Shown one piece after another: positions 1-64,000 of a stretch of 64,000 bases of DNA. How positions within the stretch are numbered: the stretch's first letter is position 1; every line of letters starts with the position of its first letter. The translations under genes were made by a program, and so were the position numbers. The stretch comes from Arabidopsis thaliana (Eukaryota; Streptophyta; Magnoliopsida; Brassicales; Brassicaceae). Where the stretch lies: positions 20,157,261-20,221,260 of the forward strand of contig NC_003074.8 in assembly GCF_000001735.4 (NCBI RefSeq), in the 5' to 3' direction. The notes beneath the pieces are model-generated. The model ran no database searches. It was not told where the DNA came from and was given only the letters and a program-made list of their open reading frames with translations.

Positions 1-286
1 GGGCTTTCGATATCTGTCAAATTTTCATTATATGATGTTGGTAATGAAAGGACGAGTGACTTTTAAGCCCAACAAGACAGGCCCATATCTATATAATCTT
101 TTTTCTCGGTACTTTTTTTTCTTTTAATGTTGTAAAACGAAATTAATTTTTTGTTTTCTACGTTTAATTTAGTTGAATGAAGATAAAGATTGTAATTTTC
201 AAAATCTCAGTGGTAAGTGCTTAATAAAAACACACTAAAAAGCCAAACAAAAAAAAAGTGTACACACAACATGTAACATGTTGTTC

Positions 287-655
287 TTAATTGTAGGTCA
301 CGCCTTCACCATCGATAACTTGTCCGATGCGGTATGCAACATAGTCGCCATTCTCAACTTCTCCCAATATTCTCAAAGCTGCCTCAAACTGTCCGATCCT
401 TGATTCGTCTAATGAGTTCAGCCCCAGCATCGATATTCACACCAGAATCTTTGTAGCTCAGACTATGATGAGTGTCATCATCTTTCTTTGACATGGATAA
501 AACCAAGATGCCCTTCTTGTTCTTGTCGTATTCCGAGGAAAGACGATCGAGTCAGGTTTCAAGGACGAAACAACGGAGGAGAAACGATGTCCATTGAAGA
601 ATTTGGAGGAGAAGGCAGTGTCAAGGGACGAAGTCTGCATAATTCTGGAGTCCAT
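287..655 (-). pseudogene. PUR5-like (AIR synthetase) chimeric relic
   Basis: Read on the minus strand, this looks like both ends of the chloroplast-targeted purine enzyme phosphoribosylaminoimidazole cyclo-ligase (PurM/PUR5) joined together. It opens with ATG at 655 and a Ser-rich transit-peptide-like stretch. It then shifts frame near 495-510 into LSMSKKDDD and YKDSGVNIDAGAELIRRI, the conserved PurM N terminus. Immediately after that, in yet another frame, it reads EAALRILGEVENGDYVAY, RIGQVIDGEGVTYN and a stop at 287-289, which resembles the PurM C terminus. The whole catalytic middle is absent. At least two frame changes and the internal deletion mean it cannot make the enzyme. The family assignment comes from recalled plant PUR5 sequence; the real gene (At3g55010 as I recall) is elsewhere on this chromosome. 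Confidence 0.72.
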
Positions 656-1273
656 GGCCAGAATAAAACAATATAACAACAAGCTTAAAGTAATTAACTC
701 TTGGTAAACTTTTAAGCCAACAAGAAAAGAACAAAACCTGAGGCGACGTTGAAAGGCACTGGAGTGGCTTTGGTGTGAGAAGCAAGGAAGACGTCGGAAA
801 TATAATACATAGAAGTAATTCATTTACTCTTTCAGTATATCCCATCGTTTTATTTTTGTTTTGGATTAATTTGATCATTTACTCTTAAATTTTATTAAAT
901 AATTTGAGATATATCTTATATTTTTTTTAATGAAAATTTCATCATTAATAATAACTAAAAAAAAAACTTTCGATCTTTGAACATATTATTTTGGATAAAA
1001 TTTTAATAATATAGGAAGTAATTCATTCGTTTTTTGTTTGTTTGTTTGGTTTACAGCATCTAAATTAGTTTAGTCATAGCATCTACACTTATATAATAAA
1101 TGCTTATATTAAACAAACACATGCAATAGAAAAACTTACCTAGAGATCAGAATCAAATTTCAAATATAAAAAAGGCATCTCGGTGATCACAACGATCTCC
1201 CTACCTGTAGAAAAACGTCTAGATACACTCACAATAATCTCAAGGTGCTTCCACTAGCAAAATTTGCTCAGCC
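656..1273. other. Intergenic, upstream of the NPF gene
   Basis: AT-rich sequence with no convincing gene. A TATATAA string at 1091-1097 lies about 180 bp before the NPF start codon and could serve as its TATA box, but the region is so AT-rich that this is weak. Stretches near 720-790 (minus strand) may extend the PUR5-like relic upstream, but I could not align them. Confidence 0.4.
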
Positions 1274-4200
1274 ATGGCAGATTCGACCTCCCTCATCAAT
1301 AAACGAACCAAAGGAGGCTGGAACGCTGCCCTTTTCATCATCGGTATACTGAATACACTCACGGATTTGGATATATTTTCTTTCTAATTTCATATTGTCG
1401 AGATGGTAATTCATTAATCTTTTGCAGTTGTGGAGATAGCAGAGAGATTTGCGTTCTACGGTCTTGCAAGCAACCTAATAACGTTTCTAACAAACGAACT
1501 TGGCCAGTCCACGGCCACCGCAGCCAAAAACATCAACACATGGATCGGTGTTTCTTGCATGTTCCCCATTCTCGGGGCGTTTCTAGCTGACTCCATCCTA
1601 GGCCGCTTCAAAACCGTTCTCTTGACCTCTTTCATCTATCTCTTGGTCTACATATCGTTACCAAACCTAACCCTTGACTCATTTTTCAAGATCTCAAACT
1701 CAAACTCGGACTAATATGAACACGTTCATCAATGAATTTCAGGGGATTGTCATGTTGCCATTGTCGGTGACGGTGGTGGCGCGGCGGATGAGAGAAAAAG
1801 TGTTCTTTATGGCATTGTATGTGATGGCGGTTGGAGAAGGAGGGCATAAACCATGCGTCATGACCTTTGCAGCTGACCAGTTTGGAGAGGCCAATGCGGA
1901 AGAGAAAGCAGCAAAGACATCTTTCTTCAATTATTGGTATATGGCCATAGTCCTCGCTTCTTCCATAGCTGTTCTTGCACTCATCTTCATTCAGGTCTTT
2001 TACTTTTCAATTGTCTTAACATTAACTCTATTTTTGGTTTTGTAAGAATATTAGCTTTAGTAAGATATTCATATGCTGGTTTCAGTAATTATTCACGTTA
2101 GATAACCTAAATAATGTAGAAATATATAAACGTAAACTTTTTCATATTTAAAAATTGGTTGGCATAATAACTAACATGGTTGGCAGGAATACAAAATTTA
2201 TTTGATGATATTATTTTTCAGTTTTATTTTTCATTTTTTTCCCTCACATTGTGAAAAAATTATCGCTTTTTAATTATATCTCAAATCAAACCATTACTAT
2301 TTTTTTTTCTTTTTTCACAGGAACGAGTGAGTTGGTCACTAGGATTCAGCATAATAGCAGGAAGTGTGGTGATAGCTATAGTGATATTTCTGATAGGAAT
2401 TCCAAAATATCGAAAACAAGTTCCGGTGGGAAGTCCCTTCACGAGGGTTGCTCAGGTCATGGTGGCTGCTCTGAAAAAATGGCGATTGAGCTCCACGCGC
2501 CACCACTACGGCCTCTGCTACGAGGAGGAGGATGAGCACAAGTTGGAGTCAACAAATTCTAATCAAGTATATCTTCTTGCCAGAACAAATCAATTCAGGT
2601 ACTTGCTTTCTATTAATATACATTTTATATCACCACTTTCTATTTATATACATTTTATATCACCTTAATTTCAACTATCATTTTTGTAATATAAAACTTG
2701 ATCCGAAGTGGTCCAACATGCTGGTTTTGTGGGCACATCATATGCATCTTAATGTTAATATATTAGCATAAAGTATGACCTAAATTACGTCGTCCAATTG
2801 GAACTGAGTCGTTGGAGGGACACCTGTTTCTCTATCGATTAAATATGTCTATGTGTTAATTAAAACACCATAGAGAGGATTGCGTTGTACATTTCCAGCT
2901 GCTGAAATCTCTTTCTTTGACTTTGCAGAATTCTTTTATATCCAAATTTGTATGATTTTAAGAATAACCATTTTCTCTAGTTTTCACTTTTATTATTCTA
3001 ATGAAAACCTATGATATATAATATCCGGTAGAGAAAACTTTAACACTTTTGTTTCACACAACAAAAAAAAGCTAAGAAAACACTAACACGTTTATCAATG
3101 ATTTGAATGAATTATGAATTTTATGATACACATCTATGGATTTAAACCCGAAATTTGACACGACAAGAACACTATAATAATGATGCAATATCTGTTTTGA
3201 TTACATCAAAAAACTAGATAAAGATGATTATTCGGAGGATTTCCAATATTCCTCTCTTTGAACGTGCATGGGACCGTGAAGTTTCTTAGAAACTGTACTA
3301 ACATTTTTTAAGAAAAATAAGGTAATAGAGTATACATTTAACAAGCTTTTATCATTGTGAAAAAGTATTATTATCATTCTATTACTGAATGAATTCGTAC
3401 AATGCCACGTTCATAAGTTAGCTGGATAGTGACACTAATTAATTGGTGATCCTGATTTGGAACATGAATATAGTGTTCTGATTCAGAACCGAAGAAAAAG
3501 AAATTCAAGTAAGAGTACGAAAAAAAATAAAAAAATTTGGCATATGCAATCACTTTTAAATTTGTAAGTACTAATTTATTTTGGGAGGTGAAACCATTCC
3601 ATCTAATAGACACTGATCAGAAAATGTGTTTAGTGATCTACTACTAATTTTGGGATATATGAATTTTACATATTGCAGATTTCTTGATAAAGCTACAATT
3701 ATTGACGAGATTGATCATAACAAAAATAGAAACCCGTGGAGGTTATGTACTGTGAACCAAGTGGAAGAAGTAAAGCTAATATTGAGGCTCATACCAATTT
3801 GGATAAGCTTGATAATGTTCTGTGCCACACTCACTCAGCTCAACACATTCTTTTTAAAGCAAGGAAGTATGATGGACAGAACCATTGGGAATCACTTCAC
3901 CATTCCTCCTGCTGCTTTCCAAAGCATTGTTGGTGTCACTATCCTCATCCTTATTCCTCTTTATGACCGAGTTTTTGTCCCTATGGTTCGTAAGATCACC
4001 AATCACCATTCTGGAATCACATCTCTCCAGAGAATCGGTGTTGGCTTATTTGTTGCTACTTTCAATATGGTAAAGTGAATTATGAATTATCCTAATCGAA
4101 TTCTATATATCTATAGACTATAGTTGTCCCTAACACGTTTTGGTCCTAAATAGACTAATCTTAATCTAAGCAATCAAATGAATGGCCTAAGAATTTACGG

Positions 4201-4677
4201 AGTTCTGTTTTATAACAGGTGATATGTGGGCTTGTGGAGGCAAAGAGACTTAAAGTTGCAAGAGATCATGGATTAATCGACTCTCCAAAAGAAGTTGTTC
4301 CAATGAGTAGCTTGTGGTTACTGCCCCAATACATACTAGTTGGTATTGGAGACGTTTTCACTATTGTTGGTATGCAAGAGCTTTTCTATGATCAAATGCC
4401 TGAAACTATGAGAAGTATTGGTGCAGCGATCTTTATTAGCGTTGTTGGAGTCGGGAGTTTTGTTAGTACCGGGATTATATCTACCGTTCAAACAATCAGC
4501 AAAAGCCACGGTGAAGAATGGCTCGTCAACAACCTTAACAGAGCACATCTTGATTACTACTATTGGATAATCGCATCGCTAAATGCTGTGAGCCTCTGCT
4601 TTTATCTGTTTATAGCTAACCATTTTCTCTACAAGAAACTGCAAGACAAAGATGATGATGTTGAAAGCGAAAGATAA
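1274..4677 (+). CDS. NPF5.4: NRT1/PTR (NPF) family proton-coupled transporter, subfamily 5
   Basis: Six exons: 1274-1343, 1428-1645, 1743-1994, 2321-2598, 3679-4069, 4219-4677 (555 residues). It is a multi-spanning membrane protein of the NPF family, which moves nitrate, peptides, hormones or other small solutes with protons; the substrate of this member is not evident from sequence. The ExxER proton-coupling motif is present (EIAER just after the first splice), followed by TM segments such as ITFLTNELG and FPILGAFLADSILGRFKT. The central charged loop (KKWRLSSTRHHYGLCYEEEDEHK) separates the N- and C-terminal six-helix halves, and the C terminus is short and acidic. The ATG at 1274 lies in a small first exon and is followed by MADSTSLINKRTKGGWNAA, typical for the family. 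The fourth intron is unusually long (1,080 bp). The symbol is recalled from the locus order. Confidence 0.93.
2604..2665 (+). repeat. Two-copy tandem repeat in intron 4 of the NPF gene
   Basis: Two adjacent copies of about 31 bp share TATACATTTTATATCACC, the first ending near 2634 and the second near 2665. The repeat starts only a few bases inside the donor of the long fourth intron. Confidence 0.75.
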
Positions 4678-4789
4678 GTTTGATCAAAAATGTTTTGTTT
4701 GAAATGATCGGCTTTATATTTATCCTAGTTTATATCCAAAAAAATATGTAACAATGAACTGTTGTGATTACAAAATAAACCTACTTTTC

Positions 4790-7700
4790 TTAAGCTAATT
4801 GGTGATCTTTTAAACCTGCAAGCTGCGAAGCTGCAAATTCCATTTTGCCATCGGATCGGACAAAGCTAAGATGAGACAGGTAATTGCTTTCTACCAAATC
4901 ATGTAGCGTTCGGCGGCTCCGTGTTGTCTCCTGCTTCGCTTCTATGTAATCTCCACTCAATAATCTATCACTCTTTTCTGCATCCTGCTTAAAACAATAC
5001 ACATGGGACATTTGACATGCAAACGATGTTCAGACTTTCACCAAATGCATACCAAGCTTTTATAGTCTGATGACTAAATAATTACAGAGCAATGAGGAAA
5101 AAACAAAACAAAACAACCGTACCTCTAGGAATCTCATCATTTGTTCTTCAATCGTGCCACGCATGGTTAAGGTTTCTACAAAAATAGGGCGCTTTGCGCC
5201 CATCCGATGAGCACGACTGATGACTTGCTCTTCCAAGCTGCTCATTTGTAAACATTGTAGGAGTCAGCAACACCATGTAATGGAAAAATATTTGACCAGA
5301 TATGGAATATTAATATAAAAGGCGTTGCCGTGAGACACCAAATTGTGAACCACTCAATTTAGCTTTTAGTTTTATCCATACGAGATAAGTATATAGAACG
5401 GCCAAATGATTCACTCCAGAAACTCCAAAAAAGTTTAAAACAAAATGAAGTGAAAAACAGAAGATCATCAAGTTTTTATTTGTTACTGATTTTTTGTCTG
5501 TGTTTGCTGAATGTAAAATTGCTCAAAGTCGTACCTTTTATCCCAGATTGGTTCCATCAGGAAAACATGTGTTACAAAACTCAAATCAAGACCAAGGGCC
5601 CCACTTCCATCCATCAAAAGTGCCATGCAATCAGCATCGTTCTGGAACATTGCCAGAGCTTTCATCTGAAAAGTTGAAATCGAAAGTTGTTTGACTTATA
5701 AAGGATTGCAAGATGTGAGAAAGAAATACAAATCAACAGACAAGTACCTTATTATACGACTGCATTGGACTGTACATTTTACCAAACTTGATGCCAGCAG
5801 TTGTCAACTACAAAAGCATGATATAAAATTGATCAAAGCCTAAAACACTAAGGAAAAATAAAGAATGACGTTACAAATACAAGGTAATTCATACCTGTTG
5901 TTCAATCACGTGAATATGCTCCAGAAATTGAGAGAAAATCAATACTTTATCAACAAATACCATCTGAGATCCACAATCCTGTCCATGTAATTCTTTCCCC
6001 AAAAAGGCTTCCGAGGTACCTGGGGGATTGTCTTCCAGGTTGTCATTGTCAGTCTTGTTGAAAGACAAAATGCTTTTTTTATTACCCTCATGTAACTTCC
6101 TCAGCCTGTCTACGAGATAACTGACTTTACTGCTGGACGTAGATTGCCAGTCAGGATTCCAATCGTCCTGAATAATGAAGTAATGCATTTGAGTATACCA
6201 TTCCAGGAACCAAGTCGTTAACTTATAAGATGGTTTATACGCATATCTACCTGCTTATATGAAGGCTGTAACTCAATAAGATCCTTTGGCACAGGCCACT
6301 TTGGATTTGGATTTTCTGGTCGCGCCAAAGTTTCAGGAGTTTGCATCTCATATAAATATCCACAACCAGAAATAGTACACCTTTCGCTATCAAGAGCAAC
6401 ACAATCAAGGCACAACAGGTGTCTACATGGAGTGATAACAGGAAGTCGGCACCATTCCCCACATCTATTTATAAGATGAGAAGCAAAAGCGAAATTAGAT
6501 ACTTGTGGCAAATGCCCCAAACTAATGAAAACATTGGATTTAAGATATACCTTTTACAGTTACAGCCACCAATAAGGCTATCTTGAATAAAAGAGTACTC
6601 CTCCGTCCAAAGATCCAGATCATTTTCAAGTAAAGCATCCATTGTCTCTTTAATGTCATGACCAGCGTCGGTCATTTTTATATGCCCAGCCACACAGCAA
6701 GATAGTCTGACATTACTAATGGTAATGCTCCGAAATTTCCACTGTTTAGAGTTAAGCAGACTTTCTACATGAGACGGATCATTCCAATCAGCTAATAAGA
6801 TATTACGCCTAACTGTCTCCACTAGTTCATTGTAGCTTCTTGCATGCCCTGGAAGGAAATTAAGGTATGTCACCTTCTTGATACACGGAGGAATCATCTG
6901 CAGATCTTTCTTTCTAGAGCTTATCATGCATCTCTGAAGCAGCTGAAGTAAACGCAAACGACCCTCCTCCATTTCTGCTTCAAATGGTCTAAGGATGCCA
7001 GCTTCCCAAAACTTTGGATTTTCTCCATAGACTTCCTCGTGAAGAAACTTTAAAAGAGGTTGGATATGTGAAAGCTGGCTATTTGGTGTGTTAGGGGTTG
7101 GTGTTCCTGTCAATAGCCAACGATTACAAGCTGTCAGAGAAACAGCCATCTGAAATTTATTAGTCAAACTGACACTAGAACCAAGAGTGTGTCCTTCATC
7201 TAGCATGACCCTAAGCCAATGCACTTGGATCAATGGGCTTTTCTTCCGGGGATTCCATTCCGCACTTAAGCGACTAAAAGTTGTGATCACAACATCATAA
7301 TCCCAAGCCAAGCTGTGTGGAGAAAGCTCTATATGGTCAGCCCAAACGAGAATACGAAGCTGATCAGAGCAAACATGTTTTTGGATTTGTGTTAACCAAT
7401 GATTAACTAAATTTGTGGGGACGACGATTAGAGTTGCTTTTGACAAATACAGTCTAAATGTATCCAGCGGCTGACAGAGAGCAACTTTGAGGGCAGGTAC
7501 ATCAAATACTAAGTTCTCAAGAAACTTCGGGTAAAACCATTTGGTGACACCCTTTTCAACTCTACTCTTAAGACCAAATGCTCGAAATATTCTCTGGAAC
7601 CCAAGGGCATCTAATTTTAAACCCAACACTGGACCAGGTAAGCCAACTGTTTCCATCTGTGAGAGCTTCTCAAGAGGGAGTTTAGCAAGCCAAATTAAGG

Positions 7701-9926
7701 CTTTCTTTACGGTTGAGCTTACTGAAGACTTGTGTTCCCGAAGGACACTCGTGAAGAAAGAGATATTATCACTTTCTTCCCCAGAGGCTCCCTTAGTATA
7801 AAACCCTTGCAAGTATTTTATAGGTTGAGATTTATCCCATAATTCTTCAGGATCATTACAACTTTGATATGCAGGGTCATTATTGTTGCTACAAAACCAT
7901 GCAGAACCAGTAACAGATACACCTTCATCTATTATTCTCCGCCACTTTGAGCAAGAATCACACTGCATCCAAATATCGCTTTCCACATCCGAATCAGTAA
8001 GACCCTTTCTCTTGCAACCTGTTATCATACCACATTTCTTCCAATTACTGATTCTTTTAGCTTCCATCACTTCAGAGAGCTCAGATGCGCCATTATATGC
8101 AGGCAAGAGATTTTTTCTGACATTACCCAAGCTCTTTCTACATTGAGCTTTTAAATCCAGGGACGCAGGGATGTGAGTTTCAAATTCGTTTTCAAAGTTT
8201 GAATTCTTAGACTCCAATGTTTGATCATCTGGATCCATCAGCCTCGCTTGCTTAAATGGCAACGATTTTGACTCCAGCAGCGGACGAAAGGCTTCAAAAG
8301 AAACCTGGTTTCGACAGCTACTTGGACTTTGAAACCTCTTTACAGCAGACATGCTGTTAGAAGTGAACTGGTCACTCGTGTACTCATAATAGGCACATTT
8401 TTTGTCACTTTTGTGGGTACACCAAACGATAGGAAGTCCCTCAGGCGGATCAGCCATTGTTCCCTGCGTCTTTAGGATAAGGGATAATGCTGTTATTGTC
8501 TTTCCGAGACCTGGTTCATCGCAGAACATTCCCCCACGGAAATCCTTGACCATGGGAGCTGCCTCAGTGATTATATCACCAGTCACAGCATTTACGTAGA
8601 AACTAAACCCATCCTCAGTATCAAAACTCAAGTAAAGGGGATGCGAGGAAACTTCAGCTTTCCTCTCACGCTCCAGCATCCAACCAACTGCTGCCTGCTG
8701 ATGAGGAAAGAGTTTTAGATTCATACATGGCACAATTAGAGAGGTCAATGATCTGAAGAGACGGCAGACTGCTGCAATGCTAAAAAGATCCTTCGTGTCA
8801 AGTTTCATCAGTATGCTAATCAAAACGTCATCTGAGAGATCCCATACACCAGATACACAAGAGTCAGTAGACGGCAATACTCTAGAAGAATAAGACACAT
8901 CATGATTTCCTGGACTGGGCAAGCTCTTAAAAATTTCATGTAGTTTAAATAACCGTCTTTTTGGAGAATTTGGGGCATTACAGAGTAATTTGCAGTCAAA
9001 CACATGACAGTCAGATAGATCCCAGATGGCCTTTATTCTTCCATTGGCCTCTTCCCAAATACTTTTTCCGTCAAGGATTGAGACTCTCAGTCCCCAGTCA
9101 CAGCTGCAAAAAAGTGGAATACATTAAAATTGCGAGAGAAGTATCTATTCATTTTACAGTGAACCTAACTGACATAGCTCAACAGAAGAAGTTTACATTC
9201 ATGATAACAACAGATGCATACCCATACCATGAAATTGAACATGTCCATTTAATCTCTCTAAACCAAGCAACTACAATTTAGAAAACTATTCTAGCGATAG
9301 AGAGATTACTCAAGAGTCCAAAAGAATTACCTCAAGTGCTTAAACAATGCAGCAGCAGTAGCTTGAGATTTAGGAAATTGCCATCCGGACCACAATTCAA
9401 TAGGCAGGTAAACATCAACTAACACCACAGCTCTTTCTTCTCCATTCTCACCTTTATCAACCTTCACCACACGACATATAATCTTCAAGCATTTATTAGC
9501 AACCAAAGCATGAAGCTGCTGCACTACACTTATACTTCCATTCACCATACCTATACTCTTTACCCTCTTCCTTCCCTGTACAGTCTTCTCCTTGCTCCCG
9601 GATAAAACTCGTCTCTTCGATTTCGGAGTCTTTCGCTTACCACTACTCTCTCCCTCAACGCACTTACGGCGTTTCTGCGGAGTCTCCAATCGACCGTCTT
9701 CAATTGTTCCGGAATTCTCAACATCATGATCTCCTTTTGACGAAATTAGGGATTGGAGATTAGAGATGGGATTAGTGAGGGATAAGATCAAGCCATTTTC
9801 GGATTTGAAACCGGTGACGGAACCATCATTGAAGATGAAACAAGACGAGCCCGATTGAAGAAGATCAGGCGAATCGACGGAAAGAACGGTACAGAGAAAA
9901 CCACAGAGTTTGTGATCATCGGCCAT
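4790..9926 (-). CDS. F-box / SNF2 helicase / CW zinc finger / RING protein (At3g54460)
   Basis: Eight exons on the minus strand: 9926-9331, 9103-6551, 6464-6251, 6167-5895, 5807-5748, 5665-5535, 5240-5123, 4984-4790, about 1,380 residues. Domains in order: a novel N-terminal region; F-box about 280-320 (WDLSDDVLISILMKLD); helicase motif I DEPGLGKT near 395; a CW-type zinc finger about 575-620 (WMQCDSCSKWRR...WFC...C), inserted between motifs I and II; motif II DEGH near 832; a RING-type cysteine cluster about 1050-1090 (CRLPVITPCRHLLCLDC); and the helicase C lobe with KVLIFSQF near 1195 and QVISRAHRMGAKRPIFVETL near 1280. The order resembles Rad5/HLTF-type SNF2 proteins with an added F-box and CW finger, which reads H3K4 methylation in other proteins. 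A role in chromatin or ubiquitin ligation is inferred. ATG 9926 (MADDHKLCGFL) is the first in-frame ATG. Confidence 0.93.
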
Positions 9927-11024
9927 CGCCGCCAGAAAAAAAAATTTATAAGGCTTTGTAGATTTGCTTTAGGAAAATCTCATCTTTCTCTTCTTCTGTT
10001 TCGAGTCCGACCTCTGCGAAAGAAAAAGAAAATAAATCGCAATGAAATTAGTCAATGACTAAATAGGGTTTATGTTTTTTAAAGAAAAAACGGGAAAAAA
10101 ATCTTATTTGTTATTGACTTAATTCTCTCTCATCCAGCTCAGCAAAACAATTTAGAGAGTTTCACGTGTGTTTTTCTAACCAATGAGATAGCTACACGTG
10201 CACCGTTTTCAAAACAATGGATATGGAGATAATGTTTATATTTAAATTCACATAAATTGATCTAAACGCCGTCGTTTTACTAACATAACTACTAACAAAA
10301 AAAAACGACCCAATAGAGTAAACCCGTGTGAGACTTTGTGTAAAACAAGACCTGCCCATATTAAGCCCGTGTTTTTTTGGATTTGGAAAACAATTTGTGG
10401 GCTTGCAATTTTATCCGGGTTTTGAGTACCCAGTGGGTTTAAGCCCACATAGATTGATATAAACAATTTGTGGGCTTACAATCTTAAAAAACAATGTATT
10501 AAGATTCAAGACTAATCAAAATAGCAAGTTAGTTTTGAAGTTTTAAGCCCAATAGAATTTGAAGTTGTTTTATGATCATTTTTGAGTAAATGAAATAGCA
10601 AGTCTGTCACTTGTTACAGAAGTCTTTCTACACTTGAAATCCCTTCCTGAGTACTTGAGTATTTGGCAACATTTTCACGCACATGCCCTGTGTGTAAGCG
10701 ACTGTAACTTAACCTGTAAATTAGTCTTTATATTATCTCTTCGTGTTTTGATTCATTACGTGATTTGAGTTACATTTGACAAAATGCCTCGGCCAAATCC
10801 AAAGGATCCAGAAATTGTGATCAACCGTACAAATCATATGAGATCAACTACTCGCCACGCTTCACTTTATTATTATTGAGAACTGAGAATCACTCAATCA
10901 AGTAAACAATCAACGAGACATGAGTCTTAAAATCCATCCTCACATAAATCACACAAAAACTAGCACAATCTTATAGCACTAGAACACAAAAACAAAAAAT
11001 CTCAGCCATCTCTCAGGATCGAAT
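9927..11024. other. Intergenic between the F-box/SNF2 gene and UMPS
   Basis: This holds the promoter of the F-box/SNF2 gene and the 3' flank of UMPS. The only clear structure is a hAT-family end relic at 10396-10440 and a pair of 22-bp direct repeats (10388-10409 and 10461-10482) that share AATTTGTGGGCTT. No coding sequence was seen. Confidence 0.6.
10396..10440 (-). mobile_element. Relic of a hAT-type element end
   Basis: Read on the minus strand, these 45 bp match the left subterminal part of the hAT element at 31196-32169 (there about 31218-31262) at about 38 of 45 positions. Shared landmarks are AAACCCACT, GGTAC, CAAAACCC, ATAAAATT and AAGCCCA in the same order and spacing. No terminal inverted repeat or target duplication survives that I can identify, so this looks like an old decayed copy or a captured fragment. 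Confidence 0.6.
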
Positions 11025-12985
11025 CTACTGAGAGCATTTCTCCAAGTATGCATTCCATCCTTGAACTCTATACTCATGAGCCGTCTCTGCTGGGTTTTCC
11101 GCCTTTATGATTCCCCGTCCCACGATTATAATATCACTTCCCCTCTCAGTAATCACCTAAAATAAAATAAAAGAGCAATCAACATTATATTTCAGACTAG
11201 AATACTAACAATGGATGTAAGATAAATGTGGTAAGGTTGGGAGAGACTCACAGAGTGTGGAGTGTTATACTGCTGACCAAGTGCATCACCACCTTTCACC
11301 ATTTGAACACCAGGTGTTGCATGAATCATAGACGGATACACATACCCGCATTTCCAAGATGCTGGATTCACCGAGATGAATCCCATCACAAAATCAGAAT
11401 GAGCGTCTGCGATTTTCACAGCTGCTGCAGTGTAGTCTCCTGTAGCCAGGTTACCTGCAGAGCTCATTTCAGCAAGCAAAAGCAAACCTCTACCACGAGG
11501 CATACCCTGCAATCATATAGGAATGCAACAAAACATTAGAAAAACAAAAGAATCTATAATCTGGTAATAAAGAGAAATGAAAAATACCTTCAATTTCAGG
11601 CCATCCACGATTCCTGGCCCCGATATTACATGAGCGTTGATAATATCAGCCCACTCCAATATTTTAAAGATGCCTCTGCGAACAAACCAGAAAAAATTGG
11701 CACACGAAAACTCGAAAAGACTTGAATGAAAGCTAAGTGACATAATGTAGAAAAATTACCCTTCATACTGCATAGTGACAGTGTTACCAATGTCTGCAAA
11801 CTTGCGATCCTCAAATATGAGAAATTTGTGCTTGTCTGCAATCTAAAGTAACAATAAACAATAGATCAATGAGTATCAAAGAGACCAATTAATCAGTAAC
11901 AGACATGAGACTCATGTCTATTGCAGATATTACAATCTTCACTTACTCTATATAACTAAACCTATCAAAGAAACAGAATTTCGAAGATGTGTGAGAGCAA
12001 ATTAGTACAAAAGTAATTACCGCACGGAGCTTAGAGCCAAAGTCAGGGGTGAAATCAGGCAGTATATCAACATGAGTCTTCAAGAGACAAATCTCTGGTC
12101 CCACCTGCATCAACACAAAACATTTGGAAGAAGATGTCACTAAAACATAATTCTAATGAACAGTCTTCAAACTTCGATACCAAGAATGATCCTAACCTTA
12201 TCTGCGATGTCAAGCAATTCAGCAGCAGTTCCAACATCAGCAGCTAAACAAAGATTGGTTTCCTTCTTCAACATAATATCAAACAGCTTCTTCCCTGTCG
12301 GATTCTTAGAAAGCTCAGACCTTTCCTTGAACCCCAAAACCCTAGGCTTAGGCTTAGGTTTCTCCACACTTGGAACACTAACCCTACGATTCTCTTCCAA
12401 AAACTTAAGCAAATTCACTTCAACCTCCACTTCAATTTTCCCCTTTTCCTTCAAAACCCTAACCATATCCGTCAACATAATCATCGAATGTAACTTAATC
12501 CCATTCTCCGCTAGATTCTCCCTACCCCCTTGTTGCCTATCAATCAAAACCACCGCGTCACTAACCTTTAACCCCACAGCACGAAGAGGAGCAGCAGTCT
12601 CGAGAACAGAAGCACCACTAGTTACAAGATCTTCAATTATCAAACAAGTTTGATCCTTTTCGAAGATTCCTTCAATAGCTTTAGATGTTCCATAGTCTTT
12701 AATCTCCTTACGCCGCATAAGCATAGGGATACCATTGGAAACAGAGACAACAGTGGCGATAGGGAGAGCAGTGTAAGGAACACCACAGACGACGTCGAAG
12801 GTTGCAGAAGGTGGAAGAGAAGAGATGAGAGTTTGAGAGATCTGTGTTAAGAGGGATGGATAAGAGACGATGAGACGAAGGTCGATGTAAACCGGAGAAA
12901 AGATTCCAGATTTGAGCTTGAAATTGCCGAATTTCACGGCGCCGATTTCATGCAGCTGGAGAATCAGTGCTTCCATGGCTGACAT
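11025..12985 (-). CDS. UMPS: Bifunctional UMP synthase (OPRTase + OMP decarboxylase)
   Basis: Six exons: 12985-12197, 12104-12021, 11842-11760, 11675-11588, 11506-11252, 11156-11025 (476 residues). It performs the last two steps of de novo pyrimidine synthesis, orotate to OMP to UMP. The N-terminal half is orotate phosphoribosyltransferase, with the PRPP-binding motif [11 protein letters not shown] at 116-126. The C-terminal half is OMP decarboxylase, with the catalytic [10 protein letters not shown] motif (Asp303, Lys305, Asp308) and the phosphate-binding GRGI near the end. The start is the ATG at 12985 (MSAMEAL). The longer open frame to 13045 begins with GTG, has no ATG, and would enter the likely 5'UTR below the TATA box at 13062. 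All exons keep frame. No transit peptide is apparent. Confidence 0.96.
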
Positions 12986-13061
12986 TTTTTCTTCTGCTGC
13001 TTTTGGAATCGGAGAATTCGATAAGCGGACTTGGAACGACTGCACACTGGAGAGTGTTGGC

Positions 13062-13069
13062 TTTATATA
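13062..13069 (-). promoter_or_regulatory. TATA box of UMPS
   Basis: TATATAAA on the minus strand, 77 bp upstream of the UMPS start codon. It would place transcription start near 13035 and give a leader of about 50 nt. Position and sequence fit a plant TATA box; no transcript data are available here. Confidence 0.65.
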
Positions 13070-13070
13070 C

Positions 13071-13622
13071 TTTAGGTTTTGTCTTATTTTTGGTGTTTCA
13101 ATGTTTTTATTTATTTTAATATGTAAAATTATTCGTATTTATCATCTTTTATGCATTCAGTTTTCGTTTTATTTTCCTAAAAAATCTACTCTGAATATGT
13201 CATTTTATTTACATTTTAGAAATACTTTTTCATTGTATAGAATATTTTTTTGTTGAAGTCATTGTCTACAACAATTGTTGCAATTTCTTTACTATAATAA
13301 AGCTGTTTTCTGTTGCATTGTTTGAAATTCTCTCTAATATTTTTTGAGAGAAAAAAATCTCTAATATTTTGATAACAGTGAAGAAAGAAACCATTTATCA
13401 CAAAAGATACACTAAGCAGAAATTATAAAAATCCAATTGAAATGAATTCGGCAATTCGTCCTAAAAAGGACATTATTTCTGAACATAATAAGCATACAAC
13501 AAAGGACCTGTCTGGTCTTAAGGGGAAACACAAAGTACAAATGAAGATGGATCATTTCCCATCATCACACAGATTACTAATGTTACAGACAGAAGAAGAA
13601 AAATAAATAAAACCAGCAAAAA
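13071..13622. other. Intergenic between UMPS and SKIP5
   Basis: AT-rich distal promoter of UMPS and 3'UTR/flank of SKIP5. Open frames here are short and low in complexity. Nothing else was recognised. Confidence 0.4.
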
Positions 13623-16065
13623 TCATTCATAATCTACATCAAACCAGAAATAGAGGTAAGCCTTGGAATACATGACTCGAACACGCTGCAGAACCAAGTC
13701 TCCCCTTGTTGAAACAGCCTTTGCACCTCCCTCGATTCTTGTCTGCAAAACGGTTACACTGTTTGCTTTAATCTTTCCAGTAACAGTTTCTTTCACTTCC
13801 ACATGGCTTAAGATATTTTCAATGTCTTCATCTCCAGCAGTGCTCACGATTGGGCATGAGAGATGATCCAAAGGGTTTGTCTCACATTGAAGCACACATC
13901 CATCAATCGTTAGCCTTCCACTCCTATGAAGCAAACAGCACCCGAGCTCTGCTTTTACTGTTAAATTCGCAAGCTTGCAGGTTGATAACAGTTCCAGGGC
14001 ACTGCACAATAAACCCAACAACAAAAAGCCGTATACCAAAGTATTTTCCTTTTCTTTAAACATCAATGGGAAATGCGGTATTCAACAACTTTTAAGAAGC
14101 TAAAACCTCCCAGAAAGAATTTTGAAAACAACTGTAGAGAGGAAATGTCTTAAGAGGGAATATGAGTTCCAAACCTGTCTGAACCACGAGCACAGACGAG
14201 GGTGGTTTCATCAGGAATCTCGCCTCCACCGACCTGAACAAAGCGAAGATAATATAAAACTGAGACTACTATCGAACATTGAGACTTATGTATCAACATC
14301 ATCCTCAAGGCATCTACTTTCAATAGCTTAGGAACTCCTTTCAACCTCAAGGCGTACATTCTTCCACTTAACTGAAACTAGGGACACTGATAAGCCAACC
14401 CCTAATCTACACTGAGGTATTCTAGGGGTGTGCATCCATACATTCATGATAAATCACTCATATTTCTGCAACTCTATCTTTTCATCCTAATTCATACACC
14501 AAGGTCTACTTTCAATAGTTTTCATTACAGCTTACAGTCATTCCATGTGTTGCCCAGTATGAGAAAAGGAACATTACTGATAGGTAGGTGGCAAGTGCAT
14601 AAAAGACTTTGAAGTCGAACTGAATTCTTTTTTTCGAGTTCTCACGACAGTCAAAGAAAATTTTAGTCATCAAGTTCTAGTTCTTTAACACTCGTTAAAA
14701 CGTCCATGTCACAAACAGCTCGTGCTTAGTTTCCAGTTGTGGCATTGAAAGTAATTGTGTGCAAGCTTAAGATATCTTTCATTTCTATTTTGGTACCTAA
14801 GACGTGGCATTGTTTTCTCTGGATCTCTTCAATGCATACTGATCTCAGATGCCGAGACCTATGGCATGGAATGGAATCTCCATCCTCATGAGAATAGATA
14901 TGTTACCATATGTTCACATGTTTCTTGGATACTACACAGATGTTGGTATAAATGGTTTATACTAAGTCCTATAAATTATTTTTCACTACTTGCGATTTTT
15001 GAAGTCTAATTTTTTTTGGCAAGACTCAAGAAACATGTGAAAGTAGACCAATTTCACATTGCCATTTCTAGAGAAAGTTATAAACGATTCTTTCAGAAAT
15101 ATCAAGCAATTACACTAGACATATATTCTTTGAAAGACATACCAGGCAAAGAGGCTTTTTAATCTGAATATTAGAAACGCGATAGTTCCCACCGGCTACT
15201 ATTAAAATGGTATCGCCGGGTCTAGAGGTGACAATTTGGTTAGATTTATGGACCCTTTTACGAATAACAAAGAAGTGTAAATAACGTAACTGATAATATT
15301 ACAAACCTTGCTGCAGATACAGCTGACTCAATGTTGAGGAAAACTCCAGGCTGAGATAAATCCTTGACAAAACGGTCAACACGGAGCCACAAGCGAGGGT
15401 GACACGCCAGATATCTCCATCTGTGGCAAACGAGTGCTGTGTTATACCTATCTGCAAACTCACAAGAGATACACAAAACAGCATTGAAACAGACTGTAGT
15501 ACGCAACAAATGCCCAAGTCAATCATACAAACAAAATACGAAATTTTCAAAGCTTCACACAACACCATACAGATCAAAACATAGCAATTCAATACAAAGT
15601 CAAAAGCTTTCTTGCTGATTCTGTTACATTACTACAAAGCTGTATCACATACACACCAAGTCAAGAGAAACAGATAATTCATCATGGAGATTAGAATTGA
15701 ATTCAATTATGATTTGATTAGGATCTGCAAAGTCTCAAAGTAGTAAATTTGAGACACAGAACCGTCATTAAGATGTGAAACAGTTGGTCAAATTTTCTAA
15801 ATGAATTACAAACAACGAAACAATTAAAAGCAGAATTGAACAAAGAAGTATAAAAGTATGAGAAAACCAAAGTAATAGATGCGAAAAAGAAACCAATTTT
15901 ACCTGGAATTGGAGATAGGAAGCTGAGGATATGCATAAGGCAACCATCGTCGAGATTGTTAAGAGACGTGAGAGAATAAGGTTTCATTCTCTTCTTCATC
16001 TTCGATTCAACAATTCTCTCTGGATGCTTCTTATTGTCGAGCTTTGAGATCTCATGTAACTCCAT
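13623..16065 (-). CDS. SKIP5: F-box protein SKIP5
   Basis: Five exons: 16065-15903, 15451-15307, 15221-15143, 14233-14175, 14001-13623 (274 residues). The N-terminal F-box (LTSLNNLDDGCLMHILSFLS continuing across intron 1 into RYNTALVCHRWRYLACHPRLW) would bind ASK/SKP1 in an SCF ubiquitin ligase. The remainder (PGDTILIVAGGNYRVSNI, then a series of short beta-strand-like segments with NLTVKAELGCCLLHRSGRL) looks like a right-handed beta-helix or pectate-lyase-like repeat that could bind substrate. This resembles F-box proteins with a parallel beta-helix, but the substrate is unknown. The start ATG at 16065 is the first in frame. The third intron (14234-15142, 909 bp) is long and contains nothing recognised. 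The gene is head to head with the RPB5-like gene, 347 bp between start codons. Confidence 0.92.
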
Positions 16066-16412
16066 GGCCGCTTTAGGAAGTATGAACCCTAACTCGTCGC
16101 CGTCGTTAATAACAGCCGACTCAACTATCCATTGACGTCATCTCGACATTGGTTATGTCCGGTCCAACAAAAACATGTCTTTATGACATTATGGTTATGC
16201 TTTTTTGGAGTTTTCTTAAAAGTAAAATTGAATAAAAAAGAGAGGAATCGTAACCGTTGGTTGATTAATGCAATGGACAGTCCAGATGTATTTTAGTAAG
16301 GGGCCAGCCGAGAAGTCTCAAGCACAAACAACACTCTCTCTTGTGACAAAACAAACTCATAAAACCTTTCTCTCTTCCAACAGCAAAACTCTGAAATTGA
16401 CAGAGGAGAAAA
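16066..16412. promoter_or_regulatory. Bidirectional promoter, SKIP5 / RPB5-like
   Basis: This 347-bp interval separates two divergent start codons. It holds the perfect palindrome TGACGTCA at 16133-16140, a classic bZIP (C-box/TGA) site, about 70 bp from the SKIP5 ATG. No strong TATA box was seen for either gene. Confidence 0.6.
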
Positions 16413-18037
16413 ATGGAGGAGACAATGGCCGAAGAAGGGTGCTGTGAAAATGTTGAGTCGACGTTTGACGACGGTACCAACTGTATTTCGAAGACTGAGG
16501 ACACCGGAGGAATCGAAAGCAAGAGGTTTTACTTGGCTCGCACGACAGCTTTTGAGATGCTTCGCGATAGAGGCTACGAAGTTAATGAAGCTGAGCTCTC
16601 TCTCACTCTTTCTGAGTTTCGTTCTGTTTTTGGTGAGAAGCCTGAGCTTGAACGCCTCCGTATCTGCGTTCCTCTTCGCTCAGATCCCAAGAAAAAGGTT
16701 TCAGCTTTTCTTTGTTCCACCGCTATTTTTCGATTTGGGTGTTACTTTTTGTTTTTAACAGATGAAAATGTGAAAAAGGCATCACCTTTTTTAGATTTTG
16801 GGTTTGCATTTTGGTTTAACGCCTTCAAAGAGAAAAAAAATGTGTAAAACGCTTAAACTTTTATCGATTTTGAGCTTCCAGCTTGGGTTTGCGTTAAAAC
16901 AGAAGAAAATTTGAGAAATGCGTCGACTTTTTAGATTTAGGGTTTAACCTTGGTTTAAATTTGCCTTAATACAACAAAAAGATTTCAACTTTTAATTATA
17001 GGGTATTTTTAGGATAAGACTAGTGAGAACTGAGAAGTATATGGGTTTATCTTCTTCTTTCCAATGATGTGTGGTTTGCGTTTGGTCTTGTTCTGTTTAA
17101 TTTATAGCTTTTGGTATATGTTTTGGAAAAGCTGAAGAACTAATACATACCCATTTTTTTCTTGGGAACCAAGAAAATTTGTTGTAGCAGTAAGGTTCCT
17201 CGCATGGTACTTGTGTTGTAACGAATGGCATATTGCTTTAACTTTATAATGGGAAAGGATGGGATCATATTAAGGTGTCATTAAAATGTTATGTTTGAAC
17301 AGCTAGTTGAGATGAGAATGTAACCAGACATATTCTCATGCTTTTACCTGTTTTTCATTAAGCTTATTGAAATGGTTTTATGCAGATCCTTGTTGTGTTC
17401 ATGGGAACTGAACCAATCACCGTGAAGTCAGTTCGTGCTCTTCATATTCAGATTTCCAACAATGTAGGCTTGCATGCTATGATTCTGGTTTTACAGAGCA
17501 AAATGAACCACTTTGCCCAGAAGGCATTGACTACCTTCCCTTTTACAGTTGAAACTTTCCCGGTCAGCACTTATCTGTTTTCCTACATGATGAAACATTA
17601 TAGCTCTGGATTTGGATTGTCTTGCATGATATCTATTGAGGATCATGAAATTGAGACCTGAATTGGAAATACGTTAACTGAACAGTTACATGTTTATACT
17701 TATTGAATATGCCAACAGATTGAAGATTTGTTGGTCAACATCACAAAGCACATTCAGCAGCCAAAGATTGAGATTTTAAACAAAGAGGAGAAAGAACAAC
17801 TGCTGAGGAAGCATGCACTTGAGGACAAACAGGTCTGTTTATATTCTGCACAAAGCTTCTTTGCCTATTTGTGTATGCTATGTTTTAATGGATGTTTCTT
17901 TTCCATTTCAGCTTCCTTATTTGCAGGAGAAGGACAGCTTTGTGAGGTACTATGGGTTAAAGAAAAAACAGGTGGTGAAGATTACATACAGTAAAGAGCC
18001 TGTTGGGGATTTTGTGACATACCGATGCATCATCTGA
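16413..18037 (+). CDS. RPB5E: RPB5-like RNA polymerase subunit (RPB5E)
   Basis: Four exons: 16413-16697, 17386-17562, 17719-17832, 17912-18037 (233 residues). RPB5 is a shared subunit of nuclear RNA polymerases; plants have several variants, some specific to Pol V. The N-terminal jaw-like domain carries YLARTTAFEMLRDRGYEV, VVFMGTEPITVKSVRALH and FPFTVETFP. The C-terminal assembly domain is well conserved, with LRKHALEDKQLPYLQEKD, RYYGLKKKQVVKI and the terminal GDFVTYRCII. It diverges from consensus RPB5 in places (for example IEILNKEEKEQLLRKH) and has an added acidic N-terminal extension of about 35 residues. That suggests a specialised or lowly expressed paralogue; which polymerase it joins cannot be read from sequence. 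Confidence 0.92.
16758..16950 (+). repeat. Imperfect tandem duplication in intron 1 of the RPB5-like gene
   Basis: A segment starting ACAGATGAAAATGTGA at 16758 recurs at 16899 as ACAGAAGAAAATTTGA, each followed about 30 bp on by TTTTTAGATTT and GGGTTT. The 141-bp period and shared order of landmarks point to a diverged tandem duplication. A third, weaker copy may lie near 16720. Confidence 0.6.
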
Positions 18038-18531
18038 ACTCTGAAGAAAGGCAAATTCGTTGCAGCTACTCTATGATTAACTAAGACACTCCTGTTACCT
18101 ATTTCTTCTCCTCAAAACAGTACTTTATGTGTCCTTGGTGTGTGCTTACAATTGTATTAAGAGATTGAATCTGGTTTCGAATGGGGGAAAAACATTGCAA
18201 ACTACACGTTTTCCAAAATGTAGTTGTCATGGAGATACGTATAACAAAAGAGGTTTTCGAAAAGTAACAAAAAAAAAAAAATCTAATTACAAGAATAAGA
18301 GCTTCACAAGAAAGGAGCAGTCAGGAGATTGTTTCAAGAGACGCAGAAAGATGCTGTCTAGTCTGCAGAAATACCCAAAGCTCCTCTCTAACACGGCAAC
18401 CTAAACTGATTGAAAGCAAAAGCAACACCTGCGTATTAGTTACAATCTGTATACAAGCTCTATGCACGTATACAAAAGGGCATGGAAACGATTTATAGAG
18501 TTATAGTATGGAAATAACAACCTTCTAAATT
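18038..18531. other. Convergent 3' ends of the RPB5-like gene and LNK2
   Basis: Holds the 3'UTRs of two tail-to-tail genes. An open frame at 18129-18404 is Lys-rich and low in complexity, with no recognisable domain. Nothing else was seen. Confidence 0.45.
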
Positions 18532-21477
18532 TCACAATTTTCTTTTGTTTCCTTGGGATGCTTCAACAACCCTCTCACCAACAGTACTACTAGATCCAGA
18601 GTTGGGTGCATTCCCCAAAGCAAGTGAATCTGCAGGTCCTTCTTCCTTTTGAGCTTTCTGCTTAGTTAAGTGAGTCTCTCGTATGCTGCATTTAGGAAAA
18701 TTCCCTTTTTCTTCAGTTCCCATCTTCGAAGAAGCGGGTGATTCTGGTCCTTCCATTCGCTTTGCCGCCAACATATCAAAAGGCCTATGAAAGAGCAAAT
18801 GAGCCACAGTTCTGTCTGTGGGGTTGGTCACTGCTTCTGTATCTGGCATCCCAGCATATCTGTAAATATCAAATACAAAAGCTAGTTATGTAAACCACAA
18901 TTTGATTGATAGTGATGATGAACTCGGTAGCATTTATTAAAAAGGTTAACCCCCATTTACGAAAAAGTATGCTTGTAGTTTTACTAGTTTACATTGTCTA
19001 AGTACGAAGTTAACCATATTGAATAATACGCATAAATTTGCTTACCTATATCTGGATTCTTCTCTGGGAATGACTTCCTGGTCATCCTGGCTAGTCTTGT
19101 TACTGTGGGATGTATCACTAGTGTAATGTCTCTGAGCTGCACTACCAGCCAACCGGAATAAGCTATCCCGTATACAAGTCCGTGTTCCCATATCCAACTG
19201 CAGGTCAATAAAGAGTATTAGTTTACTCCCAACACAAACATAACAAGTCAATCAACCATTTGAGTACCTTTGCTACAACATCCTGAAGCCGATAAAGAAC
19301 TGCGAATTCTGCTGAATTATCAACAGCAGCAGCAAATTTGCCAGAATCATCTTGTTCCAAAGATGAACTAGGATCAAAGGAAGGCATTGCAGTTAGCCCT
19401 TGGAGATTAGTTTTGTCGACAAGCTGGAGTGGAATATCTTGGAGACAGTTTTGAGTAATGGATTGATCTGCTACAGGCACCTGATGAGAAAATTGCTGCT
19501 GTTGTCTCTGAATGGCAAGCATTGCCTGCATTTGCTGTCTGCGTCTAAGTTTTTCTAGTTTTTCCTGTGGTGTCATTGTTGAAGGCCGTGCAGAGGCATC
19601 TGTTGCCATGTTTACTGAGGTAGCAGTAGCAGGATTGTAGGAAGGATGCATCAACTGATTCCTAACATCAGGATGTTGGACGGCCGAAATTACAGGCACA
19701 CTAGAATATGGATTTGCAAGATTACCAAAAGCAGAATTAGCCATGTATTGGTTTGGCATATGTGAATAGTGTGATGTCCCAGACCCCTCAGACTCACTCA
19801 GGAGATTAACAGCCATCAGAGACGATTGTGGCGGTGCCAACTGATTTACACATTTTCCAGCTGAATTACTAAATGGAATCCTCTGACCGTACAGCTCTTG
19901 AAAGGGCCTTGCCTCAGAAGTCCCAGGCATTTTCGAAAACTTCATCATTTTATTTTGTTGATATGGCTGGTCAGAAAAAGGAAAATGAAACGAAAAAGGC
20001 TCAGTGGAGCTGTACAAATGAGAATGCATAAGAATTTGACGACATAGTTCATGCTACAGATCCACATTGGCAGAAACTAGGTACATACTTTCATTCAATT
20101 TATCATAAACGTGTGAGCAATAACCAGCAGTCTGCTACGCATAGTACCTGGTCCTCAACTGAGGGTTGACCCTTATGCTCACGATATTGGTCAGCCTTAA
20201 GAGTTACACGTACACTTGGGACACTTTGGGATGACAGACCATTGGCTTTTCCAGTCAATGGAAATTGCTGGTTCTCTTGTTGCTCAAACTCAGTTCTAAT
20301 ATCCAATCCTAGATCTTGAGAGTCCAACATTGATGATAATGATTTTGGGCTATTGGATACATCTTTAGAAGATGACCATAACTCATCACCACCGCTGAGA
20401 CTGCCATCACCAAATATAGGGACATCATTGCTGCAAAACCATCACTTGTGAGGATATTGTGTTAGAGGCCAATGTGCATGAAACAAATTGGACACAAGAA
20501 ATAAGGAGCTAGTATTTTTTTCATTATTACACCTTTCCACCATATTCACATCTGGTATCTTATAGTTCTAAGACGAAATCAAGTCAGTAAATAACACATT
20601 TTATACATGGTAGAAAAGGAGTATGTCATTGAAAAGTTACCGCCTAGCACAGTGAGGATGAGAAGTCGTTTTACCTGAACATTCGATCAAGATCATCAAA
20701 ACTACCAATGTTGGCCCAGCTGTAGTCATCAAAATCACCTTGCTCTTTACTCTCATCAGAGCTATGAAAAATATCAGGGCCTTTCCCAAGTTCAGACGTT
20801 TTCTCTGGTAAAAACAGAGTGAGCACACAACTTTTAAAATGATTAGATTGGAAAGAACGTACCCAAGTAAAACATGACTGTTTCAAGAGAAACGCACCAC
20901 CTCTTGTTGAATCATATCTGACTGGCTCAGCTAAGCATTTTGAAAGTTCAGTCGCACTCAAATCTTGATCAACCTTTGTAGCATTAGTTAGCGACGTGTC
21001 AGGCCATGAGCTCATACAGAAATCTGGCTGAGGAAGCCCCTCATCAACATTATGGCTCGAACTGCTCCCCAAATTTTTATCATGGAGGTCAATTTTAGTC
21101 CCAGTTATCTTTTGCTCAGCTGTCTTAGATTCCTCAATCTGTTCCTTTTTGTTAAGTTGTTCACTTCTGACTTTAAAAGGCACAATATGGTCGCCTGTCT
21201 CAGCATCATCACCCCATATCATATTAGTAAGCTGAAAAGTAGGTTAAGACCATAAAACAAGTAGGGATCAGGCACAAAGCAAGTATTAACAACAAGCCAC
21301 CAAAACTAAAATATTTAAGAACCAATGATACTAGAGACTGATAAATTACAGGATGAGTGATTCAAAACCTGATCGTTAACCAAATCCATAAGAAAACAGA
21401 ATTATACTGATTCCACATAAAAATTCGTATATATAGCAACAGAAGAAACTTACCTCTTCTTCTTCCCAATCAAACAT
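18532..21477 (-). CDS. LNK2: LNK2, clock- and light-regulated transcriptional coactivator
   Basis: Seven exons: 21477-21454, 21231-20901, 20804-20675, 20430-20148, 20053-19268, 19197-19046, 18859-18532 (677 residues). LNK2 works with REVEILLE MYB factors in the nucleus to activate evening clock genes such as PRR5 and TOC1. The N terminus is the family signature MFDWEEEELTNMIWGDD, split after residue 8 by the first intron. Acidic and aromatic clusters follow (DDYSWANIGSFDDLDRMF, NDVPIFGDGSLSGGDELWS). There is a Gln-rich helix (RRRQQMQAMLAIQRQQQQFS) and a C-terminal part with TRTCIRDSLFRLAGSAAQRH, the conserved helix of LNK1/LNK2. The first coding exon is only 24 nt. Most of the protein is Ser/Asp-rich and probably disordered. 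Confidence 0.95.
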
Positions 21478-23078
21478 GACTGGAGAAACAAAATCGAATC
21501 ACAGACCCAAAATCAAGCTCCCTGATTGCTCCACACATCGCCAGCTCCACAACGAAAAAAATCCAGGAAAAAACAACAAGATCAACAAATCGGATAACGT
21601 AAATCCACACACAATAATAAAGTGGAAAAAACGATAAATAAAAGAATATTAAACTGAAAAAGCAACAAGCTTTGAAAAACCTTGATTCAGCAGAATCCTC
21701 CTTCGTGCTCAAAGGATATGGGAAGAGAAAGGAGTTACAGTGGAAAAAAGAAAAAAGAGTTTTTTTTTGTATGAAATGGTCACGTGCCAAACGAGTGGCT
21801 GAGAGAGAACGGGTTGCCACGTCAGACGAGAAGGCCGTATCTAAACATGTGGCTGAGAGTAAACACGACTTGATTCCATGACAGCTCATTTTGACTTTCC
21901 CTGGCTGTGGTCTTTTGTTGACGTTTTTTTAATATTTTCATGTTATATCGGATTAGTGTTCGAGAAAAGAAGAGACACACAATTGGGTAAATATGTTTTT
22001 AAAAGAGTGGAACCAGTGTTCAACTTTTAGATTTGGTGGGGTTTGAGTTCATAGCGACCACAATTTTTATCTTATATGTTTTAACTAATTTAGCTTTCAT
22101 TGATATCCACTTTTTCAAAAGTATTTGCTTGGATCAGTTTATTGAAAAGGAACTAATGCGTTATCCTGAACAGTTCATAACGAAACAGTGGATATAAATG
22201 GTTGCAATTGATATATATTTTTTAATAAGTGTGTTTATTTTTCAATTATAATGAAATCGTTTTCGTCCTTGATGACTAGGTTGAAAATTTTCAGACCTTG
22301 TTAATAGGCTTTGTGCCTCGATTGTTTATGCGTTTGTTTATCTTGTGTTTGTACTTTGTATTTCGAGATTAAAACGAATTGTTGGTAGGGGTTACTCTTG
22401 TTTCAGAAATGATCACGAGTTACGTTAGACACATATTAAGCAGTAAACATTGTTGCTAGCTTGTGATAGATCATAGATAGAGTGAGTCTGAGACAAAAGC
22501 AAATTAGTGTATATATCAAAAATAGAAATGTGCTACAAACCCGTTATTGCTGACTTGATAAATTTGTACTTGTTACATGCGCAAGATTTTAGTGATCTAC
22601 AATCATGAAAGACGCTAGAGAATATGTTTCTAAGAAACTGGTACAAGAAAAAAATTATGTTGTATACAAAATAAAATAAAAATATTAACATAAAAAAGAG
22701 TGATGATCTTGTCTTTTAAATCTACCAATTTAGCCACTAAACAAATTCCTTTCGTTCATCAAAGTCCACAAATTCACTGAAAGTAATGATTCCAAGCATT
22801 TTTTCCCACCAATTCAACAATTTTTAAGTACAACACTTTAGTGATTCTAATTTACAAAAATAACATTTTGTTGTAAAACAAATTTAGTAGTACTAGAAAT
22901 TTCCTTTTCAGGGAGATGCAAAAATTCAATTATCACACTGCTATTTTGGTCGAGGTGTAATAAAAAAACAAGGAGACAATTGCGGCGTGGAGGCTTTCTG
23001 TTTACATGCAGCACAAGAAGGGCCACATGACATGACATCATGTGACTCTGTTTCCCATAGTCAGAGAAAAGAAAAAAT
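21478..23078. other. Intergenic between divergent LNK2 and the OSCA-like gene
   Basis: The LNK2-proximal 450 bp is likely 5'UTR and promoter, with the ACGT-core sites noted separately. The remainder up to 23078 is AT-rich and contains no recognisable gene or element. Confidence 0.45.
21781..21825. promoter_or_regulatory. G-box and second ACGT element upstream of LNK2
   Basis: CACGTG lies at 21781-21786 and GCCACGTCAG at 21816-21825, about 300-350 bp upstream of the LNK2 start codon. G-boxes bind bZIP and bHLH factors, including PIFs and HY5, and are common in light- and clock-controlled promoters. The flanks carry a short direct repeat GTGGCTGAGAG (near 21795 and 21850). Function is inferred. 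Confidence 0.55.
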
Positions 23079-25960
23079 ATGACGCCAGAAAGCTTGTTAG
23101 CGTCGGCGTCGATCAACATAGGACTCGCCGTCGTTGCACTCTGGCTCTTCTCCGTCCTCAAGAAGCAGCCCCGTAACGCCGTCGTATACTATGCTCGCCG
23201 CCTCTCCGATCGCCACCACCACCGTCCTCTGTCTCTACACTCATCCCTTTGCCTCCCTCGTTTCCTTCCTTCCGTTGCGTGGATCCCACGCGCCTTCCGT
23301 GTCCCCGAGGACGAGATCCTCAGCCGCCACGGCCTTGATGCTCTCGTCCTCATCAGGCTCTTCAAATTCGGGTAAGGAAGATTTGGTCTTATCTCGCATA
23401 TAAACACGATTATCAGATTCTTTGAACTATGTGCAGAATTAGATTCTTCCTGATGTGTTCGTTACTTGGAGCATCACTACTTCTTCCGGTTGATTATTAC
23501 AATGAGTCAGATTTACCGACACGAAGAGAGTATTCAATGGATGCTTTCACAATATCAAATATCACACGAGGTTCTAACAAGTAAGCCGTTTCCTTTTTAT
23601 GTCTTAATTAATTTTGCATCATCTCTCTTAGAGTTGTGTTTCTTGATATCTTGTCTTAATTTTCCTAGGTTATGGGTGCATTTCTCATGCTTGTGGTGCA
23701 TATCATTCTATGCATTGTTTTTGTTGCATAAGGTAAGCTTTTACTCTTGTCTATCAGTGACGGATTTTTTTTTGTTATAGAATAGGTTTATTTACTGGAT
23801 CTTCTCCATCTAGGAATATAAGGAGATTCTTGTGATAAGGCTTCAACAAATGAAAGAACTTAGACATCGTGCTGATCAGTTCACTGTTCTTGTCCGCCAA
23901 GTTCCTCTCTGCCCTGAGCATAACACTCGTGGCTGCGCCGTTGATCACTTTTTCTCTAAGCATCATCGCTTTAGTTATCATTCACATCAGATGTTGTATG
24001 ACGGGAGAGATCTTGAATACCTTTTGGTAAGGTTTGAAACTTTGTGGTGGTATCATCTTTGCAGTTTTTCCTTCAATACGTGATGGTAGGATCCTTTATG
24101 TAGGGGAAGCAGAAGAAGCTTAAGAAAGAGCTAGAAGACAAGAGACACACAGAAATACTTTCAAATGGATCACAAGAACACAAGCAAATATCCACATCTG
24201 AAGAAAAACTTCGAGAAATTACTCATATGATTTACCACCTTCAAAGTGAAACTATGCTCAGAGAGAAGGTACTCTTTATTGAGGTCAGAGTTAAACAAAT
24301 ATATGTGTTTTTTTCTTACATAGACGTAAATTTCAATGAAGGAGTTACCTGTTGCGTTTGTCACCTTCAAATCCCGAAGAAATGCCGCGTTGGCAGCTCA
24401 AACACAGCAGCACTCAAATCCTCTAGAACTGATAACTGAAATGGCTCCTGAACCAAGAGATGTATCCTGGAGAAATCTTGCTATTCCACAAAAGATTTTG
24501 CCTCTCAACAAGATCGGAGTCATCCTTGCAGCAGCACTTCTTACAATCTTCTTTGCTATTCCGGTCACAGCTGTCCAGGGAATTGCAAAGTATGAGAAGC
24601 TTAAGAAATGGTTTCCTCCAGCCATGGCTATTGAATTCATGTAAGGTTTCTCTTCTCCTTGCCTATTACTTTTCTCATAACGTAGCATATTATTGTTTTT
24701 CTCTTGATTCCAAAACAATAAGATAAGTTTGTTATTTGCAACAGACCAGGGCTTAGCTCAGTTGTGACAGGTTACCTCCCAAGTGCTATACTCAAAGGTT
24801 TCATGTACATTATTCCTTTCGCTATGCTTGGACTGGCCTATCTCGGCGGCTCTATTTCCAACAGTAAAGAGGAGATAAAAGCTTGCAACATGGTCTTCTA
24901 TTTTCTAATGGGAAATGTTTTCTTCTTGAGTCTTATCTCTGGTTCCTTGCTTGATGAAATAGGAGAATATCTCACTCATCCTAGAGACATTCCTAGTCAC
25001 CTTGCTGCTGCTGTTTCAGCCCAGGTTAAGGCCTATTATACACTCTTCAAATCTATCTCAATCCAAAACCAAATTTATTCTCAAAATAGTAACTTATATT
25101 TCACTTTCTTTTCTATATATAGGCAGAGTTTTTTATGACATACATCTTGACAGATGGGCTGTCTGGATTTTCTTTGGAGATTCTTCAATTGGGACTTATA
25201 CTATTTGATATCATAAGATCATACACTTATGGAAGAGGAAAAGAGAGAACTCCTTACCTCTTTTCATTTCCATATTTTAGAGTTATCCCCACAGTTTCCT
25301 TATCGATAATGATCGGTATGATTTATGCGGTGGTTGCGCCATTGATGCTCCCTTTCCTAGTTGGTTATTTCTGCCTTGGATACATTGTCTACTTCAATCA
25401 GGTCCAGATTCTCTTATAACCTCTTTCACACATACTACTTTTGCATTATATTAACCCTGGTTTCTGTCAGATGGAGGATGTTTACGAGACTACATATGAT
25501 ACTTGCGGTCGATTCTGGCCATTCATTCATCATTATATATTTGTCTCAATAATACTAATGCAAATCACAATGGTGGGTCTTTTTGGACTTAAATCAAAGC
25601 CATCTGCAGCAATTGCTACAGTACCTCTCATATTGATCACTATAGCTTATAACGAATACTGCAAGATCCGCTTCCTCCCATCATTTAAACATTTCCCTAT
25701 ACAGGTACTTATCAACTTTCCTGAGGAAATGATGGATAGATTCAGGGGATTCTTTGTTTTTTTAAATCTACATAAGTGTTTTTGTGGTGTAGACAGCAGT
25801 TGAAATAGACGAAGAAGATGAAAAGAATGGGGAGATGGAAACACATTATGTTGATGCTGCAACGGCGTATAACCGGCATCAACCTTGCTTAGAGCGTGTA
25901 AGCTCAGCGGAATCACCAACAAACTTAAGCCAACCATTGCTTGGGACAGACTCCATTTGA
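23079..25960 (+). CDS. OSCA/CSC1-like (ERD family) mechanosensitive cation channel
   Basis: Ten exons: 23079-23371, 23437-23580, 23669-23732, 23814-24026, 24104-24268, 24342-24640, 24745-25024, 25123-25401, 25471-25704, 25793-25960 (712 residues). OSCA/TMEM63 proteins form dimeric ion channels gated by osmotic or mechanical force. Layout: an N-terminal membrane helix (ASINIGLAVVALWLFSVLKK), further helices, a cytosolic domain (QFTVLVRQVP...FFSKHH, long charged helix, then PVAFVTFKSRRNAALAAQ), and a run of hydrophobic segments from KIGVILAAALLTIFFAIPVT to LGYIVYFNQ. The motif PRDVSWRNL before the pore region is a family hallmark. The acidic tail ends near QPLLGTDSI. It resembles the clade-2 (HYP1-like) members more than OSCA1; I do not assign a number. 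The predicted plasma-membrane location is inferred. Confidence 0.93.
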
Positions 25961-26485
25961 GTCTAAAGGTGAACTGGTTTGAAAACCTTGTCTTCTTAGT
26001 CAGGGATTTTGAAGCTCCTCCACGCACGCACGTCCTCATGTGTTGTCACTTTAGATCAGTGAAGGCTATATATGGCCAAAATGCTTATAGAGAGAATGCT
26101 GAATGCTTCTTTTTTTAGGTTGTTTACTGTTTTTTCATTAGTTAGGGTTATTACATGGTTTTGTTTTTAAAAAACTATTGTATATGAAACATTAGTCACA
26201 AAAGTGGAAAACAACTCAGAGAGAATTTATCAGATTATGTTTTATTTCTACTTCTCCTCCACTTCCTCTAGTGCTGTTTCCTCTAGTGGAGTTGTAACCA
26301 TCTCAATTTCTATCTAGGAATATTGATATGTTACAATCTTGTAGAACAAATTTTGATAGGCCAGTGATTGTAGCCACAAGCACTGATATGATTGGTAAAC
26401 CAGACTACAGTGGGTGGGAAGAAACACTGTTATAAGCTCAAGGACATGATAAGCTTGCAAAGGGAAATTATACGGCTGGGAGATA
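25961..26485. other. Convergent intergenic, OSCA-like / coiled-coil gene A
   Basis: Contains the 3'UTR of the OSCA-like gene and the 3' flank of the minus-strand coiled-coil gene. A short repeat of TTTCCTCTAGTG-like sequence lies near 26264-26292. No gene was recognised. Confidence 0.4.
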
Positions 26486-27913
26486 TTACAAGCTTATAAC
26501 CAGCCCATCATGTATGTTCTTCAACCCTACAATATACTTCTTTTCTTCATCCCATTTTCCGCATATCATTTCACATTTTTTCTCTAGATGCTTGATCTTT
26601 TCCTCGTGACCATAATCAGTCCTTGTCTCTATCCCTCTTTCTCTTTCAAGCTTTTTGATTACCTTTGTCAGAAGCTGTTGGAAAACAAAGATCATTTGCT
26701 TAGTTTCAAGTTTTAAGAAAGGAGACAACAAATGTCTTGTAAAGGAAGAAATGACCATGATTTTGCTTACTTTTATTTCCATCTCTATAGAAATTGTCAA
26801 GTTGTCCTGACTAGTTGGGTTGTTAACAAGTTCACCATTGGCAACGGCTTTATCCTTCAACTTCTCCGTGTCTTTAAATCTCCTCAGCAGATTATGTACT
26901 GTTTTGCTGTTGCTACTTTTTGGAATTTTACTTTGACTGTAGTCGAACTGATTTATTTGTAATAATGGTTTAAGTATAAAGGCCATTCTACGATATAAAC
27001 TAAAGACTAGTCAAGTAACAGTAGTAGTACCTCCCAGCTTATTTTCGTGAAATGAATTGTTTCTTGACCAAGGTCATTGTTTTCCAGGTGTTGTTGTTGT
27101 CTTTCTCCTATCAGTTGAAGTATCCTCTTTTCTTGGGTCAAGCTTTTACAACCGTGCTGCATCGACACTCGCTTGCACTAAACCGGCATGGTGCATCAAA
27201 ACACATGCAAAACAGATGTAATATGATTTCCATACTGAAGAATGAGATTTCCTTCACCTATATATCCTAGGCTAGGTTCTTATAGAAACTTATCTATATG
27301 TTATTTCCGTTAGTAGAACAGAAGACACTTATTGTCTGGTCATTTAAGGCAAGATGCTGATTAGTCTCTTTTCTAAATCCTTATAACCCTGTTTGTACTG
27401 TGAAAACACAAAATGTTCTTGATTAGTTGTGAGGACTTACGTGATCAGGCTTTTCTACTCCTCTCTGTGTTTCTTCTGCTTTTTTCAATTTGTCAAGATT
27501 ATTCTGCAGTTGCTCTCGCAGATTGTTGTAATATTTGATACAGTTTCCAGCCTGTCGACTGCGATACGTAGAATGCTTTGCTTCAATGTAGAACCTATAC
27601 CTGTTTGACTGCCCAAAAAATTCATTATGATAATATATAAGCTTTTAAAAACAGTACAAGTACTCATTGTTCTGTTATATATAGATATGCTTACTCGGAT
27701 TTCATTGTAATTCTCGTAGGTATGTTGATAATCCCTCTCGAGCTTTTTCAGTCGCTTCTCTGCTTTGGAAACTGACATGTGCACAACTGGATCAGCATCA
27801 GGTGACAACTTGTCGCGGTAAAGTTTCCCTAAACCCATTTCATCATAGTTGCCTACAATACCAATAGACTTGGATATTTCGTTGACACCGTTGAGCTGAG
27901 TGGAAGCTTCCAT
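26486..27913 (-). CDS. Coiled-coil protein of unknown function, tandem copy A (At3g54520)
   Basis: Five exons, all phase 0: 27913-27695, 27608-27441, 27177-27031, 26947-26771, 26674-26486 (299 residues). I do not recognise a domain. The protein is hydrophilic and rich in Lys/Glu, with heptad-like segments (KAEKRLKKLERDYQHTYENY; CIKYYNNLREQLQNNLDKLK; EEKIKHLEKKCEMICGKWDE). It is a paralogue of the next gene (28885-30249). Exons 2 and 4 have identical lengths in both, exon 3 differs by one codon, and exon 5 is 90 nt shorter here. The ATG that starts copy B aligns with TTG here (27935-27937), so the first usable ATG is at 27913 within exon 1. Exon 4 uses the weak acceptor shared with copy B. Confidence 0.75.
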
Positions 27914-28884
27914 GCCACTGATTGCAAGAATTTCCAAAGCTGCTCCTAAGTATCATTTGAAGGAATTGCTCATTTTGTGTTCTTATAGGAACGGAAAAAG
28001 CATAGCTTGAATGAAGCAACCTATCACGATTGATTATCCAAACTCGTGCACCCCACGCCAAGTAAGTCAATGGCTCATCCTTGAAGATATCTTCTTTTGT
28101 ATATTATGGTTAATTATAATTAGGAATCTATCTCTGTTTGCTAGCGATACGATGATGTCTTTATTAAAAAAACATTGGAAATAATCAAATCCTCGAGGCA
28201 TAAAATGCTTGAATTCATTGTGCTGATATGAAAGAGAGAAAGTATAGTTTTGAGTGTTTGACCAAAAGCCACATCACCGAAGTCAATGGCTTTTGGTCAA
28301 AATGGTTTCGAATATAAGCTACTTTGTTTATAAGACAACCCATGGATGCATCAGATACAAGGAAATTATTAATTTGATAGTCTTAAGTGTATTCTTAAGT
28401 GTTTATAAGCTACTTTGGGGACTTGGTCTTGAAAATCACCCTCAAAATTCCTTTCAACAATCCAATGGTGATGAACCGAAAAACTTTGTAGAAATTAATC
28501 GATTGAAACAACATTTCATATTGGATTTAGTGTGATTATATGAAAAGAGAAAGTCATAGTTTTGACCAAAGCAGCTTCTGATTTTGCATCCCAATCCAGA
28601 AAGCTTTTAAGTCTATTCTGGTGTTATATGGCTACTTCTTTATTAGAATTTCTTTGTTCATAGACAAATGATCCAATGGCGAGAAATGGTGAAGTCTATT
28701 TGAGAATGATTTGGTTGCTTATATTAATGGAAATATTGTAAAATGCATCTTATAAAGCTGTATCATAACATGAATCATCAGTGTGATTTACAACATGATA
28801 GCTTAACATGTTTGTTCTTCAGTTACATCATCCATACATATATAGGCATCTTGCTTTCTATTCCTTGGAATAGAACTTTGCATG
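27914..28884. other. Intergenic between the two coiled-coil genes
   Basis: This is the promoter of copy A and the 3' flank of copy B. It contains the W-box inverted repeat at 28257-28301 and a related segment with AGAGAAAGTCATAGTTTTG and TTGACC at 28546-28567. The promoter block near 28050-28105 resembles that of copy B near 30388-30445. No coding region was recognised. Confidence 0.5.
28257..28301. repeat. 15-bp inverted repeat with W-box in each arm
   Basis: Arms 28257-28271 and 28287-28301 are perfectly complementary over 15 bp, with a 15-nt spacer. Each arm carries the W-box core TTGACC, which WRKY factors bind. It lies about 345 bp upstream of the copy A start codon. Confidence 0.8.
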
Positions 28885-30249
28885 TTATTGAACTGATAGA
28901 GGTACATCTCTGAAGTTACCTTTTCGGCAGCCTTTTCTCTGTGAAGCAGTTTTGTTCATATCCCTGAAATTTTTCTCCAAATCGAGCAAGTATTTCTTTT
29001 CTGCATCACGTCTCTCAACTATGCATTTACATTTTTCCCGTAAAACCCTTATTTTTTCTATGTATCCTTTTTCATTTTTTCTTGCAAAATGTATTCTGTC
29101 TTGCAAAATATTCTCTAACTCTATTTTCTCTTTCTCTAACTCTCTGTGTACATTCGTCACAATCTAGAGGAAAACAGACATCATCACATTTCTTAGTTTT
29201 AAGAAATAAGCCCATGAGTAAAGAGGAGAAATTTGCTGTATTACCTTTATTAAGTCACTTGTAGAATTTTTCATATTGTCCAGACTCGTGAGGTTGCCCA
29301 TTAGTGCACCATTGGAAATAGCTTTTTCTGTCAACTTCTGTGTCTCATTAACTCTCCTCAACAGATCGTGTACAGATTTCTTGTTGCTATTCTGTGGAAC
29401 TATTCTTTGAATGCAAATGAACTGATTTTATCATAAGATGGAGAAGTAAATATTTAAAACCTCATTTACAATAATTAGTTAAGAGGCTTTCAGTAGGAGT
29501 AGAGTTGAGTGGTACCTCCCAATTAATTCTTTTGACATCAATTGTTTCTTGACACAGACCATCAGTGTATTGCTCTTTGGTTTCTGCTTTCAGCTTCTGA
29601 AGTACCATATTTTCTTGTGCCAAGCTTTTACAACCGTGCGTCAAGAAGAATTGCTTACCCTAAACAAGTATGGTTCACATAAATAATACATAATATGATT
29701 TACTGAACTATGATCAGTGCTTCAATTATATATCCTAAGTTGCTAGAAAAACTGGTCTATGGGAACATACGTTTGTTGGTGTTTCTCTTCCTCTTTGTGA
29801 TGCTTCTTCTGTATTCAGCTTGTCAAGAACATTCTGCAGTTGCTCTACTACATTTTCGATGTGATCGATACAGTAGCCAACCCAGCGACTGTGATGTCCT
29901 GGACGTTGAAAAGCAATGTAGTACATATACCTGTCTGACTGTCCATAAAGAACTGGCCCTATAAGTTTCTAACAACTTTACAAATATTCACTATTTTGTT
30001 TTATGTATTGATGCTTACTTGTAGTTCTGTGTACTTCTCGTAGGTGTGTTGATAATCTTGCTCGAGCTTTTCCAATCGCTTCTTTGCTTCTGCAAATGAT
30101 GAACGCCCAAATGAGCCAGGGCATGGTGAAACCATGTTGCAGGAAAGTTTCTCGGAGCCCTTTTTACTATAGTTGCATCCCATACCAACTGAGATGGATA
30201 TTGTTTTGAAATTAGAAGTTTCCTGACCATCGGCTTTGAGATTTTCCAT
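28885..30249 (-). CDS. Coiled-coil protein of unknown function, tandem copy B (At3g54530)
   Basis: Five exons, all phase 0: 30249-30019, 29938-29771, 29659-29516, 29421-29245, 29163-28885 (332 residues). No known domain was recognised. It has the same architecture as copy A: an N-terminal Ser-rich stretch, KKRLEKLEQDYQHTYEKY, a second helical part (YCIDHIENVVEQLQNVLDKL), VHDLLRRVNETQKLTEKA, and a long terminal coiled coil (REKCKCIVERRDAEKKYLLD). Start ATG 30249 (MENLKADGQETS) is a true ATG. An internal alternative acceptor in exon 4 (29392) would remove 30 nt in frame. The placement and parallel exon structure show a tandem duplication; copy B is the longer and better-preserved one. Confidence 0.75.
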
Positions 30250-31187
30250 AGCTTCTTCTGAGTGTTATATGTATTTTAGCAAGCAAGTTTTTACATGGAA
30301 GCCTTGTTCTCTTGTGTTGTTATATAGAGAGAAAAAACATTGTTAACATAATAAAATAAAAACTCTCAGAGCTGATTATGCAAACCCTTGCACCCCACTC
30401 CAAGAAAGTCAATGGCTCGTCTCCAAAAGAATCTTCTTTTGTGTATTCTTTCTTTTTGGTTATTAATTATAGTTTGACCATCTGTCTCTTCTATATATTA
30501 TCATCTACTTGAGGCATAAAATACAAAGAAATGTTTGTCATGATAATTAGAGCTTATTGTGATTAAACAATGAAATGTGAATGATTGGGATTTTGACAAG
30601 TCTTCAATCTAACAGATTGTCACGAACAGGTTGTGGTCACATTAAGTTAAGAGTAATGCTTCCTTAGATCAGTCTTACTTACTACAATGGCGACTAATAG
30701 TCATATAGGCTGCTCAACAACCTTAGCACGTTCTTGCTGCTGCAAAGCCTCAAATTCCCCTCCTCTTTTATCCTGTATCTGCTTGATTGATTCTTAGAAA
30801 ACTCTGTGTTTTATTTTTGAATATGTGTATCAGTAGGTATCTAGGTAATACAGAATGTCAAGTTTGTATGTTTTTTTTTTCCGGAAATAACTTACCTCTT
30901 CTCTGTTCTGTTCATGTTGAATCTTTGTTCTCGGTCTCACGATTATGCTCTGCAGTTTTACGCAGATTCTCACTCATAATTTCCATAGAGCCATACTCTT
31001 TCAGTATTGTGTGATCTTGTTCTGTAACCAGATCAGCTGTTGATTGGTCTCAGAGATCTGCCTCAGCTACTTAACAACCATTTCTTGGTAAGATTTCATC
31101 TCAAATTCCAGCCTCGTTTGGCCTAATGAGTAATACATAAATACATATGATGCATTCACAAGAACCAAAAAAACTCTAAATCCCATT
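30250..31187. other. Intergenic upstream of copy B, with gene fragment
   Basis: The proximal part (30388-30445) shares CACCCCACTCCAAG, AAGTCAATGGCTC and TCTTCTTTTGT with the equivalent copy A region. A decayed two-exon fragment occupies about 30683-31060. Nothing else was identified up to the hAT element. Confidence 0.45.
30683..31060 (-). pseudogene. Decayed two-exon gene fragment, unidentified coiled coil
   Basis: On the minus strand one exon-like segment (about 31060-30896) reads QDHTILKEYGSMEIMSEN and LRKTAEHNRETENK, then a frameshift to IQHEQNREE and a consensus donor GTAAGT at 30895. A second segment beginning at 30778 after a good acceptor reads IQDKRGGEFEALQQQERAKV and ends at a stop shortly after. 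The two join in phase if one frameshift is allowed. Composition is coiled-coil-like, but I cannot name the parent gene. Confidence 0.35.
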
Positions 31188-31195
31188 GAAAGGAC
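31188..31195. repeat. Target site duplication, left copy
   Basis: GAAAGGAC immediately before the left end TAGAAATGTT. It pairs with GACAGGAC at 32170-32177 (7 of 8 identical). An 8-bp duplication is the hallmark of hAT elements. Confidence 0.75.
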
Positions 31196-32169
31196 TAGAA
31201 ATGTTAATGATGGGTTAAAACCCACTCGGTACCCAAAACCCACATAAAATTTTAAGCCCATAGATCTATTTTTTCTGGAAAAAAAAACATAGGTTTAAAA
31301 TGGGCTGGGTACCCAAATAAATAAAACCCATATGGGTTTACCTCATTGGGTAATGGGTACCCACGGGTTTTTTTCAGTCCTTTTTCAGGTGAATCAACAT
31401 TTTCTCGTCAAAAAAGATTTCACATTTTTCCGTCAAAACCGCGATTTAACATTTACCGCCAAAAAAGACATTCAATATTTTCCCGCTAAAAAAGACATTC
31501 AACATTTTTCCGCCAAAAACGACAATCAACATTTTCCCGCCAAAACGCAATTCAACATTTTCCCGCCAAAAACGACATTCAATATTTTCCCGCCAAAACG
31601 CAATTCAACATTTTCCCGCCAAAAACGACATTCAATATTTTCCCGCCAAAACGCAATTCAACATTTTTCCGCCAAAAACGCGATTCAACATTTTCCACCA
31701 AAAATAATTTCACTTTTCCCGCTAAAAACGCAATTTAACATTTTCCCGCCAAAAACGGCATTCAACATTTTCCCGCCAAAAAGGATTTCACATTTTCCGG
31801 TCAAAAACGCAATTCAACATTTTTCCGCCAAAAACGCGATTCAACATTTTTCCGCTAAAAACACAATTCAACCTTTTTCCCATCAAATATATATGTAATA
31901 CAGAAAATAAATATAATTTAAAATATATTTATAAGCAAATTATAGATACAACATACATATAATAGTATATTAGCAGTTAAAATAAACTCTAAGAAAATGA
32001 CAAAAACCAAGTTGGGTACCCACGGGTAGTCTCAGAACAATCAGGTTTTTTCGGGCTTTACCCACTAAATCAAAAACCCATCTGGGTTTTGTAAAGTTGG
32101 GTTTTTGGTGGGCGGATTTATTTTGGGTTCAGGTCGGGCTGGGCTTTTTTACCCACCACAACATCTCTA
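31196..32169. mobile_element. Non-autonomous hAT-type transposon (974 bp)
   Basis: The left end TAGAAATGTT and the inverted right end TAGAGATGTT form short terminal inverted repeats, followed on both sides by GGTGGGT-like and CCCA-rich subterminal sequence. Flanking 8-bp duplications (31188-31195 and 32170-32177) match at 7 of 8 positions. GGGTACCCA occurs at 31308-31316, 31355-31363 and 32024-32032, with a partial copy at 31229. No transposase is encoded, and half of the element is a minisatellite. TIR pattern and duplication length fit the hAT superfamily. It sits 964 bp upstream of the ABCF4 start codon. Confidence 0.8.
31391..31890 (+). repeat. About 19-unit minisatellite with E2F-type sites
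   Basis: About 19 tandem units of roughly 26 bp inside the hAT element, with core ATTCAACATTTTCCCGCCAA. Nine units contain TTTCCCGC, which fits the E2F/DP consensus TTTSSCGC. Others carry one-base variants (TTTTCCGCC, TTTCTCGTC, TTTTCCACC). The array keeps a frame open at 31332-31898, but this is a by-product of the repeat and not treated as a gene. Confidence 0.85.
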
Positions 32170-32177
32170 GACAGGAC
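32170..32177. repeat. Target site duplication, right copy
   Basis: GACAGGAC directly after the right end of the hAT element. One mismatch from the left copy suggests the insertion is not very recent. Confidence 0.75.
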
Positions 32178-32450
32178 TTAAAACAAATATCGAATATCTG
32201 AGGGAGAAGAACCTTGATGTTGTTCATTGAATGACTTAGAACATATACTGAATATCTGAGGTAGGGAACCTCGTGGCGCATGTTATTATTGTTTGGATGA
32301 TTTGATTAATTCGGATTTCGATCATACCTATGTGTGTATAGAACCCTTGATTTTGAATTAATTAACAGAATTATGATATATGTCAAGAATAAATGATGTT
32401 AACTATTTTCATAAGTTGAATGCTTTACTTCAATTTGGAAATTAGAGAAA

Positions 32451-32495
32451 AGGCCCAAATATTTCAGCTGTAATAAGCCCATAATGAGGCCCAAT
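32451..32495 (+). promoter_or_regulatory. GGCCCA/AGCCCA cluster (site II-like) in the ABCF4 promoter
   Basis: AGGCCCAAA at 32451, AAGCCCAT near 32475 and GAGGCCCAAT at 32486 lie just upstream of the presumed transcription start. Such GCCCA elements bind TCP factors and are common in promoters of translation-related genes, which suits an ABCF protein. The role is inferred. Confidence 0.5.
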
Positions 32496-33132
32496 AAGAC
32501 ACTAGAAAGGAGTTGAGTAATAACTAAGCGATTCTCTTCTCTCCGTCTGCTTCAATCCCCTTTTTTTTTTCGTTTCGTCGTTTGTTCGTTTTCTCTATCG
32601 CTCTCGTTCATCTACGCAATCTCTCTCACTAGGTGAGTTTCATATTCTTCTCTTTGATATTCTTGTGGTGAATTTCGTTTTAGATATGTACCGAATTGAA
32701 GTTCCCTCTGTTTTTTTTAATCAGATTCGGATCGATATCTCTCGTTTAACAGTTTTAGGTTTTCATTTGCTTATAGTTGTGCTTTTATGAAAAGTGAATT
32801 CCTCTTAGGGTTCGTCTATTAATTTGCTAATAAATCCTAATTCTTTGATTTATCCTCTTTTGAAACGGATTAGATGGTAAAGAATCGAAATTGATTTGAG
32901 AATGCATCAGATTTGTTTATATGAATAATTATTTACTGGGTTTCAATAAAGTTTTGAGCTTGAGCTTTTTGTCACCATTGTCAAGTAGAAAAACCCTAAT
33001 TCTGGAGCTCTGTTACCAGTACCAGAGGCCTGAGTTTGGTAGTTTTCGAATTAGCTTGCTAGATAATATATGATTATTCGTTTGATAACTTATTGGCTGT
33101 TTATTGATGTTTCATGTCAGGTACAGTTTTAA

Positions 33133-35304
33133 ATGGGTAAGAAGAAGTCAGACGAGAGTGCTGCTACCACAAAGGTGAAGCCAAGTGGGAAAGATGCTTC
33201 GAAAGATTCTAAAAAAGAGAAATTGTCAGTCTCGGCTATGCTTGCAGGCATGGATCAGAAAGATGATAAACCGAAGAAGGGCTCATCATCTAGAACCAAG
33301 GCTGCTCCGAAATCTACATCTTACACTGATGGCATAGATCTTCCTCCTTCTGATGAAGAAGACGACGGTGAATCTGATGAGGAAGAGAGACAGAAGGAAG
33401 CAAGGAGGAAGCTGAAGAGTGAACAAAGGCACCTTGAGATATCTGTGACTGATAAGGAACAAAAGAAGCGAGAGGCGAAAGAAAGATTAGCTCTTCAGGC
33501 TGCAGAGTCGGCAAAGAGGGAGGCTATGAAGGACGATCATGATGCATTCACGGTTGTTATTGGAAGCAAGACCTCAGTGCTTGAAGGAGACGACATGGCT
33601 GATGCAAATGTTAAGGATATTACCATAGAATCTTTTTCTGTATCTGCTCGAGGTAAAGAGCTTTTGAAGAATGCTTCTGTCAGGATTTCACATGGTAAAA
33701 GGTATGGGTTGATCGGGCCAAACGGAATGGGAAAGTCTACACTGTTAAAGCTTTTAGCTTGGAGGAAGATTCCAGTGCCAAAGAATATTGATGTTCTTCT
33801 TGTTGAGCAAGAGGTGGTTGGTGATGAAAAGAGTGCTCTGAATGCAGTTGTCTCTGCCAATGAAGAGTTGGTTAAGCTACGGGAAGAGGCTGAAGCTCTG
33901 CAGAAGTCGTCTTCTGGAGCTGATGGAGAAAATGTTGATGGTGAGGATGATGATGATACTGGAGAAAAGCTTGCTGAACTGTATGACAGGCTGCAGATTT
34001 TAGGGTCAGATGCTGCTGAAGCACAGGCATCCAAAATTCTTGCGGGGTTAGGTTTCACAAAAGATATGCAAGTGCGTGCGACTCAGTCCTTCAGTGGTGG
34101 CTGGAGGATGCGAATATCATTAGCTAGAGCTCTGTTCGTGCAACCTACCCTTTTGCTGTTAGATGAACCCACTAACCATCTTGACCTGAGAGCTGTTCTA
34201 TGGTTAGAGGAGTATTTGTGTCGCTGGAAGAAGACACTAGTTGTTGTTTCACATGACCGGGACTTCCTCAACACAGTCTGCACGGAGATAATACATCTCC
34301 ATGACCAAAATCTCCACTTCTACCGTGGTAATTTCGATGGTTTTGAAAGCGGATATGAGCAGCGTCGCAAGGAGATGAACAAAAAATTTGATGTCTACGA
34401 CAAACAGATGAAAGCAGCGAAGAGGACTGGAAACCGGGGTCAACAGGAGAAGGTAAAGGACAGGGCCAAGTTTACTGCTGCAAAAGAAGCATCCAAGAGT
34501 AAGTCAAAGGGCAAGACAGTGGATGAAGAAGGCCCAGCACCAGAAGCTCCAAGGAAGTGGAGAGATTACAGTGTGGTGTTCCACTTCCCAGAACCAACTG
34601 AGCTCACTCCTCCTCTTCTGCAGTTAATTGAGGTTAGCTTCAGCTATCCCAACAGGCCAGATTTCAGACTCTCGAATGTTGATGTAGGTATCGATATGGG
34701 GACACGGGTTGCGATAGTTGGGCCTAACGGAGCAGGAAAGTCCACTCTATTAAATCTTCTTGCGGGAGATTTAGTTCCAACAGAGGGTGAAATGAGAAGA
34801 AGCCAGAAGCTGAGGATTGGCAGGTATTCTCAGCATTTTGTTGACCTTTTAACAATGGGGGAAACACCGGTTCAGTATCTCCTTCGTCTTCATCCTGACC
34901 AAGAGGGATTTAGCAAGCAAGAGGCAGTGCGAGCGAAGCTAGGCAAGTTTGGGCTACCAAGTCACAATCACTTATCTCCAATTGCGAAATTGTCTGGAGG
35001 ACAAAAGGCTAGGGTTGTGTTCACCTCGATCTCAATGTCAAAACCACACATTTTGCTTCTGGACGAGCCTACAAATCACTTAGACATGCAGAGTATAGAT
35101 GCCTTGGCGGATGCACTAGATGAGTTCACAGGTGGAGTTGTGTTGGTGAGTCACGACTCGAGACTCATATCACGTGTATGTGCGGAAGAGGAGAAGAGTC
35201 AAATTTGGGTTGTAGAAGACGGAACAGTGAATTTCTTCCCAGGCACATTTGAAGAGTACAAAGAAGATCTCCAAAGAGAAATCAAAGCAGAAGTTGATGA
35301 GTGA
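33133..35304 (+). CDS. ABCF4: ABC transporter F family member 4 / GCN4 (soluble twin-ATPase)
   Basis: Single-exon CDS of 723 residues. ABCF proteins have no membrane segments and act in translation or its control, like yeast GCN20/ARB1. Arabidopsis GCN4 is also reported to affect stomatal immunity via 14-3-3/RIN4. The N-terminal 130 residues are Lys/Glu-rich and charged. ATPase 1: Walker A GPNGMGKST near 195, signature SFSGGW near 319, Walker B LLLLDEPTNHLD near 340. ATPase 2: Walker A GPNGAGKST near 530, signature LSGGQKAR near 619, Walker B HILLLDEPTNHLD near 640. All catalytic motifs are intact. The 5'UTR probably contains an intron: a donor CTAG/GTGAGT near 32634 and an acceptor ATGTCAG at 33120, 12 nt before the ATG. 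Confidence 0.96.
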   Translation: MGKKKSDESAATTKVKPSGKDASKDSKKEKLSVSAMLAGMDQKDDKPKKGSSSRTKAAPKSTSYTDGIDLPPSDEEDDGESDEEERQKEARRKLKSEQRHLEISVTDKEQKKREAKERLALQAAESAKREAMKDDHDAFTVVIGSKTSVLEGDDMADANVKDITIESFSVSARGKELLKNASVRISHGKRYGLIGPNGMGKSTLLKLLAWRKIPVPKNIDVLLVEQEVVGDEKSALNAVVSANEELVKLREEAEALQKSSSGADGENVDGEDDDDTGEKLAELYDRLQILGSDAAEAQASKILAGLGFTKDMQVRATQSFSGGWRMRISLARALFVQPTLLLLDEPTNHLDLRAVLWLEEYLCRWKKTLVVVSHDRDFLNTVCTEIIHLHDQNLHFYRGNFDGFESGYEQRRKEMNKKFDVYDKQMKAAKRTGNRGQQEKVKDRAKFTAAKEASKSKSKGKTVDEEGPAPEAPRKWRDYSVVFHFPEPTELTPPLLQLIEVSFSYPNRPDFRLSNVDVGIDMGTRVAIVGPNGAGKSTLLNLLAGDLVPTEGEMRRSQKLRIGRYSQHFVDLLTMGETPVQYLLRLHPDQEGFSKQEAVRAKLGKFGLPSHNHLSPIAKLSGGQKARVVFTSISMSKPHILLLDEPTNHLDMQSIDALADALDEFTGGVVLVSHDSRLISRVCAEEEKSQIWVVEDGTVNFFPGTFEEYKEDLQREIKAEVDE

Positions 35305-36366
35305 AGTTTTGTTGTTAGCTTCTAAGGTAAACTCAAACTCCTTTATGTTTTATAACAAACTCAAAAAGTTTTGGACAATTTTATTTTTAGCAATCGTGTT
35401 CTTTCATCATTTGTGCGTTAATTACATCATATATGACACTATATACATCAGTTTCTCCATATTACATATGTTCTGAGTGTAGGGTGTTGTGTTTTGGGGG
35501 AAGAAAACAAAAGACATGTGCAATTCTTTTTCAACAGTGTGTTTCCATTAGAGCCATAATAACCAGCAAATGCTTCTTTATATTTTTAGCTGTCTGAAAT
35601 TTTGCTTAGTTTCTCTCGTTTATTATTTTTGGCTCTTTCTCTCTCTTTTGGTAGTTTTGGCTTTCTTTGGTTGATTGTGTTTACCATGCCTCTTCCTTTG
35701 TGTTTATTTTGATTAAGATAGTGAGTATCATATGATTGATTTAGGGTTCTAATCTTAAAGTAAGCTTGAGATTCAGAAATTGAGCTGAACGGGTAGAGAT
35801 TTCGTGTTGATTTTCTGGACTTCACGAAATTAGGAATTTCAGGGATTACTTAGTTCTTTCGTGCTCTATTCTTAGCCATAGGGTCACCTAGATCAGCCAT
35901 CAAATCTTTCACAGAGCTCAGGTCGTTTTGAACATGATAAATCAATGAGTCAGAGTTTGTGTATGGTTTAGAGTCAGAAGATGCATTTTCAGCAGTGTGA
36001 TATCCTTGATTTCGTAACCTTGATATACATTGTTAGAAGAAATTTGTCTAAATGGCTTATCTTTTTCGCTTTCTCTGTTTTTAGCACACTCTGTTTCGTG
36101 CTTTTCTCTGATTGGTCTCTATTTTTGTGGCTGTCGTTAATCTTTTTATAATTATTTTGAAGTCAATTTAAATGAAAGCAAAAATGCAATAAAAATAAAC
36201 AAACTCAAAAGAAAGATTGGTTTCTTCTACAAGGGATCAGAAGAAATCTTAAAAACAACAAAGAGGATATGATCATGATCCTTAAAATCATACCCTTACA
36301 ACAAAAAACAATCAAAAGAGATTTTAATCCCATGTGTTTATTGATAATTAAGCTAATATTATATAT
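35305..36366. other. Convergent intergenic, ABCF4 / DUF506 gene
   Basis: Tail-to-tail region with both 3'UTRs. It is AT-rich, with a few T-rich tracts. I see no gene, structured RNA or repeat that I can support. Confidence 0.4.
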
Positions 36367-37403
36367 TTAAGGATGGACAACACCAGCTTGTCCACTGGTT
36401 TCTCCTTGAGTTTGCTTAGTACGATCATATTGAGACACCCATTTGGTTAACAAATACTCTGCTCTCCTCCATGGTGGCATAAATAGCCCTTTCTTCCTAA
36501 AGCTCGTCTTTGCGGCTTTAGACAAAAATACCACAACCTTCGTCAACCTGTCAACTTGTCCAACAAAGACGTAAGGCAATGTCTTCGATATCGACTCGTA
36601 AGTCTCACTCGATCTAGCAATTTCGAACTTCGATTGGAAATCAAAGTCGATGAGCACTCTTTCTCCTCCAATGTTAACATCCAAATACTCATAGTCCCCT
36701 GTTTACCATTTTCCACAAAAAAAAAGGTTATTTTCTTAACAGTTTTGACACTTAGAGAGTGGATCAAAATGAAGAAACGTACCAGCGGGAACACAATACG
36801 ATTTCGTTTTCGATTTCTCCCAGCGAGATTTGCATATTGCTGCATCATAGCCTAAAGCCACCAGTTCATCAACAACATTTTTCAGTCTGGACTTATCTTC
36901 AACCTCTCTCTCAACGATCTCGGTTGTTTTCGTCTCGAGATCACGCTCAGATACGTTCGCACAAAGTAAAAGACTCTACAAAACATTGAAAAGAAAAGAA
37001 ACTCTGTTTATAACAGATTCCAAACATCAAATGTGAGCATCAGAGATATTATTCATCATACCTTGAGGCTTCGAAGAACTCTTCTAGAAGAAGAAGATTC
37101 TTCGTCGTCCTCGTCAGAGCTATCAGTACCACTTCCACTGAAGCAGTTGCATCGGTTACGAACAATGCACTTTGATTGTTTCTCACTGTCTGGATCCTCG
37201 ATATAGTTCTGCACCATCCTCCTCAAACAGACCGAGCTCGGTTCGATTTCTTCGGAATTTTCTCTAGAAAGCGATGAATCTACACCGGCTAAGTTCTTCA
37301 GAGAGAACGGACGTTCAAAAAGCCGCTTCAGTCGAGATCTCGGCGCTTGTCTCATCCCTACACCATTGATGTTGATAGGCTGGACTTTGGAACGGAAAGG
37401 CAT
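36367..37403 (-). CDS. DUF506 family protein (PD-(D/E)XK-like)
   Basis: Three exons: 37403-37062, 36975-36783, 36698-36367 (288 residues). DUF506 is a plant family with a predicted PD-(D/E)XK nuclease fold; some members restrain root-hair growth, but the biochemical activity is unknown. Recognisable parts are the basic N terminus (MPFRSKVQPININGVGMRQA), an acidic/Ser linker (SSDEDDEESSSSRR), then the conserved core: LVALGYDAAICKSRWEKS, DYEYLDV, RVLIDFDFQSKFEIARSS, LPYVFVG, LSKAAKTSFRKKGLFMPPWR. The motif order is intact, and the C terminus has the YLLTKW typical of the family. Start ATG 37403 is the first in frame. Usual family length is 270-330. Confidence 0.88.
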
Positions 37404-39271
37404 GGCTCAAAACGTACGAAATGTTTTTCTCTACGTCCAAAAATCCCTGAGAAGGTGTGCAAATGAGACGAAACAAAACTCAAAAAAAAAAAAAAAACTA
37501 GATGAGAAAATTCAAACGTTTATGATTGATTTACTTAAATTTTCTAGAGGCATAAATTTAGAGAAAGAAACACATTAAAAAAAAAAAGGGGAAAAGATCA
37601 CTTGGATGGTTTTTAGATACGGATTGATACTCGAGGACACGAAAACGTCATGCTTTTAATGCTTAATTTTTATTTTTGTTTATTATAAGAGATGTTGGAA
37701 ATCACTATGTGGATGATGTGATTTTGGTTTAGATTTCTCCAAAAATGCATAGGAGATTATCTTCAAAGTTTTGTAAGGGAAAGAAGAAGTTTTGCTAACA
37801 ACTTAGGGAGGAAGAAACCAATGTTTGATGCTTCTTATATAGGAGGACAGAAAGACCTATCCATGTATCATATTGGGAAAGAAGTTAATTTGTCTCTATG
37901 AATTACGTGTTCGTTTTTTACAGGTCGGTTCTATGTCATTGGTACTGCTTTTGATGTAAACCGGTGTATTATTGTCCCCAGTTTACATTCATAATTATAT
38001 TTACTTTACACATACACCAAAATTTCAAAGGTATCTAATTTCTATTTTGCAATGATATTTAATGTTACGCGTAAACTTTATTACTTAACATAAAATGAAA
38101 AGTTGAAGGTAAATCTCTTTTACTAAACACTTTATGTCAAGTTTATAATTTCAAGAGACTAGCGGTAATATCTTCTGTTTGCTATTTTTAGCGTTGTTGT
38201 AAATAATTTTGGTCAAATAAAATCATTGTGAAATCCAATTGTATTGCCTAAAAACTAAATAAGAAAATAAGTAAATATCCTTATACATTTATGATGAAAT
38301 GAGTGAAAATCACAAAGACTAAAACAAACCTACACGCGTCAATATTATATTTCAATAATTAATAAAAAGTTGAAAGTAAGTTTGTTTGACTATATATTAT
38401 ATGTAAAGTTTATAATTTCAAAGAAAATAACAATAATATATTTTATTTGACACTAAAATACTAATTTTATACCACACAATTAATAGTTTTACAGAAGAAA
38501 AAGAAAGATATCTGACTGAGTTTTATTGAGTTGTGGATACCACAATTGTATTGCCTAAAAACAAAAGAAAATATAAATCATAATCTTGAACTATTTATGA
38601 CGAGGCTAATATAAGTAACAGAGACGTCAATCACAAATTCATCACAATAACTCGAAGAAATTGATTCATCACGAAGCGAAATCATACAAAGGTACGTCTA
38701 ACAATCTCAAATCTTAACAATCAAACCAAAGCATATAATATTCTCTTACCATTTAGTTTTACCACAAGCATAGTGCCTACAACCTTTCTCATGAAAAATG
38801 GATCTTTCTGTTACAAAAGAAAAAAAAAAGCTGATTTTAAACGTTTCTAAGAAATAGAGGGCTTAATGGCAAAATGTTGAAACATTTTAAGGCTCCAAAG
38901 CGAAAAATTTAACCGCCAAAGCGTAGGTTTCCCCCCAAGATTTTGAAAATATTTAAAAACTCCCACCAAACTTTTTAATTTTAAAACTCTAATCCCATTC
39001 TATTCAACCAGATTTCGTTTCTTTCGTCCTTTTTTTCCTTTTGCATTCTCTCGTCGTCGTCTCAAGGTACTTTACTTCTCTTTTTCTCTCTTCCAATATT
39101 CGAGATCTGTTTCTGTCTTTCTTGGATCGATTCTCGATTCTGTTCTTCGATTTAGTCTTCTTTCGAATAGATCTGGTAGATTTAAGCATTATACTCTTCT
39201 TTTTCTGATTTCGTTTTTGTTTGACTGTGTACGGTTAGATCTAGAAGAAGGAAACAACAATTTCAAGAGAC
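37404..39271. other. Divergent intergenic, DUF506 gene / HTA11
   Basis: 1.9 kb of AT-rich sequence. It holds a diverged tandem duplication (38101-38650) and, close to HTA11, a leader with a probable 5'UTR intron (donor CAAG/GTACTT near 39067, acceptor GGTTAG near 39239). No gene was recognised. Confidence 0.5.
38101..38650. repeat. Diverged tandem duplication upstream of HTA11
   Basis: AGTTGAAGGTAA with GTTTATAATTTCAA and ATTGTATTGCCTAAAAAC occurs at 38101, 38137 and 38238. The same series recurs at 38368, 38409 and 38545. Order is kept, with an offset of about 270-307 bp that grows along the copy, so indels have accumulated. Confidence 0.65.
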
Positions 39272-40206
39272 ATGGCAGGCAAAGGTGGAAAAGGACTCGT
39301 AGCTGCGAAGACGATGGCTGCTAACAAGGACAAAGACAAGGACAAGAAGAAACCCATCTCTCGCTCTGCTCGTGCTGGTATTCAGGTCATCTCTTAAACC
39401 CTAATTTCGACGACCTTGTTTGACTCTGATTCTTTCCTAATTCATCAGTACCATTTACATTTTTAGGAATAGATTTGTTTTTTTGGTTCTATGTAAAAGC
39501 ATGAGGAAGTAAACTTGCTGGATATGTGTAATTTCTTTTACTCGGTACCATGTTGATGTTTTTGTCAATGTTTGTGCTAATTATACAAATTTGTGTTGCT
39601 TGCTCACTGGTTGCTTGGTCATCTGAGAATACATGTTGTTGTTGTTTTTGTCTCCCCATTGTTTAGGTAGTGTCTTATGGTATGTGCCCAAATGTTCCCT
39701 TACTCTGTAGCTTACTATTGATATTGATGAGTCATGAGGGTTTTAATATGTTTTGTTTGGTTCTAGTATGTGCAATGTTCTGTTTTTTATTAAGTTATAC
39801 TATTTTAATGGAACTATTTGGTGTGCGCTGATACTGTTTTGACATTGATGCTGTGCATAGCCATACAAGTAGAGAGATTGGTCACACCGATACTGTTTTT
39901 TTTTTTCAGTTTCCAGTTGGACGAATTCACAGGCAACTGAAGACCCGAGTCTCGGCACATGGCAGAGTTGGTGCCACTGCAGCCGTCTACACAGCTTCAA
40001 TCCTGGAGTATCTGACAGCAGAGGTTCTTGAGTTGGCTGGGAATGCGAGCAAGGATCTCAAAGTGAAGAGGATAACGCCAAGGCATCTGCAGTTGGCGAT
40101 TAGAGGAGATGAGGAGCTGGACACACTCATCAAGGGAACGATTGCTGGAGGTGGTGTGATCCCTCACATCCACAAGTCTCTCATCAACAAAACCACCAAG
40201 GAGTGA
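39272..40206 (+). CDS. HTA11: Histone H2A variant H2A.Z (HTA11)
   Basis: Two exons: 39272-39385 and 39910-40206 (136 residues). H2A.Z replaces H2A in nucleosomes near transcription starts, deposited by SWR1, and affects temperature response, flowering and defence genes. The N-terminal tail is Lys-rich ([22 protein letters not shown]). The histone fold begins [20 protein letters not shown] and contains the Z-type signatures [40 protein letters not shown] and [12 protein letters not shown]. The C terminus lacks the SQEF motif of H2A.X. The single intron (524 bp) interrupts after Gln38 at the same place as in other plant H2A.Z genes. Confidence 0.97.
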
Positions 40207-40688
40207 TGTGTAGCTTTTTATGGTGTTTGTATTTCTGTAGTCTTGGACTCATTTTCCTTTATCCTTTTCTTAGTTCTTTGACTAGTGTTGACCTCTTCTG
40301 GACATCCTCAGGTGTACATTAGTTAATTTGAACTCTTTAGGTTCCTTGTTCAATCATATGTTCTCTTTCTATGCTATTGTGATTTGCTTATTATGTTTTC
40401 AAGTGAACCGTTTTCTGTTTTAAACAACTGAGGAAATCATTTACTCGCATGCTCTCTGGTAACCGGACTTACAAGTATCTTTTAGATATAGAACTTGTTA
40501 TCAAACATCATCAGTATTTTATCAAGTCACATATTCCAAATCAGGCGCAAATAGCCCAATCACAAGTCAAAGACTCAATATTAAAAAAAAAAGAGTACAT
40601 CATTCATTCACTCACTAGGTTCCAAGGCTTTGATAGCATGTTAACTGCAAGCCCGAAGGTGTCTTGCATAAGTGAAAGCTGGTGAAGG
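40207..40688. other. Convergent intergenic, HTA11 / calmodulin-binding gene
   Basis: 3'UTR and flank of two tail-to-tail genes. An open frame at 40449-40685 has no recognisable features. Nothing else was seen. Confidence 0.4.
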
Positions 40689-41942
40689 TTATTTAGGTAC
40701 TGTTGTTTCAAATGCCTCAACGAGCAATGCCACATCCTTCTTCCTTTCTACAACAAGTTTACTTACGGTGTGTTGCAGAGCATAATCAATCATCCACTCC
40801 TCTGCTTTCTTCCTCTCATCCATGTCCTGATGCCTGAGATCAACTGTTTCGTTGCTCGGCTCTACAGTAGTTTGAATGTAATTGGGTTCTCTTGGGTTGA
40901 GTCTCCTACAATCCTCAATGCACTCTTCTCGGTTGCAAGGTTTTTGTGCAAGTGATAACAGAGCTTCCTCTGTTTTCAATACAAGTTTAATCCGCTCTTT
41001 CACTTTCTCTCCATCTGCCTCCTTCCAGTCTTCAGCTTCCTTAGATTCATGCTTCTCATCCACAGCATTCCCTAGAATGATGTCATCTTGTATAATCGAC
41101 TGTTCAAATAAAAGAGAGTTGGTTGTGTTATTCGAGAAACCACCCTCTTCACGCTCTTGATCCTCACTTGAATTTTCTGATTGTTCAAGAACTGCAAAGT
41201 TACATGATTCAATGCCTTCACCTTCTAGTAAGCTCACTATCTCTGCACTCTCAGAATCTAAATCTTTAACCTCTCCCAATTCCATCTCTATATTCTCAGC
41301 CTCAGAATCGATTACTTTGATATCAGTTTCTCGAGTGCTTCTATTTTCTTTCTTCTCATCAACATAGATTTCCACACAACCATCATCACATTCACCACTT
41401 GCATGGGACTTCAAGGAGCGTCTCCTTTCGGATATAAAGCTTAGAAGAGGTGGGAATTGGCTGTGAAGATGCGCGTTGAGTGAACAATACGTATAAGGAC
41501 AGACTTTCAAGATATGAGGAGAAGTAAACATCAGATCCTCTGTGAATTTTGAGTTTTTGAGAAGCGAAGAGCAAGTTGCTCTATGCACATTCGCATCCCA
41601 ACAACGACCAATCCTACCACTTCTCTTGAAGCTCTGACCCTTTTTCAAAGACCTACTACTACTCTGTTTCTTTTCTCTAGAGCAAGAATCAAGTTTCTTA
41701 CCGGTTTGGCTCTTCTTGTCTAAACCAGCTTGAACACTTTGGCTCTGTCTTCTAGCCTCTGAACTCCTCGTTCCCTTCATATAATTAGGTGACCCGCCTG
41801 TGACTTTAGCAACGATCTGCTTCTCCGGTGTCGTTGGTTGAGGAAGCCTACTAGCCCTTGGTCTCTTCTTTATCATCTCCGGTCTAAGCCTCCTACCATG
41901 TCCTTGCCCTACCAAAGCTTGAGCAGTTTTACTCTGAACCAT
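40689..41942 (-). CDS. Plant calmodulin-binding-domain protein (At3g54570)
   Basis: Intronless, 417 residues from ATG 41942 (MVQSKTAQALVGQGHGRRLR). The open frame extends upstream only through a TTG, so 41942 is chosen. The N-terminal third is basic and Ser-rich (nuclear-like, with RPEMIKKRPRASRLPQPTTP). A Cys/His-containing segment follows (RATCSSLLKNSKFT and KVCPYTYCSLNAHLH). The middle is very acidic. The last 110 residues match the plant-specific calmodulin-binding domain (PF07839), with KVKERIKLVLKTEEALLSLA, ECIEDCRRLNPREPNY, KKAEEWMIDYALQHTVSKL and KKDVALLVEAFETTVP. The function is unknown beyond calcium/calmodulin binding expected from the family. Confidence 0.88.
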   Translation of the reverse strand: MVQSKTAQALVGQGHGRRLRPEMIKKRPRASRLPQPTTPEKQIVAKVTGGSPNYMKGTRSSEARRQSQSVQAGLDKKSQTGKKLDSCSREKKQSSSRSLKKGQSFKRSGRIGRCWDANVHRATCSSLLKNSKFTEDLMFTSPHILKVCPYTYCSLNAHLHSQFPPLLSFISERRRSLKSHASGECDDGCVEIYVDEKKENRSTRETDIKVIDSEAENIEMELGEVKDLDSESAEIVSLLEGEGIESCNFAVLEQSENSSEDQEREEGGFSNNTTNSLLFEQSIIQDDIILGNAVDEKHESKEAEDWKEADGEKVKERIKLVLKTEEALLSLAQKPCNREECIEDCRRLNPREPNYIQTTVEPSNETVDLRHQDMDERKKAEEWMIDYALQHTVSKLVVERKKDVALLVEAFETTVPK

Positions 41943-43666
41943 TGATCTTTCCAAGACAAACCTGTGCTGTGAGATGCTCTCTTCTCTTCTATGTTTGAAG
42001 CTTTTACTTCCTTTTCTCCTAATAATACGTTTCCCGGTTATGTCTTTTTTTGGGTCTTTAAATGAAAGATTTGCAATGACATGTTTTTGCTATATAGTCC
42101 ACTTTCTGTTTCTTAATTATTGCTTCTAAATCAACATTTTGTTGTTCTCTTATAACGTCTCCCGCTAAATGAGCATTATGTTCTTCTTTTTAATATGACA
42201 TCGTGAACAGACAAATAAGCATTTTTTCCTTTATTAATTTGTTTGAGAGAACAAAACTAAGCAATATCTGCATTTTTTTCATTAGCACGTATTGGTTGAT
42301 GAACTAAATGTATTTAGATTAATAGATAAATGTGTGTGACAAAAATAAAAGTGACAATCTTAACAAAAAAAAAAAGAAAAGAAAAAGTGACAAAAGACAT
42401 TTCCTTTTCATCCTTTTCCGATTGTTGCCTCCCTAAACGGGTGTAATTTGATCATGAAGTTTCTACCAAAAAATAATTTGATGATGAATTTTATAGAAGC
42501 TAAACAAAACATAATCTGTTGTTATTTAATCGTTAGTTCAAATTACATACACTAAAATCTAGTGTTTTTTTTAATTATGAAATTTGTAAATCATGAATCA
42601 TAGATTTTGAAAATTTGGTGTTATTAAATGAATATTTCAATATATTGATGATATTTAAAACTAATTAAAATTGAAATATCTTTGTATATTAAACCACCTA
42701 ATGAGTTTTATTAGAAATAAGAGTAAATTATTTAAAACAAAATCTATGATATCACACCAAAATTCTTACAATCCACAAACATATATTGTATGTTATCAAA
42801 ATTTTAAAATTTTGAAAATTACAAAACATAGATAATTGAAGTTAATCTTATAGGTTCTCCTAAATAAATAATGTAAGAAGGATTACTAATATTTAGAAAC
42901 CCTTAAGCAAAAAATAAATAAATTATAATAAGTAGAATATAATGAGGCATCATCAATGACAGACTCGGGGCGTCTTATAGGAAAAATGGTCGGCCAAGGA
43001 CGGGGCTCATTGCATACACGCTCCTCTTCTCTTTTTCGTAATGTCCTTGTCAAGATTTCAAATTGATCAGTATTATTTATTATGACTTGCAATTTCGTAA
43101 TGAACAAATTCCCTTAGCTTATATGAAGCCGTCTTGAGTTTGATCAGTATATAATAAGCTTCCCAACCGTTTAAAATGTTATTACATAGATACGAACCGT
43201 GACGTTTTATTGATGTTTCGATTATTTTCTACATTTTCTTTGTCTAGTTCCATTGGAGTTTTGCAAATAGCATCATCTGTTTGCCATGAGTTAAATTTTG
43301 TGGATTTCGCCTACTACATAAGAGAATAATCATTTCCAATGATCCATGCAAAATAGGTAATGCAATCCTTAAACAAGACCCACGTCAGAGGATACATAAT
43401 TATCAAAAGCTATAAAGTCAAGAATATAATTCAAATTTCCAAAGGACTTCATATAGATTGATTGCAAGCAACCTTTACACATATAGAAGAAGAAAACATG
43501 AAACCATACAAAAGTTTTTTACCCAAATTATTGATGCAAACCAAATGAAAATTAAAAGATACAAGAACAAAAGGAAAGAAGAAATCAAATAAAATTTGGT
43601 AATTTATTTAATTAAAAATCCCTTTTACTCTTTTCAAGAATAGAAATATGATGGTGGAGCTGAAGT
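41943..43666. other. Intergenic upstream of the calmodulin-binding gene
   Basis: Very AT-rich, mostly simple A/T tracts. One GC-richer patch at about 42950-43035 (CGTCTTATAGG...GGACGGGGCTC) stands out against its surroundings, but no feature was identified in it. Confidence 0.35.
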
Positions 43667-46540
43667 TTAGTACTCAGTTTTTGGAGAAGGTGAATACGAA
43701 GGTGGAGGTGGGGATTTGTAAACATATGGTGGTGGGGGAGATTTGTATTCAACCTTTGGAGAAGGAGAATAATAAGGTGGTGGTGGGGAACTGTAGACAT
43801 ATGGTGGTGGAGGAGACTTGTAGTCTACCACAGGAGAAGGTGAGTAATATGGAGGTGGTGGAGAACTGTAGACATACGGTGGTGGAGGAGACTTGTAGTC
43901 TACCTTAGGGGAAGGTGAATAATATGGTGGTGGTGGTGAACTGTAGACATATGGTGGTGGAGGAGATTTGTAGTCAACCTTAGGGGAAGGTGAGTAGTAT
44001 GGTGGTGGAGGAGAACTGTAAACATACGGTGGTGGGGGAGACTTGTATTCTACCTTAGGAGAGGGTGAATAGTATGGTGGTGGTGGGGAGCTGTAGACGT
44101 ATGGTGGTGGAGGAGATTTGTAGTGAACCTTAGGAGAAGGTGAGTAATATGGAGGTGGTGGAGAACTGTAGACATATGGTGGTGGAGGAGACTTGTAATG
44201 TACCTTAGGAGTAGGTGCGTAGTATGGTGGTGGAGGAGATTTGTAGTGCACCTTAGGGGAAGGTGAGTAATATGGTGGGGGTGGAGAACTGTAAACATAT
44301 GGTGGTGGGGGTGACTTGTAATATACCTTAGGGGAAGGTGAGTAGTGTGGTGGTGGTGGAGAACTGTAGACATATGGTGGTGGAGGAGACTTGTACACAA
44401 CCTTGGGGGATGGAGAATAACATGGAGGAGGTGGTGGACAAACACAAACATGAGGATGTGGTGGAGACTTGTAGTACACCTTAGGTGAAGGCGAGTAGTA
44501 TGGAGGTGGTGGGGAGCTGTAGACATACGGTGGTGGTGGAGACTTGTAGTACACTTTAGGTGAAGGAGAGTAGTATGGTGGTGGGGGAGAACTGTAGACG
44601 TAAGGTGGTGGTGGAGATTTGTAGTACACCTTAGGAGATGGTGAATAGTATGGTGGTGGGGGAGAACTGTAAACGTATGGTGGTGGTGGGGATTTGTATT
44701 GCACCTTGGGCGAAGGTGAGTGGTATGGTGGTGGTGGAGAGCTGTAGACGTACGGTGGTGGTGGAGATTTGTAGTAAACCTTAGGCGAAGGTGAGTAGTA
44801 TGGTGGTGGTGGGGAGCTGTAAACGTACGGTGGTGGAGGAGACTTGTAGTACACCTTAGGAGAAGGTGAATAGTATGGTGGTGGTGGAGATTTGTAGTAA
44901 ACCTTAGGCGAAGGTGAGTAGTATGGTGGTGGTGGGGAGCTGTAAACGTACGGTGGTGGAGGAGACTTGTAGTACACTTTAGGAGAAGGTGAATAGTATG
45001 GTGGTGGTGGAGAACTGTAGACGTAAGGTGGTGGTGGGGACTTGTAGTACACCTTAGGAGAAGGTGAGTAGTATGGTGGTGGTGGAGAGCTGTAGACGTA
45101 CGGGGGTGGAGGAGACTTGTAATCAACCTTTGGGGATGGAGAGTATGTTGGTGGTGGTGGAGAGCTGTAGACGTACGGTGGTGGAGGAGACTTGTACTCT
45201 ACCTTTGGGGACGGTGAGTAGTATGGTGGTGGTGGAGAGCTGTAGACGTACGGGGGTGGAGGAGACTTGTACTCAACCTTAGGAGATGGGGAGTAGGTTG
45301 GTGGTGGTGGGGAGCTGTAGACGTACGGTGGTGGAGGAGATTTGTATTCAACCTTTGGGGATGGGGAATAGGTTGGTGGTGGTGGAGAGCTGTAGACGTA
45401 CGGTGGTGGAGGAGATTTGTACTCAACCTTTGGGGATGGAGAGTAGGTTGGCGGTGGTGGGGAGCTGTAGACATAGGGTGGTGGAGGAGATTTGTACTCA
45501 ACCTTTGGGGATGGAGAGTAGGTTGGCGGTGGTGGGGAGCTGTAAACATAGGGTGGTGGAGGAGATTTGTAGTCAACCTTTGGAGATGGTGAGTAGTATG
45601 GAGGTGGTGGGGAGCTGTAGACGTACGGTGGTGGAGGAGACTTGTAATCAACCTTTGGGGATGGAGAGTATGTTGGTGGTGGTGGAGAGCTGTAGACGTA
45701 CGGTGGTGGAGGAGACTTGTACTCTACCTTTGGGGACGGTGAGTAGTATGGTGGTGGTGGAGAGCTGTAGACGTACGGGGGTGGAGGAGACTTGTAATCA
45801 ACCTTTGGGGATGGAGAGTATGTTGGTGGTGGTGGAGAGCTGTAGACGTACGGTGGTGGAGGAGACTTGTACTCTACCTTTGGGGACGGTGAGTAGTATG
45901 GTGGTGGTGGAGAGCTGTAGACGTACGGGGGTGGAGGAGACTTGTACTCAACCTTAGGAGATGGGGAGTAGGTTGGTGGTGGTGGGGAGCTGTAGACGTA
46001 CGGTGGTGGAGGAGATTTGTATTCAACCTTTGGGGATGGGGAATAGGTTGGTGGTGGTGGGGAGCTGTACACGTACGGTGGTGGAGGAGATTTGTACTCA
46101 ACCTTTGGGGATGGAGAGTAGGTTGGCGGTGGTGGGGAGCTGTAAACATAGGGTGGTGGAGGAGATTTGTACTCAACCTTTGGGGATGGAGAGTAGGTTG
46201 GTGGTGGTGGGGAGCTGTAGACATACGGTGGTGGAGGAGATTTGTACTCAACCTTTGGGGATGGAGAGTAGGTCGGTGGTGGTGGTGAGCTGTAAACATA
46301 TGGTGGTGGAGGAGATTTGTATTCTACTTCAGGAGCCGGTGAGTAAGTTGGTGGTGGGGAACTGTCGATGTATGGTAGTGGGGGAGTTTTGTATTCAATC
46401 TTAGGAAGCGGTGAGGAATACAGTGGTGGTGGAGAGCTATCTGTGTATGGATCATATGCAGCAACCATTGTTGCCATGATGACAACTCCTAGAGCGCAAA
46501 TGAGATGGGTTGAAGGCCCCATCATAGAAGAAGATCTCAT
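43667..46540 (-). CDS. EXT17: Extensin, highly repetitive (At3g54580)
   Basis: Intronless, 957 residues. Extensins are hydroxyproline-rich structural glycoproteins of the cell wall, cross-linked through tyrosines. A signal peptide (THLICALGVVIMATMVAAY) is followed by about 36 tandem 25-residue units of the form SPPPPYVYSSPPPPYYSPSP + KV(E/D/Y/H)YK. The SPPPP blocks are O-glycosylation sites, and YVY and YYSPSPK are cross-linking motifs. At DNA level the unit is 75 bp, with a 675-bp higher-order duplication (about 45071-45385 repeated at 45746-46060). One unit near 44410-44470 is aberrant and carries three cysteines (HPHVCVCPPPPPC). Start ATG 46540 lies 90 nt below a TATA box. The symbol is recalled and less certain than the family. 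Confidence 0.93.
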   Translation of the reverse strand: MRSSSMMGPSTHLICALGVVIMATMVAAYDPYTDSSPPPLYSSPLPKIEYKTPPLPYIDSSPPPTYSPAPEVEYKSPPPPYVYSSPPPPTYSPSPKVEYKSPPPPYVYSSPPPPTYSPSPKVEYKSPPPPYVYSSPPPPTYSPSPKVEYKSPPPPYVYSSPPPPTYSPSPKVEYKSPPPPYVYSSPPPPTYSPSPKVEYKSPPPPYVYSSPPPPYYSPSPKVEYKSPPPPYVYSSPPPPTYSPSPKVDYKSPPPPYVYSSPPPPYYSPSPKVEYKSPPPPYVYSSPPPPTYSPSPKVDYKSPPPPYVYSSPPPPYYSPSPKVDYKSPPPPYVYSSPPPPTYSPSPKVEYKSPPPPYVYSSPPPPTYSPSPKVEYKSPPPPYVYSSPPPPTYSPSPKVEYKSPPPPYVYSSPPPPTYSPSPKVEYKSPPPPYVYSSPPPPYYSPSPKVEYKSPPPPYVYSSPPPPTYSPSPKVDYKSPPPPYVYSSPPPPYYSPSPKVYYKSPPPPYVYSSPPPPYYSPSPKVYYKSPPPPYVYSSPPPPYYSPSPKVYYKSPPPPYYSPSPKVYYKSPPPPYVYSSPPPPYYSPSPKVYYKSPPPPYVYSSPPPPYHSPSPKVQYKSPPPPYVYSSPPPPYYSPSPKVYYKSPPPPYVYSSPPPPYYSPSPKVYYKSPPPPYVYSSPPPPYYSPSPKVYYKSPPHPHVCVCPPPPPCYSPSPKVVYKSPPPPYVYSSPPPPHYSPSPKVYYKSPPPPYVYSSPPPPYYSPSPKVHYKSPPPPYYAPTPKVHYKSPPPPYVYSSPPPPYYSPSPKVHYKSPPPPYVYSSPPPPYYSPSPKVEYKSPPPPYVYSSPPPPYYSPSPKVDYKSPPPPYVYSSPPPPYYSPSPKVDYKSPPPPYVYSSPPPPYYSPSPVVDYKSPPPPYVYSSPPPPYYSPSPKVEYKSPPPPYVYKSPPPPSYSPSPKTEY
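44416..44462 (-). other. Cysteine-bearing variant repeat in extensin 1
   Basis: Codes for PHPHVCVCPPPPPCYSPSP in place of the usual PPPPYVYSSPPPPYYSPSP. It is the only unit with cysteine in this protein; the sister extensin has the same unit. Confidence 0.85.
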
Positions 46541-46560
46541 TGAGATTTTGTTTATTCTCT

Positions 46561-46582
46561 ACCAACGCGTTACTACGTTGGT
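46561..46582 (-). promoter_or_regulatory. 5'UTR hairpin of extensin 1
   Basis: Arms ACCAACG and CGTTGGT (7 bp, perfect) around an 8-nt loop, 21 nt upstream of the ATG and downstream of the TATA box. The sister extensin leader has the same 22-nt structure. Confidence 0.65.
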
Positions 46583-46629
46583 TAGTTGTTTTTGTTTTGT
46601 TTTGTGTTGTAAAGAATGGGAGCATGGGG

Positions 46630-46636
46630 TTTTATA
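46630..46636 (-). promoter_or_regulatory. TATA box of extensin 1
   Basis: TATAAAA on the minus strand (preceded by CTTTGC), 90 bp upstream of the ATG. Confidence 0.7.
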
Positions 46637-46697
46637 GCAAAGTGTTTCTCAGAATCCAGCTCTACGATTATTTTTGCCCTGTCCTTGTGGACTCTGT

Positions 46698-46772
46698 CAA
46701 TTAAATCGTGGAAGCATGTCTACACGATATTAGTGTGAGACGTGCAAGAACGTTTTGCGAATGTCAACGAGT
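46698..46772 (-). promoter_or_regulatory. Conserved promoter module, extensin 1 copy
   Basis: On the minus strand it reads CTCGTTGACATTCG, then AAACGTTC.TGCACGTCT, then CGTGT.GACATGCTTCCACG and ATTTA.TTG. The same series occurs upstream of the other extensin. It includes a TTGAC W-box core and a GCACGTC ACGT-core. It ends 62 bp above the TATA box. Confidence 0.75.
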
Positions 46773-48729
46773 CATTTTCCATTTTATATTCGCAAGTTCA
46801 ATAAGAATTTTGTGTATCATGGATGCTTCACATAGATTAAAAGACCTTGTCTAATTATTTTCTTATGTTTTAAAGGGCCACTTCAAATATATTGAAAAGT
46901 GAACAGAAAATTTGATTATTCGGATGATTTCATACATCTCCAATATATTAAACTTAAAGAAAGAAATTGCTTAAATGGATACTTCTTATTGATATTGGAT
47001 GCTTGACGCTAATATTTTCCTCCAACGATTACAATATATATTGCACTAGAGTTTTGACATGATCTATGCGCTGGTATAACAAAAGTTATTCTAAGGAATG
47101 TAAAGGATAATTAAAGACGAAGTAAAACGAAAGACTTTTAAGATGATAATCATGATATCAAAATATATGTACATACTTACTAAATTAAAGTAGAGAACTA
47201 TTTATATGGTACTTGTTGGGACTAAAACTATGGATTGTGTAATATTTTCAGTCAGTGGTTAAATGAGTTTCAGAGTTTACACATATTAAATACCAGTTTC
47301 AATGGGATATTATTACCGCAAAAACAACAAACTAGGATTTAAAAATATCAGTTGATTAAAGAAACTAGTATATAAATAGTTTATTTATAAACTTACTCTA
47401 AAAATCAAATCATAAAAAGAGAATAAAAAGATCAAGAACCTTCTATGGTCCATGAATGACGATTTACCATTTCGTTATTAACTCATCTCTTTATTAGTCA
47501 CTTAGTCATCTAGTTGATTTTTGACAGCCACTTAGTCATAGATTTGCTGCATTTGCAAGACTTAATTGTATGATTGTAATTATGTTTTAGATATTCATTT
47601 ATCATTATAAAGGGTAATCCATTGAAAATGTATACATTGAAAGGTACGTAGACGTGTTCTTACGACTTTGGAACTTGGAAGGATGGTTTTTGTGGTGGCT
47701 GAATCGTTTCAATCTCATGAGTTGCTCTCAATGTGATGTTAATTTTCTTCTGTAATTGTATTTTTTTGTTTTAATTACTCCAACTTTAAGAAACCATAGA
47801 ATCCAACTTAAAAGAGAAAATTGATAAAGAATTAAATTTAGACTTCTTAAGAGAAAATTAAGTCTAGATGGAATGGAAGACACGACGATTAGAATTAAAA
47901 GAAATGATAGTCTTTGTTAAATTAGAAAATAAGCTAGAGTTTCGTTTTTGTAACGTGATTTAGAGTTATATCAAAACGAATCAGGAATATTTTTAAGACA
48001 TGTTTGTACTAACATATATGTAAAGCTCGTGGCCCTCATGAAGAGACACAGCGAAGAAAATAAACTTGGAGCTTCTTTGCGCAATTGCAGAGTCGTCGAT
48101 CGTGGTTTTGTTCTTGCCTGCATGGTGGTTGAATCTTGACAGTGGTTTTCTGGAGGAATAATATATGTAATTAACCATAATGACGGATATTTGTCCCCCA
48201 AAAAATGATAATCATAATGACGGAATAAAAGAGTAGTACTTTGATTTACTCTTTTGAGGATACTTATTTTTGTTCATGTCAAGTTCTTATCTATAAGAAA
48301 AAAATGTAAATGAGTAGGTATAGGAAAACTGAACCTCCTTAAATATATCCCATATACAAAACTCATTTGGAGGATTACATAGCTACCAAGAACTATCGAG
48401 TTAAGACACTACACATATAGATCATTACAAACAATCTTTATATATACAATTTAGTCCAATTATAAATCAAAATCCATAAGAAAATTGATATTAATTAAGA
48501 ACAAGAGGCGAAATGAAATCACCCTTAAACAAATCTCGCGTGACAGTTATCTACTACAATTTACCTTGTAAATCATTGATGATTGATAACCAGGTGAGTC
48601 AAATATGCAAAAAATATGATATGCAGTGACCCTTTAAAAAGTGAAAATTAAAATTAAACTAGCTCGTTGAATAAATGATGTATATTTGATACATAAAATT
48701 CTTCTTAACCAAGCAAATATAATATGTGG

Positions 48730-48805
48730 CTCGTTGACATTCGCTAAACGTTCCTGCACGTCTAAAACCAGTCTCGTGTCGACATGCTTCCACGATTTAG
48801 TTGGA
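48730..48805 (+). promoter_or_regulatory. Conserved promoter module, extensin 2 copy
   Basis: Plus-strand counterpart of 46698-46772, aligning almost base for base, with one indel of a few bases. It lies 61 bp above TATATAAA (48866-48873), the same spacing as in the partner gene. Confidence 0.75.
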
Positions 48806-48865
48806 TGAAGTCCAAAACAACAAAGAAAAACGAATAGTCTAGCTGCATTTAGAGAAAACATTTGC

Positions 48866-48873
48866 TATATAAA
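48866..48873 (+). promoter_or_regulatory. TATA box of extensin 2
   Basis: TATATAAA after TTTGC, 90 bp upstream of the ATG. Position matches extensin 1. Confidence 0.7.
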
Positions 48874-48920
48874 CTCATGCGCACATTCTTTTACAACACA
48901 AACCAAAACAACAAAATCTA

Positions 48921-48942
48921 ACCAACGTAGTAAAGCGTTGGT
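48921..48942 (+). promoter_or_regulatory. 5'UTR hairpin of extensin 2
   Basis: Arms ACCAACG and CGTTGGT with an 8-nt loop (TAGTAAAG), 20 nt upstream of the ATG. It is conserved in the partner gene with one loop change. Confidence 0.65.
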
Positions 48943-48962
48943 ACAAAAAAAGCAAAATCATA

Positions 48963-51212
48963 ATGAGATCTTCTTCTAAGATGGGGCCTTCAGCCCATCT
49001 CATTTCCGCTCTAGGAGTTATCATCATGGCAACAATGGTTGCTGCATATGAGCCAGAAACATATGCCTCTCCGCCACCGTTGTATTCTTCACCGCTTCCT
49101 GAAGTTGAATACAAGACTCCTCCACTACCATACGTCGACAGTTCCCCACCACCAACTTACACACCAGCTCCTGAAGTGGAATACAAGTCTCCACCACCAC
49201 CATATGTCTATAGTTCTCCACCCCCACCAACATACTCCCCATCTCCAAAGGTTGACTACAAATCTCCTCCACCACCATACGTCTACAGTTCTCCACCACC
49301 ACCATATTACTCGCCTTCTCCTAAGGTCGACTACAAGTCTCCTCCACCACCATACGTCTACAACTCTCCACCACCACCATATTACTCGCCTTCCCCTAAG
49401 GTCGACTACAAGTCACCTCCACCACCATACGTCTACAGCTCCCCACCACCACCGTACTACTCTCCATCTCCTAAGGTTGAGTACAAATCTCCTCCTCCAC
49501 CGTACGTCTACAGTTCTCCACCACCACCATACTACTCACCATCCCCTAAGGTTGACTACAAGTCTCCTCCACCACCATACGTATACAGCTCCCCACCACC
49601 ACCATACTATTCTCCATCCCCTAAGGTTGAGTACAAATCTCCTCCTCCACCGTACGTTTACAGTTCTCCACCACCACCATACTACTCACCATCCCCTAAA
49701 GTTGACTACAAGTCTCCTCCACCACCATACGTCTACAGTTCCCCACCACCACCATACTATTCACCATCCCCTAAAGTAGACTACAAGTCTCCCCCACCAC
49801 CATACGTTTACAGCTCCCCACCACCACCATACTACTCACCATCCCCAAAGGTTGACTACAAGTCTCCTCCACCACCATACGTCTACAGCTCCCCACCACC
49901 ACCATACTACTCACCATCCCCAAAGGTTGACTACAAGTCTCCTCCACCACCATACGTCTACAGCTCCCCACCACCACCATACTACTCACCATCCCCAAAG
50001 GTTGACTACAAGTCTCCTCCACCACCATACGTTTACAGTTCCCCACCACCACCAACCTACTCTCCATCCCCAAAGGTTGACTACAAGTCTCCTCCACCAC
50101 CATACGTCTACAGCTCCCCACCACCACCATACTACTCACCATCCCCAAAGGTTGAGTACAAATCTCCTCCACCACCGTATGTCTACAGCTCCCCACCACC
50201 ACCAACCTACTCTCCATCCCCTAAGGTGTACTACAAGTCTCCACCACCACCATACGTATACAGTTCTCCACCACCACCATACTACTCACCATCCCCTAAG
50301 GTGTACTACAAGTCCCCACCACCACCTTACGTATACAGTTCTCCACCACCACCATACTACTCACCTTCTCCTAAGGTGTATTACAAGTCTCCACCACCAC
50401 CGTACGTGTACAGTTCTCCACCACCACCATACTACTCACCTTCTCCTAAGGTGTATTACAAGTCTCCACCACCACCATACGTCTACAGTTCTCCACCTCC
50501 ACCATATTACTCACCTTCCCCTAAGGTGTACTACAAATCCCCACCACCACCATACGTCTACAGCTCTCCACCTCCACCATATTACTCACCTTCCCCTAAG
50601 GTGCACTACAAATCCCCACCACCACCATACGTCTACAGCTCTCCACCTCCACCATATTACTCACCTTCCCCTAAGGTGCACTACAAATCCCCACCACCAC
50701 CATACGTCTACAACTCTCCACCACCACCATACTATTCACCATCTCCTAAGGTGTACTACAAATCTCCACCACCACCTTACGTCTACAGTTCTCCCCCACC
50801 ACCGTACTACTCTCCTTCACCTAAAGTGTACTACAAGTCTCCACCACCACCATATGTCTACAGCTCTCCACCACCACCATATTACTCCCCTTCCCCTAAG
50901 GTGTACTACAAGTCTCCACCACCACCTTATTACTCACCTTCCCCTAAGGTATACTACAAATCCCCACCACATCCTCATGTATGTGTTTGTCCACCACCAC
51001 CTCCATGTTATTCTCCATCCCCTAAGGTTGTGTACAAGTCTCCTCCACCACCATATGTCTACAATTCCCCACCACCACCATACTACTCACCTTCTCCAAA
51101 AGTTTACTACAAGTCTCCTCCACCACCATCTTATTATTCTCCCTCTCCAAAGGTTGAATACAAATCTCCACCTCCACCATCGTATTCACCTTCTCCAAAA
51201 ACTGAGTACTAA
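48963..51212 (+). CDS. HRGP1: Extensin / hydroxyproline-rich glycoprotein HRGP1 (At3g54590)
   Basis: Intronless, 749 residues. It has the same plan as the minus-strand extensin: near-identical signal peptide (MRSSSKMGPSAHLISALGVI), a spacer with TPPLPYVDSSPPPTYTPAPE, then about 28 units of SPPPPYVYSSPPPPYYSPSP with KVDYK, KVEYK, KVYYK or KVHYK. The kind of fourth residue changes in blocks: D/E early, Y/H late. The cysteine unit (HPHVCVCPPPPPC, about 50967-51017) and the terminal SYSPSPKTEY are conserved with the partner. It is a secreted cell-wall protein, probably hydroxylated, arabinosylated and cross-linked through Tyr. The two genes form an inverted duplicate. Confidence 0.93.
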   Translation: MRSSSKMGPSAHLISALGVIIMATMVAAYEPETYASPPPLYSSPLPEVEYKTPPLPYVDSSPPPTYTPAPEVEYKSPPPPYVYSSPPPPTYSPSPKVDYKSPPPPYVYSSPPPPYYSPSPKVDYKSPPPPYVYNSPPPPYYSPSPKVDYKSPPPPYVYSSPPPPYYSPSPKVEYKSPPPPYVYSSPPPPYYSPSPKVDYKSPPPPYVYSSPPPPYYSPSPKVEYKSPPPPYVYSSPPPPYYSPSPKVDYKSPPPPYVYSSPPPPYYSPSPKVDYKSPPPPYVYSSPPPPYYSPSPKVDYKSPPPPYVYSSPPPPYYSPSPKVDYKSPPPPYVYSSPPPPYYSPSPKVDYKSPPPPYVYSSPPPPTYSPSPKVDYKSPPPPYVYSSPPPPYYSPSPKVEYKSPPPPYVYSSPPPPTYSPSPKVYYKSPPPPYVYSSPPPPYYSPSPKVYYKSPPPPYVYSSPPPPYYSPSPKVYYKSPPPPYVYSSPPPPYYSPSPKVYYKSPPPPYVYSSPPPPYYSPSPKVYYKSPPPPYVYSSPPPPYYSPSPKVHYKSPPPPYVYSSPPPPYYSPSPKVHYKSPPPPYVYNSPPPPYYSPSPKVYYKSPPPPYVYSSPPPPYYSPSPKVYYKSPPPPYVYSSPPPPYYSPSPKVYYKSPPPPYYSPSPKVYYKSPPHPHVCVCPPPPPCYSPSPKVVYKSPPPPYVYNSPPPPYYSPSPKVYYKSPPPPSYYSPSPKVEYKSPPPPSYSPSPKTEY
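50967..51017 (+). other. Cysteine-bearing variant repeat in extensin 2
   Basis: Encodes PHPHVCVCPPPPPCYSPSP, the same substitution block as in extensin 1 and unique within this protein. Confidence 0.85.
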
Positions 51213-51896
51213 ATTTCTCGGCTGCCTCTATATGAGTGAAACTAAAAAATGTAATTCTTAAATAAGTTATCGAATATTATTCGATTTTATCTTTCCTTTT
51301 GTTCTCGTTTTTTAATTTCTCTTATCTAATCAATTTTTAATTTTCTTGGGATTTGGCTACAAAATTTTCTTTTATTTGTGTAACGATTGCTTGCGATCTA
51401 TATAAACTCCTTTGCAAATTCTTGACTTTGTATCGTTTAAATAACTATATGATCCTCTAACATGGATCTTGTCTTTGGACAGCACACCTAAAAGCATGAA
51501 TTATTTTAATTCTAGTATGTCTTCAACCTTAACGATCCACAATTTTTAACTCTTGGAGGTTTCATTTTCCTACCTAAATCTGGTATGGATTAAAAAAGAA
51601 AACTCAAACTAAAAAACAATTATGAGACGACAATTCCCAAAGATATCAAGAAGACAAGAACTACATTTTACTCCACAACTATATTCTATCGCATTATTTT
51701 TATTAAAAGATTTTCATTGATATAAAAGGAATTAAAAAGGAACTCTAATCGAACCATTACATCCAACCACAAAAGGGAAAAAAAAAGGTGAAAGTTTAAA
51801 ACATGAAATAGCTAATTCAAGATTTTATATCTTTATTTTTCCGAAATATTTTTGTCCCTTACGATTAAATTCAATAAACCAAAGAACTAAAAGAGT

Positions 51897-51951
51897 GGTT
51901 GTCTAGTGGTAGTACAAGGGAATTGGTTTCTTTGTACACCGGGTTCAATTC
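51897..51951 (+). mobile_element. tRNA-like fragment, possible SINE head
   Basis: GGTTGTCTAGTGGTAG (A-box-like, similar to tRNA-Gly) and GGGTTCAATTC (B-box-like) are about 40 bp apart, as in a Pol III internal promoter. The arms do not fold into a complete cloverleaf and no poly(A) tail with target duplication was found, so this is at best a SINE remnant. Confidence 0.35.
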
Positions 51952-52066
51952 TGTTTAGAAACAGAGAAATATTCTTTAAATGAAAATGGACTAAAGACTA
52001 GCTCCGGATATAGAAGAAGATTATAGATCCAAATTCCAAAACTTTCGCGAGCCCGAACTTTCTTAG

Positions 52067-52480
52067 CTAAACAAAAAGAAATCTAATATAAAAATAAGAA
52101 GAAGAAACAACCAAGGAACGATAAGAGGTAATTATGCTATAAAAAGCGGTCACTTGTCTTGGTTCTCGAGGATAGAAATCAAGTTTGCACAATCGGAAGC
52201 GAAAATACCAAACATCTTGCCGGTAGAGATCATGCATTAATTCCATTGCCCATAACAGATAATCAAATTCTGCATGGAGCGACAATAAACTCCGACGGCT
52301 ACTTCTGAGACCTTGATGAAGAACTAAGTTTTGTTTCACTAGAACCCAACTATATCCGCTCAGAGCCATCTTCATGCCAAGGCGCATTAAACAGAGATCA
52401 AGATAGGGGGATCTAGATTAAACGTTGGAGGTGTGACAGAAATTATGGACTCTTCTTTTAGGGAAGCTTGTTTCCAAGCT
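52067..52480 (-). pseudogene. Retroelement-type RNase H (RVT_3) relic
   Basis: On the minus strand the segments EHLAAWKQASLKEES, ALSGYSWVLVKQNLVLHQGL, RSSRRSLLSLHAEFDYLLWA and, after a frameshift, FGIFASDCANLISILENQDK match the RNase H-like domain found in plant non-LTR retrotransposons and their domesticated relatives. The conserved AE (in LHAE) and DC (in SDCAN) residues are visible. A TGA follows NQDK where Trp is usual. Frameshifts and stops show it is non-functional. Confidence 0.72.
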
Positions 52481-53787
52481 GCAAGATGTTCAACGCTCAC
52501 AAATATGTTAGCATATGATATGATTAGGTTTTTGAATTCTATATTTTTATATGTCGCAAGCGCACTACAATTAATAAATCTTCTTAGGGTAGAATTTCAA
52601 TCCATAAGCAGGCTACTAATTATACCATGAATACTACCATTTTCCCCTCTTTTTTTTATTTATGATAAGGTTTCTACGTTAGTAACTCTTATATATATGT
52701 TTTGACTGTTACACACTTGTGGAATCATGATGGCTGGATTGGTGATTCGACCATTTTGACATTGAAAACCGGTCTCCCTCCAATTACCTTGAAGCGTTAT
52801 GCAATAAGTGTAAATGTCTGCTTTCGAATGGTTTTAGCAGTCCATGAGGCTAATCGACCCAACCCAACTCATAGACTATAGAGTTACATCATTTCCGTTG
52901 CATGTCTCTTGTGACACAAAGAACTAAACAAGATAAGAGAGAATTAGAGAAGCTATAAAACATAAAATCACTACATGTCACATTTATCATTTACTATGTT
53001 GAATATTTTTACCGTTCAATTTAAAGAAATCCAACAATATGCTTAAAATAATTTTTTTGATTAATGTTTCCAAATTCTATATGTTCTTTTAATCATATGG
53101 TAATTGATTATTTTCGACCATTCTGATAAAGTTTGGAGTACACTGTATTTTTTTTTAAAAATAGAAGAAATGTATATATAAATTAACTAAGAATATATTA
53201 AGTTTTATTGTTTTAATAAAGTAGTTTCATTGCTGCATGCACTCTGCCATTTACATAAAATGCAAGCCTTGTAATTTACTTTTCTTCATTAATTGTTTAA
53301 GATTTGTTTTCAATTTTAATTTTGTTAAGAAAACAAATCTTAATACGTTTTTTTATTTTGCTGGCTCTGAGGCAACAAACTTTTTTTACAATTACTTCTT
53401 TGTCATCCCCACTTAATCTGGCCTTACCGTTTTTATTTGGCTTCCCGGGTTATGCATAAGAAGATGTCAAGTAGGTGAGAGGTTGGTGTGCGTAGGGAAT
53501 TTGCAATTAACACGTGTTTATTTTAACTCTCTTCAATTTTAAATGGTGAGAGTAGACGTAGCAAACTAGTCTAATCGCGAACTAAACCACTTTATATTTT
53601 TTGAACGAAATAGAAATTGTTGTAGTTTTCTATAAATTATTTTTTAATAATCTCCAAATAGAGCAACGTATCCACTTATATATATAACCTTATCTCTTTT
53701 TTTATTGGAGAAAAAAAAAGTACACTGTGATAATTTGAACTCATATATATACACACTAGTTGTGTGTGCTTGTCTTAAGAAAAAACA

Positions 53788-55616
53788 ATGGGATCAATGG
53801 CTCAGAAATCGGTTTTGATGTTATGCGGAGAGTTCATGGAAGCCTACGAGACTATAGTACCTCTCTACGTCCTCCAAGCGTTTGGTGTTAGCGTCCACTG
53901 CGTTTCTCCTGGTCGCAAAACTGGCGACAAGTGCGTCATGGCCGCTCACGATCTCCTTGGCCTCGAGGCATTTCTCGAATCTTTCACTTTTTCTTCATTT
54001 CAGTTTTTTTCCCTTGCAATCGTTCTTTGCATATTTAGTAAAACAATGCGATCAAATGCTCATAATTGGGTGGACTTTCCCCTTTATTATCTTTATCCAA
54101 AAAGTTTAGATAATTGGGTGGTCTCAACCCAAAATGCATGGGCCTACTCTTAACAGTAAAAAAGAAGAGTTTCAATTTGACTTTTACCTTTTTACAGATA
54201 TACACCGAACTGGTGGTTGACCATCTAACACTAAACGCTAACTTCGATGGCGTCATCCCCGACCAATACGACGCCATCATCATTCCCGGTGGACGTTTCA
54301 CGGAACTTTTGAGCGCCGACGAGAAATGCGTGAGTCTTGTTGCTAGATTCGCCGAACTCAAGAAGCTCATCTTCACGAGCTGCCACAGCCAGCTGTTTCT
54401 TGCGGCGGCAGGTCTGCTCACCGGTGGAATGAAGTGCACGGCGTTCGAAAGCATGAAACCGTTTATCGAGCTCTCCGGCGGCGCATGGTGGCAACAGCCT
54501 GGAGTCCAGACCCTTTTCGAAATCACTGATTGTGTCAAGGACGGCAGTTTCATGTCCACTATGGGGTGGCCAACGCTTGGCCATAGTCTCAAAGTTTTGT
54601 TAGAATCACTTGGCTCCAAGATTTCTAGCTCTAAAGAGAATCATCAGACTTCTTTGCTTTTCTTGATTGGGGTAAGTAGCTTATTTTCATAAGACTCTCT
54701 TTTAGACTTTATATATTGGAATTAAAAAAATGGTCTGACTAATACGTAATTTTGGTATATTTAGGATTGTGTTGAAGATTATAGTATCAACGTACCATTT
54801 AAAGCGTTTCAAGCTTTGGGATGTAAAGTGGATGCAGTGACGCCAACCAAGAAGAGAGGTGAGAAATGCGCTACAATCGTACACGACCTTGAAGACGGAC
54901 GGCAACTTCCTACTGAGAAGTTTGGTCACAACTTCTATGTGACCGTTGCGTGGGATGATGTCTCTGTGGATGATTACGACTGCATTGTGGTTCCCGGAGG
55001 AAGATCTCCGGAGCTCTTGGTGATGAACCCCAAGGCCGTCGAATTGGTCAGAAAGTTTGTTGAGAAAGGCAAGTTTGTTGCTGCCATTGGAATGGGAAAT
55101 TGGCTACTTGCCGCCACAGGCGCCCTTAAGGTAATATACACCGTTTTACAAAAATTCGTTTTACTATTCTAAAGACTTAAAAGTTAAAACTGAAGCCGAA
55201 CCAAACCATATTTTAATTTAAACGAAACAAAAATGTCAAGATAAGTTGCTCTAAGCACATAGGAATCTCCTATGGTTATGGTTATGACTAATATTATTCC
55301 AGCATATTGTTGAAGGTTAGTAAGATATAATTCATCACATTTATGGCACCACTTCCTTAGCATAGATTATAATTTTTGCCAGCTTGTTATAACTCATCTA
55401 ATTCCCATTGTGGCATGCTATATTATTACATTGCAGAAGAAGAGATGTGCAAGTAGTTATGGGACAAAGGTGGCTGTGAAGGTTGCTGGTGGTGAGATCG
55501 TGGAATCTGAACGGTGCGTGACCGACGACAAGCTGGTCACAGCCGCATCAACTTCCGATCTTCCTGCCTTTTTGTATGCATTGTCGACTGCACTTGGTCT
55601 CTCTGTTGTATTCTAA
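53788..55616 (+). CDS. DJ1F: DJ-1/PfpI family protein DJ1F (two tandem domains)
   Basis: Four exons: 53788-53967, 54198-54671, 54765-55130, 55437-55616 (399 residues). DJ-1 relatives include glyoxalases, chaperones and proteases; the activity of this double-domain type is not settled. Domain 1 (about 5-195) keeps the elements YDAIIIPGG and FTSCHSQ, with the nucleophile-position Cys122. Domain 2 (about 205-399) keeps DCIVVPGGRSPELL but has AAIGMGNWLLAAT where the Cys-His pair should be (Gly327, Met328), so it cannot act in the same way. Intron 1 begins with GC, not GT (CTCGAG/GCATTT at 53967/53968), yet the exon join LGLE-IYTELVVD gives the family sequence. Start ATG 53788 is the first after the leader; a second Met lies three codons on. 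Confidence 0.94.
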
Positions 55617-56332
55617 TGTCAAGTGGTGCTTTAACGTCTAATGCCTAAAAAAATAAAAACATATCTTTGTATGTCGAAATATAAGGTCGTCCCTCTAATT
55701 ATTTATGTACAAGCTTGGATTTGCATATATATATGGGAAGAAGAGTTGCCACACTTGCTTACACCTCTTCTAATTGTGTTTTTTTATAAGAAATTACCAC
55801 TATCAAGTTGTCATTCTCCTCGTTTTACATTTGGTAAACAAGCTCTATTGACCATTTATGTTGTAACACTACTTCAAGACTAAAGTTGATTAGAGATAGC
55901 AAAATCTGTCACCAGCAAATTGTGTTTCCTTGTTAAATACTAGTAACAGATTCCAAACACATTAAATTTTGTGAAGTTAAATTTAACAACATACTATAAA
56001 ATAAAACAACACATAAACGGATTAAAGACGTTAATGTTCATCCAAAAAGTATACTGAACTTTTAAATAATTTACCGACGAATTGTACTGTTTATATCCGA
56101 CCAATATAGTTAATCACATTTTAATCACTGCATAAATTTACTCATAGGAATTACAATTACCGAATTAGTTTCGGTTTAAAATTTGTTGGATCAATAAAAC
56201 AAAAAAAAAAAAACGATGCCAGAATATTCCGTTCGTCGGCGTAGTCTTTCCCGCCCCCAAATTATCTGAGCAAAAACCCTAGACTCTCGATTTCGTCACG
56301 ATTTTCTCAATCACCTTCACTATACTGCTTCG
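55617..56332. other. Intergenic, DJ1F / GCN5
   Basis: DJ1F 3' flank and GCN5 promoter. An AT-rich stretch with an A13 tract near 56200, then a GC-richer 90-bp leader before GCN5. Nothing else was identified. Confidence 0.4.
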
Positions 56333-60115
<3,783 letters not shown>

Positions 60116-60824
60116 AAGAAGATGGTAGAGGTTATATTAATATCATTTTCTAGATCTTTCATTTTAAGATACTTTCATTGGAACTGGGAATACATGTATA
60201 CTATTTTAGGCCCATGTATACTGGAGCTTAATTGTTTGTATGTTTTTTTTTCGGATAGGTAAATATTTGATTTAGTTAGATTCAGAATGTTTAAGTTTTT
60301 ACTTTGTAGGTTAAATTTGTTCTATAAAGCTTATTTCCAACTGTAAAGACACATTTCATTTTACTAAATGTTTCTGATGAAAATCACATAACCAAATTTT
60401 GATATCGAACGGGATCACCAGTTTCGGTGGTTTTGATCGGATCAACAATGGTGAAGAGAATGAGCGTCATGGGTCATTTGTGTTTACACGCTTACACTCA
60501 CGCTTACGCTGCACAGATTTCTTTAATCTGATGAATGTGAGTTGTTGTTGCTCAACATTTCGTTAAAACGGTTACGTTTGCCATAAGTAACTATTGATAC
60601 ATTTGTGTTTATACGCTTACGCTGCTGCACATGTTTACGTGATTACGTCTACGACCATTTCAACTTCGATTTGCCTTAGAAGCACGATAGCTTATACATT
60701 CTTCCATCATGTCCAATCATATATATAATATTAAGAGTTTACCGTCGCTGAGTCATACAGTAAATAAAAATACAGACAATAGTTACCTCAATCAAAATCA
60801 CAAAACCAATGACTCTTTTTCTGG
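60116..60824. other. Convergent intergenic, GCN5 / bZIP25
   Basis: 3'UTRs of two tail-to-tail genes. The phrase TTTACACGCTTAC...GCTTACGCTGC recurs in variant form at about 60482-60511 and 60607-60627. No gene was recognised. Confidence 0.4.
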
Positions 60825-63081
60825 TTAATGCTTGTGATTCCAATGGGGTAGGGTTTCATACAGATTAGAATCAGGAGCAAATGGATTCTGCATGCCTTCA
60901 CGGTTCACCTGTTCCGGCAAGAAATTTGCCGTCTCCACTCTCTGATTTTGTGCTAAACCAGCACTGGTGTTGGTACTTGAATTTGCTGGTTTCAAAATGT
61001 GGTTAGAGTTTGGCGGAATACTAGAGGAAGCACTCGGTGTGTTGCTGAATGGTATGCCCATGTTTGGTCTTGACCAATGCAAAGGGTTCACTCCTGTCAC
61101 TCTTTTCACAGTTTCCTCTGCCATCTTAACCTGCACAGGTTTTTTATCAATGCAATTAACTTAGTTATTAAATCATAATCTTGGGTGTTTTAAATTCTTA
61201 ACACTCGTGAGTCACAAGAGTACCTTTGTTCTCAAAGTTTCGATATCAGCTCTTAGAATTCTGTTGTCAACAGCAGCTGCATCATACTTATGATTCATGT
61301 CACTAAGACGATTAATTAAAGTTGAATGCTCGGCTCTTAATTGGCCTACCTACAATTGGTAAAAACTTTACCTATAAACCCCTGAAGACTGTTGAAAAGT
61401 AAGAAAGACTCGAGAAATGTATAAATGTATGAGCAACTAATAAAAGACCGAACCTGTGTATCAAATTCATTCATTTGTTCTTGCTTTCTTCTCCTAGAGC
61501 GCCTAGCGGATTCTCGGTTTGAGAGCATCCTGGGTAATTACAAAAAAAAAAAAATGAATCAGGATGACCTTCGAAAAAGTTAAATATATAGAGCCTGACT
61601 GTTTCCTAAGAACAACAGTCACAACATAAAATTGACTGAAACATTCCTCTACTAGATTTCAGTTCTTTCTTTCTCTTTAGAGAGAGTAGAAAGTAGAAAC
61701 TATTAGGTACAAGCCTTTTCCCAAAAGCATGTCTATATCTATCAGCCTCGAGATTCAGAACGATTACCAGAAACATTCTAAGGTACAAAAATCAAGATTT
61801 GTACCTCCTAGCACGCTTCACATCAGTAGGATCTCCATTATCTGCGTCTCCATCAAGATCATCGTCATCAGAATCATCTCGTGATGAAATACTAGTTTGT
61901 CTGGCTGGAACATCAGGTTTCTTTTGCGTGCTTGTTGTGGGAGAAAATCTAACAGATGAAGCACCAGGTGAGGTTTGTGCCACAATGGAGCCTAGATAAT
62001 TTCAAAATAATCCCATTATCCACTAACTGAAAAACATTTCATCCAGGTACATATCACAAGAAGCGGGAAATAAGAAAGCTATCTAGTATAATGCACTAAC
62101 TTACACTAATAAGAATGGAGAGTCAAAAGGCTAAGAATTCTCATCTAAACGCATAATACTACGTATGCCTTGTTTCTTTCTTCTCAGAGAAAAAATTGAC
62201 TCGACTAGAACAGAATTAAATATGAATGAACACAGAGAAAGCTGTCATCTCCAAAACAAAGCCTACTTATCTTCAAATTCCCTTAAAGTCTTGAGTTTAC
62301 TGAGAGAGATTAGCAGTTAATTAATTGTCTAATCAAATTGACAAACAAATCTCGATGAAATGTTTGCTCTCTATGTAATCTAAACATTGACATTGACGAG
62401 AGACAAAGCTAGAGAGAGTCAAAAAACCAAAACCAAAACAAAGCAACGATACGTGACCTTGAGCTTGTTTTTGATTGCTAGCTGAAGCACTCGAATCTTC
62501 CGGTTTCACAGTTCCCACCTGAAGAAAATCATATCAAATCAACACACAACCAAACATTCCTTATTGTTGAAATCATCAATTCCTTTAATCTGAATACACA
62601 TAAGAAATGGATCTAAGAGACGTACACGACGAGCAACAGCAGCGCAAGCAAGCTCGAGCTTGCTCTTAAGAATCGCATGATACTGATTAGGATCAACAAC
62701 AACAGGAGCTGAAGAATCAACCGGATCAGACGACGGAGCACGATTCCGATTCTTCCCTTGATCATCAACAGGGAGCCGTCGATGATTCTGCGGTTTCTGA
62801 ATCTCAACAACATCTTCGGTTTCGTCAACGGTTTCTTCTAATCTCGAAAGAGACTGAACCGGTGGAGGTGATCTCTCGATTGTGTTAGTCGTAGGGCTCG
62901 AATCGGAACCAGACAACTCATTGATAAGCCTGTGGAACGCCCACTCCGATTGACTTCGAGTCATCCCATCCGCCACGTTCTGCGTCGGTGACGGAGTCGA
63001 TGACGATCCCGGCGACGGCGCCGGAGCGGGAACAGGCCAGAAGGATTCGGTCAAATCATCGACAGAGAAGACGATGTGCAT
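60825..63081 (-). CDS. BZIP25: bZIP transcription factor 25 (group C)
   Basis: Six exons: 63081-62626, 62518-62458, 61991-61805, 61529-61454, 61349-61224, 61130-60825 (403 residues). Group C bZIPs bind ACGT elements and heterodimerise with group S1; bZIP25 with bZIP10 and ABI3 activates seed-storage genes. Features: N-terminal [20 protein letters not shown], a group C transactivation motif ([14 protein letters not shown]), the Ser/Asp-rich [19 protein letters not shown] before the basic region, then [20 protein letters not shown] (N239-x7-R247) and leucine zipper [12 protein letters not shown]...[12 protein letters not shown]. The basic region is split by an intron after ARR as in its relatives. 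The C-terminal part is Ser/Asn-rich. Only this group's DNA-binding residues are evident; none is missing. Confidence 0.95.
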
Positions 63082-63934
63082 CGCTTACCCAATCGCCTCA
63101 AATTCTTCTTCTTCTTTTTTCTCTCTCTCTCTCTCTCTCGCTCTTTCCTTAATTTGTTTTTGTCTTACGTGGAGCCGCCATTATTGATTAGGATACTTGA
63201 CACGTTTCTGTATTGTATTGGATTAGTACTAACCAACATATCTTTTTTCTGTTAATAATTTAATAAAAATGCAAATTAAGGCATTCAAAGGCATTTTAAA
63301 TTTCTACTTTAGTTGATGTGTGTCATTTACTTTGTGGGCAAAAGGGTAAGAATAATGTGTTGGCTTTATAGATAAGCAGCTTAGGTTTCCTTTGTCTTTT
63401 TTAACTCCTTCCTCTCATTTTCTTGATTTGATAGCTACTCTCTCTTATTCATATCATCAGTAAGATATTCTCACCACATATGATGCATGAGTAAGCAAGC
63501 TTTAAACAAGTAAAGGAGGAACTCAGTGAGACTGAAGAAAGTGGTAACCCAAAGAGGTTACAACCGAGGAGCTGCAAACATAGCCTGACTTCAAGAGACC
63601 CGAGGGGATAAACCGAATAAGAATCAAAGTCACCTAAGTCAGCTTATGGTAAAAAGAAGGTAAGAGTGTATTCATTGGAAATCCTATGTAACTTGATCAT
63701 AACAGCGTTCTTTGAGTTAAACATTGTGAATATTAGATTATGTGCCTATCATCTAAGTTTCAATGAAAAAAGAAACACAGATATTTATATACTACTAGCA
63801 TAGCTGAGCAATTTCAATTATCCATCCTGAAAACTCATACATACCACACATAGATGCTAATACGACTATGTGAACAAAAGCAATAGGAATTACTCACGCT
63901 TTTAACAATCTCTTGGCTCAGTTGATTCCAACCA
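63082..63934. other. Intergenic, bZIP25 / right-edge gene
   Basis: bZIP25 promoter (leftmost 150 bp, pyrimidine-rich) and the 3' flank of the minus-strand gene at the edge. No further gene was seen. Confidence 0.4.
63121..63138 (+). repeat. (CT)9 microsatellite in the bZIP25 leader
   Basis: A pure CT run on the plus strand (GA on the bZIP25 sense strand) about 40 bp upstream of the start codon, within a longer pyrimidine stretch. GA tracts of this kind are typical of plant 5'UTRs and core promoters. Confidence 0.85.
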
Positions 63935-64000
63935 CTAGATACCAAGGTTCTTCTTGAAGTTGGCTTTGTATATCTCTGAAACAGCACTGGCAGTATCAGC
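63935..64000 (-). CDS. C-terminal 21 codons of a minus-strand gene (edge fragment)
   Basis: The minus strand from 64000 reads ADTASAVSEIYKANFKKNLG + Ile and a TAG stop at 63935-63937. Only this end lies inside the window. From the known gene order the next locus is At3g54630, a kinetochore (NDC80-type) protein as I recall. The helical, charged composition fits that, but 21 residues are too few to be sure. Confidence 0.45.
   Translation of the reverse strand, partial: ADTASAVSEIYKANFKKNLGI

Follow-up and report, generated by a model that had tools for sequence, protein, structure and literature searches.

A short element in the window (the whole 64-kb stretch of Arabidopsis thaliana DNA that was analysed, C3:20157261-20221260) is most likely a non-autonomous hAT passenger able to bind E2F, with a tandem array which was shaped while its family was mobile and which is now decaying upstream of an ABCF gene. 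We give this reading a probability of about 0.7. It proposes that a minisatellite of palindromic E2F/DP sites replaces the transposase gene of the relatives, and that the element would be moved by transposase from relatives with like ends, as the ends, the size of the target-site duplication (TSD) and the transposase remains suggest. The array would bind E2F, judging from its letters; binding in vivo has been published for the class. It would have grown, with its core kept, during the mobile life of the family, probably through copying of units and homogenisation, and E2F binding in dividing cells may possibly have helped the element. After insertion the array would decay much as the other parts of the element do. 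The features are collected in Table 1.

Table 1. Position in the window of the element, its parts and the gene downstream.
Feature	Position	Strand	Remarks
Non-autonomous hAT element, family A	31196..32169	+	19 array-bearing loci; relatives which carry transposase are alike in ends and TSD size
Left target-site duplication GAAAGGAC	31188..31195	.	
Left terminal inverted repeat TAGAAATGTT	31196..31205	+	counterpart in other copies mostly TAGAGATGTT
Left subterminal part	31196..31390	+	with the right end, rich in AAACCC / GGGTAC words
Tandem array, 19 units of 24-27 bp, core TTTCCCGCCAAA	31393..31890	+	
Seven intact 12-bp palindromic E2F-consensus sites	31533..31780	.	starts 31533, 31559, 31586, 31612, 31639, 31742, 31769
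Right end region	31890..32169	+	L002 counterpart (positions 734-975) 84-92% identical to L109-L112
Right terminal inverted repeat	32160..32169	-	reads TAGAGATGTT on the - strand
Right target-site duplication GACAGGAC	32170..32177	.	7 of 8 letters as in the left one
ABCF-type gene, open frame of 723 aa starting with M	33133..35301	+	two ABC_tran domains, weak ABC_tran_Xtn match

The element starts with TAGAAATGTT and finishes with AACATCTCTA, the consensus of its terminal inverted repeats (TIRs) being TAGARATGTT. A hAT-type element with such ends, a duplication matching in seven of eight letters and no transposase had been described in the sequence-only reading; ends and duplication are indeed there, and we agree that the element holds no transposase. 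In its two ends taken together AAACCC occurs 8 times and GGGTAC 7 times, against means of 0.15 and 0.11 in 500 letter shuffles. Membership of hAT is indicated by the short TIRs, which are common to the dispersed family A copies, and by the family A ends, which are common to elements encoding hAT transposase. The element shares with non-autonomous hAT elements and hAT MITEs the short TIR, the 8-bp TSD and the lack of a transposase. MITEs typically have a size range against which about 1 kb counts as long, and at this size, with a minisatellite of 500 bp, the element is long for a typical hAT MITE. About 960 bp separate its end from the first M of the ABCF-type gene downstream, which we take to be ABCF4.

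The genome of the window (119.7 Mb) was searched with the element. This gave at least 51 matches, and 40 of 177 candidates were scored, so that copies may be missed; the sample of family A is the 19 fetched loci with an array. Both ends and an 8-bp TSD with 0-2 mismatches were found in 15 of the 19 (no mismatch in nine loci, one in five including the element, two in one). The scan for end pairs discarded those with more than 2 TSD mismatches, and paired ends with a TSD were not found in the remaining four (L030, L034, L036, L037). The sequence-only reading had asked whether other copies conserve CCCGCC, and they do: each of the 19 copies has between 3 and 17 full palindromes, the element having 7 by direct search. 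From the majority sequence of the family the element differs at 52 of 972 positions (5.4%), the range over the 15 aligned copies being 3.5-7.7%; from L002, its best match among those scored, it differs at 40 of 972, 31 of these being transitions. Longer arrays are present in L032 (28 units) and L036 (29 units), which suggests growth or nesting of arrays within family A.

The array was placed by TRF at 31394-31877, with a period of 27 (18.4 copies) or 53 (9.2 copies). The units were delimited by a script which splits at the unit start, and the resulting 19 units of 24-27 bp in 31393-31890 confirm the earlier estimate of about 19 tandem units, nine of them with TTTCCCGC. This word is found nine times in the element, every time on the + strand, and twice more within the 64-kb window when both strands are counted. 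The palindrome is complete in 7 of the 19 units, where it reads TTTCCCGCCAAA and fits TTTSSCGSSAAA, which we take to be the E2F consensus. That E2F-consensus sites are present beyond chance, as had been proposed, is borne out by 1000 dinucleotide shuffles: TTTSSCGC has 9 occurrences in the element against a mean of 0.255 and a maximum of 3 (both strands), and TTTSSCGSSAAA has 14 strand-counts, that is 7 places, against a mean of 0.024 and a maximum of 2. The repeated core is thus the full 12-bp palindromic consensus and goes beyond the 8-bp half site. AAAACG-like words are also present in many units. We infer from the sequence that the array can bind E2F. Elsewhere in the window a 75-bp unit forms a pair of large arrays, at 43683-46438 and 49110-51200, which are oriented opposite to each other; the units are rich in CCACCACCACC and resemble coding repeats of extensin type.

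The genome has 1811 places which fit the consensus TTTSSCGSSAAA and 49 which fit the reversed pattern, and the words TTTTCCCGCCAAAA and TTTTCCCGCCAAAAMCG occur at 1184 and 645 places, each against 0 when reversed. Among the 35 TTTSSCGSSAAA places listed up to C1:5,727,464, 25 fall in fetched repeat elements and all of these read TTTCCCGCCAAA, the other 10 being different words of the consensus. The 101 fetched loci hold 787 of the 1811 places, distributed as 150 in A (19 loci), 419 in B (44 loci), 196 in C (30 loci), 16 in type E (five loci), 3 in type F (two loci) and 3 in L043. Family B is a second hAT family with ends TAGGGGTGTCAAAATGG and a 28-bp unit which carries AAACCC; its TSDs are perfect in 6 of 19 loci if the ends may shift by as much as 2 bp. 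Family C has PIF/Harbinger-like ends, a 27-bp unit and 3-bp TSDs, TTA or CTA, read by eye. Both have the same palindrome as A between other spacers. A comparison by shuffling, for which spacer letters and variants were chosen by eye, relates the spacers of B and C (0.013 and 0.003) and shows no relation of A to B or to C (0.28-0.33).

Some of the fetched loci deserve mention in their own right. L043 (about 375-1480 oriented) has, by eye, family B-like ends (TAGGGATGTCAAAATGG) and family A-like units (best matches 75-80%), and this hybrid suggests that arrays or ends have been exchanged between hAT families. L101, L102, L104, L105 and L106 form, among the matches listed, a further dispersed repeat in which TTTCCCGCCAAA sites stand in both orientations; between these sites L101 has TTTACAAGGATTTTAAAA-like repeats. 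L099 and L100, which are 96% identical over 764 bp, have a further type of spacer around the TTTCCCGCCAAA core.

Relatives of the element were found which have like ends and no array. In L109, L110 and L113 the left end reads TAGGGATGTTAATGA and the 8-bp TSDs are perfect. When compared to positions 734-975 of L002 the right ends are 91% (L109), 90% (L110), 92% (L111, of which the right end alone was found) and 84% (L112) identical, and that of L113 is 73% identical over the shorter stretch 815-975. Frames of L110 (E 1.5e-27) and L111 (E 6.4e-28) contain the hAT transposase domain PF05699, and genome matches of this domain also lie inside the ranges of L109 and L113; L112 gave a weak PF14372 match alone (21 bits, below the cut-off of 27). 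The frames of L109-L113 are partial, and an intact autonomous partner was not found among these loci. The consensus TTTSSCGSSAAA is absent from all six array-less loci (L109-L113 and L045). Since these relatives have like ends and remains of a transposase but lack the site, the array occupies, between like ends, the place of the transposase gene. L045 (C4:8141774-8142803) is array-less and about 1 kb long. Its ends resemble those of family A, its interior is different and in part GC-rich, and no 8-bp TSD is seen in the flanks (7 mismatches). L114 and L115 had been fetched for an end-like word, and gave a left-end match alone (L114) and nothing beyond 18 bp (L115).

When measured against the unit consensus the core varies less than the spacer in family A (8.3 vs 12.9%), in B (6.0 vs 9.7%) and in C (8.9 vs 13.2%). 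The exceptions are the non-CpG C/G letters of family C, where the core varies by 17.1% and the spacer by 13.0%, and the CpG letters of family B (11.9% in the core, 12.9% in the spacer, p 0.29). The paired Wilcoxon values are not taken as significance because the copies share inherited unit differences. It should be noted that unit-based counts of intact cores are too low in family A since shorter units put a gap in the A-tract; for the element they give 4 intact cores where direct search gives 7. Inherited and private changes were separated by an alignment of 15 of the 19 A loci and 40 of the 44 B loci, four loci of each family being dropped because they yielded no full-length element. The rates omit columns which are present in less than 70% of the copies or have a majority letter below 60%, and array columns fitting no unit position (5 in A, 1 in B) were set aside.

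Between the units of the family A majority sequence there are 14 changes in 249 core positions and 34 in 304 spacer positions (Fisher p 0.02); split by letter this is 1/124 vs 15/204 for A/T (p 0.007) and 13/125 vs 19/100 for C/G (p 0.08). The private changes of family A are similar in core, spacer and ends at non-CpG C/G letters (35/936, 27/762 and 70/2215) and at CpG (13/458, 13/362 and 7/177), with no p under 0.4. In family B the core has 21/2322 private changes at C/G vs 12/1567 in the spacer (p 0.72), and at CpG the numbers are 20/1088 in the core and 27/2260 in the spacer. At C/G and CpG letters these private changes do not indicate that the host preserves the core in A, nor in B when core and spacer are compared. 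Two results point the other way: the A/T letters of the A core (6/1715) have fewer private changes than those of the spacer (35/2601, p 0.0006) and of the ends (36/4568, p 0.06), and the C/G letters of the B core have fewer than those of the B ends (109/6739, p 0.011). At A/T the B core has 16/3663, the spacer 39/5737 (p 0.17) and the ends 118/16150 (p 0.06). The low private change of A/T letters in the core could reflect weak constraint or an effect of aligning homopolymers. The sequence-only reading took the conservation of the core as an argument for selection or homogenisation. This argument stands for the differences between units of the family; it is not supported as a sign of selection on this copy. 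In family A the C/G and CpG private changes are alike in core, spacer and ends, and the A/T core is lower. As the core is spared between units and the C/G letters decay alike after insertion, we read the pattern as constraint or homogenisation in the mobile lineage followed by decay after insertion and not clearly as the work of the host; the A/T result leaves some room.

Several other explanations of the array were weighed. A plain minisatellite which resembles E2F sites by chance, the alternative kept by the sequence-only reading, is scarcely credible. Tandem arrays are common and expansion of a unit multiplies any word, but letter-shuffled units of the three families contain the palindrome in 0, 1 and 0 of 20000 cases whereas all three families have it, and the reversed-pattern control gave 49 places to set against the 1811; on the strength of the shuffles and of the recurrence of the palindrome in several families this candidate was dropped. 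It is unlikely that the unit mainly binds transposase or another protein, the E2F match being secondary. hAT transposases bind short subterminal repeats, many units carry the AAAACG-like words, and the AAACCC of family B units is over-represented in the ends of the element too. However, the transposase-bearing relatives with like ends do without the array, and it is the E2F palindrome which is the best shared feature across families with different spacers, the PIF/Harbinger-like one included.

Two further explanations give the sites a use for the host. The array might be a working cis element, at which E2F/DP makes the expression of ABCF4 or a neighbour dependent on the cell cycle. The seven complete palindromes are placed some 1.35-1.6 kb before the start codon of the ABCF gene, and E2F-bearing MITEs close to genes in A. 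thaliana are mentioned in passages of a review (PMC12595863); but the divergence of the element is well within the range of the aligned copies and 7 intact sites is ordinary for family A, which makes this use very improbable, and our best reading is that any effect of the element on the gene is incidental and putative. A genome-wide sponge, in which the many sites in transposons titrate E2F and have been kept by the host for that purpose, is also quite doubtful. Dilution of E2F has been proposed in print (passages of PMC12595863 and PMC4110626) and the fetched loci with such elements hold a large share of the palindromes (787/1811), but at C/G and CpG the core has private changes as often as the spacer (A and B) and as the ends of A, so those letters show no sign of being preserved by the host; the A/T letters, and the B core compared to the B ends, run opposite to this. 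Titration of E2F without selection is possible. A more selfish explanation hypothesizes that E2F arrays are a transposon trait passed between families or gained by them, that E2F binding either opens the element or sets the time of its movement to S phase, and that the array, located where the relatives have their transposase gene, persists through selection acting on mobile copies and not through the host. We hold it tentatively, as a rather less than even possibility, because the palindrome is common to two hAT families and one of PIF/Harbinger-like type, L043 is a hybrid, and the spacers of B and C look related.

The kind of element is already known, and the present one is an unremarkable instance of what has been published. 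The amplification of E2F sites by transposons, to which the sequence-only reading had referred, is in print and includes A. thaliana; passages of three papers (PMC12595863, PMC4110626, PMC13317346) credit it, together with the binding of E2Fa, to Henaff et al. (2014, Plant J 77:852). According to passages of PMC12595863 the E2F motifs of Brassicaceae were amplified by transposons, chiefly MITEs of the hAT, PIF/Harbinger and MULE types but also by Helitrons; some 85% of the motifs are in transposons, and they can bind E2Fa. PMC4110626 states, in the part seen, that up to 85% of the Arabidopsis E2F-consensus sequences were amplified in transposons and that E2Fa binds in vivo by ChIP, at the level of the class; a passage of PMC13317346 has the motif captured likely early in Brassicaceae. 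The system of Henaff et al., known here through citing passages, likewise consists of hAT, PIF/Harbinger and other non-autonomous elements with E2F sites in A. thaliana, for which E2Fa binding was reported and effects on promoters and by dilution were proposed; compared to these passages the array-less relatives with transposase and the split of core and spacer decay come from the present analysis. A genome-wide study would presumably include this element. Among the titles found in the literature none is about it, but its annotated name was not among the queries, so it may still be in print. In the main text of an E2Fc ChIP-seq paper (PMC12915602) the stem 'transpos' has no match. The transposon-like element upstream of AtDRTS3 (PMC5464667) provides one A. 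thaliana example of an E2F-like site inside such an element near a gene; it concerns another gene and another element, and the part seen describes no array. A MITE of Porphyromonas gingivalis (PMC4596501) likewise has a tandem array inside a miniature element, but it belongs to an unrelated bacterium and no link to E2F is seen in the passages available.

For the hAT passenger with its E2F array two things may add to this literature: the arrangement of an array in place of a transposase gene, and the distinction between inherited and private change. Splitting inherited and private change in core and spacer is a simple test of use by the element against use by the host, and here the split points to the mobile phase of the element rather than to host use, with the A/T positions partly opposite. 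The element illustrates how the sites to which a central regulator of the cell cycle binds can be multiplied by a family of transposons.
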